DNA of 64,000 nucleotides from Synechocystis sp. PCC 7338 (GTDB taxonomy: Bacteria; Cyanobacteriota; Cyanobacteriia; Cyanobacteriales; Microcystaceae): positions 744,001 through 808,000 of the forward strand of contig NZ_CP054306.1 in the NCBI RefSeq assembly GCF_018282115.1, read 5' to 3'. This document shows, in pieces, positions 1 to 64,000 of the stretch. Made by a program: the position numbers and the translations under genes. Position 1 is the stretch's first letter. Every line of letters starts with the position of its first letter. The notes beneath the pieces were generated by a model that did no database searches, was not told the origin of the DNA, and saw only the letters and a program-made list of their open reading frames with translations.

Positions 1-521
1 AGACCATTGCCACTTTTAAAAGTACGGAACGCCAGAGAGATGCCCAGAAGTTAATCGCCCAGCGCTGGTACGAAAAAGCCCAGGCTGCCCTGGATGGAGG
101 TAGTGAGACCCTGGCTAGGGGAGCCCTTGAGCAAAGACAATCCTATCAGAGTCATACAGAAGCCCTAGAAAAATCCCTCGGGGAACAACGGGCAGTGGTG
201 GAACGGGTACGGGGACAATTACAAAAGCTGGAGCGCAAATACCTGGAGCTTAAAAGTCAGAAAAGTCTCTATCTGGCTCGCTTAAAATCAGCGATCGCCG
301 CCCAAAAAATTGAAGAGATTGCGGGTAATTTGGACAATGCCAGCGCCAGCAGTTTATTTGAAAGAATCGAAACCAAAATCCTGGAGTTGGAAGCCGAACG
401 GGAATTGCTCAATCCTCCTCCATCCCCGCTGGATAAAAAATTTGAGCAGTGGGAAGAACAACAGGCCGTGGAAGCAACCCTAGCGGCGATGAAAGCTCGA
501 CGCCCCCTGCCTCCCCCTTGA
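1..521 (+). CDS. PspA/IM30 (Vipp1) family protein, 3' part
   Basis: The gene begins before the window; the open frame enters at base 3 and stops with TGA at 519-521, giving about 172 visible residues. The protein is almost wholly charged helix and coiled coil, with the family pattern of a Trp in RWYEKA, then AALDGGSETLARGALEQ, followed by long heptad-like stretches. PspA/IM30 proteins are peripheral membrane proteins that bind and remodel stressed membranes as ESCRT-III-like assemblies. The tail ends in a Pro-rich stretch (RRPLPPP). It could be the PspA rather than the Vipp1 paralogue, because the C-terminal Vipp1 extension helix is not evident; this is inference. The next gene starts 60 bases downstream on the same strand. 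Confidence 0.8.
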   Translation, partial: TIATFKSTERQRDAQKLIAQRWYEKAQAALDGGSETLARGALEQRQSYQSHTEALEKSLGEQRAVVERVRGQLQKLERKYLELKSQKSLYLARLKSAIAAQKIEEIAGNLDNASASSLFERIETKILELEAERELLNPPPSPLDKKFEQWEEQQAVEATLAAMKARRPLPPP

Positions 522-580
522 ATGGGTTACTGAGATTGCCATGGAAAAATGTAACTGCTAACTGCGAGTTAGCCCTCAAA

Positions 581-1522
581 ATGACCAACCTTCCCCACGA
601 ATGTGAGCAGCTTTTTCTGTTGGACGGTGGCTTGGAGACAGAAATGATCTTTAACCGAGGCTTTGAGCTACCAGCCTTTGCCGCCCATACCCTACTATCT
701 GATCCCTTGGGGCGGGAAGCCTTAAAGAACTACTTCCATGGTTTTTTGGATCTGGCCAAAGAAAAACAATTTGGCTTTTTAATTGATGCTCCCACCTGGC
801 GGGCTCAACCATTTTTTGCAGAAGAATTGGGGGTGAGTGTGGAAGAAATTCGGCAAGCAAATTTTCGAGCAGTGGAATTTGCCAAAACTTTGAAACAGGC
901 TTACGTCGCTCAAATTAAGCCCCTACTGATCAACGGCTTGATTGGCCCCTGTGGCGACGCCTATGGCGGTGAACATTTCAGTGATGCAGAAGAAGCCCAA
1001 GCCTATCACCGGCAACAAATTAGCTGGTTAGCGGCGGCTGGGATTGATCTATTGGGGGCATTTACCCTCACCAGCGTTAATGAGGCGATCGGCATTGTCC
1101 GGGCTAGTCAAGAATTTTCCTTACCCGTATCCATTTCTTTCACGGTGGAAACGGATGGTCATTTGCCCACGGGCACTGCCCTGTCCGAGGCGATCGCCAG
1201 GGTTGATGAGGCTACCCATCAGAGAGCGGCTTATTTTATGGTCAATTGTGCCCATCCAGACCATTTCTGTTCCGTGATCACAGAAGAAGCTTGGTTGAGT
1301 CGCTTGGGGGGATTTCGCTGTAACCCTTCCCGCCGTAGTCACGCCCAGTTAGATCAAGCAGATTTTCTCGACATTGGTAACCCAGTGGAACTCGCCCACT
1401 CCTATTGGACACTGAAACAAAAAGTCCCTTCAGCCAATGTGTTTGGAACCTGTTGTGGTTCCGACCTCCGCCATATTCGGGCGATCGCCGATGTCTTTGA
1501 CGAAAAAATGTCAAACGCCTAG
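581..1522 (+). CDS. Homocysteine S-methyltransferase family protein
   Basis: A protein of 313 residues with the homocysteine S-methyltransferase (TIM barrel) signature: DGGLETEM near the N-terminus and the zinc-ligand cysteines in NCAHP and in GTCCGSD near the C-terminus. Such enzymes transfer a methyl group (from S-methylmethionine, betaine or a similar donor) to a thiol such as homocysteine; the donor cannot be read from the sequence. An open frame extends upstream to base 449 but overlaps the PspA gene, so I chose the ATG at 581, which directly precedes the conserved start of the barrel. Its stop (1520-1522) overlaps the stop of the convergent permease gene in the palindrome CTAG at 1519-1522. 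Confidence 0.85.
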   Translation: MTNLPHECEQLFLLDGGLETEMIFNRGFELPAFAAHTLLSDPLGREALKNYFHGFLDLAKEKQFGFLIDAPTWRAQPFFAEELGVSVEEIRQANFRAVEFAKTLKQAYVAQIKPLLINGLIGPCGDAYGGEHFSDAEEAQAYHRQQISWLAAAGIDLLGAFTLTSVNEAIGIVRASQEFSLPVSISFTVETDGHLPTGTALSEAIARVDEATHQRAAYFMVNCAHPDHFCSVITEEAWLSRLGGFRCNPSRRSHAQLDQADFLDIGNPVELAHSYWTLKQKVPSANVFGTCCGSDLRHIRAIADVFDEKMSNA

Positions 1523-2295
1523 AATTGTCTGCGGGTAAAAATCAAGTTTGCTAGGGTGAGCATCAAGGTGATGTAGAGAATGCCGTAGAGTAAGTTGGCC
1601 CAGAGTTCGCCGCTGGCGGGCAAAATTCCGTACACCGCCTCATTCTTGAGATTAAATCTTTCCAGGTTGGGCAATACCAAGTAAAGATATTTGGTCAAGG
1701 TTTCGATGTTGGCATTTTTGGTAATTTCCCCCAACTTGAGCAAATCCCGGCTGATATGCCCCATAAAGTACACTCCAAAACTGAGCAGGGTGGCCAAAAT
1801 AGAACTGGTAAACACCCCAAATAAAATGGCGATCGCCGTGAGAACTGCTAGTTCTAATAACAGAAAACCCTGGGAAATGAGAATGGCAGTGGGGGAAAAG
1901 GGAATTTTAGCCCAGGCCAACATGGCCAAATAAATGCTGGTCATAATCACCAACATGGCAGCCAGCACCCCCGATAAACCCAAATGTTTGCCGATAATAA
2001 GTTCACTGCGGCTGAGGGGCTTGGGAATGAGCACCAACACGGTCCGTTTCTCGATTTCTTTGTTGATCAGACCCGTACCAACAAAAATCGCCACGATCGC
2101 CCCCAATAGGGAAGTGGCAGCTAAACCTAGGTCGAGGAAAATTTTGCCGTCCGCCCCGACGGAAATTTCTGGCAGTATACGCAGAGCCAGGGCCATCAAA
2201 ATAGCAAAAAAGCCGATCACATAAAGAATCCGGTCCCGGATAACCTCTCGAAAACCATTGGCGGCGATCGCCCAAATCCTAAAAATGTTGATCAT
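1519..2295 (-). CDS. ABC-2 type transporter permease
   Basis: A protein of 258 residues with about six hydrophobic segments. It has a cytoplasmic loop (NKEIEKRTVLVLIPKPLSR) after the second helix that is typical of ABC-2 permeases of the NosY/CcmB-like type. It should be the membrane half of an ABC transporter; no ATPase gene is adjacent, so the partner must lie elsewhere. The frame is open to base 2337, but the ATG at 2295 (MINIFRIW) gives the usual short N-terminus before the first helix. It converges on the methyltransferase gene with a 4-bp stop-stop overlap. The substrate is not known. Confidence 0.75.
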   Translation of the reverse strand: MINIFRIWAIAANGFREVIRDRILYVIGFFAILMALALRILPEISVGADGKIFLDLGLAATSLLGAIVAIFVGTGLINKEIEKRTVLVLIPKPLSRSELIIGKHLGLSGVLAAMLVIMTSIYLAMLAWAKIPFSPTAILISQGFLLLELAVLTAIAILFGVFTSSILATLLSFGVYFMGHISRDLLKLGEITKNANIETLTKYLYLVLPNLERFNLKNEAVYGILPASGELWANLLYGILYITLMLTLANLIFTRRQF

Positions 2296-2526
2296 AATTT
2301 TCTCGGCAACGCAATTCCCAATAATGATCCCACACAATTTTAAGCAAATCTAAGCACAATTAAATTCCCCACTAAGGCCGGCTAAAATGGGGAATCAAGA
2401 GAATATGACTATGAAATTTTTATTAGGATTAGTCAAAATTTAGCTTTTGGGCAACCTGAATCCCTGCGAAATTCCATATTTGGAATCAATTACTAGGGTC
2501 AAGGGAATAGCTCTAGCTACTGATGA

Positions 2527-3042
2527 CTATTCCACCGCCGGAACACTGTCCAATAAACCATGGCGATCGAGCACTGCTTGCAGTTGGGACTCTTCATCCT
2601 GGGACAAAGACGTTCTCAGCACCTTACCGCCGTATTTGCTCACATCGGCCAGCACTTTGTCGGGGGTCACTTTCTTGACCAGAACAAATAGAGCAGAACT
2701 ACCGGGGCACATGGTTTCCCCTAATTCCCGCATGAAATTGTCATCCACACCAATGTCACTGAGAGCGCCGGCCAAGGCTCCACTGGCCGCCCCCACCGCC
2801 GCCCCTAGCAGAGGATTGAAAAATAAAACGCCGATCAATAAACCCCAAAAACCACCACTAACGGCGCCGGAACTGGTGAGGTTAATCGCTTGTTTGAGCT
2901 TGACTTTGCCCTTTTCATCTTTGACCACAACGGCGGCATCTTCCATTTCAATCAAATGCTCCACTTGGAGTTTGGCGAGGGCAAGGCGTACTTCTTCTGC
3001 CTTGTACTCATCTTCGTAGCCGATAACAATTAAGTCGCTCAT
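2527..3042 (-). CDS. DUF1269 domain membrane-associated protein
   Basis: A protein of 171 residues. It opens with a ferredoxin-like region (VIGYEDEYKAEEVRLALAKL). A Gly/Ala-rich hydrophobic hairpin follows at about residues 58-95 (SGGFWGLLIGVLFFNPLLGAAVGAASGALAGAL), then an acidic segment and a soluble tail. This is the layout of the DUF1269 family, whose biochemical function is unknown. It stands alone between the ABC permease and the divergent alcohol dehydrogenase gene. The hydrophobic hairpin suggests membrane association, which is inference. Confidence 0.8.
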   Translation of the reverse strand: MSDLIVIGYEDEYKAEEVRLALAKLQVEHLIEMEDAAVVVKDEKGKVKLKQAINLTSSGAVSGGFWGLLIGVLFFNPLLGAAVGAASGALAGALSDIGVDDNFMRELGETMCPGSSALFVLVKKVTPDKVLADVSKYGGKVLRTSLSQDEESQLQAVLDRHGLLDSVPAVE

Positions 3043-3231
3043 AAAACCTTACTGAAAATAATTGGTGATTACTAGGCTCCATGGTAGCAGTTGTGTTCGA
3101 TATTGAAAGTTGGGGTAACCGCCAATACACAACTAGCCCTCCCCCTGGACAATCAACTACAATTTGGGAAACTCGATGGCGGAGCCTCCCCATCCGTCCC
3201 ATGAAATTTTGATAGTACCCCTTTATTGTCC

Positions 3232-4242
3232 ATGATTAAAGCCTACGCCGCCCTGGAAGCCCACGGAAAACTCCAGCCCTTTGAATATGACCCCGGTGCT
3301 TTGGGGGCTAATGAGGTGGAGATTGAGGTGCAATATTGTGGAGTTTGCCACAGTGATTTGTCCATGATTAATAACGAATGGGGCATTTCCAGTTATCCGC
3401 TAGTGCCGGGCCATGAAGTGGTGGGTACCGTGGCCGCCATTGGTGAAGGGGTAAACCATGTGGAGGTGGGAGATCTGGTGGGGCTGGGTTGGCATGCGGG
3501 CTATTGCATGACCTGCCATACTTGTTTATCGGGTGATCACAATCTTTGTGCCACGGCGGAGTCGACCATTGTGGGTCATTACGGTGGTTTTGGCGATCGG
3601 GTGCGGGCTAAGGGGGTAAGTGTGGTGAAATTACCCAAAGATATTGATCTAGCCAGTGCGGGACCGCTTTTTTGTGGCGGCATCACAGTGTTTAGCCCCA
3701 TGGTGGAATTGGGTTTAAAACCCACTGCGAAGGTAGCCGTCATCGGTATTGGTGGCTTGGGACATTTAGCTGTGCAATTTCTCCGGGCCTGGGGCTGTGA
3801 AGTGACCGCTTTTACCTCTAGTGCCAGAAAACAAACGGAAGCGTTGGAGTTGGGGGCTCACCATATACTCGATTCCACTAATCCGGAGGCGATCGCCAGT
3901 GCGGAAGGTAAATTTGACTACATTATCTCCACTGTGAATCTGAAGCTGGACTGGAATTTATACATCAATACCCTGGCGCCCCAGGGCCATTTCCATTTTG
4001 TTGGGGTAGTATTGGAGCCTTTGGATCTGAACCTTTTCCCTCTCTTGATGGGGCAACGATCCATCGCTGCTTCCCCAGTGGGGAGTCCCGCCACCATTGC
4101 CACCATGTTGGACTTTGCTGTGCGCCATGACATTAAACCCGTGGTGGAGCAGTTCAGTTTTGAGCAAATTAACGAGGCGATCGCCCATTTAGAAAACGGC
4201 AAGGCCCATTATCGAGTGGTACTCAGCCATGGGTCTAACTAA
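3232..4242 (+). CDS. adhA: Zinc-dependent medium-chain alcohol dehydrogenase (AdhA-like)
   Basis: A protein of 336 residues of the cinnamyl/alcohol dehydrogenase group of zinc MDR enzymes, which reduce aldehydes to alcohols with NADPH. Catalytic zinc ligands are visible: Cys39 in GVCHSD, His61-Glu62 in GHEVVG, and Cys in PLFCGGIT. The structural zinc loop has Cys92, Cys95, Cys98 and Cys106. The Rossmann motif is GIGGLGHLAVQ. The sequence is very close to what I recall of PCC 6803 Slr1192 (336 residues). The ATG at 3232 fits that length better than the upstream TTG at 3226. Downstream comes a non-HIP1 region, so the gene marks the end of a conserved block. Confidence 0.93.
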   Translation: MIKAYAALEAHGKLQPFEYDPGALGANEVEIEVQYCGVCHSDLSMINNEWGISSYPLVPGHEVVGTVAAIGEGVNHVEVGDLVGLGWHAGYCMTCHTCLSGDHNLCATAESTIVGHYGGFGDRVRAKGVSVVKLPKDIDLASAGPLFCGGITVFSPMVELGLKPTAKVAVIGIGGLGHLAVQFLRAWGCEVTAFTSSARKQTEALELGAHHILDSTNPEAIASAEGKFDYIISTVNLKLDWNLYINTLAPQGHFHFVGVVLEPLDLNLFPLLMGQRSIAASPVGSPATIATMLDFAVRHDIKPVVEQFSFEQINEAIAHLENGKAHYRVVLSHGSN

Positions 4243-4348
4243 ATTTTCTAGGGTTAACGGCGATCGTCAGGGCCAATTTTTTCAGTCAAAGCCTGCCCAC
4301 CATATTTAAAGTTAAGATGCCAGGAATCCATGCAGGTTAACTCTAGAA

Positions 4349-5677
4349 ATGAAAACAGGCTTTACTACTTTGGAAATTCAGGTGTCTGGAGGACGCTTGC
4401 TTGGAACGGTTTCTGAGGGGCTTGGCTCATTTCTGGGCATTCCCTATGCTGTCCCGTCGGTGGGGGCATTACGATGGAAACCTCCTGTGGCTGGCGTTAG
4501 CTGGGATGGTTCCCGGTCGGCAACTTCCTTTGGCAATCCCTGCACGCAATATCTAGACACGATTCCGGTTATCACGGAACGTCAACGCACGCCAAGCGAA
4601 GATTGTCTTTACCTCAATGTTTGGACCCCTGCTCCTGGAGATTCGGCGAAACTACCCGTCATGGTCTGGTTTCATGGGGGGGCTTTTGTCGTTGGAAGCG
4701 GATCAGCAGCCGAGTTTGATGGGGCGAACTTGGCCAGGCATGGTGTAGTGGTCGTGACAGTGAATTATCGTCTAGGCCCCTTTGGTTTTCTCTCCCATCC
4801 AGAACTGGCCGAGGAATCTCCCCATGGATCTTCGGGTAACTATGGTCTCCTCGATCAGCTTTGTGCGCTGCAGTGGGTTAGGGACAACATTGCCGCCTTC
4901 GGTGGGGACCCTGGGTGTGTGACGCTGTTTGGCGAATCGGCCGGGGGCATCAGTATATCCTGTCATCTTGCCAGTCCGCTGTCCCGGGGGCTTTTCTCCC
5001 GAGCGATTATGCAGAGTGGCACCTGGTTTACCATCCCCCATGGTTTGCCTCAGGCGAGCACAGATCCCGATCGCGCTGCCGCCAATGCTGTAAAGTTTGC
5101 GGACTCATTGGGGTGCACCACAGCGGGGAAGATGATCGATGAATTGCGTCGGCGAACGGATGGGGAGCTTCTCGCCGCGACAGAGCGCAGGATGTTGTTT
5201 TCTCCGGTGGTGGATGGTTGGTTTCTGCCGGAAGATCCTGGTTTGATTTTTGCGGCGGCGAAAGGGGCACCCGTGCCGAGTATCCTTGGCTACAACGGGG
5301 ATGAGGGAACCCGCTTTACTCACACTGCCCCTGGCAGTCCAGAGGCGGAAGAACTAGCATTCCGCATTGCTGTAGAGCCAACCCGTCGAATGGCGGCATT
5401 GATGACGGCCCCGACTTATTGCTATCGTTTTTCACGAGTTCCCAAAACAGATCTAGCGTCGTGCTTTGGTGCTTATCACGGAGTCGAAGTGCCTTACATA
5501 TTTGGAAATCTCGATGCCCGCCTCGGTTATGAAGAGGAAGATTTTGCCTTATCGGATCGCATGATGCGTTATTGGACAACTTTTGCGCGCAGTGGTTGTC
5601 CGGATCCAATTGGTACAATGACATGGCCTCCATACAACAAAAATGGGGAAAACATTCTCAATTTGGGTGACCTGTGA
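4349..5677 (+). CDS. Carboxylesterase type B, shortened
   Basis: A protein of 442 residues of the type B carboxylesterase family (alpha/beta hydrolase). Visible parts are the oxyanion-hole region WFHGGAFVVGSG, the nucleophile elbow GESAGG, an acidic residue in NGDEGTRF and the catalytic histidine in GAYHGVEVPYIFG. Family members are usually about 490-530 residues. Here only some 40 residues separate the DEG motif from the YRF strand, roughly half the usual spacing, so an in-frame internal deletion is likely and activity is uncertain. The coding region contains no GCGATCGC site, unlike its neighbours, which suggests acquisition by transfer. The physiological substrate is unknown. Confidence 0.85.
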   Translation: MKTGFTTLEIQVSGGRLLGTVSEGLGSFLGIPYAVPSVGALRWKPPVAGVSWDGSRSATSFGNPCTQYLDTIPVITERQRTPSEDCLYLNVWTPAPGDSAKLPVMVWFHGGAFVVGSGSAAEFDGANLARHGVVVVTVNYRLGPFGFLSHPELAEESPHGSSGNYGLLDQLCALQWVRDNIAAFGGDPGCVTLFGESAGGISISCHLASPLSRGLFSRAIMQSGTWFTIPHGLPQASTDPDRAAANAVKFADSLGCTTAGKMIDELRRRTDGELLAATERRMLFSPVVDGWFLPEDPGLIFAAAKGAPVPSILGYNGDEGTRFTHTAPGSPEAEELAFRIAVEPTRRMAALMTAPTYCYRFSRVPKTDLASCFGAYHGVEVPYIFGNLDARLGYEEEDFALSDRMMRYWTTFARSGCPDPIGTMTWPPYNKNGENILNLGDL

Positions 5678-5737
5678 ACGTCCCCGCCACTTTTGCTGAC
5701 TCATCCATAGTTGGGTTTGAAACAGTTAGCTTAACAA

Positions 5738-5896
5738 ATGCATTTTCAGCCAAGCCAACTCAAAAATATTTCTCTGTTTAGCTCTGCAACAATTGTCTCC
5801 GGTTCCGTGGAATGGCCGAACGGAGTCGATCTCGGCTTTGATACGCTCTATCTGGAAAGCCTGACATTTGCCGGCGGTCGAGATTCAACAAGCTAG
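5738..5896 (+). pseudogene. DUF2442-like fragment (52 codons)
   Basis: A short open frame from ATG 5738 to TAG 5894-5896 encodes 52 residues. They contain the C-terminal hallmark of DUF2442 proteins: a phenylalanine-rich strand, then SVEWPNGVDLGFDTLYLES. DUF2442 proteins are usually 75-95 residues and are often found beside DUF4160 proteins in toxin-antitoxin-like pairs. The usual N-terminal strand pair is missing and no partner is present, so I read this as a decayed remnant. It lies between the transferred-looking esterase and argG. A genuine short protein cannot be excluded. Confidence 0.5.
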
Positions 5897-6014
5897 GCAA
5901 AACTCCTTACGGATAGCCGAGGGCAAGGATCTCGGCGGTGTTAAAACAAACAATTTTGACCAAGACATTACTGCTAGAATGGCACATTGAATCAGTTCTT
6001 CAGGTAAAAGCAGT

Positions 6015-7217
6015 ATGGGTCGCGCCAAAAAAGTCGTTCTCGCCTATTCCGGTGGGGTAGATACATCGGTTTGTATTCCCTATTTAATGCACGAATGGGG
6101 AGTAGAGGAAGTTATTACCCTCGCGGCGGATTTAGGCCAGGGGGATGAACTGGGGCCGATTCAGGAAAAAGCCCTCCGCTGTGGTGCGGTGGAATCCTTA
6201 GTTATCGACGGTAAGGAAGAATTTGTCAAAGAATATGCTTTCCGCTCCATCCAGGCCAATGCCCTCTACGAAAACCGTTATCCCCTCTCCACAGCCTTGG
6301 CCCGCCCCCTCATTGCCAAAATGTTGGTAGAAGCGGCAGAGAAATACGGTGCTGATGCGGTGGCCCATGGTTGTACTGGCAAAGGCAATGACCAAGTACG
6401 GTTTGACATTAGCATTATGGCTCTCAACCCCAATTTGAAGGTGTTGGCACCGGCCCGGGAATGGAAAATGAGCCGGGAAGAAACCATTGCCTACGGCGAA
6501 AGATATGGCGTGGAGTCCCCCGTGAAAAAGTCTTCCCCCTACAGCATTGACCGTAATATCCTCGGCCGTAGCATCGAAGCGGGGCCCCTGGAAGACCCCA
6601 TGACCGAACCGACGGAAGAAATTTATTTGATGACCAAGGCGATCGCCGATACCCCGGATGAGCCAGAGTATGTGGACATCAGTTTTGAAAAGGGCATTCC
6701 CGTCAGTTTAAATGGGGTGATACTTGACCCTGTTGTTCTAGTGGAACGGCTGAATGAAATTGCCGGTAACCACGGAGTGGGCCGTTTGGACATGGTGGAA
6801 AACCGGGTGGTGGGGATTAAATCCCGGGAGATTTACGAAGCTCCGGCTCTATTGGTACTGATCGATGCCCACCGGGATCTGGAAAGTTTGACCCAAACCG
6901 CCGACGTCACCCACTATAAAAACACCGTCGAGGAAATTTATAGCCAGTTGATTTACCGGGGATTATGGTACAGCCCCCTCAAGGAAGCCTTGGATGCCTT
7001 CATTGTTCAAACCCAGGAACGGGTAACGGGCATGGTACGGGTGAAGTTCTTTAAGGGTAATGCCAACGTGGCTGGGCGCAAGTCCGATTACTCCATCTAT
7101 GATGCGGAATTAGCTACCTATGGCATGGAAGACCAATTTGACCATAAAGCAGCGGAAGGCTTCATCTACATTTGGGGTTTACCCACCAAGGTTTGGGCTC
7201 AGAAAATGCGGGGTTAG
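6015..7217 (+). CDS. argG: Argininosuccinate synthase
   Basis: A protein of 400 residues, the normal length. It joins citrulline and aspartate with ATP to make argininosuccinate, the penultimate step of arginine synthesis. The N-terminal PP-loop is [11 protein letters not shown], and [14 protein letters not shown] and [13 protein letters not shown] are the conserved substrate-binding regions. Cyanobacteria use this enzyme both for arginine and cyanophycin precursor supply. It is monocistronic here: a strong intrinsic terminator follows at 7275-7319. Confidence 0.97.
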
Positions 7218-7274
7218 GTTCCAAACTCAATCGTTTTGCCGGATTGCCCAGTTTAATTAGCTAAATATTGCTAG

Positions 7275-7319
7275 ACCCCGATCGCCAGGGATATGAACCT
7301 TGGGCCGTCGGGGTTTTTG
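7275..7319 (+). terminator. Intrinsic terminator of argG
   Basis: The outer stem ACCCCG (7275-7280) pairs perfectly with CGGGGT (7309-7314). A second CC/GG-rich inner pairing is possible, and a run of five T follows at 7314-7318. It lies 58 bases after the argG stop codon. Confidence 0.8.
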
Positions 7320-7402
7320 CTGTGGGTAATATGGTGTAGAAGCTTGGGACGGTGGAACGAATTACGGTTAAAATTTGGACTGTTCCTTTTCCTTTCTTCC
7401 CC

Positions 7403-8095
7403 ATGCTGAGACTGATTACCGACTGTGATGGCCCGATTATGGATGTTTCTGAGCGGTATTATCAGGTTTATCAATACTGTCTGGAGCAGGTTAAATTGCC
7501 TGGGCAAAATCTGAACATACTGAGCAAAGCGGAATTTTGGCAAAGGAAACGGAGCAAGGTGCCCAAGGCACAGATTGGTGTTGACTCTGGTTTGACCCCG
7601 GAGCAAACGGAAGAATTTGTCGCCATCCGCAATCGCACCGTCCATAGCCAGCCCTATTTGCCCTATGATCTGCCCCTGCCTGGAGTGGAGGGGATTTTAC
7701 AGGGCATCAAAGACCGGGGTATTGATCTGGTGCTAATGACCATGCGGCGGGAAAGTGAACTGCAGGAAGCCCTAGACCGCAATCACTTTAACCATTTTTT
7801 CCCGATCGATCGCCGTTATTGTTTAGCGGATGGTTATGTAAAAACCGGCGATACTAACGATAAGCCCCTGTTGATGGAACGGGCCCTGGCCGAATTACCC
7901 CCGGCGGATAGTGTGTGGATGGTGGGGGACACTGAAGCGGATATTTTGGCGGCCCAGCGGGGTAATATGCCGGCGATCGCCGTTTTGTCTGGCATTCGTA
8001 ATCGAGAACAATTGGAACGTTATCAACCGGATTTTATTGTGAACAATTTAGCCGAAGCAGTGAATTTGTTTTACCAACACCACGGGGTGGAATAG
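7403..8095 (+). CDS. HAD-superfamily hydrolase
   Basis: A protein of 230 residues with the HAD phosphatase motifs: DCDGPI at the N-terminus (nucleophile Asp in an unusual DCDGP rather than DxDGT form), LMTMRR as motif II, a lysine in TNDKPLLM and MVGDTEADILAA as motif IV. It is probably a small-molecule phosphatase; the substrate is unknown. The ATG at 7403 places the nucleophile Asp near residue 6 as expected, so the GTG-type start further upstream (7352) is not needed. It follows argG but is separated from it by a terminator. Confidence 0.8.
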   Translation: MLRLITDCDGPIMDVSERYYQVYQYCLEQVKLPGQNLNILSKAEFWQRKRSKVPKAQIGVDSGLTPEQTEEFVAIRNRTVHSQPYLPYDLPLPGVEGILQGIKDRGIDLVLMTMRRESELQEALDRNHFNHFFPIDRRYCLADGYVKTGDTNDKPLLMERALAELPPADSVWMVGDTEADILAAQRGNMPAIAVLSGIRNREQLERYQPDFIVNNLAEAVNLFYQHHGVE

Positions 8096-8236
8096 GAGTT
8101 GAATAAGTTTTGTGCCAACCGCTGGAAATCCAGTTGGCAAATCGTCCATACTGAATGCTAGGGGCTGACTAAGGCCCCATTGAGGAGTGGAAATTAATAA
8201 CAGCAAAGCACCGAGTTGAAACCATAGGAGCAAAAT

Positions 8237-8569
8237 ATGATTAGCGTCGGACGAAAAATTACTATAGCCCTCGGGCTAACGGCGATCGCCTTTGGTTCTG
8301 CGTTCCCGGTTCAAGCCCAAATGATGACAGAAGAAAATCTTAATGCCTTGCCCCAATCGGAAGGCAGTGCGGCGGATTTAGCCGGTATTTTGCCCAAGGA
8401 TAGTGCCCTCTGGCTGGGGGGCGTCGGGGGAGAGGGGGATATCGATGCAGAAGGAAACTACAATCCCTACGAAATTCGCTCAGACCAATTAAATGGGTTA
8501 CTGACGGACATAGAGCAACAACAATTATTGGAAAGTTCCCAACTCCGCCTCGGCATTGGTAGTTTTTAA
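8237..8569 (+). CDS. Small secreted protein of unknown function
   Basis: A protein of 110 residues. It has a clear signal peptide (basic start, hydrophobic core, cleavage after FPVQAQ at about residue 28) and a short acidic mature part with Gly-rich VGGEGDIDAEGNYNP. I do not recognise a domain. It probably acts in the periplasm or lumen. It sits alone between the HAD hydrolase and the convergent purK gene. Confidence 0.65.
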   Translation: MISVGRKITIALGLTAIAFGSAFPVQAQMMTEENLNALPQSEGSAADLAGILPKDSALWLGGVGGEGDIDAEGNYNPYEIRSDQLNGLLTDIEQQQLLESSQLRLGIGSF

Positions 8570-8620
8570 CTAGCTTTTAACTATCAAAGTCCCTGGGGTT
8601 GGTCAACCCATCACAGTGCC

Positions 8621-9793
8621 CTAAGTAGCGGCAGGATACCAAATATTTTCCACCTGTTTCACTAGATCTTCTGCCCAGACGGTGGAAGGTTCCGATTCAA
8701 CACGAGGATTTAATAAAGTCACATGGCCCAGCTTGCGACCAGGACGACATTCCCCCTTACCGTACCAATGGACGTGGCTATGGGGGAGAGCGTCCAGTTT
8801 AGCCAACTGTTGTTGATAATCCCCTGCGGATACTTCATAGCCCAATAAATTGACCATCACCGCTTGGCCGCAATGCAAAGCCGACGACCCCAATGTTTGT
8901 CCAGTCACCGCTTGTAGTTGCAAAGCAAATTGGGAAGTGTGGCAGGCGTCTAAGCTGAAATGGCCGGAATTGTGGGTGCGGGGGGCCAATTCGTTGATCA
9001 GTAACCGTTGCTCTGGGGTATGGGTTTGGTTAGACTCTGGTAACAGGAAAAATTCGATCGCCAGAATGCCTACGTAATCCAAATGGTTGAGAATGCGGCG
9101 GCAGTAATCCTGGGCCGTGGCGGCAATGGCGGCATCAATGGGGGCGGGGGCCACCACCCAACGGCAAACCTGGTCAATTTGATGGGTTTCCACCACCGGG
9201 TAGATTTCCACTTCTCCCTTGGCATTGCGGGCCCCAAGGACGGCCAATTCCCTTTCGTAGGGGACAAAACTTTCCACCATCCAACTACCGGGGTGGTCTT
9301 GACTCAAATCTGGTAGATCCGCCGGGGAATTAATAATTTGGGTTCCTTGGCCGTCATAGCCGTGGCGACGTGCCTTTAACACCCAAGGAAAAGCGGGCAA
9401 CTGGGAAGGCAATGATTCCAGAGCCCAAAAGTCCGGCACAGGTACACCGAGGTTTTGCAAAAAATGGCGTTGTTCCAATTTATCCAACAAAGGAGCGAGG
9501 GAATCGAGCCGGGGATAAAAAGTAACTCCTTGTTCAGCTAACTTTTCCAAGCTGGGCAAATCGACAAATTCATTTTCAAAGGTGATTACCCCACAGTGTT
9601 CAGCCAATGCCTTGGTACCTTCTCCATCGGCGATCGCCGCCAACACCACCTTGTCAGCCAATGCCACTGCCGGATCGGTTTCCTCCGGGGTTTGCACTGC
9701 CAATTTGAGCCCTAATCGGGGGGCTTCCTGGGCAATCATCCAGGCCAACTGCCCACCACCAACTACCCCCACTGTGGTTAATTGTTTTTCCAT
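8621..9793 (-). CDS. purK: N5-carboxyaminoimidazole ribonucleotide synthase
   Basis: A protein of 390 residues with the ATP-grasp fold. It has an N-terminal Rossmann-like motif VGVVGGGQLAWMIAQEA, the ATP-grasp core WVLKARRHGYDGQGTQ, ESFVPYERELAVL, and the metal-binding INELAPRTHNSGH. It carboxylates AIR with ATP and bicarbonate in purine synthesis, and works with PurE, which is not in this window. It is read on the minus strand, convergent with the small secreted protein gene. Confidence 0.95.
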   Translation of the reverse strand: MEKQLTTVGVVGGGQLAWMIAQEAPRLGLKLAVQTPEETDPAVALADKVVLAAIADGEGTKALAEHCGVITFENEFVDLPSLEKLAEQGVTFYPRLDSLAPLLDKLEQRHFLQNLGVPVPDFWALESLPSQLPAFPWVLKARRHGYDGQGTQIINSPADLPDLSQDHPGSWMVESFVPYERELAVLGARNAKGEVEIYPVVETHQIDQVCRWVVAPAPIDAAIAATAQDYCRRILNHLDYVGILAIEFFLLPESNQTHTPEQRLLINELAPRTHNSGHFSLDACHTSQFALQLQAVTGQTLGSSALHCGQAVMVNLLGYEVSAGDYQQQLAKLDALPHSHVHWYGKGECRPGRKLGHVTLLNPRVESEPSTVWAEDLVKQVENIWYPAAT

Positions 9794-9994
9794 CGAACTA
9801 TCTACTGTCGCCTAAGAGTTTACTTTGCAATATTTATGTCTTAATCCATCCCCCACGCTTTCCCTGACAAGCTCCGACAAATGGGGAAACCTTGAACAAT
9901 CATTGCGCTCCCTAACTGGGGACTGGGCAGGATTTTCCCAACAGACTCTATCCTTGTTGACAAGTTTGATTTAACCCGATGGTTTTATGTTTTT

Positions 9995-10504
9995 TTAGGA
10001 ACAACCAAGGGATTCCCTGGTGCTGTTGCCGGTTTTGGGGTTAACCCCATCAGCCACTTCACATAGGGCTGCTACCTGTTCTGAATCCAACACCGCAAGG
10101 GTAAAGTCAGCACCCTGGATTTTGGCATTTTTAAAGGAAGTCCGGAGCATAATTGCCTCTGCTAAGATGGCGTTCTCCAAATTAGCCCCATTGAAACTGG
10201 TCAAATAGGCCAAACCATTGGTCAGATCCGCCCCTTTGAGGTTGGCATCGGTGAGGTTAGCACCATTAAACACGGAGCCCCGCAAATCCATAGCTTCAAA
10301 AATACTGCTGGTCAGGTCCACATTGGTGAACTGGGCGGTGAGCAGGTCTTGGTCCCGAAAATCCGTTTCCGCCAACACCATATTTTCAAAAGCTGAAGCT
10401 CCCCCGGTCACGGAAGAAGAGCTAGCGGCGATCGCCGGGGCAGACCAGATCAAACAGGCCACGGTGAGCACAACAAGGAAGGACTGACGAAACACTTTCA
10501 GCAT
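9995..10504 (-). CDS. Secreted pentapeptide-repeat protein
   Basis: A protein of 169 residues. It has a signal peptide at residues 1-26 ([17 protein letters not shown]). About eleven pentapeptide repeats of the A(D/N)LxX type follow (for example [15 protein letters not shown] and [13 protein letters not shown]), then a tail with two cysteines (CEVADGVN and GCS). Pentapeptide repeats form a right-handed quadrilateral beta helix. Lumenal or periplasmic location is inferred from the leader. The role is unknown. Confidence 0.85.
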
Positions 10505-10709
10505 TGGGGAAGCGATGACCTGAATTCAGGGCGGCGGTGAGATGTAGACACCAACTAGATTATCAGCAATCAAGGCGCGGGCATACCCCCAACAACAGGG
10601 AGAGATTATATTCTGCCCATTTCCTTGGTTGGCGGGAATTTACTGGTCAACTGGGGCGATAAGCAATTTACCTCACAATTAGTGCCGGTAAATTAAGTCT
10701 GACCTTGCT

Positions 10710-11102
10710 ATGATCAGGGATGTCTTTTATCCTTTTTTATTGAATATGTACTATTTGGCCCAGCCTCCCTATTTTTTAATTGCGGTAGGGCTTTTTGTTG
10801 GGATTTCCTGTGGCGCGGCCTTTGAAGCCACCTTGAAACAGAAAGTGAAGCTTTGGCTCAATACCCCCGCCAGTACCTTGGCAGACCTGGATTTACAACT
10901 GCCTTTTATCGGTATCTGTGTGGGAGTTTGTGTATTTTTAGCTTCTGGAGTGCAAATTTTCCTGGGTAATGGTTGGATTTCCTATGCCATTTCTTTGCCT
11001 ATTACCATTTTTATCGCAGCGTTGGTATGGCGACAATTGGATAGCTTGCTTAAACAATTAAAAAGCGGTGGATCTGCGGCTATTGACTTAGATATATTCT
11101 AA
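10710..11102 (+). CDS. Small membrane protein of unknown function
   Basis: A protein of 130 residues with three hydrophobic segments: FLIAVGLFVGISCGAAF, IGICVGVCVFLASG and YAISLPITIFIAALVW. A conserved-looking soluble tail (LDSLLKQLKSGGSAAIDLDIF) follows. No family recognised. It lies 29 bases upstream of the CCB1-like membrane protein gene on the same strand, so the two may be co-transcribed. Translation could start at the ATG at 10746 instead. Confidence 0.6.
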   Translation: MIRDVFYPFLLNMYYLAQPPYFLIAVGLFVGISCGAAFEATLKQKVKLWLNTPASTLADLDLQLPFIGICVGVCVFLASGVQIFLGNGWISYAISLPITIFIAALVWRQLDSLLKQLKSGGSAAIDLDIF

Positions 11103-11131
11103 TTAACGAGAAGGTTTGCCACAATTTTGTT

Positions 11132-11686
11132 ATGGATATTATGGATTTACCTGTTCTCGGCTCCACCCTATTTTTTACCATTTTTTCCCTGATTGGCTTA
11201 GTATTTTTTATCCGTTCTTCGGTTAAAGACCGAACCCAAAAAATCCGGGCTTGGATCGATAATCCCGAGGCGGGCATATTGGATGAGATTAAAACCTATT
11301 TCAATAACCGCGCCTATCGCATTACCAACATTGACCCGGTTCAACAGGCGATCGCCTTTGAGGGCAACGTACAGGCTAGTCCATTTTTAGCGGTGTTTTT
11401 GAGTTTGTTAGCCGCCCTGGGACTGCTTTGTCTCGCTTTGGTGCTGGCCGTATTTTGGCCCCAACGGGGTTTTCTCTTTTTCTTCCTACTTTGGTTAGCT
11501 CCCCTAGCGGGCACTTTTTACTGGCAAAAAGCAGCCAGGGTGGAAGCGATTACGTTGGAATTGGGGGATCCGGATCAACCCTCCCATCCAGGGCAATATC
11601 CTTTGACCATCACCGCCCACCGGGATGAGTTACGAGAATTACAGGCCCAATTTCCTCTCGATTGGCAAGGAGGGAGTTCTCATTAA
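11132..11686 (+). CDS. Membrane protein, resembles cofactor assembly of complex C subunit B (CCB1-like)
   Basis: A protein of 184 residues. It has an N-terminal helix (TLFFTIFSLIGLVFFIRS), then the motif SVKDRTQKIRAW, a soluble segment YFNNRAYRITNIDP, and two closely spaced helices at about 85-130. The pattern and length recall the CCB1 family, which helps attach haem ci to cytochrome b6 in the b6f complex. I am recalling this family by pattern, not by search, so the assignment is tentative. It follows another small membrane protein gene by 29 bases. Confidence 0.55.
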   Translation: MDIMDLPVLGSTLFFTIFSLIGLVFFIRSSVKDRTQKIRAWIDNPEAGILDEIKTYFNNRAYRITNIDPVQQAIAFEGNVQASPFLAVFLSLLAALGLLCLALVLAVFWPQRGFLFFFLLWLAPLAGTFYWQKAARVEAITLELGDPDQPSHPGQYPLTITAHRDELRELQAQFPLDWQGGSSH

Positions 11687-11846
11687 TGCAGTAAAGCCTT
11701 TAAAGCGTAGGGATTATGACTGTTTTATGGCAATTAAGCTGATTCAAAATTTGCTGTATTTTTGGAGAATTTGTCCAGACGAGCTTATTTATTTTTTCAA
11801 CTTTTGTACCGTTAACTTTGCTTGCTAACAACTAAATTTCAAACCC

Positions 11847-12563
11847 ATGGGCTTAGCCATTGACAGTAATTTGATTGGTAAAATTTTAACCCCTGCCCTG
11901 AGGCTCTGGCTCCGCTCCCAGGTGGAAACGGTGGAAAGTTTAGAGTTGGAAATTGACGGCAAAGACCGACAAATTTTACGGGGTTATGTACCCAGGGTTG
12001 CCCTCAGCAGTGATAGGGCCATTTACCAAGGCCTACAACTAGGACGGGTGTTGCTCCGGGGGGAAAATATCCGCATTAACATTGGTCAGGTAATCAAGGG
12101 GAAGCCCCTCAAATTATTGGAACCAATTCGAGTCAGTGGAGAGTTACAAATCTCCCAAAGCCATCTCCAGGCATCCCTGACATCCACCTTACTGGCCGGT
12201 GCTTTTGGGGAATTGTTGGTGGCTTTGTTAGCGGAACAGGGGGTGGCAGATCCCCAGGGCCAGTTAGAAAATTACACTTTCCTTTGGCAGGCGATCGCCT
12301 TGGAGAATCAATCTTTTCAGCTCAAGGGTGAAGTACAAGACCCCCAGGGTCAAAGCCATGATCTTTTAGTGCAGGCTCGCCTCCAATTGGCCAGTCCCAA
12401 AACCCTGCATCTAGAAGACATTACCCTACTAGGACTACCGGCGATCGCCAACCGAAACTTAGAGCGTTTGACCGTTGATTTAGGGGAAGATGTGGATCTT
12501 GAATCCCTCGATCTAAACAATGGCGAGCTTTTCTGCCTTGGTCGAGTATTAATCCGCCCTTGA
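11847..12563 (+). CDS. DUF2993 (LmeA-like) protein
   Basis: A protein of 238 residues, rich in beta structure. It has the DUF2993 pattern: an N-terminal LAIDSNLIGKILTPALRLWLRSQVE, then LRGYVPRVALSSDRAIYQGLQL, VLLRGENIRINIG and LLEPIRVSGELQISQSHLQ. The family is widespread in cyanobacteria; an actinobacterial member binds phospholipids in the cell envelope. No signal peptide is visible. It is the last HIP1-bearing gene before the CBASS-like region. Confidence 0.75.
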   Translation: MGLAIDSNLIGKILTPALRLWLRSQVETVESLELEIDGKDRQILRGYVPRVALSSDRAIYQGLQLGRVLLRGENIRINIGQVIKGKPLKLLEPIRVSGELQISQSHLQASLTSTLLAGAFGELLVALLAEQGVADPQGQLENYTFLWQAIALENQSFQLKGEVQDPQGQSHDLLVQARLQLASPKTLHLEDITLLGLPAIANRNLERLTVDLGEDVDLESLDLNNGELFCLGRVLIRP

Positions 12564-12822
12564 ACCTTGTTAGGTTATTGGTGACTCCCATGATAGTCAC
12601 AGTCCTCCTCATATCACAAGCATTAATCGGCCTTTATATTTCCAATTCAATTACGGAATAGTCAAATTGAACCTTAGTTTTTAAGCTAAGTTCGGATATC
12701 ACTACTATACAAGTAACACACGACTCCAGTTTTTGACGTTATCATTACTAAGACGCAATCGGTAGGGTATCTATCCTTGCCTAGACGCTATATGTAGAAA
12801 TTGATTGAGAAACGACTGTCAT

Positions 12823-13851
12823 ATGAATCTGACTTGTGATCCTGCTTCTGAAATAAAAACATTCAAAATCCTATCAATAGATGGAGGAGGTATTAAAGGG
12901 CTATTCTCAGCTAGGATTATTGAGCATTTCGAGCAAAAATTTAATTGCAATATTGCTGATTACTTTGATCTAATCTGCGGTACCTCAACTGGCGGCTTAA
13001 TTGCTTTGGGACTCTCGCTAAATATTCCGGTTGGCTTGATTAGCAACCTATATTACAAAAGAGGAAAGAAAATATTTCCTCAAAGTCTTGGCTTACTTCG
13101 GTCTTTAATACAGCTTGTTTTTGGCAGCAAATATGACAACAAAGAGCTAAGGCAGGCATTAGAAGAAATCTTTGGCGATAAAACACTTTCAGATTCAAAA
13201 GCCTTGCTCTGTATCCCTGCATTTTCCTTAACTGATGGCAGGCCATTCATTTTCAAATACGATCACGCAGAAGGTGATCTCGTTCGTGACAACAAAACCA
13301 AATATATTGACATTGCGCTTGCAACAAGTGCGGCTCCTACATACTTACCAATCATTACGATAGATACCTATGACAACAAGCAGTTTGTGGATGGCGGAAT
13401 ATATGCCAATAATCCTACTCTTGTTGGAGTTATAGAAGCGCTCCGCTACTTTGTTGGTAAGAACAAAAAATTTCAGAGGTTACAAGTATTGTCAATTAGC
13501 TCTCTTGAAACTAATCCTGGTCGAAGATTCATTACTAAGCATAATCGATCTGTAGTTGACTGGATGTGTAGTAAAGATTTGATTGCTACTTTTTTTGAAG
13601 GCCAAGCTTACCAAACACAGTATTTTGTAGATACATTAGCCCGATACTGTGATTCACCATTTGATTATGTTCGTATTCCAAGTGCCGATCTATCCCCTGC
13701 GCAAGCTCGAATCATTAACTTAGATAATACTTCTCGTGAGGCATTAGACATCATTTCGCAGAAAGGAAAAGATCAAGCTCTCTTCTGGGGTAGGAAGGAT
13801 GAGGTTGTTCAGTTCTTTGAAACTCGTAAACAGTACATTACCAAGTATTAG
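12823..13851 (+). CDS. capV: Patatin-like phospholipase, CBASS effector (CapV-like)
   Basis: A protein of 342 residues of the patatin family. It has the oxyanion loop GGGIKG at residues 21-26, the nucleophile Ser55 in GTSTGG and the catalytic Asp190 in VDGGIYANNPT, so the Ser-Asp dyad is intact. CapV-type effectors are phospholipases switched on by cyclic dinucleotides that destroy the cell membrane upon phage infection. The ATG at 12823 is followed immediately by the domain; a TTG at 12805 is possible. Only one base separates its stop from the start of the CD-NTase gene, which strongly supports a shared operon. The region has no HIP1 site and is AT-richer than its surroundings, suggesting horizontal transfer. 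Confidence 0.85.
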   Translation: MNLTCDPASEIKTFKILSIDGGGIKGLFSARIIEHFEQKFNCNIADYFDLICGTSTGGLIALGLSLNIPVGLISNLYYKRGKKIFPQSLGLLRSLIQLVFGSKYDNKELRQALEEIFGDKTLSDSKALLCIPAFSLTDGRPFIFKYDHAEGDLVRDNKTKYIDIALATSAAPTYLPIITIDTYDNKQFVDGGIYANNPTLVGVIEALRYFVGKNKKFQRLQVLSISSLETNPGRRFITKHNRSVVDWMCSKDLIATFFEGQAYQTQYFVDTLARYCDSPFDYVRIPSADLSPAQARIINLDNTSREALDIISQKGKDQALFWGRKDEVVQFFETRKQYITKY

Positions 13852-13852
13852 T

Positions 13853-15231
13853 ATGGCTAACTGTCATCAGCTTTTCCAAGATTTCAACGAATCAATTGCT
13901 TTAGATTCGGAACACAAAAAATCTTTGCGCCAGTCCCGTGATGCTGTCCGCAACAAGATAAAAGCATACTTCAAAAACAAAAATAACGGACTTACTCCAA
14001 AATTTCATGGGCAAGGTTCATTTATGATGCATACCATCATTGAACCCCTTGATGGAGAGTATGATATTGATGATGGGATCTATTTCCAAGTAGAAAAAGA
14101 ACCATCAGTAACTGTTCATACTTTTCATCGATGGATATGTGAAGCAGTAGATGGTCATACTGCGGAAAAACCTGTTGACAAGCAAACATGCGTAAGACTA
14201 ATCTACACTAAAAAATATCACCTTGATCTTCCTGTCTACTACATTCTTGAAGGCGCATCTCCGTACTTAGCGCATAAAGGAAAGGGATGGATAACAAGCG
14301 ATCCGAGAGAGTTTATTCGTTGGTTTAATCAGAAGGCAGATTCAGATGGTCAATTAAAAAGGATAGTGCGCTATCTAAAGGCATGGAGTGATTACAGAAA
14401 AGGGGAGTTGCCAAGCGGTCTCATCTTTTCGATTTTAGCAGCGAATAACATCGCACATGATGAAAGAGATGATGTGGCATTCTATCAAACTCTACGCAAT
14501 ATTAAATATAGTTTGAACTTAAACTTTGCGTGTTATCGTCCAACAACACCTACCCATGAAAACTTACTAGAAGACTATAGTAAAACAAATAAAGCATACT
14601 TCATGAGTCAACTGAGTAATTTTGTGGCTTCGGCAGAAGAAGCCTTGGATGAAGATACAAATGAAGAGGATGCTAGCAAGTGTTGGCGATATCACTTTGG
14701 TAAAGAGAGATTTCCCCTCGGCGTTGCTAAGCAAACAAAAAACATTTATTTTAGTGAATCTGTTTTCAATCGCGATTATGTTGACAGTAGTGTAAGCCTT
14801 GGCTCATATGACAACACTGAAGAATTTATTGAGGATCAATATCCTATTCATTTACAGTACTACTTAAGAATTAATTGCAGGGTTCATCAGAATGGATGGA
14901 GAACTATCAGAATGGATGGAGAACTAGGTTGTTGCATGAATTGATTGCAAGAAACCTTCTTGTGCCAACTCAGAAGAAGCTAGAGTTTTTTATATCTGAT
15001 TGCAATGTCCCCAAGCCATATACTGTAAAATGGAAAATCCGAAACGTAGGTGATGAGGCAATTCGAAGAAATTGCATTCGGGGAAAAATTGTTGAGGATA
15101 CGGGAAAGCAAAGGAAAGAGGAAACTAGCGATTTCCACGGCCCACACTATGTAGAATGCTATGTGGTCAAAAATGGTATTTGTGTTGCACGTGCAAGAAT
15201 TGATGTTGCCATAAAAGACGAGGCGTGGTAG
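13853..15231 (+). pseudogene. CD-NTase (cGAS/DncV-like nucleotidyltransferase), frameshifted by a 20-bp tandem duplication
   Basis: The product should be a CD-NTase that makes a cyclic nucleotide to activate the adjacent phospholipase. The nucleotidyltransferase core is visible: Gly-Ser at residues 55-56 (HGQGSFMMHT), Asp71 and Asp73 in YDIDDGIYF, and a third Asp125 in YHLDLPVYY. From residue 345 the frame is broken. The 20-mer at 14886-14905 is repeated exactly at 14906-14925, and the shifted frame ends at 14944 after 363 residues. Without one copy, the gene reads through to 15231 as a 452-residue protein whose C-terminal part (ELIARNLLVPTQKKLEFF onward) looks like the sensor-like domain common in such enzymes. 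The core may still fold; the C-terminal domain is lost as sequenced. Confidence 0.85.
14886..14925 (+). repeat. Perfect 20-bp tandem duplication inside the CD-NTase gene
   Basis: Two adjacent identical copies of ATCAGAATGGATGGAGAACT lie at 14886-14905 and 14906-14925. Twenty is not a multiple of three, so the second copy shifts the frame. Loss of either copy by slippage would restore the full reading frame. Confidence 0.97.
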
Positions 15232-15363
15232 ATGTTTGAAACAATTCATCGCAGCCTAGCAACGCCCATGCACGCCGACCACTGAAGTGTGATCAGTTGT
15301 GATGCAAAGGTTATCTGGGGCGGGTGATGAGCAAGGGTAATCAGCCGGTGGAATTGTAATTTG

Positions 15364-15404
15364 CCCCCTAAATTCCCTCAACTTGGGGGATCCGGGGGGT
15401 TTTT
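15364..15404 (-). repeat. G/C-run inverted repeat, likely dispersed element and terminator
   Basis: CCCCC at 15364-15368 can pair with GGGGG at 15385-15389; a further GGGGGG (15394-15399) and a T run follow. On either strand this resembles the C-run/G-run hairpins at 20317, 28420 and 49773. It lies just after the stop of the minus-strand epimerase gene and could terminate it or mark the right edge of the CBASS-like insertion. Confidence 0.5.
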
Positions 15405-15413
15405 AAACACTTT

Positions 15414-16346
15414 CTACACGTTGGAATAAACGCTATTCCTTAGGATGGTGTAACCCTTAATTAACTCTTGAATACCCCGTCCCAAAGACCAGTCAGGAGT
15501 AAAGCCAGTGCTCAAAATTCTTTGGTTAGAAACAATATAATCCCGCTTATCCGGATCCTCCCCGATGGGCGCTTCTAGATAAACAAAATTAGGCAGATAT
15601 TTGCGAATTTCTGCACAAAGCTCCAGTTTAGATAAATTGGCATCTTCCAAACCAACGTTATAGGGCTTACCCTTCATGGATTCAAAATTTTCCAAGCCAT
15701 GGAGAAATACCTTAGCCACATCCCGGATATGAATATAATTGCGTTTGAAATGGCCTTCAAAAATAACCACCGCCCGATCATAAAAAGCGCGGTAAACAAA
15801 ATCATTCACCAATAAATCTACCCGCATCCGGGGAGCCATACCAAATACTGTCGCCAGGCGGAAAGTCATGCTGTTATCGCGGGCTAACACCGCTTTTTCT
15901 GCTTCCACCTTAGTTACTCCATAGAGGGAAATGGGTCGCAGGGGACTTTCTTCGGTACAAAATTTACCCTTTTCCCCAATGCCATAGCCACTATTGGTAA
16001 CTGGCATCAAAATCCGCTGTTGGGGGCTGGCTAGTTGACAGATCATTTCCACCGCCGTCTGGTTGGTTGTTTTAGTGCCAATTTGATCGCGACTGCACAG
16101 GGGAGCTCCCACTAGGGCCGCCAGAGGAATAATCACATCGGCGGTTTTTAGTTGTTCTTTAATCAGGTCTTCCTTGCGGCAATCCCCCCGGATAACGCTA
16201 AAAGTTTCATACTGACAGCATTCCGCCAAGCTATTTTGCTGGAACATGAAGTTGTCTATCACCGTTACCTCATAACCCGCCGCCAACAAAGTGGGGGTTA
16301 GGACAGAACCAATGTAGCCACCGCCACCGGTAATCAAAATTTTCAT
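15414..16346 (-). CDS. NAD-dependent epimerase/dehydratase
   Basis: A protein of 310 residues of the extended short-chain dehydrogenase family. It has the Rossmann motif TGGGGYIGS at the N-terminus and the active-site pair in LYGVTKVEAEK (YxxxK), with an upstream Ser/Thr in NSGYG. It probably modifies a nucleotide sugar. I chose the ATG at 16346, which has a GGAGG Shine-Dalgarno six bases upstream, over the GTG at 16352. It lies downstream of an ABC polysaccharide exporter on the same strand, so a role in supplying or modifying a surface glycan is likely. Confidence 0.85.
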   Translation of the reverse strand: MKILITGGGGYIGSVLTPTLLAAGYEVTVIDNFMFQQNSLAECCQYETFSVIRGDCRKEDLIKEQLKTADVIIPLAALVGAPLCSRDQIGTKTTNQTAVEMICQLASPQQRILMPVTNSGYGIGEKGKFCTEESPLRPISLYGVTKVEAEKAVLARDNSMTFRLATVFGMAPRMRVDLLVNDFVYRAFYDRAVVIFEGHFKRNYIHIRDVAKVFLHGLENFESMKGKPYNVGLEDANLSKLELCAEIRKYLPNFVYLEAPIGEDPDKRDYIVSNQRILSTGFTPDWSLGRGIQELIKGYTILRNSVYSNV

Positions 16347-16431
16347 AATCACTCCTCCATGTTCTCTTTAACTATTTTTGAGCAAAAAATATCCGTTCCC
16401 AGTAAAGCAAAAAAAGGGCAACTTGCCAGAA

Positions 16432-17196
16432 TTATTGGGGAATGGTGAGGGCATCGTGGCGTTTGACCTCCTCCAGGTATTGCCCGATCGCCTCGGAGGT
16501 TTTGCCCATATAACGCACCACCCCCCGGTCCAGCCAGATGGTAGTAGGACAGGCATCTTGGATAAAACCTAGGCTATGGGAAACCACCAGAATAGTGGTG
16601 TTGTGCCCCCAGAGCTTATCCATGCGGGCCTGGGACTTATGCTTAAAACTCTCATCCCCCACCGATAAAACTTCATCCAAAATTAGAATATCCGGCTCCA
16701 CATCAGTGGCAATGGCAAAGCCCAACCGGGCCGACATCCCTGAAGAAAGGGACTTCACTGGCATATCGCCCAGGGTTTGTAGCTCAGCAAAATCAAGGAT
16801 GGAATCTACCCTGTCCAACATTTCCTGGCGGGAAAATCCCAACATGACGCCGTAGAGGATGATGTTATCCCGCACACATAAATCCGGATCAAAACCAGCT
16901 CCCAACTCAATTAAGGGGGCAATTTCTCCCCTCACCCGTAAACTGCCGGCAGAAGGTTCCAAAATACCGCAAATCACCTTAAGCAGGGTAGACTTCCCCG
17001 AACCATTGGAGCCGATGATGCCAATTTTTTCCCCCGTCACTACCGTAAAATCTATGTTGTCTAGGATCAGCTTACGGGAAGGCTTACGATACTTACCTTC
17101 AATAAAAGATAGTACGGTGCGCTTCAGGTCGTAGGAAAACTCCTCCTGGGTTCGACGGTACAAAGAAACCTTATCAAGACGAATAACTTCAGACAT
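16432..17196 (-). CDS. ABC transporter ATPase for polysaccharide export (KpsT/Wzt-like)
   Basis: A protein of 254 residues. It has the Walker A motif GSNGSGKST, the signature SLSSGMSARL and the Walker B region ILILDEVLSVGD. The SSGM signature and DEVLSVGD are typical of the O-antigen, capsule and teichoic-acid exporter subfamily. It pairs with the permease gene 12 bases upstream. There is no Wzt C-terminal carbohydrate-binding domain, so it resembles the short KpsT form. Substrate unknown. Confidence 0.9.
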   Translation of the reverse strand: MSEVIRLDKVSLYRRTQEEFSYDLKRTVLSFIEGKYRKPSRKLILDNIDFTVVTGEKIGIIGSNGSGKSTLLKVICGILEPSAGSLRVRGEIAPLIELGAGFDPDLCVRDNIILYGVMLGFSRQEMLDRVDSILDFAELQTLGDMPVKSLSSGMSARLGFAIATDVEPDILILDEVLSVGDESFKHKSQARMDKLWGHNTTILVVSHSLGFIQDACPTTIWLDRGVVRYMGKTSEAIGQYLEEVKRHDALTIPQ

Positions 17197-17208
17197 CTAA
17201 AATTAGCT

Positions 17209-18102
17209 TTACAACAGATCCATGAAATTCTTTTGCCAGGAGCGAAAGCATAACCAACCCAAGGCCAATAAGATTAAACCATTTAATAGTCCATGGACGA
17301 TCAAACCAGACTCAGGCAAATCCCCTGACAGGGAAATTTGACGAATACTGTCAATGATCGGTAACAGGGGGTTGATGACCAAAAAGCGACGCACTTGTTC
17401 CGGCACAATTTCCGATGGATAAAAAATAGGCGAGCCAATCCAGAGCATGAAGGTAACTAGCTCATAGAAGTAGGGCAAATCTCGGAAAAATACATAAAGG
17501 GCACTGACAAAAAAGCCCACTCCAGTGCACACTAGGCTCAGGGCCAAGAGGGGAAAAAAGAGAGAAAGGGCATTGACAAACCACCAGCCAGATTCCCAAG
17601 ACTTATAAATGGTGACGATCGCCAATAGGGGGAGTGGTCCCACCACAAATTGGAAAACGTTGGCAATGATCATGGACAGGGGAAAGACGCTGATGGGCAG
17701 TTTGATCTTGTTCATTAGCCCCCCACTGGCCACCACACTGGACAGAGCTTGACTGGTGGAAGCGGAAAAAAAGTTAATCACCAACAGCCCCGTAAAGGCC
17801 GCCAGGACATAGTTCAGGGCGGAACCATAAAAGGAGGCAAAGGCCGCGCCGAAAATTGCCGCATAAATCCCCGTCATAATTAGGGGGTTTAGCAAAGACC
17901 AGTAAACCCCTAAAAAGGAACCCCGGTAACGGCCTTTCAGGTTGCGCTCCACTAATATCTGTAAAAGTTCCAAGTAGCGCTGAATGGGGGACCAGTTCAC
18001 CCTTGTCGGTAGCGAAAGAGCCATAAAAAGTTCTAAAAAATTGCGGGGCGGCGCCGAGCTAAACAAGAATTGTATAGAGTTGTGCGGCCTTTGTCGAGAC
18101 AT
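17209..18102 (-). CDS. ABC-2 polysaccharide export permease (KpsM/Wzm-like)
   Basis: A protein of up to 297 residues with six hydrophobic segments. It has the family motif VERNLKGRYRGSFLGVYWSLLNPL before the first helix and SPIFYPSEIVPEQVRRFL in the last loop. The ATG at 18024 (MALSLPTRVNW) would give a more typical 271-residue protein; the longer start at 18102 adds 26 residues with no clear role. It forms the exporter with the ATPase encoded immediately downstream. The gene is divergent from nrdB. Confidence 0.9.
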   Translation of the reverse strand: MSRQRPHNSIQFLFSSAPPRNFLELFMALSLPTRVNWSPIQRYLELLQILVERNLKGRYRGSFLGVYWSLLNPLIMTGIYAAIFGAAFASFYGSALNYVLAAFTGLLVINFFSASTSQALSSVVASGGLMNKIKLPISVFPLSMIIANVFQFVVGPLPLLAIVTIYKSWESGWWFVNALSLFFPLLALSLVCTGVGFFVSALYVFFRDLPYFYELVTFMLWIGSPIFYPSEIVPEQVRRFLVINPLLPIIDSIRQISLSGDLPESGLIVHGLLNGLILLALGWLCFRSWQKNFMDLL

Positions 18103-18247
18103 TTAGTTCAAATAGTCTAGTTAATGCCTTTAGATCGACCGGGAAACCGTTTGCTAATTTCTGAAAGCCCTATCAATTCCAGACCTCGAAAAAATTTGCT
18201 GGCGGGGTTAGAATAGGTCAGTCAACAGATCTCCCTGCCCAAATTCC

Positions 18248-18435
18248 ATGGTTGTCAGCACCGTTAATCCCACAGCGCCCATGCCTGTGACCCCCATTTT
18301 CAATCCCACCGGCAACGATTCCGTCGAGAACCGTACTATTTGGTTTGGTAACACGACCAACTTAATGCAGTTGAATGACGTGCGCTATAACTGGGCCGTT
18401 GGCCTTTATCAGCAAATGCGTGAAAACTTCTGGAT
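18248..18435 (+). CDS. nrdB: Ribonucleotide reductase beta subunit (R2), exon 1
   Basis: Exon 1 encodes the first 62 codons plus two bases, ending in the conserved ENFWI just before the first helix of the R2 fold. If read without splicing, the frame stops within eight bases of the intron at 18440-18442. Splicing to exon 2 at 19228 regenerates NFWIPQRLDITQDV, the expected R2 sequence, and a 355-residue protein. R2 carries the diiron-tyrosyl radical needed to reduce ribonucleotides. The exon end CTGGAT pairs with the intron guide to form P1 (see the intron). Confidence 0.9.
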
Positions 18436-19227
18436 TAAATAGGTAGTCCAGATTAAATCCCTTGAAAACGGTGAAACTCTGCATTCCATTTCTAAAAATG
18501 CTTGTTGTCATCAAAAGAAATTAAACAAGATGACAAATGGACAGCAAAACCTGTACAAAGTGTCACAAAACCAAACCAATCTTTGAGTTTCATAGAGATG
18601 CTAGGCTAAAGACCGGATTTACTTCCAGATGTAAAGTTTGTACTTGTGAATACAAGCGAGCGTACTACGAATCTGAAGAAGGTAAAGCAAAGGTTAAGGC
18701 TTACAATCAAAGGAATGCAAAGAGAAGATCAGAATATAGCAGACTCTATTCCCAAAAATATCGGGACTCTCAATTCAAGAATCAGCGCAAACTTGAATTT
18801 TGTCTTTATAAAGGAGGATTTTGTTCTGAGTGTGGTTTTGAGGCGACAGAAGACACAATTGCTGCCTTTGACTTTCATCACATTAACCCATCTGAAAAGG
18901 AATATACACCTTCGGATATGTTGATGTTGAGGAAAGATAAAGTTTTTAAAGAATTGGATAAGTGTGTACTTTTATGCTCCAACTCTCATAGAATTTTGCA
19001 CCACAGACAATACCGTGCCAAGCTGCTGGAAAAACAGCAGAAGGTGTAGAGACTATCGAAAGGCAAACATCAATTGTTTGACCAAGTAGAGTAGGCAGTA
19101 AGCCATTGACTGTCGAAGCGGGGGACTCCTTAATTATAAGGATGATGATATAGTCCGATCCCTATGGCGACATGGGGCAGCTTGAATAAAGCGGATTAGG
19201 TGTAGCGACCCTAATTGAACAGGAATG
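18436..19227 (+). ncRNA. Group I self-splicing intron in nrdB
   Basis: A 792-nt intron defined by pairing rather than by search. The exon 1 end CTGGAT pairs with GTCCAG at 18445-18450 (P1), leaving the canonical U-G wobble at the 5' splice site. AGGT (18441-18444) pairs with ACCT, the first bases of exon 2 (P10). The intron ends with the required G at 19227. A group I S-like element GATATAGTCC lies around 19147-19157 and pairs with GAGACTAT just after the endonuclease ORF (P7). ACGGTGAAACTC near 18466 looks like P4/P5 core. The predicted splice restores R2 exactly. The intron contains an HNH endonuclease gene and no HIP1 site. Confidence 0.9.
18537..19049 (+). CDS. Intron-encoded HNH homing endonuclease
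   Basis: A protein of 170 residues. It has an N-terminal zinc-finger-like region (CTKCHKTKP, then CKVCTCEYKRAYY), a basic linker, and a C-terminal HNH nuclease: CSECG, DFHHINPSEKEY and LCSNSHRILHH. Such enzymes cut intronless alleles of the host gene to copy the intron into them. Its last codons overlap the predicted ribozyme core (ACCGTGCCAAGC) and its stop TAG is directly followed by the P7 strand GAGACTAT. Its AT-rich codon use differs from nrdB. Confidence 0.85.
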   Translation: MDSKTCTKCHKTKPIFEFHRDARLKTGFTSRCKVCTCEYKRAYYESEEGKAKVKAYNQRNAKRRSEYSRLYSQKYRDSQFKNQRKLEFCLYKGGFCSECGFEATEDTIAAFDFHHINPSEKEYTPSDMLMLRKDKVFKELDKCVLLCSNSHRILHHRQYRAKLLEKQQKV

Positions 19228-20107
19228 ACCTCAAAGACTAGATATTACCCAGGATGTTACAGATTACTGGAACTTAACTAACGAAGAACGGTATGCTTTC
19301 GACGGGATTTTGTCTTATTTGACCTTTCTAGATTCTGTCCAAACTTGTAACATTCCCCATTTGAAAAGTAGCGTTACCGCTCCAGAAATTAGCCTTTGTA
19401 TGGCGGAGCAAATTTCCCAGGAGGGCATGCACAACCAGAGCTACCAGTACATGATCGAGACGATTATTCCCACAGAAAAGCGGGATACAGTGTACGAATT
19501 TTGGCGCACAGACCGGGTGTTAAAAGAACGGTGCGAGTACATCGCCATGCTCTACCAAAAATATGTCGATCATCCCACCCAGGAAAATTATTTTGTCGCC
19601 TTAATGGCGGACTATTTGTTGGAAGGATTATATTTCTACAATGGTTTCATTTACTTTTACAATCTGGCTTCCCGCATGTTAATGCCCGGTTCCGCCGACA
19701 TTTTTAAAATGATCAACCGGGATGAGTTGAGCCACGTGCGTCTCTACCAAAAGCTAATTCCCGAAGCGATGCAGGTATTCACCCACTCCACAGATCAAAT
19801 TTATGAAATGTTTGATAAGGCGGTGGAGTTTGAATGTCGTTGGACTAACCATATTGTGGGCAATAATATCCTCGGCATTACAGAATCTAGTACGGAACAG
19901 TACACCAAATACCTGGCTAACAGCCGTCTACGGGCGATCGGTTTGGATCCTCTTTACACTGAACCCCGCTATGGCAAAAGTCCCTACACCCACTTGGAAC
20001 GCTTTTCCGATACGAAAAAAGAGGCCCACACTAAGGCGAATTTCTTTGAAGCAACGGTGACTAGCTATGTGATGTCTTCTGGGGTAGCTGGTTGGGATGA
20101 AATCTAG
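19228..20107 (+). CDS. nrdB: Ribonucleotide reductase beta subunit (R2), exon 2
   Basis: Exon 2 starts with the third base of the split Ile codon followed by CCT (Pro). It encodes the four-helix R2 core. The metal-site patterns are present: Asp in FLDSVQ, Glu and His in PEISLCMAEQISQEGMHNQ, Glu in YLLEGLYFY, and Glu-His in DELSHV, with a Tyr next to the site in NQSYQY. With exon 1 the product is 355 residues, a normal R2 length, so the gene should be functional if the intron splices. Taken alone, the first possible start in this frame is at 19310, which would omit conserved sequence. Confidence 0.93.
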
Positions 20108-20316
20108 TTGGGTTCTGGTGGTCTCCCCAAATGCTTCGACTTTTGGGGCAAAACAGATGCCTGAAATATTGCTAGAGAGTTTACGTAAGCGACAGCCTGC
20201 TTGATAAGTTTGGTGGTTGATTTGGGAAATCCGCACTGTATTGCTTGCAATCAGTCTCGGGAGGATGTCAGCAATTCGTTAAATTCTAGCGACAAATTAA
20301 GAGATATCCCCTCTAG

Positions 20317-20335
20317 CCCCCCTTCTCAAGGGGGG
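20317..20335. repeat. Perfect 8-bp C8/G8-type hairpin (dispersed repeat)
   Basis: CCCCCCTT (20317-20324), loop CTC, AAGGGGGG (20328-20335). It lies between nrdB and carbamate kinase, which converge, so it could act as a bidirectional terminator. The same hairpin with loop ATC occurs at 28420-28438. The rest of 20108-20401 shows no gene. Confidence 0.7.
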
Positions 20336-20401
20336 AAGCCGATGGACAGGAGGACATGATAATACTTATCTATTATTTTGAGATTTGGTATTAGGAAACT
20401 G

Positions 20402-21349
20402 CTATTTTTTTTCCTCGGTAATCTGGGGCATCACCACTGTCCCTGCTTTTAGATCAATAATTTCTAGGGCTTGGTCGAGTTTGCCAATGCCACACCACTG
20501 TCCAGTGCTTTCCACAAAGCGACAGGCCGCTTCCACCTTTGGCCCCATGGAACCCTCCGCAAAACGGTAACGGCGCAGATTTTTCGGAGTAGTTTGGTCA
20601 AAACGGTGGGCGTAGTTAGTACTCCAGTTTTTGTACACGCCATCGGTATCGGTGAGGAGTAGTAACCCTTGGGCTTGGAGATTTTTGGCCAACAGAGCGG
20701 CGGCCAAGTCTTTGTCAATCACAGCTTCTACCCCCTGCATTCCCCCAGCTTCATCCACCACAATGGGAATGCCCCCGCCCCCGGCACAGACCACCAGAGC
20801 ACCACTGTTGACCAACAATTGGATGGTGGGTAGTTCGATGATCCGTTGTGGTTCCGGAGAAGCCACCACCCGACGATAACCTTGGCCGTCAGCGGCGATC
20901 GCCCAACCCATTTCCTGCACTAACTGTTGCGCTTGCTCCAGGGGATAAACCGGGCCAATGGGCTTAGTGGGTTTAAGAAAAGCAGGATCCTGGGGATCAA
21001 CAGTGATTTGGGTCAATAACGTCACCACATCTCGACTCGGTAACTGGTTCCGTAATTCCTGCTCCAATAGATAACCGATCATGCCTTCGGTTTCCGCCCC
21101 TAAAACGTCTAGGGGGTAGGGCTTACAGGATTTTTCACATTCCCCTTGCAGGGCCAGTAAACCGACCTGGGGGCCATTGCCATGGGTGACTACTACGGAA
21201 TATTTTTGCACCACTTTGGCGATCGCCAGAGCCGCGATATGAATGTTAGCTTTCTGAATTTCCACTTCCGGAGGTTGGCCCCTCTGCAACAGGGCATTAC
21301 CCCCCAAAGCAATGACAATGGGTCTGGGGTTTTGGTTAGGAGAATTCAT
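20402..21349 (-). CDS. arcC: Carbamate kinase
   Basis: A protein of 315 residues of the amino acid kinase fold. It has IALGGNALLQRGQPP at the N-terminus, VVTHGNGPQVGLLALQ, an AEGSMGPKVEAACRFVE region and CAGGGGIPIV. It interconverts carbamoyl phosphate plus ADP with carbamate plus ATP. Its start overlaps the end of the upstream P-loop protein gene by 14 bases, indicating translational coupling. There is no arginine deiminase gene nearby, so the metabolic direction is unclear. Confidence 0.92.
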   Translation of the reverse strand: MNSPNQNPRPIVIALGGNALLQRGQPPEVEIQKANIHIAALAIAKVVQKYSVVVTHGNGPQVGLLALQGECEKSCKPYPLDVLGAETEGMIGYLLEQELRNQLPSRDVVTLLTQITVDPQDPAFLKPTKPIGPVYPLEQAQQLVQEMGWAIAADGQGYRRVVASPEPQRIIELPTIQLLVNSGALVVCAGGGGIPIVVDEAGGMQGVEAVIDKDLAAALLAKNLQAQGLLLLTDTDGVYKNWSTNYAHRFDQTTPKNLRRYRFAEGSMGPKVEAACRFVESTGQWCGIGKLDQALEIIDLKAGTVVMPQITEEKK

Positions 21350-22709
21350 GGATTCTGCCCCCTAACCCACGATAGGTTAAAAACAGATCCACAGCGCTGC
21401 CCAATCCCGGTTCTTCTGCTTCAGCGTAATCATAAAAAACCCGCACCAATGGTTTATTCAATGCAATTAAACGACCCAGATCACTGGGAGTGCCGGATAC
21501 CACCACATCCACCGTAGCAGCATTGAGTGTATCGGCCAAAGCTTTTAATTGGGCAGGAAAGTAGCCCATAGCAGGTAAAATTTGGCTCAAATGGGGAAAT
21601 TTAGCGTAAACCGCCGCGATTTCCGGCACAGCATAGGGTCTGGGGTCTACTATTGCAATGTTTTCAATGTCCTTAACTGCCTGGTAGCCTGCACCATAGC
21701 CCATGCCTCCGTGGGTGGTAGTGGGACCGTCTTCCACGACAATGACCCGTTTGCCCCGCAGATCCAAGGGAGGCTCTAGGCGTAATGGCGATCGCCCTGG
21801 AATAATTTTGGCACTGGGGTTCAACTGGGCGATGGAGTCCCGCACCTGGGCAATGTGGGCTGTCGTGGCCACATCGGTTTTTGGAATTAGGACAATATCT
21901 GCCATCCTGAGCGCCGTTTCCCCTGGATGGTATAGGTTCTCATCCCCAGGTCGGAGAGGGTCCACCAACACAATGTGTAAATCTGGTTGCACAAAGGGAA
22001 AATCGTTGTTGCCCCCGTCCCAGAGAATGACATCACTTTCCAAGGAGGCTTTCTCGACAATTAAACCGTAATCCACCCCGGCATAGACCACATGGCCTGC
22101 CAAAATATGGGGTTCGTATTCTTCCCTTTCTTCCACGGTACAGTTTGCCCGGTCTAAATCTTCTAGGGTGGCAAACCTTTGCACCGTCTGCTTTTCTAGA
22201 TTTCCATAGGGCATGGGATGGCGAATGGCGCAGACCCTTAAACCCAGTTGGCGTAAACGTTGGGATAACCAGCGACTCACCTGGGATTTGCCGCAGCCGG
22301 TACGCACCGCCGACACCGCAATCACCGGCACTGTGGCTTTGATCATGGTTTGAGCGGGCCCCAGGAGGACAAAATCCGCTCCGATCGCCAAGGCCCGGGA
22401 GGCGAGATGCATTACCTGTTGGTGGGACACATCGCTGTAGGCAAACACTATCTGATCAACTCGATTTTCCCGGCAAAAATGTTCTAACTCTTCTTCCTCA
22501 ATAATGGGAATGCCCTGGGGATACAGTGCCCCCGCTAAACCAGGCGGATAACGGCGATCGGCAATGCCCACAATCTGGGTGGCAGTGAAAGCCACCACTT
22601 CGTACTGGGAATTATCCCGATAAACTTGATTGAAATTGTGAAAATCCCGCCCTGCAGCCCCTAAAATCACTACTCGCCGACGGTTGTCAGTAATTTCATT
22701 TGTAACCAT
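21336..22709 (-). CDS. P-loop protein of the cyclic 2,3-diphosphoglycerate synthetase-like family
   Basis: A protein of 457 residues. It has an N-terminal NAD-like fold (VVILGAAGRDFHNFN) and a central P-loop (VSAVRTGCGKSQVSRWL), then DVILWDGGNNDFPF and VVEDGPTTTHGGMGYGAG. The pattern matches the GTPase/cyclic 2,3-diphosphoglycerate synthetase-like family, whose bacterial members have no established reaction. It overlaps the carbamate kinase gene by 14 bases, so the two proteins very likely act together, perhaps on carbamoyl or nucleotide phosphates (inference). Start chosen at the ATG at 22709, with an AGGAAAGGGG-type ribosome site upstream. Confidence 0.75.
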   Translation of the reverse strand: MVTNEITDNRRRVVILGAAGRDFHNFNQVYRDNSQYEVVAFTATQIVGIADRRYPPGLAGALYPQGIPIIEEEELEHFCRENRVDQIVFAYSDVSHQQVMHLASRALAIGADFVLLGPAQTMIKATVPVIAVSAVRTGCGKSQVSRWLSQRLRQLGLRVCAIRHPMPYGNLEKQTVQRFATLEDLDRANCTVEEREEYEPHILAGHVVYAGVDYGLIVEKASLESDVILWDGGNNDFPFVQPDLHIVLVDPLRPGDENLYHPGETALRMADIVLIPKTDVATTAHIAQVRDSIAQLNPSAKIIPGRSPLRLEPPLDLRGKRVIVVEDGPTTTHGGMGYGAGYQAVKDIENIAIVDPRPYAVPEIAAVYAKFPHLSQILPAMGYFPAQLKALADTLNAATVDVVVSGTPSDLGRLIALNKPLVRVFYDYAEAEEPGLGSAVDLFLTYRGLGGRIHEFS

Positions 22710-23080
22710 AAACCCCTTTCCTCCGGACAATGGACTACGCCGTCACCATTCCGACCAAGGCAACGTCCGTTTGATTGATGAACTTATCGCGCTCAGACAC
22801 CAGCTCAAAATATGATTAACCGGGCAGTTTTACCGCGTTTTTATCCCTGCTCTGCATTGATCCCCGGTTGCTTTTCTACCTTTTATGATAAACACCAACG
22901 GGATTATCCCCAGAACCCTTGTTACAATACTTTGCCTAGGAAACTTCTCCCCAACCTTGGTTCAGCTCTAAAATTGCCCATTTTGACCAAGAAAAACCGC
23001 TAGGATAGGGCAAATTTAAGACAACCCTAACTTTGTCTTTTACTCAACCTTTTTTAATTTACTCCCCCCACCATTGCACC
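22710..23080. other. Intergenic stretch without recognised gene
   Basis: 371 bases between the divergent P-loop protein gene and the GHL10 gene. The short open frames here lack family resemblance and codon character. It must hold both divergent promoters; I see no clear -35/-10 pair that I would defend. Confidence 0.5.
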
Positions 23081-24535
23081 ATGGCGATCGCCTCAATCTT
23101 TCAAGGGATTTTGCCCTATTACAAGAAACCATTTTGGCGCAATTTCCTTTTAGGTCTGCTGGTAAGTTTGGCGATCGTTCACCCTTTTCCCCTGTTTAGC
23201 CAACTCCAAGCCCAAAACGTCTTTCCAGAAATCCGGGGGGTATGGATCACCAATAACGACACTGTTAGATTTTTAGACGAGGGCCGCACCCAGGAATCCA
23301 TCAACCTGTTGGCGGACTTAAACTTCAACACCATCTACCCCGTAGTCTGGAACTCCGGCTATGTGCTCTACGAAAGCGAATTTGCCAAAAGGGAAGGATT
23401 GCAACCCTTTAGCCCCAGGGGAGATCAAGGTCAGGACGTGCTAGCAGATATCATCGCCAAAGCCCACCGCCGCAATATGTTGGTTTTGCCCTGGTTTGAA
23501 TTTGGCTTTAAGGCTCCCCCGATGTCGGAACTGGTCAAACGCCATCCTTGGTGGTTTACCCAAAAGCGAGATGGCAGTAAAACGTCTGTGAGCGCCGCCG
23601 GAGAAGTGATGTGGATGAATCCTTTTCACCCCCAGGTACAGGCTTTTATTACCCAACTGGTGATGGATGCGGTCAATAAATACGATTTGGACGGAGTTCA
23701 GTTCGACGATCACACCGCCCTGCCCAACGAATTTGGCTATGATAATTACACCGTTTCCTTATACCAACAGGAAATGAAAAAAGCGCCCCCAAGCAACCCC
23801 AAAGATCCAGCCTGGATTCGCTGGCGAGCCGATAAAATTACTGCCTTCATGGTGCAGTTAAATGCTCGCATCAAAGCCGCTAAACCAAACATTCTCCTAT
23901 CCGTTTCCCCCGCCACTTACAACTTGGCTTACAACACTTTTTTGCAGGATTGGTTGGATTGGATCCGCAAAGGCATTGTTGACGAAGTGATAGTTCAGGT
24001 TTACCGTACAAGCTTGCCCAACTTCACCGAACCGATTCAACGCCCCGAATTTCGCGAAGCTAAAACCCTGATTCCCACCGCGGTCGGCATCCTCACTGGA
24101 TTGCCCACTAAGCAAATTTCCATGCCCCTGGTGAATGACAAGGTTTATGCGGCCCGGGCCCAGGGCATGGGGGCTTCTTTTTTCTATTACCAAACCCTCT
24201 GGGACGTTGCACCAGAGGAAAAGGATTATCGTATTCAGTCCTTTCGTCGTCTATTTGCCTCCCCAGCCCCCCGCAGTTTAGCTAGAATTGCCCCGCCCCC
24301 ACCGGCAACCCCTGTTCCTTCTGCTCCCCCCAGCAATCCGCCCCCCACGTCCCAAGGTACCCCTGCCCCTCCTTTGCAGGGCATCCCCATCCCCGTCCAA
24401 ATGCCAGGCGCTCCAGCCCCGGCGAATAACCCCGTGGCTCCTAATCCACCCCCACCAACCCCAGCCCCACAGGAACCGGGGGGATTTGCACCGGAACCGG
24501 TCTTGGACGACTCCATTCCCGTAGATTGGTATTAG
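23081..24535 (+). CDS. Secreted glycoside hydrolase-like 10 (GHL10/DUF187) protein with Pro-rich tail
   Basis: A protein of 484 residues. An N-terminal signal or anchor segment (NFLLGLLVSLAIVHPFPLFS) precedes a TIM-barrel domain of the GHL10 family: EIRGVWITNNDTVRFLD, FNTIYPVVWNSGYVLY, MLVLPWFEFGFK, WMNPFHPQVQAFI, and DGVQFDDH with acidic candidates for catalysis. The last ~90 residues are Pro/Ala-rich and probably disordered or wall-spanning. It likely acts on envelope glycan such as peptidoglycan, which is inference. Start placed at the ATG at 23081; a TTG lies at 23033. Confidence 0.85.
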   Translation: MAIASIFQGILPYYKKPFWRNFLLGLLVSLAIVHPFPLFSQLQAQNVFPEIRGVWITNNDTVRFLDEGRTQESINLLADLNFNTIYPVVWNSGYVLYESEFAKREGLQPFSPRGDQGQDVLADIIAKAHRRNMLVLPWFEFGFKAPPMSELVKRHPWWFTQKRDGSKTSVSAAGEVMWMNPFHPQVQAFITQLVMDAVNKYDLDGVQFDDHTALPNEFGYDNYTVSLYQQEMKKAPPSNPKDPAWIRWRADKITAFMVQLNARIKAAKPNILLSVSPATYNLAYNTFLQDWLDWIRKGIVDEVIVQVYRTSLPNFTEPIQRPEFREAKTLIPTAVGILTGLPTKQISMPLVNDKVYAARAQGMGASFFYYQTLWDVAPEEKDYRIQSFRRLFASPAPRSLARIAPPPPATPVPSAPPSNPPPTSQGTPAPPLQGIPIPVQMPGAPAPANNPVAPNPPPPTPAPQEPGGFAPEPVLDDSIPVDWY

Positions 24536-24591
24536 ATGTCTGGCTACCCATGCTCCATGGCCCTTGCCTCTAGCCCACCCTCTAGCAGTTA

Positions 24592-25896
24592 ATGGAACTG
24601 GGAAAGATCAGTCCGATAACCATAAATTTGCTTAGAACGGTGGAAAACCTTGCTTTGACCGCTTTCTTTCAGGGTATTTTGGGCGCTTCTAGCATGGCCC
24701 TAGGGGCTTTAATTGCTGTGGCTTGGCAACCGGGACGAAAATTTCTAGCGGCGGTGATGGCCTTTGGTAGTGGTACTTTGATGGCGGCGATCGCCTTGGA
24801 AATTGCCAGTGCCGTTTACCGTAGTGCCAATGTGGTGGTTTTGGTGGGGGGATTTTTATTCGGGGGAGTTTTATTTATTAGTTTAAGTAAATACATTGAT
24901 GAACATGGGGGATTTTTACGCAAACCCGCCGTTAGTCGTCGCTATGTGGTGGAACACCAAATTATTGAATCCCATGAGCTGGTGGACCACCTTGCCCATA
25001 GTGAGGTGATGAACGCCTTGCCAGAGGAGGAAAAGCATCAGCTAGCGGCCCTACTGACTCCCCACCACGCCCCACCGGGGGAACCACTCTGCCGAGAAGG
25101 AGACCAGGGGGATTATTTTTATTTGATCGGTGGCGGTGAAGCGGACGTGTATAAGGGGACAACCTGGGTTAATCGACTGAAATCCGGCGATATTTTTGGG
25201 GAAATGTCTTTACTCACTGGGGAGCCCCGATCCGCCACGGTGATGGCCGTCACTCCCATGGAACTGTATCAGTTGGACAAGGAAAATTTTGCCCATATTC
25301 TCAGCCAGTCTCCCCATCTGGCCCTGGCCCTGAGTCGCAAGCTCGCCCGCCGTTTGCAGTTGGCCACGGACTTTGAAGAAATTGTTCCTCCCACAGATAC
25401 GGTTTCGGTGTTGGAACCATTGGCAGAAGGCGATCGCCAGGTGTTGGCCAAATTGGCCCAAAGTTCTGCCCCCATGGCAATTTTGGTGGGCACACTGTTT
25501 GATAACATTCCGGAATCCATGGTGATCGGCATGAATACCCATATCACTCCCTGGGGGGGCGCTTTTTTGTTTGCTGTGTTTATTTCTAATTTTCCCGAAG
25601 CCCTTTCCAGTTCCTTTGGCATGAAGCAGGCCGGCATTTCCAACCGCAGAATTTTAACTCTCTGGTTTGGGGCGGTGGTGGCCAGTGGTCTCATTGCCAT
25701 CGTGGGCTACTCCATTGGCCAGAGTGGCACCCTATTACTGGTGGCCGTGGCCCAGGCGATCGCCGGCGGGGGAATTTTAGCCATGTTGGCCAGCACCATG
25801 ATGCCGGAAGCCTACGAATTAGGGGGCAGTTCCGTGGCCTATGCCACCATTATTGGGTTTTTAGCAGGGTTTCTGATTTCTGCTTCCCATCTATAG
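24592..25896 (+). CDS. Membrane protein with central cyclic-nucleotide-binding domain
   Basis: A protein of 434 residues. It has hydrophobic helices at about residues 20-105, then a soluble cyclic nucleotide-binding domain at about 145-260. Its phosphate-binding cassette FGEMSLLTGEPRSATV includes the Glu and Arg needed for cAMP/cGMP. A second membrane block covers about 300-434. The membrane parts have ZIP-transporter-like features (FDNIPESMVIGM and SNFPEALSSSFGM). This is the arrangement of PCC 6803 Slr0593, described as a cAMP-binding membrane protein. A cAMP-gated metal-ion carrier is a plausible but untested role. Confidence 0.8.
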   Translation: MELGKISPITINLLRTVENLALTAFFQGILGASSMALGALIAVAWQPGRKFLAAVMAFGSGTLMAAIALEIASAVYRSANVVVLVGGFLFGGVLFISLSKYIDEHGGFLRKPAVSRRYVVEHQIIESHELVDHLAHSEVMNALPEEEKHQLAALLTPHHAPPGEPLCREGDQGDYFYLIGGGEADVYKGTTWVNRLKSGDIFGEMSLLTGEPRSATVMAVTPMELYQLDKENFAHILSQSPHLALALSRKLARRLQLATDFEEIVPPTDTVSVLEPLAEGDRQVLAKLAQSSAPMAILVGTLFDNIPESMVIGMNTHITPWGGAFLFAVFISNFPEALSSSFGMKQAGISNRRILTLWFGAVVASGLIAIVGYSIGQSGTLLLVAVAQAIAGGGILAMLASTMMPEAYELGGSSVAYATIIGFLAGFLISASHL

Positions 25897-25915
25897 ATTC
25901 CTTGGGTTCTTTCCC

Positions 25916-26980
25916 CTAAAAATCCCCCTCTTCCCCGTGTTCTTCCGCCCCATCCTCCGTTTCCACCGGAAAAACGGCATTGATCAACGACAATTTTTCC
26001 CGCACCTGTTGGTCGATGGTGGCGGCGATTTCCGGATTTTCCTCTAGATATTTGATGGCATTATCCCGACCCTGGGCGATGTTTTCGCCGTTGTAGCTAT
26101 ACCAAGCCCCTTTGCGGGTAATCACATCACATTTTTCCGCTAGGTCAATGGTGCAACCCATGCGGGAAATGCCCTGGCCAAAGATAATGTCAAATTCAGC
26201 AATGCGGAAGGGGGGAGCCACCTTATTTTTGGCCACTTTTACCTTGGCCCGGATACCGTATTCCCCTTCGGTGCCTTTTTTCAGGGTTTGAATACGGCGA
26301 ATGTCTAAACGGACGGAGGCGTAGAATTTCAACGCATTACCTCCGGTGGTTACTTCAGGACTGCCGTAGGTGACGCCAATTTTTTGTCTTAACTGGTTGA
26401 GGAAAATCACCAAACAGCCCGATCGCCCGATGTTACCAGCAATTTTCCGCATGGCCTTACTCATCAAGCGAGCTTGGGAACCCACCGACGTATCCCCCAT
26501 TTCCCCTTCAATTTCCGCCCGGGGTACCAGGGCCGCCACCGAATCCACCACAATGATATCCACCGCAGTGGAACGCACTAACTGGTCAACAATTTCCAGG
26601 GCCGACTCGCCGTTATCGGGCTGGGCCACTAAGAGGTTATCAATGTCCACCCCCAAGGCTTTGGAATAAACGGGGTCAAGGGCATGTTCTGCATCCACAA
26701 AGGCCGCGACTCCCCCTGCCTGTTGGGTGGCCGCCACCGCATGGAGGGCCAAGGTGGTTTTTCCCGAACTTTCCGGGCCGTAAATTTCCACAATCCTACC
26801 CTTGGGCAACCCCCCTCCCAGGGCCAAATCCAGAGTTAGGGCGCCGGTGGAAATGGTTTCAACCCGCATTTGGGTGGCATCCCCCAAGCGCATAATGGCT
26901 CCCTTGCCGAAGCTCCGCTCAATCTGAGCTAGGGCGGCGTTGAGGGCTTTTTCACGGTCGGAAATATTGGTGCTAGCCAT
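25916..26980 (-). CDS. recA: Recombinase A
   Basis: A protein of 354 residues. It has the Walker A motif GPESSGKT (68-75), the Walker B region [24 protein letters not shown], the L2 region and the acidic C-terminal tail ([15 protein letters not shown]). It forms filaments on single-stranded DNA and drives homologous recombination. The gene converges on the cNMP-binding protein gene with a gap of 19 bases and is divergent from the MacB-like permease gene. Confidence 0.98.
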
Positions 26981-27118
26981 GGATGTATGGGGATTACAGA
27001 AGGAGATTCTATCTTAGATGCTCGGGAGAAAATTCTAACTTAATCCTAGGCCTAGGGGCGGTCAAATTGGGCGAATCGATAAAATAGACTAGCTGAAGAT
27101 CCTAGAACCGAGGTAACG

Positions 27119-28342
27119 GTGATTGAATTTCGGGAAAGTCTCAAAATGGCCACTAGCATGTTGCTGGCCAATAAGCTTCGTAGCAGTTTGACTATGTTGG
27201 GCATTGTCATTGGCAATGCGTCCGTGGTGGCCATGTTGGGCATTGGCCAGGGAGCCCAGGAGTTGGCCACTTCCCAGTTGGAAGATTTGGGCCCCAATGT
27301 GTTGTTTGTATTGCCCGGTTCCCAACGTAACCGTCGAGCTAGTTTCAATTTACCGAAAACTTTGGTTTTGAGTGACGCAGAGGCGATCGCCGCTCAAGTA
27401 CCCAGTGTGGCCGGGGTGGCCCCGGAAATTAACCGCAGATTATTGGTGTCCCATCGGAGCTTGAACACTAATGCAACGGTGGTGGGCACTACCCCTGAAT
27501 ATCCCGCTATCCGTAATTTTTCCGTGGCCCAGGGCCGCTTTCTCAATATTCTGGATCTGGAGCGCCATCGCCGGGTGGCCGTACTGGGGAGTGAAATTGC
27601 CGATCGCCTTTATCAAACCCAAACTCCCCTCGGTCAGAATATTCGCATCAACAATATTACCTTTGAAGTCATTGGCGTCATGGAAACCAAGGGTTCTTCT
27701 TTGGGTAGTAACCAAGATGAATTTATTTTCATTCCCCTGGATACCATGGTGGCCCAACTGGTGGGCCGGACTTCCCCCTACGGTATCGAATTAAGTTGGA
27801 TCAACGTTAAAGCCCAGGATGGGGATTCCGTGCGGGCGGCCACTTTCCAAATGGAAAACCTCCTACGTTTGCGCCACAATATCCAAAACGGAGAAGATGA
27901 CTTTGGCGTTAGTTCTGCTAAACAAATGCTAGATATTGTCAACACTATCACCGGGGGATTGACCATTCTCCTGGCGGCGATCGCCGGTATTTCCCTGATT
28001 GTGGGGGGCATTGGCGTGATGAATATTATGTTGGTGTCCGTGACAGAACGCACCCAGGAAATTGGCCTGCGTAAAGCCCTCGGGGCCGGGGAACAGGACA
28101 TTCTCAGTCAGTTTCTCATTGAAGCAGTGATCGTTTCCGCCAGTGGCGGGGTAATTGGTGTCGTATTAGGCATGGCCATTGTGGCGATCGTTGGGGCCCT
28201 TTCCCCCCTAATCACCATTATTTCCCCCACCGCTGTGGTAGTGTCCCTGACCATTTCCGGCAGCATTGGTCTCTTTTTTGGCGTTGTCCCCGCCCGTCAA
28301 GCGGCGAAATTAGACCCCATTGTGGCCTTGCGTAATGCCTAG
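27119..28342 (+). CDS. MacB-like ABC transporter permease
   Basis: A protein of 407 residues beginning at GTG 27119, preceded by GAGGTAA as ribosome site. It has an N-terminal helix with the motif NKLRSSLTMLGIVIGNASVV, a large periplasmic MacB core domain (about 60-240) and three C-terminal helices with the FtsX signature (MNIMLVSVTERTQEIGLRKALGA). These permeases work with a separate ATPase in mechanotransmission or efflux; no ATPase gene is adjacent. The substrate is unknown. Confidence 0.87.
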   Translation: MIEFRESLKMATSMLLANKLRSSLTMLGIVIGNASVVAMLGIGQGAQELATSQLEDLGPNVLFVLPGSQRNRRASFNLPKTLVLSDAEAIAAQVPSVAGVAPEINRRLLVSHRSLNTNATVVGTTPEYPAIRNFSVAQGRFLNILDLERHRRVAVLGSEIADRLYQTQTPLGQNIRINNITFEVIGVMETKGSSLGSNQDEFIFIPLDTMVAQLVGRTSPYGIELSWINVKAQDGDSVRAATFQMENLLRLRHNIQNGEDDFGVSSAKQMLDIVNTITGGLTILLAAIAGISLIVGGIGVMNIMLVSVTERTQEIGLRKALGAGEQDILSQFLIEAVIVSASGGVIGVVLGMAIVAIVGALSPLITIISPTAVVVSLTISGSIGLFFGVVPARQAAKLDPIVALRNA

Positions 28343-28419
28343 GAGAATCTATTTAGTTATTGAACTAAGTAGGTGAGGCTAAATCTAAATATTTACAAAA
28401 TCTCCCCGTCCTACGGAAT

Positions 28420-28438
28420 CCCCCCTTATCAAGGGGGG
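28420..28438. repeat. Perfect 8-bp C/G-run hairpin (dispersed repeat)
   Basis: CCCCCCTT (28420-28427), loop ATC, AAGGGGGG (28431-28438), followed by TTGGGGGG. It is nearly identical to the hairpin at 20317-20335 and lies between the convergent MacB-like permease and fur genes. Confidence 0.7.
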
Positions 28439-28532
28439 TTGGGGGGATAGAGTGCAAAACTTATGCTTAGTTTAATTACACCTACCTACTCAGTGGGAAA
28501 ACAACACCTTGGATTACCGCCAAAACCCGGCC

Positions 28533-29030
28533 CTAGGCTAGGGAAATACTGCGGGTGCAAGCCCAATTGCTGGGCAAAGTGGAAGGCCAACCCATGCGAA
28601 TGGCTTCGGGACAGATGGTGGTAACGGTTAACTGACAATCAATCAACTGAAAGCCCTCTTTTTCGCACTGCTTCAAACTCTGCTTGAGGATGGAATCGTT
28701 CTTAAATTCAATGGTGCGGTTACATTGCACACAGACCACATGGTGATGGTGATGGGGCGAAGCTTGTTGTAGTTCGTAGTGCTTGTGCCCCTCCGCCAAT
28801 TCCAACTCTCGCAGAATGCCCATGCGGGACATCAACTTAACACTGCGATAAACTGTGGAAAGGCTAATCTTTTCCTTTTCTTCTTCCAGACGGTGGTGTA
28901 ACTCCTCGGCACTGAGGTGTTCCCCTTCTGGTAGATTTTGAAAAATATTGAGGATTTTTTCCCGCTGGGGAGTCAGTCGCCAGCCACGGGCATTGAGTTC
29001 GGCTTTGAGGGAATCGGCGGTGTAGGACAT
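28533..29030 (-). CDS. fur: Ferric uptake regulator (Fur)
   Basis: A protein of 165 residues. It has the winged-helix DNA-binding region (RGWRLTPQREKILNIFQ, then ISLSTVYRSVKLMSRMGI) and the dimer/metal domain with HKHYELQ and a run of five His before VVCVQCNRTIEF. The first CxxC (CVQC) is present; the second Cys pair is reduced to one Cys (TICPEA), so a structural zinc with four Cys is unlikely. It is expected to repress iron-uptake genes when iron is replete. Divergent from the creatininase-family gene. Confidence 0.92.
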   Translation of the reverse strand: MSYTADSLKAELNARGWRLTPQREKILNIFQNLPEGEHLSAEELHHRLEEEKEKISLSTVYRSVKLMSRMGILRELELAEGHKHYELQQASPHHHHHVVCVQCNRTIEFKNDSILKQSLKQCEKEGFQLIDCQLTVTTICPEAIRMGWPSTLPSNWACTRSISLA

Positions 29031-29171
29031 GTTCTATGGGGGCGCTTAGAAGCAGTCTGGGCGATGGGATCCATCATAGTCGCTAGCCTCGGTAGTTGCA
29101 ATAGTGGAATCTTATTGAGAATAGATCCCATAAAAAGTTTCATTTATGTTTCCCCTTCTAAAAGTCTGACC

Positions 29172-29999
29172 ATGTTACATTCCGCCGTCATTCCTCCCCA
29201 GCGTTATTTTGCATACCTGACTTGGACGGACATTGAGGCTCTGCCGGATAAGGATAAAACCATTATTATTCAGCCCCTGGGTTCCATTGAACAGCACGGC
29301 CCCCATTTGCCATTGGTGGTGGATGCGGCCATTTCGGAGGGGGTTTTGGGTAAGGCTCTGCAAACTTTGGGGGCAGAAATTCCGGCCTATGTCCTCCCAA
29401 CTTTGTACTATGGCAAGTCCAACGAACATATTGGTTTCCCTGGGGTCATTACCCTCAGTGCAGAAACTTTGTTGGCTATTCTTAAGGAAGTGGCGGCTAG
29501 TTTGTATCAATCGGGCTTCCGGAAATGGATTTTGCTCAACTCCCACGGCGGTCAGATTCAGGTGTTGGAAATTGCGGCTCGGGATCTGCATCAAACTTAC
29601 CCAGATTTGCAAATTTTCCCTTTCTTTACTTGGCGCATGCCCCATTGTGCGGCGGATTTGCTTACTCCCAAGGAGATGGCCCACGGCATCCATGCGGGGG
29701 ATGGGGAAACCAGCTTGATGATGGCCATCTGGCCGGAGCTTGTGCGAGAAGATCGCTTAGTAAAAGAATTTCCCCAGGGGATTCCCGCCGACGGTGAACT
29801 GTTGAGCATGGAAGGAAGTTTGCCCTTTGCTTGGCTAACTAAGGAAGTGAGTTGCAGTGGGGTGATGGGGGATGCCACTGTAGCCACCAAAGAGAAAGGG
29901 GAAGTTTTGTTGGATTGTCTGGCCGATGGTTGTCGTCAGGCGATCGAGGCGGTGTATCACTTCCAACCCCCTAGTCTGAACAGAAACAGAAAAGGTTAA
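29172..29999 (+). CDS. Creatininase/creatinine amidohydrolase family protein
   Basis: A protein of 275 residues. It has the metal-binding signature of the creatininase family: QPLGSIEQHGPHLPL, LNSHGGQ, and HAGDGETSLM. Family members hydrolyse cyclic or linear amides (creatinine, or formamide intermediates such as in riboflavin and mycofactocin pathways), so the substrate is open. I placed the start at the ATG at 29172 because upstream sequence overlaps the divergent fur gene. purH follows after 58 bases on the same strand. Confidence 0.85.
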   Translation: MLHSAVIPPQRYFAYLTWTDIEALPDKDKTIIIQPLGSIEQHGPHLPLVVDAAISEGVLGKALQTLGAEIPAYVLPTLYYGKSNEHIGFPGVITLSAETLLAILKEVAASLYQSGFRKWILLNSHGGQIQVLEIAARDLHQTYPDLQIFPFFTWRMPHCAADLLTPKEMAHGIHAGDGETSLMMAIWPELVREDRLVKEFPQGIPADGELLSMEGSLPFAWLTKEVSCSGVMGDATVATKEKGEVLLDCLADGCRQAIEAVYHFQPPSLNRNRKG

Positions 30000-30057
30000 G
30001 GGAGAACAACTCCTGGGGGATAATGGGGGACGGAAAAATTACCAAGAGGAGAAGGCA

Positions 30058-31593
30058 ATGGCCCGTTTAGCCCTGCTGAGTGTGTCCGACAAAAGTGGCA
30101 TTGTGGAACTGGCCCAACGGCTAGTGAATGAATTTCAGTTTGACCTGATCAGTAGTGGTGGTACCGCCAAAACCCTCCAAGAAGCCGGGGTTCCTGTCAC
30201 TAAGGTGAGTGATTACACTGGGGCACCGGAAATTTTGGGCGGTCGGGTGAAAACATTGCATCCCCGCATCCATGGGGGCATTTTGGCCCGGCGAGATTTA
30301 GCCAGCGACCAGGCGGATTTACAAGCCAACGATATTCGTCCGTTGGATTTGGTGGTGGTTAATCTTTATCCTTTTGAGCAGACCATTGCTAAATCGGGGG
30401 TAACGGTGGCCGAAGCGGTGGAACAGATTGACATCGGTGGCCCTGCTATGATTCGAGCCACCGCCAAAAATTTTGCCCATACCACCGTCCTCACCAACCC
30501 CAGCCAGTACGAAGCTTATTTGACTACTTTGCGAGAACAGGGGGGAATTCCCTTAACTTTGCGCCAACAATTTGCCGGAGAAGCCTTTGCCCTCACCAAT
30601 GCCTACGACCAGGCGATCGCCAATTATTTCAGTGGTTTAATCGGGGATGGGGCGGCCAGATTCGGCATTAGTGGTACATTGCGCCAGCCGTTGCGGTACG
30701 GGGAAAATCCCCACCAGAGTGCTGGCTGGTATCAAACAGGACGAGAGGCGACGGGGTGGGCTAAGGCCGAGAAACTCCAGGGCAAAGAACTGAGCTATAA
30801 CAATTTGGTGGATTTGGAAGCGGCCCGGCGCATCATTAACGAATTTGACTCCAGTGAACCGGCGGCGGTGATTTTAAAACATACCAATCCCTGTGGCGTG
30901 GCCTTGGCTCCCACCTTGGTAGGAGCATATCAAAAGGCTTTTGATGCCGATGCCACCTCCGCGTTTGGGGGCATTGTAGCCCTGAATCAATCCCTGGACG
31001 GCCCAACGGCGGCGGCAATGGTCAAAACCTTTTTGGAATGTATTGTCGCCCCCAGTTGTAATGCTGAAGCCAGGGAAATCTTAGCGAAGAAAAATAATTT
31101 GCGGGTCTTAATTCTCCCCGATCTGGCCACCGGCCCCAGTCAAACTATTAAGGCGATCGCCGGAGGATTTTTAGTACAATCATCGGACGATGAACGGGAA
31201 GATCCCAGTACCTGGCAGGTGGTGACGGAAAAACAACCCAGTGCGGCAGAGTTGGCGGAATTGGCCTTTGCCTGGAAAGTGTGCAAACACGTTAAATCCA
31301 ACGCCATCACCATTACCAAAAATAAAACTACCCTGGGGGTGGGAGCAGGGCAAATGAACCGAGTTGGCTCTGTGGAAATTGCCCTGAAACAAGCGGGATC
31401 AGAAGCCCAAGGAGCTTGCCTGGCCAGTGATGCCTTCTTTCCCTTTGACGATTCCGTCCGCACCGCCGCCGCCGCTGGCATTACCACCATCATCCAACCG
31501 GGGGGCTCCATGCGAGATCAAGATTCTATCCAAGCGGCCAACGAATTGGGCCTAGTGATGATTTTCACTGGCCTGCGTCATTTCCTCCACTAG
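30058..31593 (+). CDS. purH: Bifunctional AICAR formyltransferase/IMP cyclohydrolase
   Basis: A protein of 511 residues carrying both activities. The N-terminal cyclohydrolase has LLSVSDKSGIVELAQ, GGRVKTLHPRIHGG and DLVVVNLYPFEQT. The C-terminal transformylase has LRYGENPHQSAGWY, ILKHTNPCGVA, SDAFFPFDDSV and the final GLRHFLH. It performs the last two steps to IMP. A ribosome site (AAGAGGAGAAGGCA) precedes the ATG. Confidence 0.97.
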   Translation: MARLALLSVSDKSGIVELAQRLVNEFQFDLISSGGTAKTLQEAGVPVTKVSDYTGAPEILGGRVKTLHPRIHGGILARRDLASDQADLQANDIRPLDLVVVNLYPFEQTIAKSGVTVAEAVEQIDIGGPAMIRATAKNFAHTTVLTNPSQYEAYLTTLREQGGIPLTLRQQFAGEAFALTNAYDQAIANYFSGLIGDGAARFGISGTLRQPLRYGENPHQSAGWYQTGREATGWAKAEKLQGKELSYNNLVDLEAARRIINEFDSSEPAAVILKHTNPCGVALAPTLVGAYQKAFDADATSAFGGIVALNQSLDGPTAAAMVKTFLECIVAPSCNAEAREILAKKNNLRVLILPDLATGPSQTIKAIAGGFLVQSSDDEREDPSTWQVVTEKQPSAAELAELAFAWKVCKHVKSNAITITKNKTTLGVGAGQMNRVGSVEIALKQAGSEAQGACLASDAFFPFDDSVRTAAAAGITTIIQPGGSMRDQDSIQAANELGLVMIFTGLRHFLH

Positions 31594-31757
31594 AGGGGGT
31601 TGGCAAAGTCCCCTAGTTTCACGACTTTGAAGTTAGGGGAAACCAAGACAAACCCTAGAACCCTCGAGACTCAGCGACTTCATTGGGAGACACAATTCAC
31701 CCTTAGCAAAACTTTCCCTGACTTGGCCAATGCTAGCCTCAATTGTTGACAGATTGT

Positions 31758-32159
31758 TCACCCAACCCAACTTTTTAGGGCCCAACCCAGTATCAAACCC
31801 AGGCCACCAAAGCGGATTATTTGCCAAAACACATCCCCCATCAAGCCCCGCCGTAGACCATCCCAAAACATTTTTTGCAACTGGCGATCGGTCAATAATT
31901 CACTCTCCAATTCCAGGGACAAAGCCTCCAACTCCGAGCGAATACGGGCCAATTCCTGCTCCAATTCCGCCTGGGCTTCCCCCTGGAGCCTGGTTTCCAC
32001 ATCGGCACGATATTCCTGAATTTGTTGTTGCTTGGCTCTCTGGGATTGAACCTCATCGTAACGGGTTTGCAGTTTTTGCAAAGACTGGGTCAGGGCGGCC
32101 AGGGCTAAGCCAAAATTGCTATCACTATCTCCGTTCGGTGCGACAAAAGTTTCTTCCAT
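31758..32159 (-). CDS. Coiled-coil protein with C-terminal membrane anchor
   Basis: A protein of 133 residues. Residues 18-95 form a long coiled coil rich in Gln, Glu and Arg (QSLQKLQTRYDEVQSQRAKQ). One hydrophobic segment lies near the C-terminus (VFWQIIRFGGLGLILGWALKS), so it looks tail-anchored. No known domain recognised. It is transcribed on the minus strand, 35 bases downstream of the methyltransferase gene, so an operon is likely. Confidence 0.65.
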   Translation of the reverse strand: MEETFVAPNGDSDSNFGLALAALTQSLQKLQTRYDEVQSQRAKQQQIQEYRADVETRLQGEAQAELEQELARIRSELEALSLELESELLTDRQLQKMFWDGLRRGLMGDVFWQIIRFGGLGLILGWALKSWVG

Positions 32160-32194
32160 AGCAAGTTACGACGGGTCAAAGTCAGAAATGGCCA

Positions 32195-33118
32195 CTAAGG
32201 TTGTACGGAAGCGATGACAGTGCGGTGCCGGGGACTATTGGACTGAATACTTACCTGGTCAAAACCGGCTTCCAATAATTCCTGCTCCACATCCAAAGCA
32301 AAATACTGGTCCATAAAAGGTTCTGTGCTTTTCAGCAGGGTCATAATATGGGCCGGCATGGTCAGATAAGCCTGGGAGCGGGGATTCATATCCATAAAAG
32401 TGAAATGGCCGCCGGTTTTTACTAAGCGCCGGGCTTCGCGAAAAATGCGCCGGGTGGGTTCCTGGGGCATTTCGTGGAACAGCAGAAAAGCGGAAACTAG
32501 GTCAAAACTTTGAGCCTGTAGTCCAGTGGCTTCCGGTAGAGCATGCACCCAATTAATGTCGGCTCCTTTTTCCTGGCCATGATGATGGGCAAGGGTGACG
32601 TAGTAGGGGGAAAAGTCCAACCCGGTTAATGCCGCTTTCGGGTAACAGGCTTGCAAAGTGAAGCTACTCAGGCCCACAGTGCAATGCAAATCAAGAATGG
32701 TTTGGGGAGCCTGGGGCAATTGAGCCAGTAAAACATCGTGGTAACTACGCCGTAACTGAGCGTCCCCCTGGGCCCCTGCTTCTGGATAAAGACTGGAATG
32801 AACCGCATTGGCGGCCACTTCAAATTCAAAAGCCGCATCCCAACACATGTGGCCCTGGTCATAGCCATGGAAAGAGGCGTTGTAATAGTCGGGATAGGTG
32901 AGGTCTTGGTTAACGACTGATCCCCAATCCCCTTGCCAATCCTGCTGTTGGTATTGTTTCACCGTCTCCCGCCAGGGGATGCCGAGTCGCTCCGCCCGCT
33001 TGATCATCATGGAGCGGGCTTGCCATTTGGCCACGTTCCACAGGGGCTTGACGGCCAATAGGCCATTGACGACATGACTCATGGCAGTGGGGGCAGGGGT
33101 GGCGGTGCTGACAGTCAT
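32195..33118 (-). CDS. Class I SAM-dependent methyltransferase
   Basis: A protein of 307 residues from the ATG at 33118. The methyltransferase core sits in its middle and C-terminal parts: motif I ILDLHCTVGLSSFTL, followed by ALTGLDFSPYYV, LPEATGLQAQSFDLVSAF and LVKTGGHFTFMDMNP. Motif I is atypical (CTVG where the family often has GxGxG). The N-terminal ~110 residues (TMSHVVNGLLAVKPLWN onward) are extra and not recognised. The substrate is unknown. Longer starts up to 33187 are possible. Confidence 0.78.
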   Translation of the reverse strand: MTVSTATPAPTAMSHVVNGLLAVKPLWNVAKWQARSMMIKRAERLGIPWRETVKQYQQQDWQGDWGSVVNQDLTYPDYYNASFHGYDQGHMCWDAAFEFEVAANAVHSSLYPEAGAQGDAQLRRSYHDVLLAQLPQAPQTILDLHCTVGLSSFTLQACYPKAALTGLDFSPYYVTLAHHHGQEKGADINWVHALPEATGLQAQSFDLVSAFLLFHEMPQEPTRRIFREARRLVKTGGHFTFMDMNPRSQAYLTMPAHIMTLLKSTEPFMDQYFALDVEQELLEAGFDQVSIQSNSPRHRTVIASVQP

Positions 33119-33222
33119 GGAATGCTTTAATGGGACTAGGGAAAATTGTCGCTGAAAAATCCAAACCTGTCTAGGCATGGGCATCAAGCGGCGATCGCCT
33201 AGGGCAATTTCGGTGTTGAGCC

Positions 33223-33531
33223 ATGACCGGTAAACAGTTACACCAGTTGATTGTGGACAAATGGGGTTATTCCTTCGATGTGCAATTGCGACGCATCAAA
33301 GACCGCATTTTTCTACAGATTATGTGGCGGTACCTCGAACAGGCCTCCTTTCCCCTCTCCGAAGAGGATTATTTCGCTAACCTAGAGGCGATCGCCCAGT
33401 ATCTCCAGGCCTGGGGAGGGGGGGAACAGGTGCAACAGTTCATCGCCCAAACCAAAGAAAAACCCCGCCTAGGTAAAGCAGTTAGTATTCCCCTGGAACT
33501 TGGGGCCAGGGCCGCAGAATGGTTTATTTGA
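33223..33531 (+). CDS. DUF3067 family protein
   Basis: A protein of 102 residues that matches the DUF3067 pattern of cyanobacteria and plastids: GKQLHQLIVDKWGYSFD, IFLQIMWRYLEQASFPLSEE and KPRLGKAVSIPLELGARAAEW. No function is established to my knowledge. It precedes the SpkC-like kinase gene by 33 bases and may be co-transcribed with it. Confidence 0.8.
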   Translation: MTGKQLHQLIVDKWGYSFDVQLRRIKDRIFLQIMWRYLEQASFPLSEEDYFANLEAIAQYLQAWGGGEQVQQFIAQTKEKPRLGKAVSIPLELGARAAEWFI

Positions 33532-33564
33532 AAGCTGGACAAGCTAGGAGCATAGGGCATTGCT

Positions 33565-35166
33565 ATGGTTACCCCACTAAAGCTACTCAACAATCGCTAC
33601 CGAATTATTGAAACCCTAGGAAGAGGGGGGTTTGGGGAAACTTTTTTAGCCCGGGATACCCACATGCCCTCGGCCCGGAAGTGTGTGATCAAACACCTGA
33701 AGCCGGTGCTGGAAAATCCGGAAATTCCTTCATGGTTAAGGGACAGATTCCACCGAGAAGCGGCCATCTTAGAAGAATTGGGAGAGAACCATGGACAGAT
33801 TCCCCAACTATATGCCTATTTCAGTGAAGGGGAAGATTTCTACCTTGTGCAGGAGTGGATTCCTGGGCTGACCCTCACCCAAGCCCATGTCCAAAGGGGG
33901 AATTTTTCCAGCACAGCGGTGGAGGAATTGCTACTAGGCATTTTGCCGGTGTTGCAGTTTATCCATCAACGGCGCATTATCCACCGGGATATCAAGCCCG
34001 ACAATATTATCCTGCGGGAAACCGATGGTAAGCCAATTTTGATTGATTTTGGCATTATTAAAGAAACCATGGGCACATTGGTCAATCCCGATGGCCGCAG
34101 TGCCTATTCCGTGGCGTTGGGTACCCCCGGTTACATGGCTTCAGAGCAAGCCGCTGGACGGCCCGTTTTTTCCAGCGATCTGTACAGTTTGGGCCTAACG
34201 GCTATTTTTTTGCTTACGGGTAAAACCCCCCAATATTTGACCAGTGACAGTCGCACTGGAGAAATTCTTTGGCGACAGGGAGCGCCCCAAGTCAGCCCTA
34301 CCCTGGCTAAGGTCATAGACCAGGCAGTGCGCTACCATCCCAGGGAAAGATTTAGTTCCGCTACCGCCATGGCCCAGGCCCTCCAGGGCAATTTTAGTAC
34401 TGTGCCCATGACCAAAGGCGATCGCCAGGGAAATACCGTTGCCAATGGCAAGGCCAAACCTAGCCACCAACCCACTGCCCCAACCCTAGTGGTGGGCACC
34501 CCCTACAATGCCAACGACACCCAAGCCACTAAAGTTTACAGTCAGGAATTTACTGGATATACCGAAACCCAGGAGGGTTCACCACTGATGAAATGGGTTG
34601 TTATGCCCCTTGTCTTACTGCTAGTTATTGGCGGTGGCATGGCGGCGGGGTTTTGGGTAACCAGTCAACGGCGCAATAATCCTCCTCCAGCGGTGGAAGA
34701 ACCCACAGAGGAAACTCCCATTCCACTGCCCTCTTTGGAACCCAGACCCAATTTATTTGAAACCCCTAGCCCTATTCCCACTCCAGCAACCCCCAGCCCG
34801 GAGCCAACTCCCAGTCTCACCCCAGAACCGACTCCAACTCCGACAGAAGATAAACTGACTCCCATGGAGCCGGAACCTAGTTTGGACAATCCTGCCCCCA
34901 TACCCGAGCCCAAGCCTAGTCCATCCCCTACCATTAGCCCCCAACCATCACCAACTATTTCTATTCCCGTTACCCCTGCTCCTACACCAAAACCCAGTCC
35001 TTCTCCCACCCCCAAGCCGACCACTCCTCCCCAGATTGCCCCCACTCCCCAGCCCGGCAATACGGTGCCAGTGATCCCCCCACCGGAAAATCCCAGTACC
35101 GGGACTCAGCCCAACCTGCCGGCCCCCCCAGCGGCGGAAAAGCCCATCGACCCCGAGCAAAATTAG
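33565..35166 (+). CDS. spkC: Membrane Ser/Thr protein kinase (SpkC-like)
   Basis: A protein of 533 residues. A Hanks-type kinase domain covers about 12-275: Gly loop LGRGGFGETF, Lys43 in VIKHL, HRDIKPDN at 140-147 and DFG at 161-163. A single transmembrane helix lies near residues 347-367 (VVMPLVLLLVIGGGMAAGFW). The remaining ~165 residues are Pro/Thr/Ser-rich with repeats of PTPSP type, probably periplasmic and wall-associated. The kinase should be active, as all catalytic residues are present. The layout resembles PCC 6803 SpkC. Confidence 0.88.
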   Translation: MVTPLKLLNNRYRIIETLGRGGFGETFLARDTHMPSARKCVIKHLKPVLENPEIPSWLRDRFHREAAILEELGENHGQIPQLYAYFSEGEDFYLVQEWIPGLTLTQAHVQRGNFSSTAVEELLLGILPVLQFIHQRRIIHRDIKPDNIILRETDGKPILIDFGIIKETMGTLVNPDGRSAYSVALGTPGYMASEQAAGRPVFSSDLYSLGLTAIFLLTGKTPQYLTSDSRTGEILWRQGAPQVSPTLAKVIDQAVRYHPRERFSSATAMAQALQGNFSTVPMTKGDRQGNTVANGKAKPSHQPTAPTLVVGTPYNANDTQATKVYSQEFTGYTETQEGSPLMKWVVMPLVLLLVIGGGMAAGFWVTSQRRNNPPPAVEEPTEETPIPLPSLEPRPNLFETPSPIPTPATPSPEPTPSLTPEPTPTPTEDKLTPMEPEPSLDNPAPIPEPKPSPSPTISPQPSPTISIPVTPAPTPKPSPSPTPKPTTPPQIAPTPQPGNTVPVIPPPENPSTGTQPNLPAPPAAEKPIDPEQN

Positions 35167-35275
35167 GGATTTATACTAAAAATGGAAACTATGGGCGAGC
35201 GAAAACCTAGCTCCATGTCCGTCGTTTCGTTCACTCTGTCAATAATTAGCCAACATTAAGCCGAGGAGACGCCCC

Positions 35276-36256
35276 ATGAAATTATCCAGCAAAAACATAG
35301 ATGCCCGTCTCGACACGGTTTACGATGCCATCGTTTTAGGGGGAGGCATGGGGGGGCTGTCTGCGGCCATATATCTAGCCCGCTATGGTCTGAAATGTCT
35401 GGTGGTGGAAAAAGGGCGGGGCCGATCCTTCTGGATGCAAGATTTACGCAACTATGTGGGGCTAGACCCTGATACCCCAGGGCGGGACATTATCACCCAC
35501 AGCACCCAACAAGCTCTTCACTGGGGCGCAGATTTGTTGCGGGGTTATGTGGAAGATGTGACCGATGAGGGAGATAACCTCGCAGTAAAGGTGAAGGTGG
35601 GCAAAAAAGATAGTCAGTACCCAATTTTTCGGGCTAGATATGTGATCGCCGCCACGGGCATTATCGACAATCTGCCCCAGTTGGAAGATATGCAAAATGT
35701 CTATGACTATGCTGGTTATACCCTGCATGTTTGCATGATTTGTGACGGCTTTGATATGTGGGATCAAAAGGCTGTCTTGATTGCGGGTACCGAAGGGCAA
35801 ATTAATGCCGCCTTTGTTTTGAATTGGTTTACCCCCTATATTTCCGTGTTGACCCACGGACTTTGCACTGTCAGTGATGAAATGAAAGCCAAGTTAGCAG
35901 ACCATGGTTATCCCCTCTACGAAGCGGCGATCGCCAAGTTTTTAGGGGAGGACCACAAAATGAGCGGGGTGCAATTGGTGGATGGCACTGTGGTGGAAGC
36001 GACAACAGGTTTGATCAATATGGGTTCTGTGTACCACAACCATTACCTTAAGGGTATAGAGGGCCTGGAATGGGACGGGGAAAATTTGGTTACCAATGAC
36101 ATGGCCCAAACTAGCCATCCGCGCATTTTTGCCCTGGGAGATTTGAAAAAGGGCTTAAATCAGGTGTCCGTGGCAGTGGCCGATGGCACCCTGGCCGCTA
36201 CCCAAATTTGGCGCAATATCCGCCGGGCCAGTGAACCCCGCAAATGGATTCATTAA
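35276..36256 (+). CDS. Thioredoxin-reductase-like flavoprotein (DDOR-like)
   Basis: A protein of 326 residues of the thioredoxin reductase fold. It has the FAD motif GGGMGGLSAAIYLARYG, the redox pair Cys153-Cys156 in HVCMICDGFD and the second FAD motif HPRIFALGDLKKGLNQVSVA. The usual NADPH-binding GGGDSA motif is replaced by LIAGTEGQINAAF, so NADPH use is doubtful. This fits the cyanobacterial diflavin-linked disulfide oxidoreductases (PCC 6803 Slr0600), which lack NADPH binding. The electron donor and target are not shown by the sequence. Start at the ATG after GAGGAGACGCCCC. Confidence 0.87.
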   Translation: MKLSSKNIDARLDTVYDAIVLGGGMGGLSAAIYLARYGLKCLVVEKGRGRSFWMQDLRNYVGLDPDTPGRDIITHSTQQALHWGADLLRGYVEDVTDEGDNLAVKVKVGKKDSQYPIFRARYVIAATGIIDNLPQLEDMQNVYDYAGYTLHVCMICDGFDMWDQKAVLIAGTEGQINAAFVLNWFTPYISVLTHGLCTVSDEMKAKLADHGYPLYEAAIAKFLGEDHKMSGVQLVDGTVVEATTGLINMGSVYHNHYLKGIEGLEWDGENLVTNDMAQTSHPRIFALGDLKKGLNQVSVAVADGTLAATQIWRNIRRASEPRKWIH

Positions 36257-36358
36257 TCAAAAAGCAAGTTTGACAGGCTGTCTTTTGACCCTTGGCCAAT
36301 ACTTTGCCTAGGATGGGGAACATTCTTTTAGAAGTAATTTACTGAGTTCCCCCTCCCT

Positions 36359-36739
36359 ATGGAAAGTCCCCTTGAAACCAAGCCGCCAAAGGACAATCAG
36401 TCTATGGATTGCGGCAATGTTGACCCTTCCCGTAAATGGTACCAAGCCCGCCTGTTTTCCTTTGGCATCACCCCAACGGGTTATGTGGCGGTGGGGGTAG
36501 CTCCCATGGGGGTAGTGGCCATTGGCATTGTTCCGATGGGGGTAATTTCCGTCGGCATGGTGGGCATGGGGGCGATCGCCGCTGGATTTGTCACCATGGG
36601 AATGGTAGCTTTTGGCGACGTAAGTATGTCCTATTTTGGTGGCCACAAAGGTGGTAAGGGTCATGGAGCAGTGCCAGCCCAGGACATGCCTGTGATGGAA
36701 AAGCCCATGGAGCAACCCATGGATCACAGCAATCACTAA
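36359..36739 (+). CDS. Small protein with hydrophobic Gly-Met repeat
   Basis: A protein of 126 residues. Residues about 34-88 consist of repeats of about seven to eight residues of the form V(A/V)xG(I/V)xPMG, for example VAVGVAPMGVVAIGIVPMG. A Gly/His/Met-rich tail follows (GGHKGGKGHG, MEKPMEQPMDHSNH). The repeat could form a stacked beta solenoid or insert in membrane; the Met/His tail could bind metal such as copper. Both ideas are inference. It lies upstream of a small secreted protein gene on the same strand. Confidence 0.65.
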   Translation: MESPLETKPPKDNQSMDCGNVDPSRKWYQARLFSFGITPTGYVAVGVAPMGVVAIGIVPMGVISVGMVGMGAIAAGFVTMGMVAFGDVSMSYFGGHKGGKGHGAVPAQDMPVMEKPMEQPMDHSNH

Positions 36740-36787
36740 TCACTCAAGCTAGAATTGGGGAAGCTTTTTCACCGTTTCCCAAGTTCC

Positions 36788-37171
36788 ATGTTCTCCTCCC
36801 TTGTTTCCGGTGGTTTAACCCTCGCTCTGGCCATTTTTCCCGTGGAAGCTGGAGATCCGGGGCCAACGATTCAACTTAATATCCCCACGCTCCAGGCCCA
36901 GGCGATCAACCTCAACGAAGTGCAACGGCAACTGGAGCAAAATCCCCAATTGGTTCAACAGGCAGAGCAATTGTTGCGGGAAAATCCGGACTTGGTGGTT
37001 AAAACCATGGAGCAAATATTGAGGAATAATCCCACCCTCATTCAAGAAATCCAAGCCATGCCAGGGCTGATGAATGAGATGGCTCGCCAAGGGGCCGGCA
37101 TCATCGATTATTTACAAAGGAATCCCGAACTGTTTCACCAATTGGAACAAATGCTGGTGGTGCCCCAATAG
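36788..37171 (+). CDS. Small secreted helical protein of unknown function
   Basis: A protein of 127 residues from the ATG at 36788. A signal peptide ends about GGLTLALAIFPVEAG. The mature part is helical and carries three to four similar Gln/Asn-Pro units (LEQNPQLVQQAEQLLRENPD, ILRNNPTLIQEI, LQRNPELFHQLEQML), which suggest an internal repeat. No family recognised. Confidence 0.65.
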   Translation: MFSSLVSGGLTLALAIFPVEAGDPGPTIQLNIPTLQAQAINLNEVQRQLEQNPQLVQQAEQLLRENPDLVVKTMEQILRNNPTLIQEIQAMPGLMNEMARQGAGIIDYLQRNPELFHQLEQMLVVPQ

Positions 37172-37446
37172 GAAGTTAGCCTTAATATTTGAAAAAATGA
37201 GGCTACTACCAGTACCAGGTTTAACCCTTTTTTTTAATTAAGGAAAGGAAAATTTGTCTACGTTTTAAATGGGGGTCGGTAAGTAGGGTTGACATAAAAT
37301 GAGATATTTTTTTGTATATTACTTCAGAATATAATCGAGGAAATCTTAACAATATTCTTGCCCTTGAATGAGCTTAATTAAGCATTCCGGCGATGGTTCC
37401 CATTGTAAAAGGTTTATCATGGGGGTCTATTGTTATATTTCTAGCC

Positions 37447-40140
37447 ATGTCCTTCGTCGGTCTCCATATCCACAGTGACTATAGCCTCCTGGATGGGGCT
37501 TCCCAATTACCCGCCCTGATTGACCGGGCCATTGAGTTGGGGATGCCGGCGATCGCCTTGACGGATCATGGGGTGATGTATGGGGCGGTGGAGTTGCTGA
37601 AAGTCTGCCGGGGCAAACCGATTAAACCCATCATCGGCAACGAAATGTATGTGATTAATGGTGACATTGAAATTAATAAGCGTCACCGCCGTTTCCACCA
37701 AGTAGTTTTAGCAAAAAATAATCAGGGTTACAGAAATTTAGTTAAACTCACCACCATTTCTAACTTGAAAGGAATCCAGGGTAGCGGCATTTTTGCCCGT
37801 CCTTGCATTAATAAAGAGTTGCTAGAGCAATACAAGGAAGGGTTGATAGTTACCAGTGCTTGCCTGGGAGGAGAAGTGCCCCAGGCCATTTTAAAAGGCG
37901 ATTTAGACCAAGCCAGAAAAGTAGCCAAATGGTATAAAGATTTATTTGGCGATGACTACTATTTAGAAATCCAAGACCACGGTTCTGTGGAAGACCGCTT
38001 AGTTAACATTAACTTGGTCAAAATTGCCCAGGAATTAGATATTAAAATTGTTGCCACTAACGATTCCCATTTTATTTCTTGCAACGATGTGGAAGCCCAT
38101 GACGCCCTCCTTTGTATTCAAACCGGTAAGTTAATTACTGAAGAAAAAAGATTACGTTACAGCGGCACAGAATATCTTAAATCCGCTGAGGAAATGCGTT
38201 TGCTCTTTCGGGATCATTTACCGGACGATATCATCGAAACGGCGATCGCCAACACAGTGGAAGTGGCCGACAAAATTGAAGCCTACAGCATTTTAGGGGA
38301 ACCCCGCATCCCCCATTATCCTATTCCCCCCAACCATACCCCCGAAACCTATGTGGAAGACATTGCTTGGGATGGTCTGTTGGAACGGTTGAAATGTCGC
38401 GAAAGGGCTGACATTCCTGCGGCGTATAAAGAGCGTTTGGAATATGAATTAAGAATGCTAGAAAAAATGGGTTTTTGTACCTATTTTCTGGTGGTCTGGG
38501 ATTACATTAAATATGCCCGAGACCATGGTATTCCTGTGGGGCCAGGACGGGGGTCAGCGGCGGGCTCTTTGGTGGCCTATTGCATGAAAATTACTAACAT
38601 TGACCCGGTACATCATGGACTAATTTTTGAACGTTTCCTGAACCCAGAACGAAAATCGATGCCCGATGTGGATACGGATTTTTGCATTGATCGCCGAGAT
38701 GAAATGATTGAGTATGTGACCCAAAAGTATGGGGAAGATAAAGTTGCCCAAATTATTACTTTTAACCGCATGACTTCCAAAGCAGTGCTCAAGGACGTGG
38801 CTAGGGTGCTGGATATTCCCTATGCAGAATCGGACAAAATGGCGAAAATGATCCCTGTTTCCCGGGGTAAACCGGCTAAATTAAAGGTGATGATTTCCGA
38901 TCAAACCCCTGAGCCCCAATTTAAAGCTCGCTATGATAACGAACCTTGGGTAAAAAAATGGATCGATATGGCCATTCGCATTGAAGGAACTAACAAAACC
39001 TTTGGTGTCCATGCGGCTGGGGTAGTAATTTCTTCCGAACCATTGGATCAAATTGTACCGTTGCAAAAAAATAATGATGGAGCTGTAATTACCCAGTATT
39101 ACATGGAAGATGTAGAAGCCATGGGTCTGTTGAAAATGGATTTTTTGGGCTTGAAAAATCTAACTACCCTACAGCGAGCAGTGGAGTTAGTGGCAGAAAC
39201 TAAGGGCGTCCAATTAGATTTAGATGACTTACCCTTACAGGAACGAAAAGCCTTACAAATTCGTGCCCGCACCGGTTTAAAAAAGTTACCCGATGACGTT
39301 AAAAATACCCACAAATTATTAGAAGCAGGGGATTTAGAAGGCATTTTTCAATTGGAATCCCAGGGAATGAAACAGATTGTGCGGGATCTAAAACCTTCCG
39401 GCATTGAGGATATTTCATCTATTTTGGCTTTGTACCGTCCTGGGCCATTGGATGCGGGGTTAATTCCTATTTTTATTAACCGTAAACACGGCCGGGAAGA
39501 AATTTCCTATCAACATAAACTTTTGGAACCCATTCTTAACGAGACCTATGGGGTGCTCGTGTACCAAGAACAGATCATGAAAATGGCCCAAGATTTAGCG
39601 GGATATTCCCTAGGGGAAGCGGATTTATTGCGGCGGGCTATGGGCAAAAAGAAAGCTGAAGAAATGCAAAAACATCGGGCTAAATTTGTTGATGGCTCTG
39701 CTAAAAACGGAGTACCTTCCCGCACGGCGGAAAACTTATTTGACCAGATGGTTAAGTTTGCAGAATATTGCCTCAGCTTTGATACCGAAATTTTAACGGT
39801 GGAATATGGGCCTTTACCAATCGGCCAAATTGTCGAGCAGGAAATTAATTGCTCTGTGTATAGCGTTGATTCGGAGGGGAGAGTTTACACCCAGGCGATC
39901 GCCCAATGGCATGACCGGGGAGAGCAGGAAGTGTTTGAATATGAATTAGCCGATGGTTCTGTGATCCGAGCCACCCCTGATCACCGCTTTTTAACCACCG
40001 ATTATCAACTGTTGGCGATCGAAGAAATTTTTGCCAAGCAACTGGACTTGCTAACTTTGGCCAATGTTGAGCAAACTGAAGAAGCCCTTGACAGTCATGG
40101 TCTTCCCTCTCCATTGCTTAACGCTGGGAGAATCACATAA
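37447..40140 (+). CDS. dnaE: DNA polymerase III alpha subunit, N-terminal half with split intein (DnaE-N)
   Basis: A protein of 897 residues from the ATG at 37447 ([17 protein letters not shown], the PHP domain). The polymerase part covers 774 residues and includes the catalytic [12 protein letters not shown] with [16 protein letters not shown]. At Cys775 (TGC at 39769) a 123-residue N-terminal intein half begins ([17 protein letters not shown]) with the expected TxxH block ([11 protein letters not shown]). The rest of the enzyme and the C-terminal intein half must be encoded elsewhere; they are not in this window. Trans-splicing joins the two halves into one replicative polymerase. The 897-residue length equals that of PCC 6803 DnaE-N. 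Confidence 0.96.
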
Positions 40141-40285
40141 ATATTCTGTACGAAACTGCGTCCCTATTTGAAGCACAAATGCCCGATGCGAAATTACTGC
40201 AAGGATGGAGTCCGCAATTCTAACCGAGGAAGGGATTACAATGTGAAGGCGATTTAATTGATCACACTCCCATTGTCCTGCCCCC

Positions 40286-42097
40286 ATGACCGACGTCCCC
40301 GTTAGCCGCATTCGCAATTTTTCCATCATTGCCCACATTGACCACGGTAAATCTACCTTGGCCGATCGCCTGTTGCAGGTGACAGATACGGTGCAACAAC
40401 GGGAAATGAAGGAGCAGTTCCTGGACAATATGGATTTAGAACGGGAGCGGGGCATCACCATCAAGCTCCAAGCCGCCCGCATGAATTACAAAGCGAAGGA
40501 CGGCCAGGATTACGTGCTGAATCTCATCGACACCCCGGGCCATGTGGACTTTTCCTACGAAGTGTCCCGGTCCCTGGCCGCCTGTGAAGGGGCGTTGCTG
40601 GTGGTGGATGCGTCCCAGGGGGTGGAAGCCCAAACCTTAGCCAACGTTTACCTGGCGTTGGACAATAACCTGGAAATTATTCCGGTGTTAAACAAAATTG
40701 ATTTGCCCAGTGCAGAGCCAGACCGGGTAGCGGCGGAAATCGAAGAAGTGGTGGGGCTAGATTGCACTGATATCATCCAAGCTTCCGCCAAGGCAGGCAT
40801 TGGGGTGAACGACATCCTCGAGGCGATCGTCCAACAGGTTCCTCCGCCGGCCGATACAGTGGACCAACCCCTGCGGGCCTTAATTTTTGACAGTTATTAC
40901 GATGCTTATCGGGGGGTAATAGTCTATTTCCGGGTGATGGACGGTCAGGTTAAAAAGGGCGATAAGGTGCGCCTAATGGCCTCTGATAAGGAATATGTCA
41001 TTGATGAATTGGGGGTTTTATCCCCCACCCAGGTGCAGGTGGAAGCACTACACGCCGGAGAAGTGGGCTATTTTGCGGCGGCCATTAAGGCGGTGGCCGA
41101 TGCCAGGGTAGGGGACACCATTACCATGGCCAACAGTCCGGCGGCGGCACCCTTACCGGGCTATACCGAAGCCAACCCCATGGTTTTTTGTGGGTTATTC
41201 CCCATTGATGCGGATCAGTATCCCGATTTAAAGGATGCGTTGGAAAAGTTAAAACTCAATGATGCGGCCCTGTCCTATGAACCGGAAACATCCAGCGCCA
41301 TGGGTTTTGGCTTCCGTTGCGGATTTCTTGGTTTACTGCACATGGAAATTGTCCAAGAACGGTTGGAACGGGAATATAACCTGGATTTGATCACCACTGC
41401 CCCGTCAGTAATTTACCGAGTCACCACCACCGAGGAGGAAGTGATTGAGGTGGATAATCCCAGTCTATTGCCCCCCATTCAAAAACGATTGAAGGTGGAA
41501 GAACCGTTCATCAAGGTGGAAATGATTACCCCGGAAACCTATGTGGGTACTTTGATGGAGCTTTGTCAAAGTCGGCGAGGGGTATTCAAGGATATGAAAT
41601 TTTTCACCCAAACCCGTACCGCATTGATCTATGAATTACCCCTGGCGGAGGTGGTGACAGACTTTTTTGATCAGCTTAAATCCCGCACCAAGGGCTATGC
41701 CAGCATGGAATATCAATTAATTGGCTACCGGGAAAATCCCTTAGTTAAATTGGATATTTTAGTGAATGGGGATGGGGTGGACGCCCTGGCCATGATTGTC
41801 CACCGGGATAAGGCCTATTATGTGGGGCGGGCCATGGTTAGTAAGTTAAAAGAATTAATTCCCCGCCATCAATTCAAAGTACCCATCCAAGCGGCGATCG
41901 GGGCCAAGGTCATTGCCAGTGAGCATATTCCTGCCCTACGGAAAGATGTGTTGGCTAAGTGCTACGGCGGCGATATTTCCCGTAAGAAAAAGCTGTTACA
42001 AAAACAAGCCAAAGGTAAAAAACGCATGAAGGCGATCGGGACGGTGGATGTGCCCCAGGAAGCTTTTATGGCTGTGTTGAAGCTAGATGCCCAATAG
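40286..42097 (+). CDS. lepA: Elongation factor 4 (LepA)
   Basis: A protein of 603 residues, a translational GTPase: G1 [10 protein letters not shown]2 region [14 protein letters not shown]3 DTPGHVDF, G4 NKIDLPSA. The LepA-specific C-terminal domain ends with [25 protein letters not shown]. It rescues or back-translocates stalled ribosomes. It follows dnaE-N by 145 bases on the same strand. Confidence 0.97.
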
Positions 42098-42252
42098 TTT
42101 CCAGTCCTACCTACCATTGGCGATCGCCTGGGGTAGACCAGGGAAAACATTTGTCTAAATATGGTTTTGTAATGTGGCGCTCATTCTTTTTTCAGGGGGA
42201 GACCTCGGTATGATGTCATTCCAGATTTTGATAACCTAAAAATTCCAAATTT

Positions 42253-42570
42253 TTAATCCATGCCAGAAAAAATTTGTAGCCCCACTAATACTTTTTCCGT
42301 GTTGGATAAATCACCAATAATTTTCTTGATCGGTTCGGGCAACTTTCTCACCAAAGTAGGCAACGCAAGGATGCTGTCCTCGATCGCCAACTCGGGGTGT
42401 TGGGTCAAATCGATGATTTCAATTTGGTATTGGCCGTTTAAATATTCCTCACAAATCTTTTTTAAATTCGCAAAAGCGGTGAGGGATTTGGGGGTTTGTC
42501 CCGCTACGTACAGGCGCATTTGCCAAATCTCTGGGTTTTGATTATCAAGTGAATCGTTTGAATTTGTCAT
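42253..42570 (-). CDS. kaiB: Circadian clock protein KaiB
   Basis: A protein of 105 residues with the thioredoxin-like KaiB fold: [40 protein letters not shown] and RKIIGDLS-type [17 protein letters not shown]. The N-terminus has an extra ~17 residues compared with the core clock KaiB. It is encoded 20 bases downstream of kaiC on the same strand. No kaiA is present, so this is one of the additional kaiC-kaiB pairs known in Synechocystis rather than the kaiABC core cluster. Confidence 0.93.
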
Positions 42571-42590
42571 AGTGGACGGCTCCTTAGTCC

Positions 42591-44297
42591 TCAGAGGGTC
42601 TGGTGAATGTGACGAGATTTTTGGATCAGATTACGATTGGCTAAAATCGCTCGCTTAGTTTCTTCTTCTTCTAACGCTAATAGTTCTAGTTCTTCATCTT
42701 GGCTATTTAATTGCATTTGCAGGGCATCGATCTCGGCTTGTAGTAAATATTTTTTTCGCTCAAAATTGCGTTTTTTCAAACCAAGGGTCTGTTGGTGCTT
42801 TTTGGCGATCACCTCTTCTTGTAGCATCTGATTAATCCTTTGGGTACCTGTTAGCACCTGCCCTTCGCCAATATAAGCTTCGATTAAATCTACTCCATCA
42901 CTGCTCAGAATGAATTCCCGCACTTGGTTGGAGTGGACCATTCCCCTGGATTTCAAAATATAGAGAATGCGATTTCGTTCTCCATTTACTTTCAGGGTCT
43001 GCAGCTCCAGCCAGGTATCCATTAAAGAGGACACTCCAATCTCCGTTTGTTCATTATCATAGTCCACATTTCCTCCAGTCAAATCAGTTAAAAAAACGGT
43101 AATTTGTTGGCTTTTTAAGTAATCAATTAAGCGCATAAAAAAATTTTTTGCTTGATTTAAGCTTCCACTCGTAATCAAATTACTCATGGGATCCACAATT
43201 ACTAAACTCGGTTTAAAATTCTTGATCCAACTATGGATCTTAAAGAGTCGCATTTCCAAATTGTAATTAGTGGGGCGAATAGCATCAAATTGTAGTAGTT
43301 CACTTTCCAAATAGGGAGATAAATCCAAACCGATGGATCGTAAATTACGGCAAATTTGTTGGGGGGATTCTTCCGTTGCGAGATACAAACACCGTTCTCC
43401 CCTCAGACAAGTGGCTTGGGCAAAAAATGCCGCCAGGGTAGTTTTTCCGGTGCCAGCCCTGCCCGTTGCTAAAATACTACTACCCCGGTAATAACCTTGC
43501 CCGCCAAACATTTCATCTAACTGGGGAATGCCTGTGGAAATTCGCTCTTGGGAAACAGTGTGATTAAGCACAAGGGAGGTGATGGGCAACACTGAAATAC
43601 CATTTTCTTCAATTAAAAAAGGATATTCATTATTGCTATGGCGTGAGCCTCGATATTTGACCACTTGAATAGTTCTGGTGGCAACTTCTTCTACTGTTTT
43701 TTGATCAAGTTTGATAACACAATCAGACACATACTCTTCCAAGCCTTGCCTGGTTAAATTCTTGTCGCCTCTTTCACCAGTGATGATGACAGTAACGCCC
43801 TTTTCTTTTAACCAACGGAATAAACGTCGTAATTCTGCTCGGACAATATTGGCATTATTTAAACCAGAAAAAAGGACTTCAATTGTATCTAACAAGACCC
43901 GTTTTGCACCAATTTTATTAATGGCGTAACCCAATCGAATAAAGAGGGCTTCTAGGTCATATTCTCCCGTTTCTTCAATTTCGCTAGCTTCAACGTAAAT
44001 GTGATCAATAAAAATTTTTTCCTTGGCAACTAAATCCTGTAAATCCCAACCTAAAGAAGCCACATTTTGAATGATTTCTTTGGAACTTTCTTCAAAGGAA
44101 ACTAAAACCCCTGGCTCTCCATATTCCACTACTCCCCGCACTAAAAATTCCACTCCAAACAGAGTTTTACCACAACCGGCTGAGCCACAAATGAGGGTTG
44201 GCCGTCCCTGGGGTAAACCACCGTTGGTAATTTCATCAAAACCTTGGATTCCAGTGGGGCACTTAATTAGGGTCAGACTCTGACTGCTATCTGTCAT
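42591..44297 (-). CDS. kaiC: Circadian clock ATPase KaiC (second-type, with coiled-coil C-terminus)
   Basis: A protein of 568 residues with two RecA-like domains. CI has Walker A GSAGCGKT at 39-46 and the catalytic Glu pair at 69-70. CII has GRAGTGKT at 279-286 and Glu309-Glu310. At the position of the Ser-Thr phosphorylation sites of standard KaiC stand Ser423-Ser424 (GVSSLMDTW). The C-terminal ~80 residues (from about 490) form a coiled coil rather than the KaiA-binding tail of core KaiC. These points indicate a KaiA-independent KaiC. The gene heads a kaiC-kaiB operon. Confidence 0.92.
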
Positions 44298-44725
44298 AAT
44301 TTTTATGAAACCAAGTAAAATTAATTTATCAATTAATAGGAATAATGCTAATAAAAATTAATCTTTAAATTTTTGGAAATTATTAAATTTGCTTGCAAGC
44401 ATTAAGCAATGGCGTTTAAATCTATGTCGTAATTTTGTCCTCAGAATATTGGCAATACCCTGCCTAGGTTGACCAATGACTACGCCGTGGGCATGGCTAC
44501 TCCAATCACCGTTAACGGCCGAACTAAAGATTAACTCCAACACCAGCAAGTCCCTAACCAAGGATTGCGGAATTTAACCCACTCCCTTGTTTGGTTTAAT
44601 TTACGAGCTAGACGACGATGGAGATGCTCCCATTGTCCCATACAGCCACGGCAATAGTATTCATTAAAATAGCGATCCCCAGCTACTACAATTAAGTTAT
44701 TCCTTCTTCAAAGATTCCTTGCACC
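44298..44725. other. Intergenic stretch upstream of kaiC
   Basis: 428 bases between the divergent kaiC and DUF4230 genes. The part nearest kaiC is AT-rich and should hold its promoter. On the minus strand around 44580-44690 an open frame without a good start encodes YYCRGCMGQWEHLHRRLARK, which has the look of a protein fragment but no identified family. I see no complete gene. Confidence 0.4.
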
Positions 44726-45421
44726 ATGGCCGAAAAACTATCTTCTTTACAACCAGCCCGCAAAAATTTTCAGTGGCTTCCCCTTCTAGGGGCTGGGGGC
44801 ATAGTTCTAACCATGGCGATCGCCGTTATGTTCATTGGCCAGGGATTGCGTACCATTAGCCCTTGGCTCCGCATCGGCAATAGTGAAGCCAAAGGGGAAA
44901 TTTCTACCCTCGTGGTGCAACAAATCCGGGCGGTCAGTGAATTAAGCACCACTATTTTTGCCATGGAAACGGTGATACCCACCAGTCAGGAACGGCAATG
45001 GGGCAATTTCACCCTGGGGCGTACCGATTTGCTCTATATCGGTTATGGGGAGGTTCGGGCCGGCATCGACCTGGAACAGTTAAGTGAACAAAACATTGAA
45101 CAAAAGAGTGGAAAGCTGATTGTTACCCTGCCTGCGCCCAAAATCCTAGACCAAAAAATTGACGTGGAACGCTCCCGTATCTACCAGTATGACCGGGGAT
45201 TTCTTAATTTGGGCCCCGACACCGCTCCGGAGTTACAAAGTTTAGCCCAACGACAAACCCTGGCTAAAATCACCGCTGCTGCCTGTGACCAAGGCATTTT
45301 AGACCAGGCCAATGAACAAGCAGAAATTGCCGTGGGTGGCCTACTTAGGGGAACAGGCTACACAGAAGTAGAAATCAAAACTAGTATTCCCGGTATTTGT
45401 GCCCCATCTACTTCATCCTAA
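44726..45421 (+). CDS. DUF4230 domain protein
   Basis: A protein of 231 residues. It has one N-terminal transmembrane helix at about 20-41 (LLGAGGIVLTMAIAVMFIGQG) and a soluble beta-rich domain with the DUF4230 pattern (LVVQQIRAVSELSTTIFAMETVI, YGEVRAGIDLEQL, LIVTLPAPKILDQKIDVERS). Function unknown; probably anchored in the membrane and facing the periplasm. Confidence 0.8.
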   Translation: MAEKLSSLQPARKNFQWLPLLGAGGIVLTMAIAVMFIGQGLRTISPWLRIGNSEAKGEISTLVVQQIRAVSELSTTIFAMETVIPTSQERQWGNFTLGRTDLLYIGYGEVRAGIDLEQLSEQNIEQKSGKLIVTLPAPKILDQKIDVERSRIYQYDRGFLNLGPDTAPELQSLAQRQTLAKITAAACDQGILDQANEQAEIAVGGLLRGTGYTEVEIKTSIPGICAPSTSS

Positions 45422-45455
45422 AATATCAGGTCCAAAGATAAAGATTAAACTTAGC

Positions 45456-45899
45456 TCAGGAAGCCTGTAACTTATTGATGTATTCCCGGAAGCGTTCCAA
45501 GTCTGCTTGGATGGTAGATTCCACCACCCGACCGAGGAAGAGATTATCCATTAGCAATGCCAACCAGCCTGGTACGTTATAGGCAATGGTGAGGCGGACA
45601 ATACTTTTCCCTTGGCGATCGTAAAAGCGCACAGCGCCCCGATTGGGTAAACCGTCCACTGATTCCCATTGGATAATTTGCTGGGAAATTAATTTAGTAA
45701 TTCGTGATAACCAGGTGAACTCCAAACTACCACTGGCCAGCTTCCAGCGGGAAAGGTCGGGATTATCCTCAAGTACTTTGACAGAATCGATCCATTTCAT
45801 CCAGCGGGGCATCTGCTCCAGGTCAGACCACAGTTGCCACACCAATTCAATGGGAGCATCCACTTCCACCTGCACACTATGTTCTAGCCAATTAGCCAT
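45456..45899 (-). CDS. SRPBCC (START-like) family protein
   Basis: A protein of 147 residues of the polyketide cyclase/SRPBCC fold: VEVDAPIELVWQLWSDLEQMPRWMKWIDSVKVLE and a C-terminal helix. It lies 15 bases downstream of crtQ on the same strand, as in PCC 6803 (slr0940-slr0941), which suggests a role near carotenoid or lipid metabolism. The ligand is unknown. Confidence 0.82.
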   Translation of the reverse strand: MANWLEHSVQVEVDAPIELVWQLWSDLEQMPRWMKWIDSVKVLEDNPDLSRWKLASGSLEFTWLSRITKLISQQIIQWESVDGLPNRGAVRFYDRQGKSIVRLTIAYNVPGWLALLMDNLFLGRVVESTIQADLERFREYINKLQAS

Positions 45900-45914
45900 G
45901 GGATTTCAGAAAAA

Positions 45915-47384
45915 TTATTGGGGGGAAGGGACAGGGATTTGTAAACGGGCTTGGTTAGCCAAAACGGCCTGGGCGGCCTGGCGACCGGAAAGGGTGGCCC
46001 CCTCCATACTATCGATGTAATCCTGTTGGGTGTAGCTGCCAGCTAAAAAGAAGTTGGCGATGGGGGTTGTTTGGCTGGGGCGGAAAAGATCCATGCCCGG
46101 AGATTCCCGGTATAGGGATTGGGCTAATTTAACCACGCTGTACCAAGTCATGTTCAAATCCGCCGCCGAAGGGAACAGAGCTTTAACCTGTTTCAGTACC
46201 CGATAGGCGATCGCCTCGTTGGACTCTTTCATGAAGGGATCACCGGGGGTAAGCACTAGTTGCAGGAGGGAACCTTCCCCGGGTCGGTGATAATCAGCGG
46301 GACTAGTGAGGGCCAAATCGGCAAAACAGGAAAATTCGGCATCGCTGGTATAGAGCAGGTTGTCCAAGCCAAAGGCTTGTTCTAGCTGTTTGCGTTTAGC
46401 GGGGTCATTCATTTCCGTTACCCAGCCGTCAAAGCGCAGTTGCACTGTGGCCACGGGAACAGTATCCAGGTAGTAAATTTTGTTGAAAAAGTCCCATTGG
46501 GTACGCCAGCTTTCCGGCAACAGGTTTTTAATGCCCGGCACGTCACAGGCGGCCACATAGGCATCGGCGATTACGGTTTTGGTGTCAGAGCCATCGTTGA
46601 TCACTAAGCCGGTTACTTTAGTTTCTCCGTCAAATACCTTGGTGTGAATTTCCTTGACTCGATGCCTGGTGTAAAACTTGGCCCCCCGTTTTTCCAAATA
46701 TTCCTGAATGGGTTTATGCAAATATTCCTGGGGTGAGCCTTCCAACATCCGCAACACCGAAGCTTCCGTACGGGCGGCAAACAGTTGGAAAATGGTCAGC
46801 ATGCACCGGGCGGAAATGTTTTCCGTGTCGATAAAACCCAATGCATAGGCGATCGGGTCCCACATTTTTTTCAAACTACCTTCGTTACCCCCTTTGCTGA
46901 GGAACCATTCTGCAAAGCTAATCCTGTCTAAATCCCGGATGGTTTTCATGGCGCCGTCAAAGTCCACTAAGCCCCGCACAATGGGACTGGTGGCCAGGGC
47001 AATGGAGTTGGCAATTTTATCCTGGGTATCCAGTTGGGAAGTGGTGAAAAATGCCTTTAAGCCATTGAATGGAGCGCCGGTGAAGAAGCGAAAATCCAAT
47101 TCGCCAATGCGTCCTCCTTGGTTAATGAAGGTGTGGGTATGTTGCTTGAGCCGCAAATTTTGCTTAGCCCCCACCTTTTCCATCAAGTTGAAAAGATTGT
47201 AGTAACAGCCGAAAAAGACATGCAAGCCCATTTCGATGTGGTTGCCGTCGCCGTCCACCCAACTGCCCACTTTGCCGCCGATGAAACTCCTGGCTTCGTA
47301 AAGTTCAACTTCGTGGCCCGCATCCACCAATTCCACTGCGGTGGCCATCCCCGCCAATCCCGCTCCTACAATTGCAACACGCAT
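45915..47384 (-). CDS. crtQ: Zeta-carotene desaturase
   Basis: A protein of 489 residues, the plant/cyanobacterial type. The N-terminal FAD motif is [29 protein letters not shown], and the C-terminal FAD motif is [27 protein letters not shown]. It converts zeta-carotene to lycopene (via neurosporene) after phytoene desaturase, with plastoquinone as likely electron acceptor. The SRPBCC gene follows in the same operon. Confidence 0.93.
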
Positions 47385-47540
47385 TTCGGCTTCACCCTAT
47401 GATTGAACTTTGCCAGATAAATTAGCACTGTTACAAATTTTAATCTTCCTTAAACCCTCCCGGCAAGCGCCCAAGTTCTCCGCCGCGATAGTCTAAAGTG
47501 ATGGGTAGAAGTAGTTTGCGTTCATAGTTTATTGCTCCCC

Positions 47541-49115
47541 ATGCCCCTGCCGGTCTTGAGTTCCTTGCCCCGTTCCCTTTGTGCCCTGGTGTTACTGTTA
47601 GCTCTGCACAGTCCTTTGCTATTGCCCACCCCGGCGATCGCCGCTGACCTCAGCCTCGTTAGGGAAAGAAATAGCCAAACCCTCAAACCCTACCTCGACC
47701 AGGCGATCGAGCGGGTAACGGAGTTTCAACTGGATAATGGTTTGAAATTTATCGTTATGGAGAATAATGAGGCTCCAGTGGTCTCCTTTTACACCTATTT
47801 TGATGTGGGGGGAGTGGATGAACCGGTGGGAAAAACCGGCGTGGCCCACTTTCTGGAGCACATGGCTTTTAAGGGCACAGAACGCATTGGCACCAAGGAT
47901 TTTGCCCAGGAACAAAAGCTACTAGACCAATTGGACGAAGTGTTTGGACAAATCACCCAGGCCAGGGCCAAGGGAGATAAAACGACGGAGGAAAAGTTAC
48001 AACAGAAATTTGAGCAAATCCAACAACAGGCCCAGAGCTTAGTCCAACAGAATGAATTTGGGCAAATCATCCAGATGGCCGGGGGAGTGGGCTTAAATGC
48101 AGCCACCAGTGCCGATGCCACGTTTTATTTCTACAGTTTGCCGGCCAACAAATTGGAACTGTGGATGTCCTTAGAGTCGGAGCGGTTTTTGGAACCAGTA
48201 TTTCGGGAATTTTACCAGGAACAGGAGGTAATTCTAGAAGAGCGGCGCATGCGTACGGAAAATAACCCGGTGGGGCAAATGGTAGAGGAATTTTTAGACA
48301 CGGCTTTTACTAAACATCCCTACCGTCGCCCGGTGATTGGCTATGACGAGGATATCCGCAACCTTTCCCGCCAAGATGTGACGGATTTTTACGAAAAATA
48401 TTACACCCCTGGCAATATGACCATTGCGGTAGTGGGGGATGTGAAGGCTGACCAAGTGAAAAATTTGGCGCAGAAATATTTTGGTCGTTTCCCCAAGCGC
48501 CCCCCTACGCCCCAGGTAACGGTGGTGGAGCCCCCCCAGACACAGCAGAAGGAAATTAATTTAACCCTACCTTCCCAGCCATGGTATTTCGAGGGTTACC
48601 ACAGCCCGGCCTTTGATGACCCCGATAGTGCGGTGTTTGATGTGATGACGACTATTCTCAGCAGTGGCCGCACTTCCCGTTTATATCAATCCTTGGTGGA
48701 GGAACAACAGTTGGCGTTGATGGCCCAAGGTTTTAACGGTTTTCCGGCCGATAAATTTCCCAACCTGTTAATGTTCTATGCCCAGAGTGCCCCCGGTCGC
48801 AGTTTAGATGAACTTAGCCAAGCGTTACATGGGGAAATTGAACGGCTAAAAACGGAGCCTGTGACCCAGGAAGAACTGGAACGGGCCCAAAATTTACTGC
48901 AAATTTCTGCTCTGCAATCCCTTAATTCCAATATGGGCATGGCCCAACTGTTAGTGAAATATAACGTCCGCACGGGGGATTGGCGCAATCTCTTTGCCCA
49001 GCTAGGGGCGATCGCCGCTGTGACTCCGGAGGACATTCAACGGGTGGCCCAAGAAACTTTCCGCCCGGAGAACAGTATCATCGGTCGAATTTTGCCGGAA
49101 TCTACAAACCCATGA
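47541..49115 (+). CDS. M16 family zinc protease, secreted
   Basis: A protein of 524 residues. A signal peptide covers residues 1-35 (LVLLLALHSPLLLPTPAIAA), and the inverted zinc motif HFLEH is at 103-107. The two-domain M16 layout is present, with a long helical insertion at about 120-170. The R/Y pair region near the end of M16B proteins (SSGRTSRLYQSLVEE) is visible. It is a periplasmic processing-type peptidase; the substrate is unknown. Start at the ATG at 47541 (a TTG lies at 47532). Its stop overlaps the cobH start in ATGA. Confidence 0.88.
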   Translation: MPLPVLSSLPRSLCALVLLLALHSPLLLPTPAIAADLSLVRERNSQTLKPYLDQAIERVTEFQLDNGLKFIVMENNEAPVVSFYTYFDVGGVDEPVGKTGVAHFLEHMAFKGTERIGTKDFAQEQKLLDQLDEVFGQITQARAKGDKTTEEKLQQKFEQIQQQAQSLVQQNEFGQIIQMAGGVGLNAATSADATFYFYSLPANKLELWMSLESERFLEPVFREFYQEQEVILEERRMRTENNPVGQMVEEFLDTAFTKHPYRRPVIGYDEDIRNLSRQDVTDFYEKYYTPGNMTIAVVGDVKADQVKNLAQKYFGRFPKRPPTPQVTVVEPPQTQQKEINLTLPSQPWYFEGYHSPAFDDPDSAVFDVMTTILSSGRTSRLYQSLVEEQQLALMAQGFNGFPADKFPNLLMFYAQSAPGRSLDELSQALHGEIERLKTEPVTQEELERAQNLLQISALQSLNSNMGMAQLLVKYNVRTGDWRNLFAQLGAIAAVTPEDIQRVAQETFRPENSIIGRILPESTNP

Positions 49116-49765
49116 TTCCCTTAGAGCATCCAATTTTGCTGGCAAGCTTTGCCCATATCGACCGTTCTGTGGGGGGCCATAATCTTTCTGGCCAGGAATA
49201 TGCCATTGCTCGTCGGGTGATCCACAGCACCGCCGACTTTGATTTTCTCCACCTGATCCGTTTTACCCCGGCTTTAGCCAAGGCTGAATTTGATCCAGAT
49301 TTGCTGGCCAATCGGGCGATCACCAGGGGGATGGAGAGTTTACGGAATGGTCAGACCATTGTGGTGGATGTGAATATGGTCAAACAGGGCATTCAAGGTT
49401 TAGTGCAACGCACTTTCCAGAACCCCATCCAAACGGCGATTGATTTTGCCCCCACAGCCGCCCCTGGCAAAACCCGCACTGAAACTGGCATGGACCACTG
49501 TATTGCCCAATTTCCAGAAGCTATCTACGTTGTTGGCAATGCTCCCACCGCTCTTTTAACCCTCTCTCAGGCGATCGCCGTCGGTGAGGCCAGACCAGCC
49601 TTAGTGATCGGAGTGCCGGTGGGCTTCATTGGGGTGCTAGAAGCCAAAGAAGCGTTATCTACCTTGCCCTGTCCCCAAATTAGGGTGGAAGGCAATAAGG
49701 GCGGTTCCCCTGTGGCCGCTGGCATTATCAATGCGTTACTGATGTTGGCCTGGCAAGAAACCTGA
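49112..49765 (+). CDS. cobH: Precorrin-8X methylmutase
   Basis: A protein of 217 residues: ARRVIHSTADFDF (with the catalytic His), DVNMVKQGI, VGNAPTALLTL and GNKGGSPVAAGIINALL. It moves a methyl group from C11 to C12 in precorrin-8X to give hydrogenobyrinic/cobyrinic acid for cobalamin synthesis. The ATG at 49112 overlaps the stop of the protease gene (ATGA), which indicates translational coupling. Confidence 0.92.
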   Translation: MIPLEHPILLASFAHIDRSVGGHNLSGQEYAIARRVIHSTADFDFLHLIRFTPALAKAEFDPDLLANRAITRGMESLRNGQTIVVDVNMVKQGIQGLVQRTFQNPIQTAIDFAPTAAPGKTRTETGMDHCIAQFPEAIYVVGNAPTALLTLSQAIAVGEARPALVIGVPVGFIGVLEAKEALSTLPCPQIRVEGNKGGSPVAAGIINALLMLAWQET

Positions 49766-49772
49766 AGAAAGT

Positions 49773-49790
49773 CCCCCCATAATTGGGGGG
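49773..49790. repeat. C-run/G-run hairpin between convergent genes
   Basis: CCCCCCA (49773-49779), loop TAAT and TGGGGGG (49784-49790) form a perfect 7-bp hairpin, followed by CCAGGGGG. It lies between the convergent cobH and murT genes and may be a bidirectional terminator. It is related in form to the hairpins at 20317 and 28420. Confidence 0.6.
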
Positions 49791-49815
49791 CCAGGGGGAC
49801 GCTTCCAGCCGGCTC

Positions 49816-51195
49816 CTAGAGAATTTTTCGGCCCGTTAGGATACCCCGCACTTCTAACATGGCAGTATAGGTGGGGATAATATGGAGAGTCTCTTCGGCC
49901 GGGGTGAGTTCCAAGGCAATTTGCACCGCTTTTTCAAGATTCTCCTCCAAAATCAGCCTTGCGGTCTGCCTATCCCACGGCTCCTCACCCTGGCTAGGTT
50001 GCACTAAATTTTCCTGGCTATATTGCAAACGCAGGGCCATGTCATAAAGGCGATCGCCACTAACAATAAAAGTACCCCCGGAAGCCACCAGAGGTTCCGT
50101 ATCCACATCCCAAATCCAAGAAACATCGGTGCCATCGGCAATGCGGTCATTGAGCACCAACAGGGTAGTGGAGCATTGTCCCTGCAGTTTAAGGTCATTG
50201 ACGGCCCGAATAGTTTCATTTAAGCCCACCGGATTTTTTGACAGGAGAATGCGGACATGTTTGCCCTCCACGTCTAACTCCTCTGCCCGACCAAAAGCCG
50301 CCTTGAAACTGCGGATGTTGTTGAAAATTTTCTCTGTGTTGATGCCCAACTGTTGAGCTACCAGACCGGCGGCCAGGGTGTTGTATTTGTTATAAACACC
50401 GATGAGAATTTGCGGCCATTCACTGCTATGGAAAGCAGGCTGGCTTTTGTGAAATCCACAGCTAGGACATTGAAAATCCCCCAAATGAGAAAGGTAAACC
50501 CCTTGATAATCTAGGGACGTACCGCACTGGGGACAGTAAATGGAATCCACCGCATGGGGAATTTCCTCCAGATATAAATCTGGTTCGCTCAAGCCAAAGT
50601 AACAAACCTGTTGGGCCAACTTTTGCCCCAGATGGGAAAGGGTGGGATCATCGGCATTGACAGCAATGATGGTATCTTCCGCCAGGGAGGCGATCGCCTT
50701 TTGCCAGCGCTGACTAATGCTATCCACTTCCCCATAGCGGTCTAGTTGATCCCGGAAAAGATTCAAGGCCAAAATTGCCCTGGGTTGACAATCTTTTAGC
50801 ACCAAAGGAAGCACATTTTCATCCACTTCCAAAATGGCAAAATCGGTGGATAAACGCCCAAATAGGTTGGCATCGGCCAGCAGAGCAGTAATTAAACCAT
50901 TGATTAAGTTGGCGCCGGTGGCATTGTGGGTCACCCGATAACCCTGGTCCACCAAAATTTTCCGTAACAGCAATGAGGTGGTGGTTTTGCCATTGGTACC
51001 CACCACTAAAATCACCCCTTGGGACACTTGTTGAGCTAACAGCCCCAGCATCTTGGGATGTAAACGACGGGCAATCTCCCCCGGTAACACACTGGCAGCC
51101 CCCAGCCGAAGAGCTTTAACCACGGCCGTAACAATCTTGGCCACCCCCACTGCAATACCGAGGCGTATCCCATCGGCGATCGAAAGATTACTCAT
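49816..51195 (-). CDS. murT: Mur ligase-like lipid II amidation subunit MurT
   Basis: A protein of 459 residues. It has the Mur ligase ATP loop VVGTNGKTTTSLLL, a central zinc-ribbon insertion with two cysteine pairs (CPQCG and CPSCG) and a C-terminal DUF1727-type domain (TLHIIPTYTAMLEVRGIL). With the glutamine amidotransferase GatD, MurT amidates the Glu residue of lipid II. The gatD partner is not adjacent here, whereas in many Gram-positives it is. Confidence 0.85.
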   Translation of the reverse strand: MSNLSIADGIRLGIAVGVAKIVTAVVKALRLGAASVLPGEIARRLHPKMLGLLAQQVSQGVILVVGTNGKTTTSLLLRKILVDQGYRVTHNATGANLINGLITALLADANLFGRLSTDFAILEVDENVLPLVLKDCQPRAILALNLFRDQLDRYGEVDSISQRWQKAIASLAEDTIIAVNADDPTLSHLGQKLAQQVCYFGLSEPDLYLEEIPHAVDSIYCPQCGTSLDYQGVYLSHLGDFQCPSCGFHKSQPAFHSSEWPQILIGVYNKYNTLAAGLVAQQLGINTEKIFNNIRSFKAAFGRAEELDVEGKHVRILLSKNPVGLNETIRAVNDLKLQGQCSTTLLVLNDRIADGTDVSWIWDVDTEPLVASGGTFIVSGDRLYDMALRLQYSQENLVQPSQGEEPWDRQTARLILEENLEKAVQIALELTPAEETLHIIPTYTAMLEVRGILTGRKIL

Positions 51196-51279
51196 GAATA
51201 TCTAAGAAAAATAAACTGCCCCCAAGCAACAGTAAGAAAATCAATCTCTACCGTATTTGTTCAAGATTACCGCTGAAGA

Positions 51280-52536
51280 TTACCCCATCGGCGTGGAGCG
51301 GGGTAAAAAGCCGGGTAAATCAATGGGGCGACGGGAAGGTTTTGGCTCCTTAACTGCAAAACTGAGTCGGTCAATGGCGGAGATGGGGGCAACGGTTTTA
51401 GCCGGCTCCAAGGGAGGGGAGCAAGGAACTTCTTCTGCTTGATTCTTTTGCTCTTTTTGCTCCTTCTTGCTTACCGATGGCCGGTTAGCAGGTTCTCTAT
51501 CCGGGGAAGGGGAAAAGTTTACCAAGCCCGGTGTTAGGTCGGCCACAGGAGCACTGGGCGGTTCATTGTTCACACTGGAGAATGAAGCTAACACATCACC
51601 GACGCTGGCCCAGGGTTTCACTTCCTTGGACTGGGCCGTCACCTTGGCCACCACCTCACCCACATCCTCTGAGGGAAGCAGATCGGGTTGGGCCAGGTAT
51701 TGTTCTAGGGCAGACTTATATTGGAGGGTGTAGCGTTGTTGCCGTTGCAGACGGGCACTTAGTTCCTGGAGTTGTTGCTCAAAGCGGGCTACTTCCGAGT
51801 CATGGCGGCCGATCTGCCCTTTTAATTGTTCATTTTCCGCCTTCAAACTATTAACCTCGGTGCGAAGTCCTTGAATTTCTATCTCATTGGTATTACTGCT
51901 ATTGCTATGCTCCCCACTGTGCAACTGATTTTGTTGGGCAATGATCAAATCCTGGCTGGCGGCCAATTGTTCCGTCAGGGTTTCCACCTGTAACTGTTGT
52001 TGCTTACAAGCTTCTTGGTAAACTTGCAGTTCCGCCACCGTATGGGCTAATTGTTCTTGGGCCTGGGTGAGGGAGATCGCCTGGTCTTGAATTAAATTTT
52101 CGGCACTGGAAGCCCGACGCTGGTGCCCCAGGAGTTCCTGTTCCGTGGAAGCTAGACGATTTCCCAGACTAATAACCTGCTCCTGTAAGGCTTCATGGGC
52201 CCGAAGAAAGGGTGGAATTAGGGTCACAGGGTTGTGGTCGTCCACCTCTTCGTACTGCAAATCGTCTCCCTCAAACATAACGGACGTTTCCTGCTCCAAG
52301 AGGGTCATTTCCTGCAGGGCCGCTTCCCCAGCTACTTCTGTTTCCACGAGCATTTCTTCTAACATTTCGATGCCGTCTAGTATGGTGCCCAAGTGCTCCT
52401 GGTCAGAGGGATTTGCCTGCGCCTGCACCTCTCCGCTTATCCCATTGAATAGTAGGGCCAGTTCTTCGGCGTTGACGTCCGCCGTGCCATTATTGTCAGG
52501 CTCAGGGAAAAAAGACAAGAAATCGGAATTATTCAT
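51280..52536 (-). CDS. Long coiled-coil protein of unknown function
   Basis: A protein of 418 residues from the ATG at 52536. It has an acidic N-terminus (FLSFFPEPDNNGTADVNAEEL). Residues about 110-270 are coiled coil (QVISLGNRLASTEQELLGHQRR and repeats). A low-complexity C-terminus ends in a basic Pro-rich tail (KEPKPSRRPIDLPGFLPRSTP). No membrane segment. It could be a scaffold for division or cell-envelope proteins, but nothing in the sequence proves this. Confidence 0.7.
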   Translation of the reverse strand: MNNSDFLSFFPEPDNNGTADVNAEELALLFNGISGEVQAQANPSDQEHLGTILDGIEMLEEMLVETEVAGEAALQEMTLLEQETSVMFEGDDLQYEEVDDHNPVTLIPPFLRAHEALQEQVISLGNRLASTEQELLGHQRRASSAENLIQDQAISLTQAQEQLAHTVAELQVYQEACKQQQLQVETLTEQLAASQDLIIAQQNQLHSGEHSNSSNTNEIEIQGLRTEVNSLKAENEQLKGQIGRHDSEVARFEQQLQELSARLQRQQRYTLQYKSALEQYLAQPDLLPSEDVGEVVAKVTAQSKEVKPWASVGDVLASFSSVNNEPPSAPVADLTPGLVNFSPSPDREPANRPSVSKKEQKEQKNQAEEVPCSPPLEPAKTVAPISAIDRLSFAVKEPKPSRRPIDLPGFLPRSTPMG

Positions 52537-52663
52537 AAAACTTAGGGCTGGGGGAAAGCAGAAGACAATGGCTATGGGCCGGGGGTAAGCCGTCACTGCC
52601 TATTGAAGATGGCTCGACTCCGGTTTAAGTTTCCAAGGCTGGGCATAAATTAGCCAGATTTGC

Positions 52664-53518
52664 TCAATTTTGCACAATTTGCATACTCAAGTCTAACCAG
52701 GGGGAACGGGTGATGGGGGCACTGCTGGAGATAAAGTCCACCCCAGTGCTGGCGATCGCCGTGAGATTGGCCAGGGTAACGTTGCCGGAAGCTTCAATGC
52801 GAATGAGGGGATTGGCTTGGCGGATTAATTTGACCGCAGTGGCCATGGTTTCAGTGTCCATGTTATCCAGCATGATAATTTCCACCTGGGCGGCGATCGC
52901 CTCTTCTACTTCCCCCAAGTTGCTGGTTTCCACCTCAATGGCCAGGGGATAGGGCAAATTTTGCCGTAGGGTCTGCACTGCTTTAGTAATGCTTCCCGCC
53001 GCTTGAATATGGTTATCCTTGACCATCACAGCATCATCCAAGCCGAGGCGATGGTTCATGGCTCCCCCCAAACGACTGGCATATTTTTCCAATACCCTCA
53101 AGCCTGGGGTGGTTTTTCTAGTGTCCACAAAACGGGTGGGATAGTCGGCAATCGCCTGGACGTATTGTCTGGTCATAGTGGCAATGCCGCTCAAACCCAT
53201 TACCAAATTAAGGGCCACCCTTTCCCCAGTCAGTAAACTGCCCAAATCTCCGGCCATGGTGGCCACCACAGTGCCTGCCGTTACCGTTTGCCCCTCCCCA
53301 ACTAAAACTTGGAACTCTATGGAGGGATCCAAAAGCTGAAAAATCCGAGCGGCCATGGGTAATCCCGCCATCGCGCCATTTTCCTTCGCCACCCAGCGGG
53401 CCTGGCCCCGATGCTGTAAACCAAGACCCTGGGTAGACCAATCTCCCCGGCCAATGTCCTCTGCCAACCATTGCTGGAGCCAAGGGTCAATAATTATCCA
53501 GGGGGGTAAACAGGTCAT
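52664..53518 (-). CDS. nadC: Nicotinate-nucleotide pyrophosphorylase (carboxylating)
   Basis: A protein of 284 residues. Conserved parts are LAEDIGRGDWST, ALNLVMGLSGIATMT, TRKTTPGLRVLEKYA, NHRLGLDDAVMVKDNHI, IEVETSNLGE and IMLDNM. It converts quinolinate and PRPP to nicotinate mononucleotide in NAD synthesis. The ATG at 53518 is preferred over the GTG at 53539. Confidence 0.95.
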   Translation of the reverse strand: MTCLPPWIIIDPWLQQWLAEDIGRGDWSTQGLGLQHRGQARWVAKENGAMAGLPMAARIFQLLDPSIEFQVLVGEGQTVTAGTVVATMAGDLGSLLTGERVALNLVMGLSGIATMTRQYVQAIADYPTRFVDTRKTTPGLRVLEKYASRLGGAMNHRLGLDDAVMVKDNHIQAAGSITKAVQTLRQNLPYPLAIEVETSNLGEVEEAIAAQVEIIMLDNMDTETMATAVKLIRQANPLIRIEASGNVTLANLTAIASTGVDFISSSAPITRSPWLDLSMQIVQN

Positions 53519-53586
53519 GGGGGCTGGGTTGATCACCAAAATTCACGCCAATATTTATTTAACATTGTCCCTAAATTAAGGCCAAT

Positions 53587-53871
53587 CTAGCGTTGGGCAA
53601 TGTCAACCAAAGCTTCTTGAATTAATTGCTCAGTGACACCATGGCGCTTCAGGCTAGCAATCAACGCCAACACCGTGTCATTTTCTAAGAGTTCCAAGTC
53701 GGCCCGTAAACCTTGCCCAATATAAGCTCTTGCTAGAGGTTGATGACCAAAAAAGCCAAGGGAAGGTGCAACTCTCTTCAAATCTTCCATTACGTCTTCT
53801 GGTATGCGGACTGTAATGGTCGTCATGGGACGATTTTTGTCTACCCGCTTCTTTAATGTCTCAGCCTTCAT
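53587..53871 (-). CDS. CopG/BrnA-like antitoxin
   Basis: A protein of 94 residues. It has a ribbon-helix-helix-like region (MTTITVRIPEDVMEDLKRV) and a helical tail (GQGLRADLELLENDTVLALI, RHGVTEQLIQEALVDIAQ). It follows the BrnT-like toxin gene on the same strand with an 11-base overlap, the usual toxin-first order of brnTA. It should bind and neutralise the toxin and repress the operon. The frame is intact although the toxin frame is broken. Start at the ATG at 53871. Confidence 0.78.
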   Translation of the reverse strand: MKAETLKKRVDKNRPMTTITVRIPEDVMEDLKRVAPSLGFFGHQPLARAYIGQGLRADLELLENDTVLALIASLKRHGVTEQLIQEALVDIAQR

Positions 53872-54158
53872 AAAGATTTCTCTCCTCACGTGTCGCTTTG
53901 CGGGCTGAAATGATTCTTATAGTGTCATTCTCGCGTTCAATGAAAACAACATACAACAAGTTCCAACGTCGATCTAAGCCAATCACAGAATCCCTTGCTT
54001 CATTAATTGCGACTGACATCAACTACCACAAGCATAGGGTCAAAGAAAGCTTCTACGGCTTGCTCAAAAGTAATTCCATCATGTTTGAGTGGGTTAATTC
54101 TTGCTTTCTCATCATTCCAAATAAATTGAATGCCGTTAAAGCAGAAGTTGACATCCAT
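53861..54158 (-). pseudogene. BrnT-like toxin, frameshifted
   Basis: From the ATG at 54158 the frame reads MDVNFCFNGIQFIWNDEKAR, then NPLKHDGITFEQAVEAFFDP, the N-terminal half of a BrnT ribonuclease, and stops after VVVDVSRN at a TAA. In another frame the sequence goes on as NEARDSVIGLDRRWNLLYVV, then ERENDTIRIISARKATREE, the C-terminal half. Removing one base of the AA pair at 54005-54006 joins the halves into a 98-residue protein that ends at 53861. The toxin is probably inactive. It overlaps the intact antitoxin gene. Confidence 0.8.
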
Positions 54159-54194
54159 TGCCAATGTTTTAGTTAGGGCAGACTTAAATTCTCA

Positions 54195-54653
54195 TCAAAA
54201 ATTCTGGTCTTGGATGTCCGATCGCCCTTGGAGAGCATTGGCCGGATAGACCAATAGCGTATTACCACTGCGCCCCACCACATAAACCTTTTCATCAATG
54301 GCGATCGCCACATCTGGATCCTGACATTCCGCTCGCCAGGAGTTGCCCTCATAGAGCACTCGACCGGTTTCCCCCGGTAAAATAGCCATTAAACATTGGC
54401 CTTCCACCGCATCCCGCAAAATACTTTTCTGCCGAGGATGGGGGAGAAAGCGCCGCAGTAAAATAATTGACAACACCGATAACCCCAGCCAACAAAGGGA
54501 CTGGAGGGCAAAACTGCCGGGTACCAGCAGGGCCACCCCAGCGGTAGCCACAGCGCTTAATCCCATCACAACGGCGACAAAATCCACCGGGAAAATAACT
54601 TCCACAAGGCAGAGTATGGTGCCTGCTACAATCCAAAGATAAACAGGGGACAT
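54195..54653 (-). CDS. NfeD-like membrane protein
   Basis: A protein of 152 residues. It has two or three N-terminal hydrophobic segments (YLWIVAGTILCLVEVIFPVDFVAVVMGL onward) and a C-terminal OB-fold domain (GETGRVLYEGNSWRAECQD and KVYVVGRSGNTLLVYP), the layout of short NfeD proteins. NfeD proteins often assist membrane proteases or flotillins; none is encoded here. Confidence 0.82.
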   Translation of the reverse strand: MSPVYLWIVAGTILCLVEVIFPVDFVAVVMGLSAVATAGVALLVPGSFALQSLCWLGLSVLSIILLRRFLPHPRQKSILRDAVEGQCLMAILPGETGRVLYEGNSWRAECQDPDVAIAIDEKVYVVGRSGNTLLVYPANALQGRSDIQDQNF

Positions 54654-54936
54654 AGGAAATAGCTTGGGCCTGCGGTTGAAGCCGAAAAATCAGTGACTAG
54701 GGAGAAAATACTCCCCTCTCCCCCAATCCTAACCCAGTCCTTTGATTCCCGGTGATGGCAAGTTTGTTGAATTTTCTTTACAATTGTGCTTAAGTTGACA
54801 GTCCAGCTCCCCAAAGTTGGGTTAACCTGAAGGTAGTTGAGCTAAGGCCGACAACATAGCTGTGTTTAGCTGTTACCTCAAAGTCACGTCGGACCCCGTT
54901 CTTTGTTTCCTGACCACCACTGCGAGATATAAAAAT

Positions 54937-55149
54937 ATGACTACTGCTACCCTTGCATCTGCTTCTAACTCTGATTCCGCCATTTGGAACAGTCTCAAAT
55001 TGGCGATCGCTGACAGCTCCGGTTTCAAATGCTGGCAGGATGATAATGGCGAGGCTGTGGTGTCTAAAACAGAAACTGTGGCCCCTCTCCTGCTCGACGC
55101 CCAAGTACGTCACTATCTTCGTCAAACCCTAGAAACCCTAGCCTACTAG
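54937..55149 (+). CDS. Small conserved-looking protein of unknown function
   Basis: A protein of 70 residues from the ATG at 54937: an N-terminal Ala/Ser-rich stretch, then a compact region SAIWNSLKLAIADSSGFKCW and LLDAQVRHYLRQTLETLAY. No known domain. A strong terminator at 55229-55250 follows, which supports transcription as an independent unit. ppc starts 245 bases further on. Confidence 0.6.
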   Translation: MTTATLASASNSDSAIWNSLKLAIADSSGFKCWQDDNGEAVVSKTETVAPLLLDAQVRHYLRQTLETLAY

Positions 55150-55228
55150 GAACTACTCTTCAGTTTTCGTTCATCTATGACTGCGGTAATTTTGGCTTTT
55201 GGTGCCCTAGTCCATTGTCTTCTTCCCT

Positions 55229-55250
55229 CCCCTGCCCCAGGGGTTTTTTT
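55229..55250 (+). terminator. Intrinsic terminator
   Basis: CCCCTG (55229-55234), loop CCC, CAGGGG (55238-55243), followed by seven T (55244-55250). It follows the small protein gene and precedes ppc. Confidence 0.85.
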
Positions 55251-55394
55251 CTGCCTTAATCTGGAGAGAGCATCGACAAACCGCTGGCTGTAGCCTGGGA
55301 TGCGGAGTGAGGGAGTGATAATCCCGTAGTATCTTGTACAGTAGCAACGCATTCTGGGTGTTGTTAGCGTCACTATCTTGTCCTAGAGGTTCCC

Positions 55395-58300
55395 ATGAAC
55401 TTGGCAGTTCCTGCATTCGGTATTTCCACTAACTGGTCTGGTAATGGCAATGGTTCCAACTCTGAAGAAGAGTCGGTGCTTTACCAGCGGTTAAAGATGG
55501 TGGAGGAATTGTGGGAAAGGGTGCTCCAGAGTGAATGTGGCCAGGAATTGGTGGATTTACTGACGGAATTGCGGCTCCAGGGTACCCATGAGGCGATCGC
55601 CAGCGAAATTTCCGAAGAAGTTATCATGGGCATTACTCAGCGGATTGAGCATTTGGAACTCAATGATGCCATCCGAGCAGCCCGGGCTTTTGCCCTGTAT
55701 TTCCAACTGATTAACATTGTTGAACAGCACTACGAACAAAACGAGCAACAGCGTAACCGTTGGGAGGCTTCCCAGGAAACCAACTTCTATGAGCAGGCTG
55801 GCAATGAAGAAGAATTGGTGAATCCATCAAGGCTTGGGTCCTCGGCGGGGCCCTTGCCGGTGGGAATTGATCAAAACGAAGTGCAAGCTTCGGTGGGTAC
55901 TTTTCACTGGTTAATGAGGGAGCTAAAACGTCTCAATGTGCCCCCCCAACACATCCAGGATTTACTGGATCATTTGGACATTCGTCTGGTGATCACCGCC
56001 CACCCCACGGAAATTGTCCGCCACACCATTCGCCGCAAGCAAAGAAGGGTAGACCGCATTCTGCGCAAGTTGGATCAACTGCAGGGTTCTGTGGTGGGTC
56101 GGGACTGGCTCAACACCTGGGACGCAAAAACGGCGATCGCCCAATTAACCGAGGAAATCCGCTTCTGGTGGCGCACCGACGAGCTCCATCAGTTCAAGCC
56201 CACCGTGTTGGATGAAGTGGACTATTCCCTCCATTATTTTGATGAAGTGCTGTTCGACGCTGTGCCAGAATTGTCCAAACGCTTAGGGCAAGCCATCAAG
56301 GAAACTTTTCCCCATCTGCGGGCCCCCCGGGCTAATTTTTGCTATTTTGGCTCCTGGGTCGGCGGCGATCGGGACGGCAACCCTTCTGTGACTCCGGAGG
56401 TAACCTGGCAAACGGCCTGCTATCAAAGGGGTTTAGTGCTGGGCAAATATCTGTTTAGCTTGGGAGAACTGGTGGCCATTCTCAGTCCTTCCCTGCATTG
56501 GTGTAAGGTGTCCCAGGAATTGTTGGATTCCCTAGAACGGGACCGCATTCAATTACCGGAAATTTATGAAGAGTTGTCCCTCCGCTATCGCCAGGAACCC
56601 TATCGGATGAAGCTGGCCTACGTTACCCAGCGGCTAGAAAATACCCTGCGGCGCAATAACCGTTTAGCTAACCCGGAAGAACGGCAAACCATGATCACCA
56701 TGCCTGCCGAAAATCACTATCGTACCGGGGAAGAATTATTAGAGGAATTAAGGCTAATTCAGCGTAATCTCACCGAAACGGGGCTGACCTGTTTGGAGTT
56801 GGAAAACCTCATTACCCAGTTGGAAGTCTATGGCTTCAATCTGGCCCAGTTGGATTTTCGCCAAGAGTCGTCCCGCCACGCCGAGGCGATCGCCGAAATT
56901 GCTGAGTATATGGGAGTACTCACCACTCCCTATGAGGAAATGCCCGAAGCGGATAAATTGGCCTGGCTGGCGATCGAGCTCCAAACCCGCCGGCCTCTGA
57001 TTCCCCAGGAAATGCCCTTTTCGGAACGGACCAGGGAAACCATTGAAACCCTCCGCACCCTGCGCCATCTGCAGATGGAATTTGGGGTGGATATTTGCCA
57101 AACTTACATCATCAGCATGACCAACGATGCCAGTGATGTGTTGGAAGTATTGCTATTAGCCAAGGAAGCCGGATTGTATGACCCCGCTACGGCGGCCAAT
57201 TCCCTCCGCATTGTGCCCCTGTTTGAAACAGTGGAAGATCTAAAAAATGCCCCGGGGATTATGGATTCCCTTTTCAGCTTGCCCTTTTACCGTGCCACTT
57301 TGGCCGGCAGTTACCAATCTCTCCGGGAATTGGAAAGTCAGCCCCGGGACTATTACCAAATTCCCACCACCAAGGCTCAATTAAGTCCCGGTAATCTCCA
57401 GGAAATTATGGTGGGTTATTCCGACAGCAATAAAGATTCGGGCTTTTTGAGTAGTAACTGGGAAATTCACAAGGCTCAAAAAGCACTCCAGGCCGTGGCC
57501 CAAAAGCATCGGGTGATTCTCCGGTTGTTCCACGGTCGAGGAGGATCCGTTGGTCGGGGGGGCGGTCCAGCCTATAAAGCCATTTTGGCCCAGCCCGCAG
57601 GCACCGTGGATGGTCGGATCAAAATTACCGAACAAGGGGAAGTATTAGCCTCTAAATATTCCCTGCCGGAGTTGGCCCTATACAACCTGGAAACTTTAAC
57701 CACGGCGGTCATTCAAGCTAGTTTACTTAAAAGCAGTTTTGATTTCATTGAGCCCTGGAACCGGATTATGGAGGAGTTGGCCTGCACCGCCCGTCGGGCC
57801 TACCGGAGTTTGATTTATGAAGAACCGGACTTTTTAGATTTCTTCCTGACGGTTACCCCCATTCCTGAAATTAGCGAGTTACAAATCAGTTCCCGCCCAG
57901 CCCGGCGCAAGGGGGGCAAAGCGGATCTCAGTAGTTTGCGGGCCATTCCCTGGGTGTTCAGTTGGACCCAAACCCGTTTCCTTTTGCCAGCTTGGTACGG
58001 GGTGGGGACGGCGTTGAAATCTTTTGTGGATCAAGATCCGGTTAAGAATATGAAGTTGTTGCGTTACTTTTACTTCAAATGGCCTTTTTTCAACATGGTG
58101 ATCTCGAAGGTGGAAATGACCCTTTCCAAGGTGGATCTCACCATCGCTTCCCACTATGTGCAGGAGTTATCTAAGCCAGAAGACCGGGAGCGATTTGATC
58201 GCCTTTTCCAGCAGATCAAACAGGAGTATCAATTAACCAGGGATTTTGCCATGGAAATTACGGCCCATCCCCACCTCCTCGACGGCGATCGTTCTCTGCA

Positions 58301-58499
58301 ACGGTCGGTGTTATTACGCAATCGCACCATTGTGCCCCTGGGACTATTGCAGATTTCCCTACTAAAACGTTTACGCCAAGTGACTCAGGAAGCGGAGACT
58401 AGTGGTGTGCGCTACCGTCGTTATTCCAAAGAAGAGCTACTGCGGGGGGCCCTGTTGACCATCAACGGTATTGCGGCGGGAATGCGTAATACTGGCTGA
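55395..58499 (+). CDS. ppc: Phosphoenolpyruvate carboxylase
   Basis: A protein of 1034 residues, the length of PCC 6803 PEPC. Active-site motifs are [61 protein letters not shown] and the C-terminal MRNTG. It adds bicarbonate to PEP to make oxaloacetate, the main anaplerotic reaction in cyanobacteria. An N-terminal extension of roughly 100 residues and an insertion near residues 110-160 (acidic, Gln/Asn-rich) distinguish it from the E. coli enzyme. Confidence 0.97.
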
Positions 58500-58597
58500 T
58501 TCGGTGATAGGGTACCTAATATTGAGCTAGGGGCTAGGGATTATCCCCTTCCACCTCCGCTGTGTTTGAACATTACCCAACACCATAACCCCTAACC

Positions 58598-59266
58598 ATG
58601 GAGAAAATTCGCCTTGCCTTAATTGAAGATGAAGATTTAATTCGCCAGGGCTTGCGGGATGCTTTAAACACCGAGCCTACTTTCCAATGGGTGGGGGAAG
58701 CGGCCAATGGCCGGTTAGGACTGGCAATGATGGAACAACAACGCCCCGACGTGGTGATCATTGACATTGGCTTGCCGGACATGAGTGGCATTGATGTTAC
58801 CCAAAGGCTCAAAAAAGGCCCCCTTAATTGCCAATGTCGGGTGGTGATTTTGACCCTGAATCACCAGGAGGAAACGGTACTGGCCGCCTTTAGTGCCGGG
58901 GCCGATGCCTATTGCATGAAGGACAGCCGCCCGGAGTTGTTAATTGAGGCTATTCAAGCTACCCACAGTGGTTTTGCCTGGATTGACCCGGCGATCGCCA
59001 GAATAGTATTGGCCCATGCCCCGGCGGCGGAACCATCTGAACCGTCTTCCCCCAGTCGAACATCTTTGTCCTATGGGTTAACAGAAAGGGAATTGGAGGT
59101 TCTGCAATTAATTGTGGACGGTTGTAGTAATGCCGACATTGCGGAAAAACTCTATATCACCGTGGGCACAGTTAAAACCCATGTAAGAAATATCCTTAAT
59201 AAGCTCTGCGCCAATGATCGTACCCAGGCGGCGGTACGGGCCATCCGCTCTGGACTGGTTAATTGA
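58598..59266 (+). CDS. NarL/LuxR-type response regulator
   Basis: A protein of 222 residues. The receiver domain has acidic residues in ALIEDED, the phosphoacceptor Asp56 in VVIIDIGLPDMSG and Lys in YCMKDSRPE. A linker follows, then a LuxR-type HTH (LTERELEVLQLIVDGCSNADIAEKLYITVGTVKTHVRNIL). It should activate transcription when phosphorylated. No histidine kinase gene is next to it. Gene targets are unknown. Confidence 0.93.
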   Translation: MEKIRLALIEDEDLIRQGLRDALNTEPTFQWVGEAANGRLGLAMMEQQRPDVVIIDIGLPDMSGIDVTQRLKKGPLNCQCRVVILTLNHQEETVLAAFSAGADAYCMKDSRPELLIEAIQATHSGFAWIDPAIARIVLAHAPAAEPSEPSSPSRTSLSYGLTERELEVLQLIVDGCSNADIAEKLYITVGTVKTHVRNILNKLCANDRTQAAVRAIRSGLVN

Positions 59267-59376
59267 GGTCAATTAATTTGGGTCGTTGACATTGCCGGTG
59301 GCGATTGACTCCAAAGTGAAATTCAGGGTCTTAAACCTAATGCCTTGTCAGAAAAATGGGCATGTCGGCCCTAGGT

Positions 59377-60087
59377 CTATCTCCGCCGACTGGAACCGGG
59401 CAGAACTGTGCGCCAATTGGTTTTAGCGAGCTTTAACTGCTCTGGGGATACCTTGGCTGAGCCCAAATCCGCCCCGGAGAAGTTAGCCCCCTGGAGATTG
59501 GCGTATTTAAAATTAACGCCGTTGAGATTTGCTCCCCGTAGATCCGCCCCCCGTAGGTCGGCATAACCAAAGTAGGCATCGCTCAAATTGGCCCCTTTGA
59601 AGACGACATTTTTCAATCTGGCCTTGCCAAAGTCCGCCCTGGTCAGCTCCGCTTGCTCAAAATTGGCATTGGTCAAATTGGCTTGGTAACAGTTAATTCC
59701 CGGCACAAAAGCCTTAGCCAAAACGATGCCAACTAAATTCTGATCGGCAAAGTCCCGTTTGCCCTGGGCATACTCTGCCAAAAAAGTTTTGCCATTCCAA
59801 CGTTTGATCTCCTGTTGACTGGCGATCGCCGGCTTTTCCTCTTCCCGTTCCCGACGAGAAAGGGGCTTTTGGTTAACCATGTTGTAATCAATACCCCCCG
59901 CCCCAACAGGTCCTCCATCCCCTGCATTGGAAGATGGGCGCACCCTAGTGGCCGGAGGCTCAACATTTTTCGGTTTAGCGGTGCGGGTTTTAATGCCAGT
60001 ATTAAATTTAGTGGAGCTAGGTCCCCTGGGTTGGACGTTAGTGTTAAACCGAGTGGATGGGTCACCATAACCCTCTTTCATCAATCT
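59377..60087 (-). pseudogene. spkB: SpkB-like kinase gene, 3' part (pentapeptide-repeat domain), cut off by IS
   Basis: This frame encodes a basic, low-complexity linker (RFNTNVQPRGPSSTKFNTG onward). About ten pentapeptide repeats follow (NLTNANFEQAELTRADFGKA, LSDAYFGYADLRGADLRGAN). It looks like a separate gene starting at the ATG at 60081. But removing the IS (60088-61422) and one ATCT copy fuses it in frame with the kinase fragment at 61423-62473, giving one 585-residue protein. The kinase-plus-pentapeptide architecture is that of SpkB (574 residues in PCC 6803, from memory). Without a promoter and kinase domain, the fragment is probably not functional. Confidence 0.85.
60084..60087 (+). 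repeat. Target site duplication ATCT, left copy
   Basis: ATCT directly left of the IS; the matching copy is at 61423-61426. Its reverse complement AGAT supplies the last two bases of the transposase stop codon TAG. Confidence 0.75.
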
Positions 60088-61396
60088 AGGCAGAAGAAGA
60101 ATAGAATGTATTCCATGAATTTAGCAAATACTTTAATCGATCTAGCTTATCAACCTTGTTGTAAAGTTTAGTTAACTCATCCAAAACATGGGCAAATGGA
60201 AATACTTTTAACCACTTTTTGATAAGATTTATTGCATTAAATACAGAGATCACTAATCGTAGGTTGTTTAGCCATTTTTTCCACCCTTCTTCTTTATCCC
60301 ATTTTTCATGCTTTTGATGATACTTTGACGTTGAATTTAGAGTCGGATTAAAATTCTCATCATAAAAACAAATCATACAATATGCACACATCACTAATTC
60401 CCACCATTTTTGAATTTGCTCATAATGAGTTACCCTAAAATCTGCCCATCCTAATTCACTTTTGCATTGCTTAAATCCATATTCTATCCATGACCTTACC
60501 CCATATATTCTGCCAACTTCTTTATATTTAATATCTGGTATTCGAGTCATTACAAACCATCCTGCTTTTTCCTCCTCTTTTTCTGTTTCTGTTTTAATTT
60601 CCCAATATCTTATTGCGTTTTTTTTGCCATAAACTATTTCTCTGATATACCTATCTTCCTGTTTTCCATCCCATCTTATATGTTCAAACCTCCTCCACTT
60701 ATTTGCCCTTACTTTAGCTTCCTTTGGAAGCCAGACCCCATGATTGCTCCGGATTCCCACTGCATATTCTATTTTTAATTCCTCTACGGCACTGATAAAA
60801 TTGCTATGGCTTTCTCCATATAAGCTATCTGACACTACTCTTTTTATTTTAAAACCACTTTCTTCTAGTTCTTTTATTATCTCTACTGCTAATTCCGGCT
60901 TTGTTTTATACTTATCTCCCTCTTTTAATCTTTCTTTTGGTTTAAATACTTTTGATTCTAGAGGAAACGTTACTCCATTGCAGTAACCATAGGCATTTAC
61001 TGACACTATACCGCTTTCTATTTTTCCTAAATTTCCAATATATTGTCTTTTTACATAATCTGTTGTTTTCCCTTTTTTGGGGTCTCCTGTTTCATCTATT
61101 ATTACTATTATTTCTCTTCCTTCTAAAACTTCTAAGATAATATTTAATCTTCTTTTTTCTAATTCTTTTAATTCCCAAGGAGAATCTGTCATGAAATGCA
61201 GTAATCCCTGTTCATTTTTCAATCCTAGTGATGATGCTATTGCAGGTAAACTCTTTCTTTTTATATCACTTAATATTCCCACAATGATATATTTAAATGA
61301 CTCATAAGACCTCACTTCTGGAAATATATCTTTATACAGTTCACTATATGTGTCTACACACTGTACTGTCTTTTTCGCCTCTCTTGTCTTTGTCAT
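60086..61396 (-). CDS. IS701-like DDE transposase
   Basis: A protein of 436 residues. It has the DDE motifs of the IS701-type (DDE_5) family: first Asp in IIVIIDETGDPKKGK, second in RVVSDSLYGE and a C-terminal Glu in RSWIEYGFKQCKSELGWADF. The gene is AT-rich with no HIP1 site, unlike its surroundings. All motifs are intact, so it may be active. Its stop codon TAG at 60086-60088 takes T from the element and AG from the target duplication. Confidence 0.85.
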   Translation of the reverse strand: MTKTREAKKTVQCVDTYSELYKDIFPEVRSYESFKYIIVGILSDIKRKSLPAIASSLGLKNEQGLLHFMTDSPWELKELEKRRLNIILEVLEGREIIVIIDETGDPKKGKTTDYVKRQYIGNLGKIESGIVSVNAYGYCNGVTFPLESKVFKPKERLKEGDKYKTKPELAVEIIKELEESGFKIKRVVSDSLYGESHSNFISAVEELKIEYAVGIRSNHGVWLPKEAKVRANKWRRFEHIRWDGKQEDRYIREIVYGKKNAIRYWEIKTETEKEEEKAGWFVMTRIPDIKYKEVGRIYGVRSWIEYGFKQCKSELGWADFRVTHYEQIQKWWELVMCAYCMICFYDENFNPTLNSTSKYHQKHEKWDKEEGWKKWLNNLRLVISVFNAINLIKKWLKVFPFAHVLDELTKLYNKVDKLDRLKYLLNSWNTFYSSSA

Positions 61397-61422
61397 TCTC
61401 CCTCCGCGCTTTTCAGCCTTTT
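60088..61422 (-). mobile_element. IS701-like insertion sequence, 1335 bp, inserted in spkB
   Basis: Boundaries follow from the direct repeat ATCT on both sides (60084-60087 and 61423-61426) and from the restoration of the spkB frame when the element and one copy are removed. The ends show weak inverted similarity: AGGCAGAAGAAG at the left and AGGCTGAAAAGC read inward from the right, with an offset of three bases. The element carries a single transposase gene. The family assignment rests on the transposase motifs. Confidence 0.8.
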
Positions 61423-61426
61423 ATCT
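61423..61426 (+). repeat. Target site duplication ATCT, right copy
   Basis: ATCT directly right of the IS, matching 60084-60087. Read on the minus strand, AGAT completes the Arg codon of the kinase fragment and gives the first base of its new stop. Confidence 0.75.
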
Positions 61427-62473
61427 CCATTTTAATTCCCTCAGTCTGACGGAAGAGGGATAATCTGGAGACGCACTATTCCCCATGCGAATCCCCGTCA
61501 CCGGTTCATCCCCAGCCCCTGTTATGGTGCTAAAGGGAGTAGAAACCATACCCTGCATCATACCGTCTTCATAGGTGGGCATCTCCAGGGCATCTAGCAC
61601 CTGTTGGGCACTCTTGTAACGGTGGCGCACGGAAAGTTCCAGCATTTTGCGGATCACTTCAGCAAATTTGCTCGAAACTGTCACATGTTTTTCCCAGTCC
61701 ATTTCCCCCGTTTGGCTATTGCAATCAATCTCCTTGGGAGTCTTGCCAGTTAGTAAATATAAACAAGTTACCCCGGTGGCATAAATATCGCTGGCGTAAA
61801 CTGGGCGCATGGCCATCTGTTCTGGAGGCGCAAAACCCGCCGTGCCTACCGCAAAGGCCGTTAAGGCTGTTTGAGCTGAGGTGTTGGAAGATAAAACTGA
61901 ATCAATTTGATTTTTCACCGCCCCAAAATCGATCAGCACTAATTTTTGGTCCGTTTGGCGACGAATTAGGTTAGCGGGCTTGATATCTCGATGAATAACT
62001 TTTTGGGAGTGGATATAGTCAAGGATGGGCAATATTTCTGTTAAAAATTGCTTGACACTGCCCTCGGTAAAAGTGCCATTTTTTTTCACTTCCTGGTGTA
62101 AATTATGACCTTTGACATACTCTTGCACTAAGTAAAACTGATGATTATCCTCAAAGTAATCCAGCAAACGAGGCACCTGGGGATGATTACCCACCCGCCC
62201 CAAGGTCTGGGCCTCCCGCTCAAACAGTTCTTTGGCCATACGGAACACATTGGCATCATCAGTTTGGGGCCGTAACTGCTTCACCACACAAATGGGAGTC
62301 CCGGGTAGTGCCACATCCGCTGCCGCAAAAGTAGCCCCAAATCCCCCCTTTCCTAATAAACCCAAGGTTTGGTAACGACCATTAAGGCGCAAGCTACTGC
62401 CACAGGCTTGGCACACCTGCACGTCATTCGGATTCTTAGGATGGGGACAATTGGGATTAACGCAAAAACTCAT
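61423..62473 (-). pseudogene. spkB: SpkB-like Ser/Thr kinase gene, 5' part (kinase domain), truncated by IS
   Basis: The fragment encodes 350 residues. A four-cysteine N-terminal motif (Cys4, Cys9, Cys21, Cys24 in CVNPNC and CQACG) precedes a complete Hanks-type kinase domain with Gly loop LGKGGFGATF, VVKQL, HRDIKPANLI and DFGAVK. The reading frame ends at a TAA formed by T of the target duplication and AA of the IS, which removes the pentapeptide-repeat domain encoded at 59377-60087. The kinase domain itself is intact and could still be expressed as a truncated enzyme. It is divergent from pheT. Confidence 0.85.
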
Positions 62474-62750
62474 TCCGGTTCACCAGATGGTGTGATGTAA
62501 GACTAATCTATGCTTTATCAAATTCGCTAAATTTTCCGAAAAGTTGATGGGATTGGGAAAGCCACTCTATTTTAGGCTAGTTAGCGAGAAACTTTGGTTC
62601 ATTGAGCCCCCGCCACCATAAATTTGTTCCGAAAGTTGTCAAACATTGGTTGGAATGGCCTGGGGTAATGCCTTCAGCGATACAATAGATGCCGCTGACG
62701 CCATAGCAAACCAAGCAAGCATTAATAAAAATCAGTAGAAAAGGAAACCC

Positions 62751-64000
62751 ATGCGTATCTCTGTCAACTGGCTGGAATCCCTGGTTGAACTTAATTTATC
62801 TCCGGAAGAGCTTGGGGAATTGCTGACGATCGCCGGTTTGGAAGTGGAGGAAATCGAAGACCGTCGGAGTTGGGCGGCGGGGGTGGTGCTGGGGCGAGTA
62901 ATTTCCCGGGAAAAACACCCCAATGCGGATAAATTAAGCGTTTGCGTGGTGGATATCGGGGCCGAAGAATCTTCTACCATCGTTTGTGGAGCCCCCAATG
63001 TGAGGGCAGACATTCTCGTGCCGGTGGCCACCCTGGGCAGTTATCTACCCAAAATGGATCTGAAAATTAAGCCGGCCAAGCTAAGGGGGGTAAAATCCTC
63101 CGGCATGATCTGTTCCTTGGCGGAGTTGGGTCTCAGTAAGGAGTCGGCGGGCATCCATATTTTTGCCGATTTGAATTTGCCCCTGGGTAGTCCCGTGGGG
63201 CCTCTGCTGGGCTTAGATGATGTAATTTTGGAAATTAGCCCCACTGCCAACCGGGCCGATGCCCTCAGTATGGTGGGGGTAGCTCGGGAAGTGGCGGCCC
63301 TCACCGGGGGTAAGTTGAGCCTGCCGGAGGTGAAAGACCTATTGGTATCGGACCAGGATTTGCCCATCAGTGTGACGGAACCCCAAGCTTGTCCGGCCTA
63401 TGTGGGGACGGTGATGCGGGGGGTAAAGGTGGGCCCTTCCCCAGATTGGTTACAACAACGACTCTTGGCGGCGGGAACTAGGCCCATCAATAACGTGGTG
63501 GACGTGACTAATTACGTGCTTTTGGAATGGGGTCAGCCACTACATAGCTTTGACCAGGATAAATTGCAAGCCCTAGCGGCCGGAGCGGATATTAATCTGG
63601 GGGTAAGGTTTGCTAAGGAAGGGGAAAAGTTGATTACCCTGGATGACCAGGAACGGACATTGCAACCCCAAAATTTGTTAATTACCGCCAACAACCAACC
63701 AGTGGCGATCGCTGGGGTGATGGGGGGAGCGGCCACGGAAGTGGATGAAAATACCCAAAATATTGTGCTGGAAACTGCCCTATTTGATGGGGTCACTATT
63801 CGTAAATCCAGTAAGGCCATTAACCTCCGCAGTGAATCTTCCACTCGTTATGAACGGGGCGTGAACCAGTGTGAATTGGAAGTAGCCCTGCACCGGGCGA
63901 TCGCCTTAATGACAGAACTGGCCGGGGGCACCGTGGTTCGCCAGGGCAAGGCCGACCAGCTGCAGAACCTGGGGAAAGTAGTAATTAATCTGCGTTTAAA
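62751..64000 (+). CDS. pheT: Phenylalanyl-tRNA synthetase beta subunit, 5' part
   Basis: The first 416 codons of PheT; the gene runs past the window. The start [14 protein letters not shown] is followed by the tRNA-binding (EMAP-like) domain at about 40-150 ([16 protein letters not shown] and [16 protein letters not shown]), then the B3/B4 region ([50 protein letters not shown]). PheT is essential for charging tRNA-Phe and for editing Tyr-tRNA-Phe. It is divergent from the disrupted kinase gene; 277 bases between them hold the promoters. Confidence 0.96.

Follow-up and report, generated by a model that had tools for sequence, protein, structure and literature searches.

Predicted loss of the AGS_C domain from the cyclase of a type I CBASS operon by a 20-bp tandem duplication in Synechocystis sp. 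PCC 7338

The marine cyanobacterium Synechocystis sp. PCC 7338 has a CD-NTase gene that lies next to a phospholipase effector gene and is interrupted by an exact 20-bp tandem duplication, which raises the question of whether the duplication is a reversible switch of a CBASS defence system, an ordinary loss, a change that leaves a working cyclase, or an error of assembly. We analyzed this locus within a 64,000-bp stretch of the genome (here referred to as the window; G000:C1:744001-808000). The complete genome consists of a 3.70-Mb chromosome and three plasmids (81.33, 45.22, and 1.56 kb) (PMC8155712). Judged by its plasmids, PCC 7339 is the sequenced strain most similar to PCC 7338 (97.8 to 99.3% across aligned stretches).

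The perfect 20-mer ATCAGAATGGATGGAGAACT occurs on the forward strand at positions 14886 to 14905 and again, directly abutting, at positions 14906 to 14925; the next base (A) carries the repeat to 14926, giving an array of 41 bp. The chance expectation of a 20-bp perfect tandem copy in 64 kb is about 64,000 × 4^-20, and the window has no other perfect tandem duplication of at least 12 bp. A census of 1.66 Mb of the same genome, taken as stretches and with one PEPE-repeat gene left out, yielded only four perfect arrays whose repeat unit was 18 bp or longer, including the one described here. Elsewhere in the genome, a perfect 20-bp unit is present in three copies (L071:15895-15954; G000:C1:275895-275954), apparently in an intergenic region upstream of a transposase-like ORF; this array is a candidate for another site of copy-number variation. 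A perfect 37-bp tandem duplication (L123:13239-13313; G000:C1:3113239-3113313) lies just upstream of a phosphoglucosamine-mutase-like gene.

The cyclase ORF begins at position 13853 and reaches a stop at 14944 (363 amino acids [aa]), while the single-unit version remains open to 15231 (452 aa). The original prediction, which described two identical, adjacent 20-mers that shift the frame of a CD-NTase gene and a continuous 452-residue protein upon deletion of one copy, was thus correct on both points, and the relatives described below are likewise full length. Its placement of the frame error at codon 345 was not, because the first copy (codons 345 to 351) is translated in frame and the wrong residues start at codon 352. 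The encoded protein consists of native residues 1 to 351, followed by an out-of-frame tail at residues 352 to 363 (IRMDGELGCCMN); the second copy is the one that shifts the frame. The rest of the CD-NTase coding sequence (14926 to 15231, forward strand), which contains most of the C-terminal AGS_C domain, is out of frame and still open. This part is accessible from an in-frame TTG at 14875 (118 aa) or an ATG at 14896 (111 aa). The ATG is in frame with the AGS_C half thanks to the duplication and leads to a stop after three codons in the one-copy sequence. The cyclase locus is single copy in the genome.

Profile searches and gene context identified the operon. The upstream gene, capV (12823 to 13851, forward strand; 342 aa), encodes a patatin-like phospholipase effector with GTSTG and DGG motifs. 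It matched Pfam PF01734 (100 bits), the PADLOC effector profile PDLC00758 (366 bits), and NCBIfam NF041079 (CBASS_lipase; 334 bits; cut-off, 200), and it aligned over its full length to seven relatives (74 to 79% identity), in agreement with the expectation that the effector gene is intact. It stops 1 bp short of the cyclase start. The cyclase (13853 to 14944, forward strand), which is CdnB/DncV-like and has a complete catalytic core, matched NF041078 (cGAS) with 261 bits (cut-off, 150), Pfam PF21654 and PF18144, and PADLOC PDLC00774 with 428 bits across residues 1 to 297. Its residues G55-S56, D71, D73, and D125 were invariant among 16 sequences. The gene had been proposed to be a CBASS CD-NTase, and the above-cut-off cGAS-family match, the invariant catalytic residues, and the adjacent CapV gene all support that identity. 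The AGS_C profile was split by the duplication, with profile positions 2 to 33 before it and positions 26 to 129 after it; the latter part corresponds to the match of the ORF at 14875 to 15231 to AGS_C (PF18134; 136 bits).

A cGAS/DncV-like CD-NTase with its catalytic residues and an adjacent Cap effector gene are the sequence hallmarks of a CBASS operon, which would be expected to make a cyclic nucleotide upon phage infection and to confer defence. Because capV and the cyclase gene are alone in the region from 12570 to 15374, with no Cap2 (E1/E2), Cap3 (JAB), HORMA/TRIP13, or type IV genes, the operon belongs to type I and not to type II. From these sequence features, it is classified as a type I CBASS consisting of a CapV phospholipase and a CdnB-type CD-NTase, which is predicted to synthesize cGAMP and whose C terminus bears an AGS_C domain. 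No SMODS-family gene other than the cyclase at 13853 was found in the genome, which leaves the strain without a backup cyclase.

The two CBASS genes are the only genes of an island of approximately 2.8 kb (12570 to 15374), with a G+C content of 38% compared with 48.6% for the window; the gene that follows the island is a convergent sugar-epimerase-like gene at 15414. Homology to another Synechocystis genome (G004), which was 91% on the left flank and 94% on the right, ends at 12569 and restarts at 15375, and 62 bp are present there instead of the island. In a further Synechocystis genome (G003), 93 bp separate the matches to the two flanks. None of the four other Synechocystis genomes searched had a match to the CBASS DNA, and the CBASS proteins had no match in the three Synechocystis genomes listed by a protein search. 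Given the low G+C content and the absence from the other Synechocystis genomes searched, the island was probably acquired horizontally in the PCC 7338 lineage; loss from the other Synechocystis genomes is an alternative history.

The comparison with relatives, which had been called for among Synechocystis genomes, was made with more distant cyanobacteria. A scan of genome contigs yielded 21 loci with encoded relatives. Seven cyanobacterial relatives have AGS_C and belong to type I CBASS, namely, six from the contig scan (L032 to L037; Microcoleus, Argonema, Calothrix, Tychonema, Pseudanabaena, and Anabaena, respectively) and L003 (G370); L004 and L037 are one Anabaena contig. These seven share with PCC 7338 both genes, the gene order, and AGS_C (cyclase, 59 to 62% identity; phospholipase, 74 to 79%). 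Their cyclases are continuous (418 to 451 aa), whereas that of PCC 7338 is cut at codon 352. All seven aligned without gaps through the repeat site and carry one unit's length there, with no second copy or repeat expansion (0 of 7). Since the seven relatives carry one unit without a gap, this alignment identifies the two-copy allele as the derived state. Read in the one-unit frame, PCC 7338 residues 352 to 448 are 55 to 59% identical to the relatives. A candidate second disabling change, concerning a segment of approximately 31 residues that is missing in L003 and L037, was rejected as a variable linker, which has other forms in L032, L033, and L036. The viral contigs searched had no encoded relative, and all cyclases detected on plasmids were more distant (best, 61%, over the core only).

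Structure prediction by AlphaFold2 for the 363-aa cyclase was confident for residues 1 to 293, and residues 294 to 363 were disordered. The best Foldseek match was Bacteroides fragilis CdnB (7ljo; TM score by target, 0.89 to 0.90; 38% identity), and the catalytic-core fold is common to this protein, V. cholerae DncV (4txy and others), and the PCC 7338 cyclase. A difference is that the solved 7ljo chain spans a core of roughly 290 residues and has no AGS_C domain. In a model of an intact relative (L034), AGS_C was beta-rich and of low confidence, with the first of its strands lying before the break; on this low-confidence model, the duplication costs AGS_C five of six predicted strands. That low-confidence part of the model yielded no fold assignment for AGS_C, and no solved chain matched the domain by sequence. 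Taken together, the alignments and models indicate that the encoded protein loses AGS_C and retains the whole catalytic core.

The same cyclase family also occurs in type II CBASS, in which AGS_C is absent. In Phormidesmis (L038), Coleofasciculus (L042), and two Calothrix loci (L043 and L044), capV lies upstream as in PCC 7338, and the cyclase core is 58 to 66% identical to that of PCC 7338. These four cyclases have 323 to 324 aa, end with ...GFA, and have no AGS_C. Downstream of them lie Cap2- and Cap3-like genes, which were assigned by position, size, and visible motifs and not by a profile search. The C-terminal glycine or alanine is conserved in Cap2-linked cyclases and not in those of operons without Cap2 (PMC10097602). 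No Cap2 or Cap3 gene was found downstream of the cyclase in the seven AGS_C loci, five of which are fully informative (the flanks of L032 and L033 extend 0.5 to 0.7 kb). AGS_C and the Cap2-Cap3 pair therefore look mutually exclusive in this cyclase subfamily (four versus seven loci), and this sequence pattern suggests that AGS_C may be an alternative activation or restraint module in place of Cap2/Cap3.

Shortened cyclases were also seen at other loci. In Prochloron didemni (L039:6001-6920), a stop codon is located where AGS_C begins, with a short recognizable remnant behind it (FIKDYHQVNIQHK); from its sequence, this is an independent truncation before AGS_C. In two Hormoscilla loci (L040 and L041), the cyclase stops at 293 aa without AGS_C, and capV and the cyclase gene are both open; capV compared between two Hormoscilla had a pN of 0.023 and a pS of 0.019. 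In Hormoscilla SP12CHS1 (L045:5084-6863), both genes are frame disrupted. In another cyanobacterium (L012:1447-1884; G400), AGS_C is a separate ORF of 145 aa, with no recognizable cyclase in the fetched flank.

The duplication had been thought to be recent. Perfect copies and the open frame behind them (102 codons) fit this and make a recent origin plausible. Deviations at otherwise invariant positions were present at 7 of 45 sites in AGS_C and at 12 of 149 sites in the core (Fisher P = 0.16); measured against the relatives' pattern, the P value was 0.045. These values are a weak hint that selection on AGS_C may be relaxed, and the lack of a clear relaxation counts against a simple loss.

We consider it likely that the duplication is an ordinary, recent, loss-type mutation of a probably horizontally acquired CBASS that impairs phage-triggered signaling, with no evolved switch. 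The 20-bp copy probably arose through replication slippage or template switching at about 1 bp of microhomology. As AGS_C is the presumed sensing or activating module of the cyclase, its loss would uncouple the enzyme from phage sensing, and phage-triggered signaling would most likely be lost or impaired. To judge from the gene sequence, the most likely outcome is a loss of regulated defence in PCC 7338; the sequence and the structural model are also compatible with an active core without its sensor, which is possible. The original prediction had called the gene switched off, which goes further than the data do, as the catalytic core is whole, AGS_C alone is lost, and some relatives of the cyclase by nature stop at about residue 324 and have no AGS_C. 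Its proposal of a one-way loss in a laboratory strain would fit PCC 7338, a culture-collection strain, whether the loss came before or after isolation.

The complete core counts against a simple loss, because activity could persist. A truncated cyclase that signals at a basal or altered level, as part of a differently regulated CBASS that has been kept, is nevertheless unlikely in our view. The confident fold of the core and the natural absence of AGS_C from the four cyclases of 323 to 324 aa would permit such an enzyme, but those AGS_C-less relatives own Cap2 and Cap3, which the PCC 7338 operon does not have. The 293-aa cores that Prochloron and Hormoscilla encode next to an open capV would be closer parallels, but they look decayed, given the AGS_C remnant in Prochloron, the frame disruption in Hormoscilla SP12CHS1, and the Hormoscilla capV pN/pS values. 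In addition, a cost is to be expected if signaling is constitutive while the phospholipase is intact. The open, conserved frame after the duplication would also fit a functional split gene, in which the 363-aa N-terminal part and a separately translated C-terminal part (from ATG 14896 or TTG 14875) associate into a working cyclase. The duplication itself places ATG 14896 in the C-terminal frame (most of AGS_C), the overlap of the two frames would allow coupled translation, and the separate 145-aa AGS_C ORF in the other cyanobacterium speaks for this model. However, the break lies within AGS_C after its first strand and not in the linker, and none of the seven relatives has the same arrangement; we regard a split gene as improbable.

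A reversible switch, the other possibility raised in the original prediction, is highly improbable on the present evidence. Slippage is able to remove one of two exact tandem copies, and such a deletion could in principle restore the 452-aa frame, so that copy gain and loss might turn the cyclase off and on as a form of bet-hedging. Against this, the site has neither a second copy nor a repeat expansion in any of the seven relatives, two copies of a 20-mer are atypical of a contingency repeat, and among the papers listed by a literature search, no title or abstract reports a phase-variable CBASS. Cyanobacterial polyploidy would also slow the segregation of alleles. The narrower proposal of a low-frequency switch of the AGS_C sensor, through which a few cells per population would keep an armed suicide system, appears just as remote. 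Equally little credence can be given to an assembly or consensus error that conceals an intact, one-copy gene. The single-end, 50-bp MiSeq reads used in the assembly barely cover the 41-bp array, but the assembly (reads in PRJNA629670) also drew on PacBio RS II long reads and was built with HGAP and polished with Pilon (PMC8155712), and a clean, perfect 20-bp duplication is atypical of long-read consensus errors.

A loss-type mutation is thus the reading that we favor. The disruption is an ordinary pseudogene-type event in a CBASS of an already known type, and 152 pseudogenes are annotated in the PCC 7338 genome (PMC8155712). If it is a simple loss, PCC 7338 is probably compromised for CBASS defence, and the gene deserves annotation as disrupted. 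The duplication also provides a moderately useful natural allele for probing the role of AGS_C, i.e., one operon with and without the domain. Beyond this strain, the pattern of AGS_C versus Cap2/Cap3 suggests an alternative way of activating or restraining the cyclase, which is directly testable.
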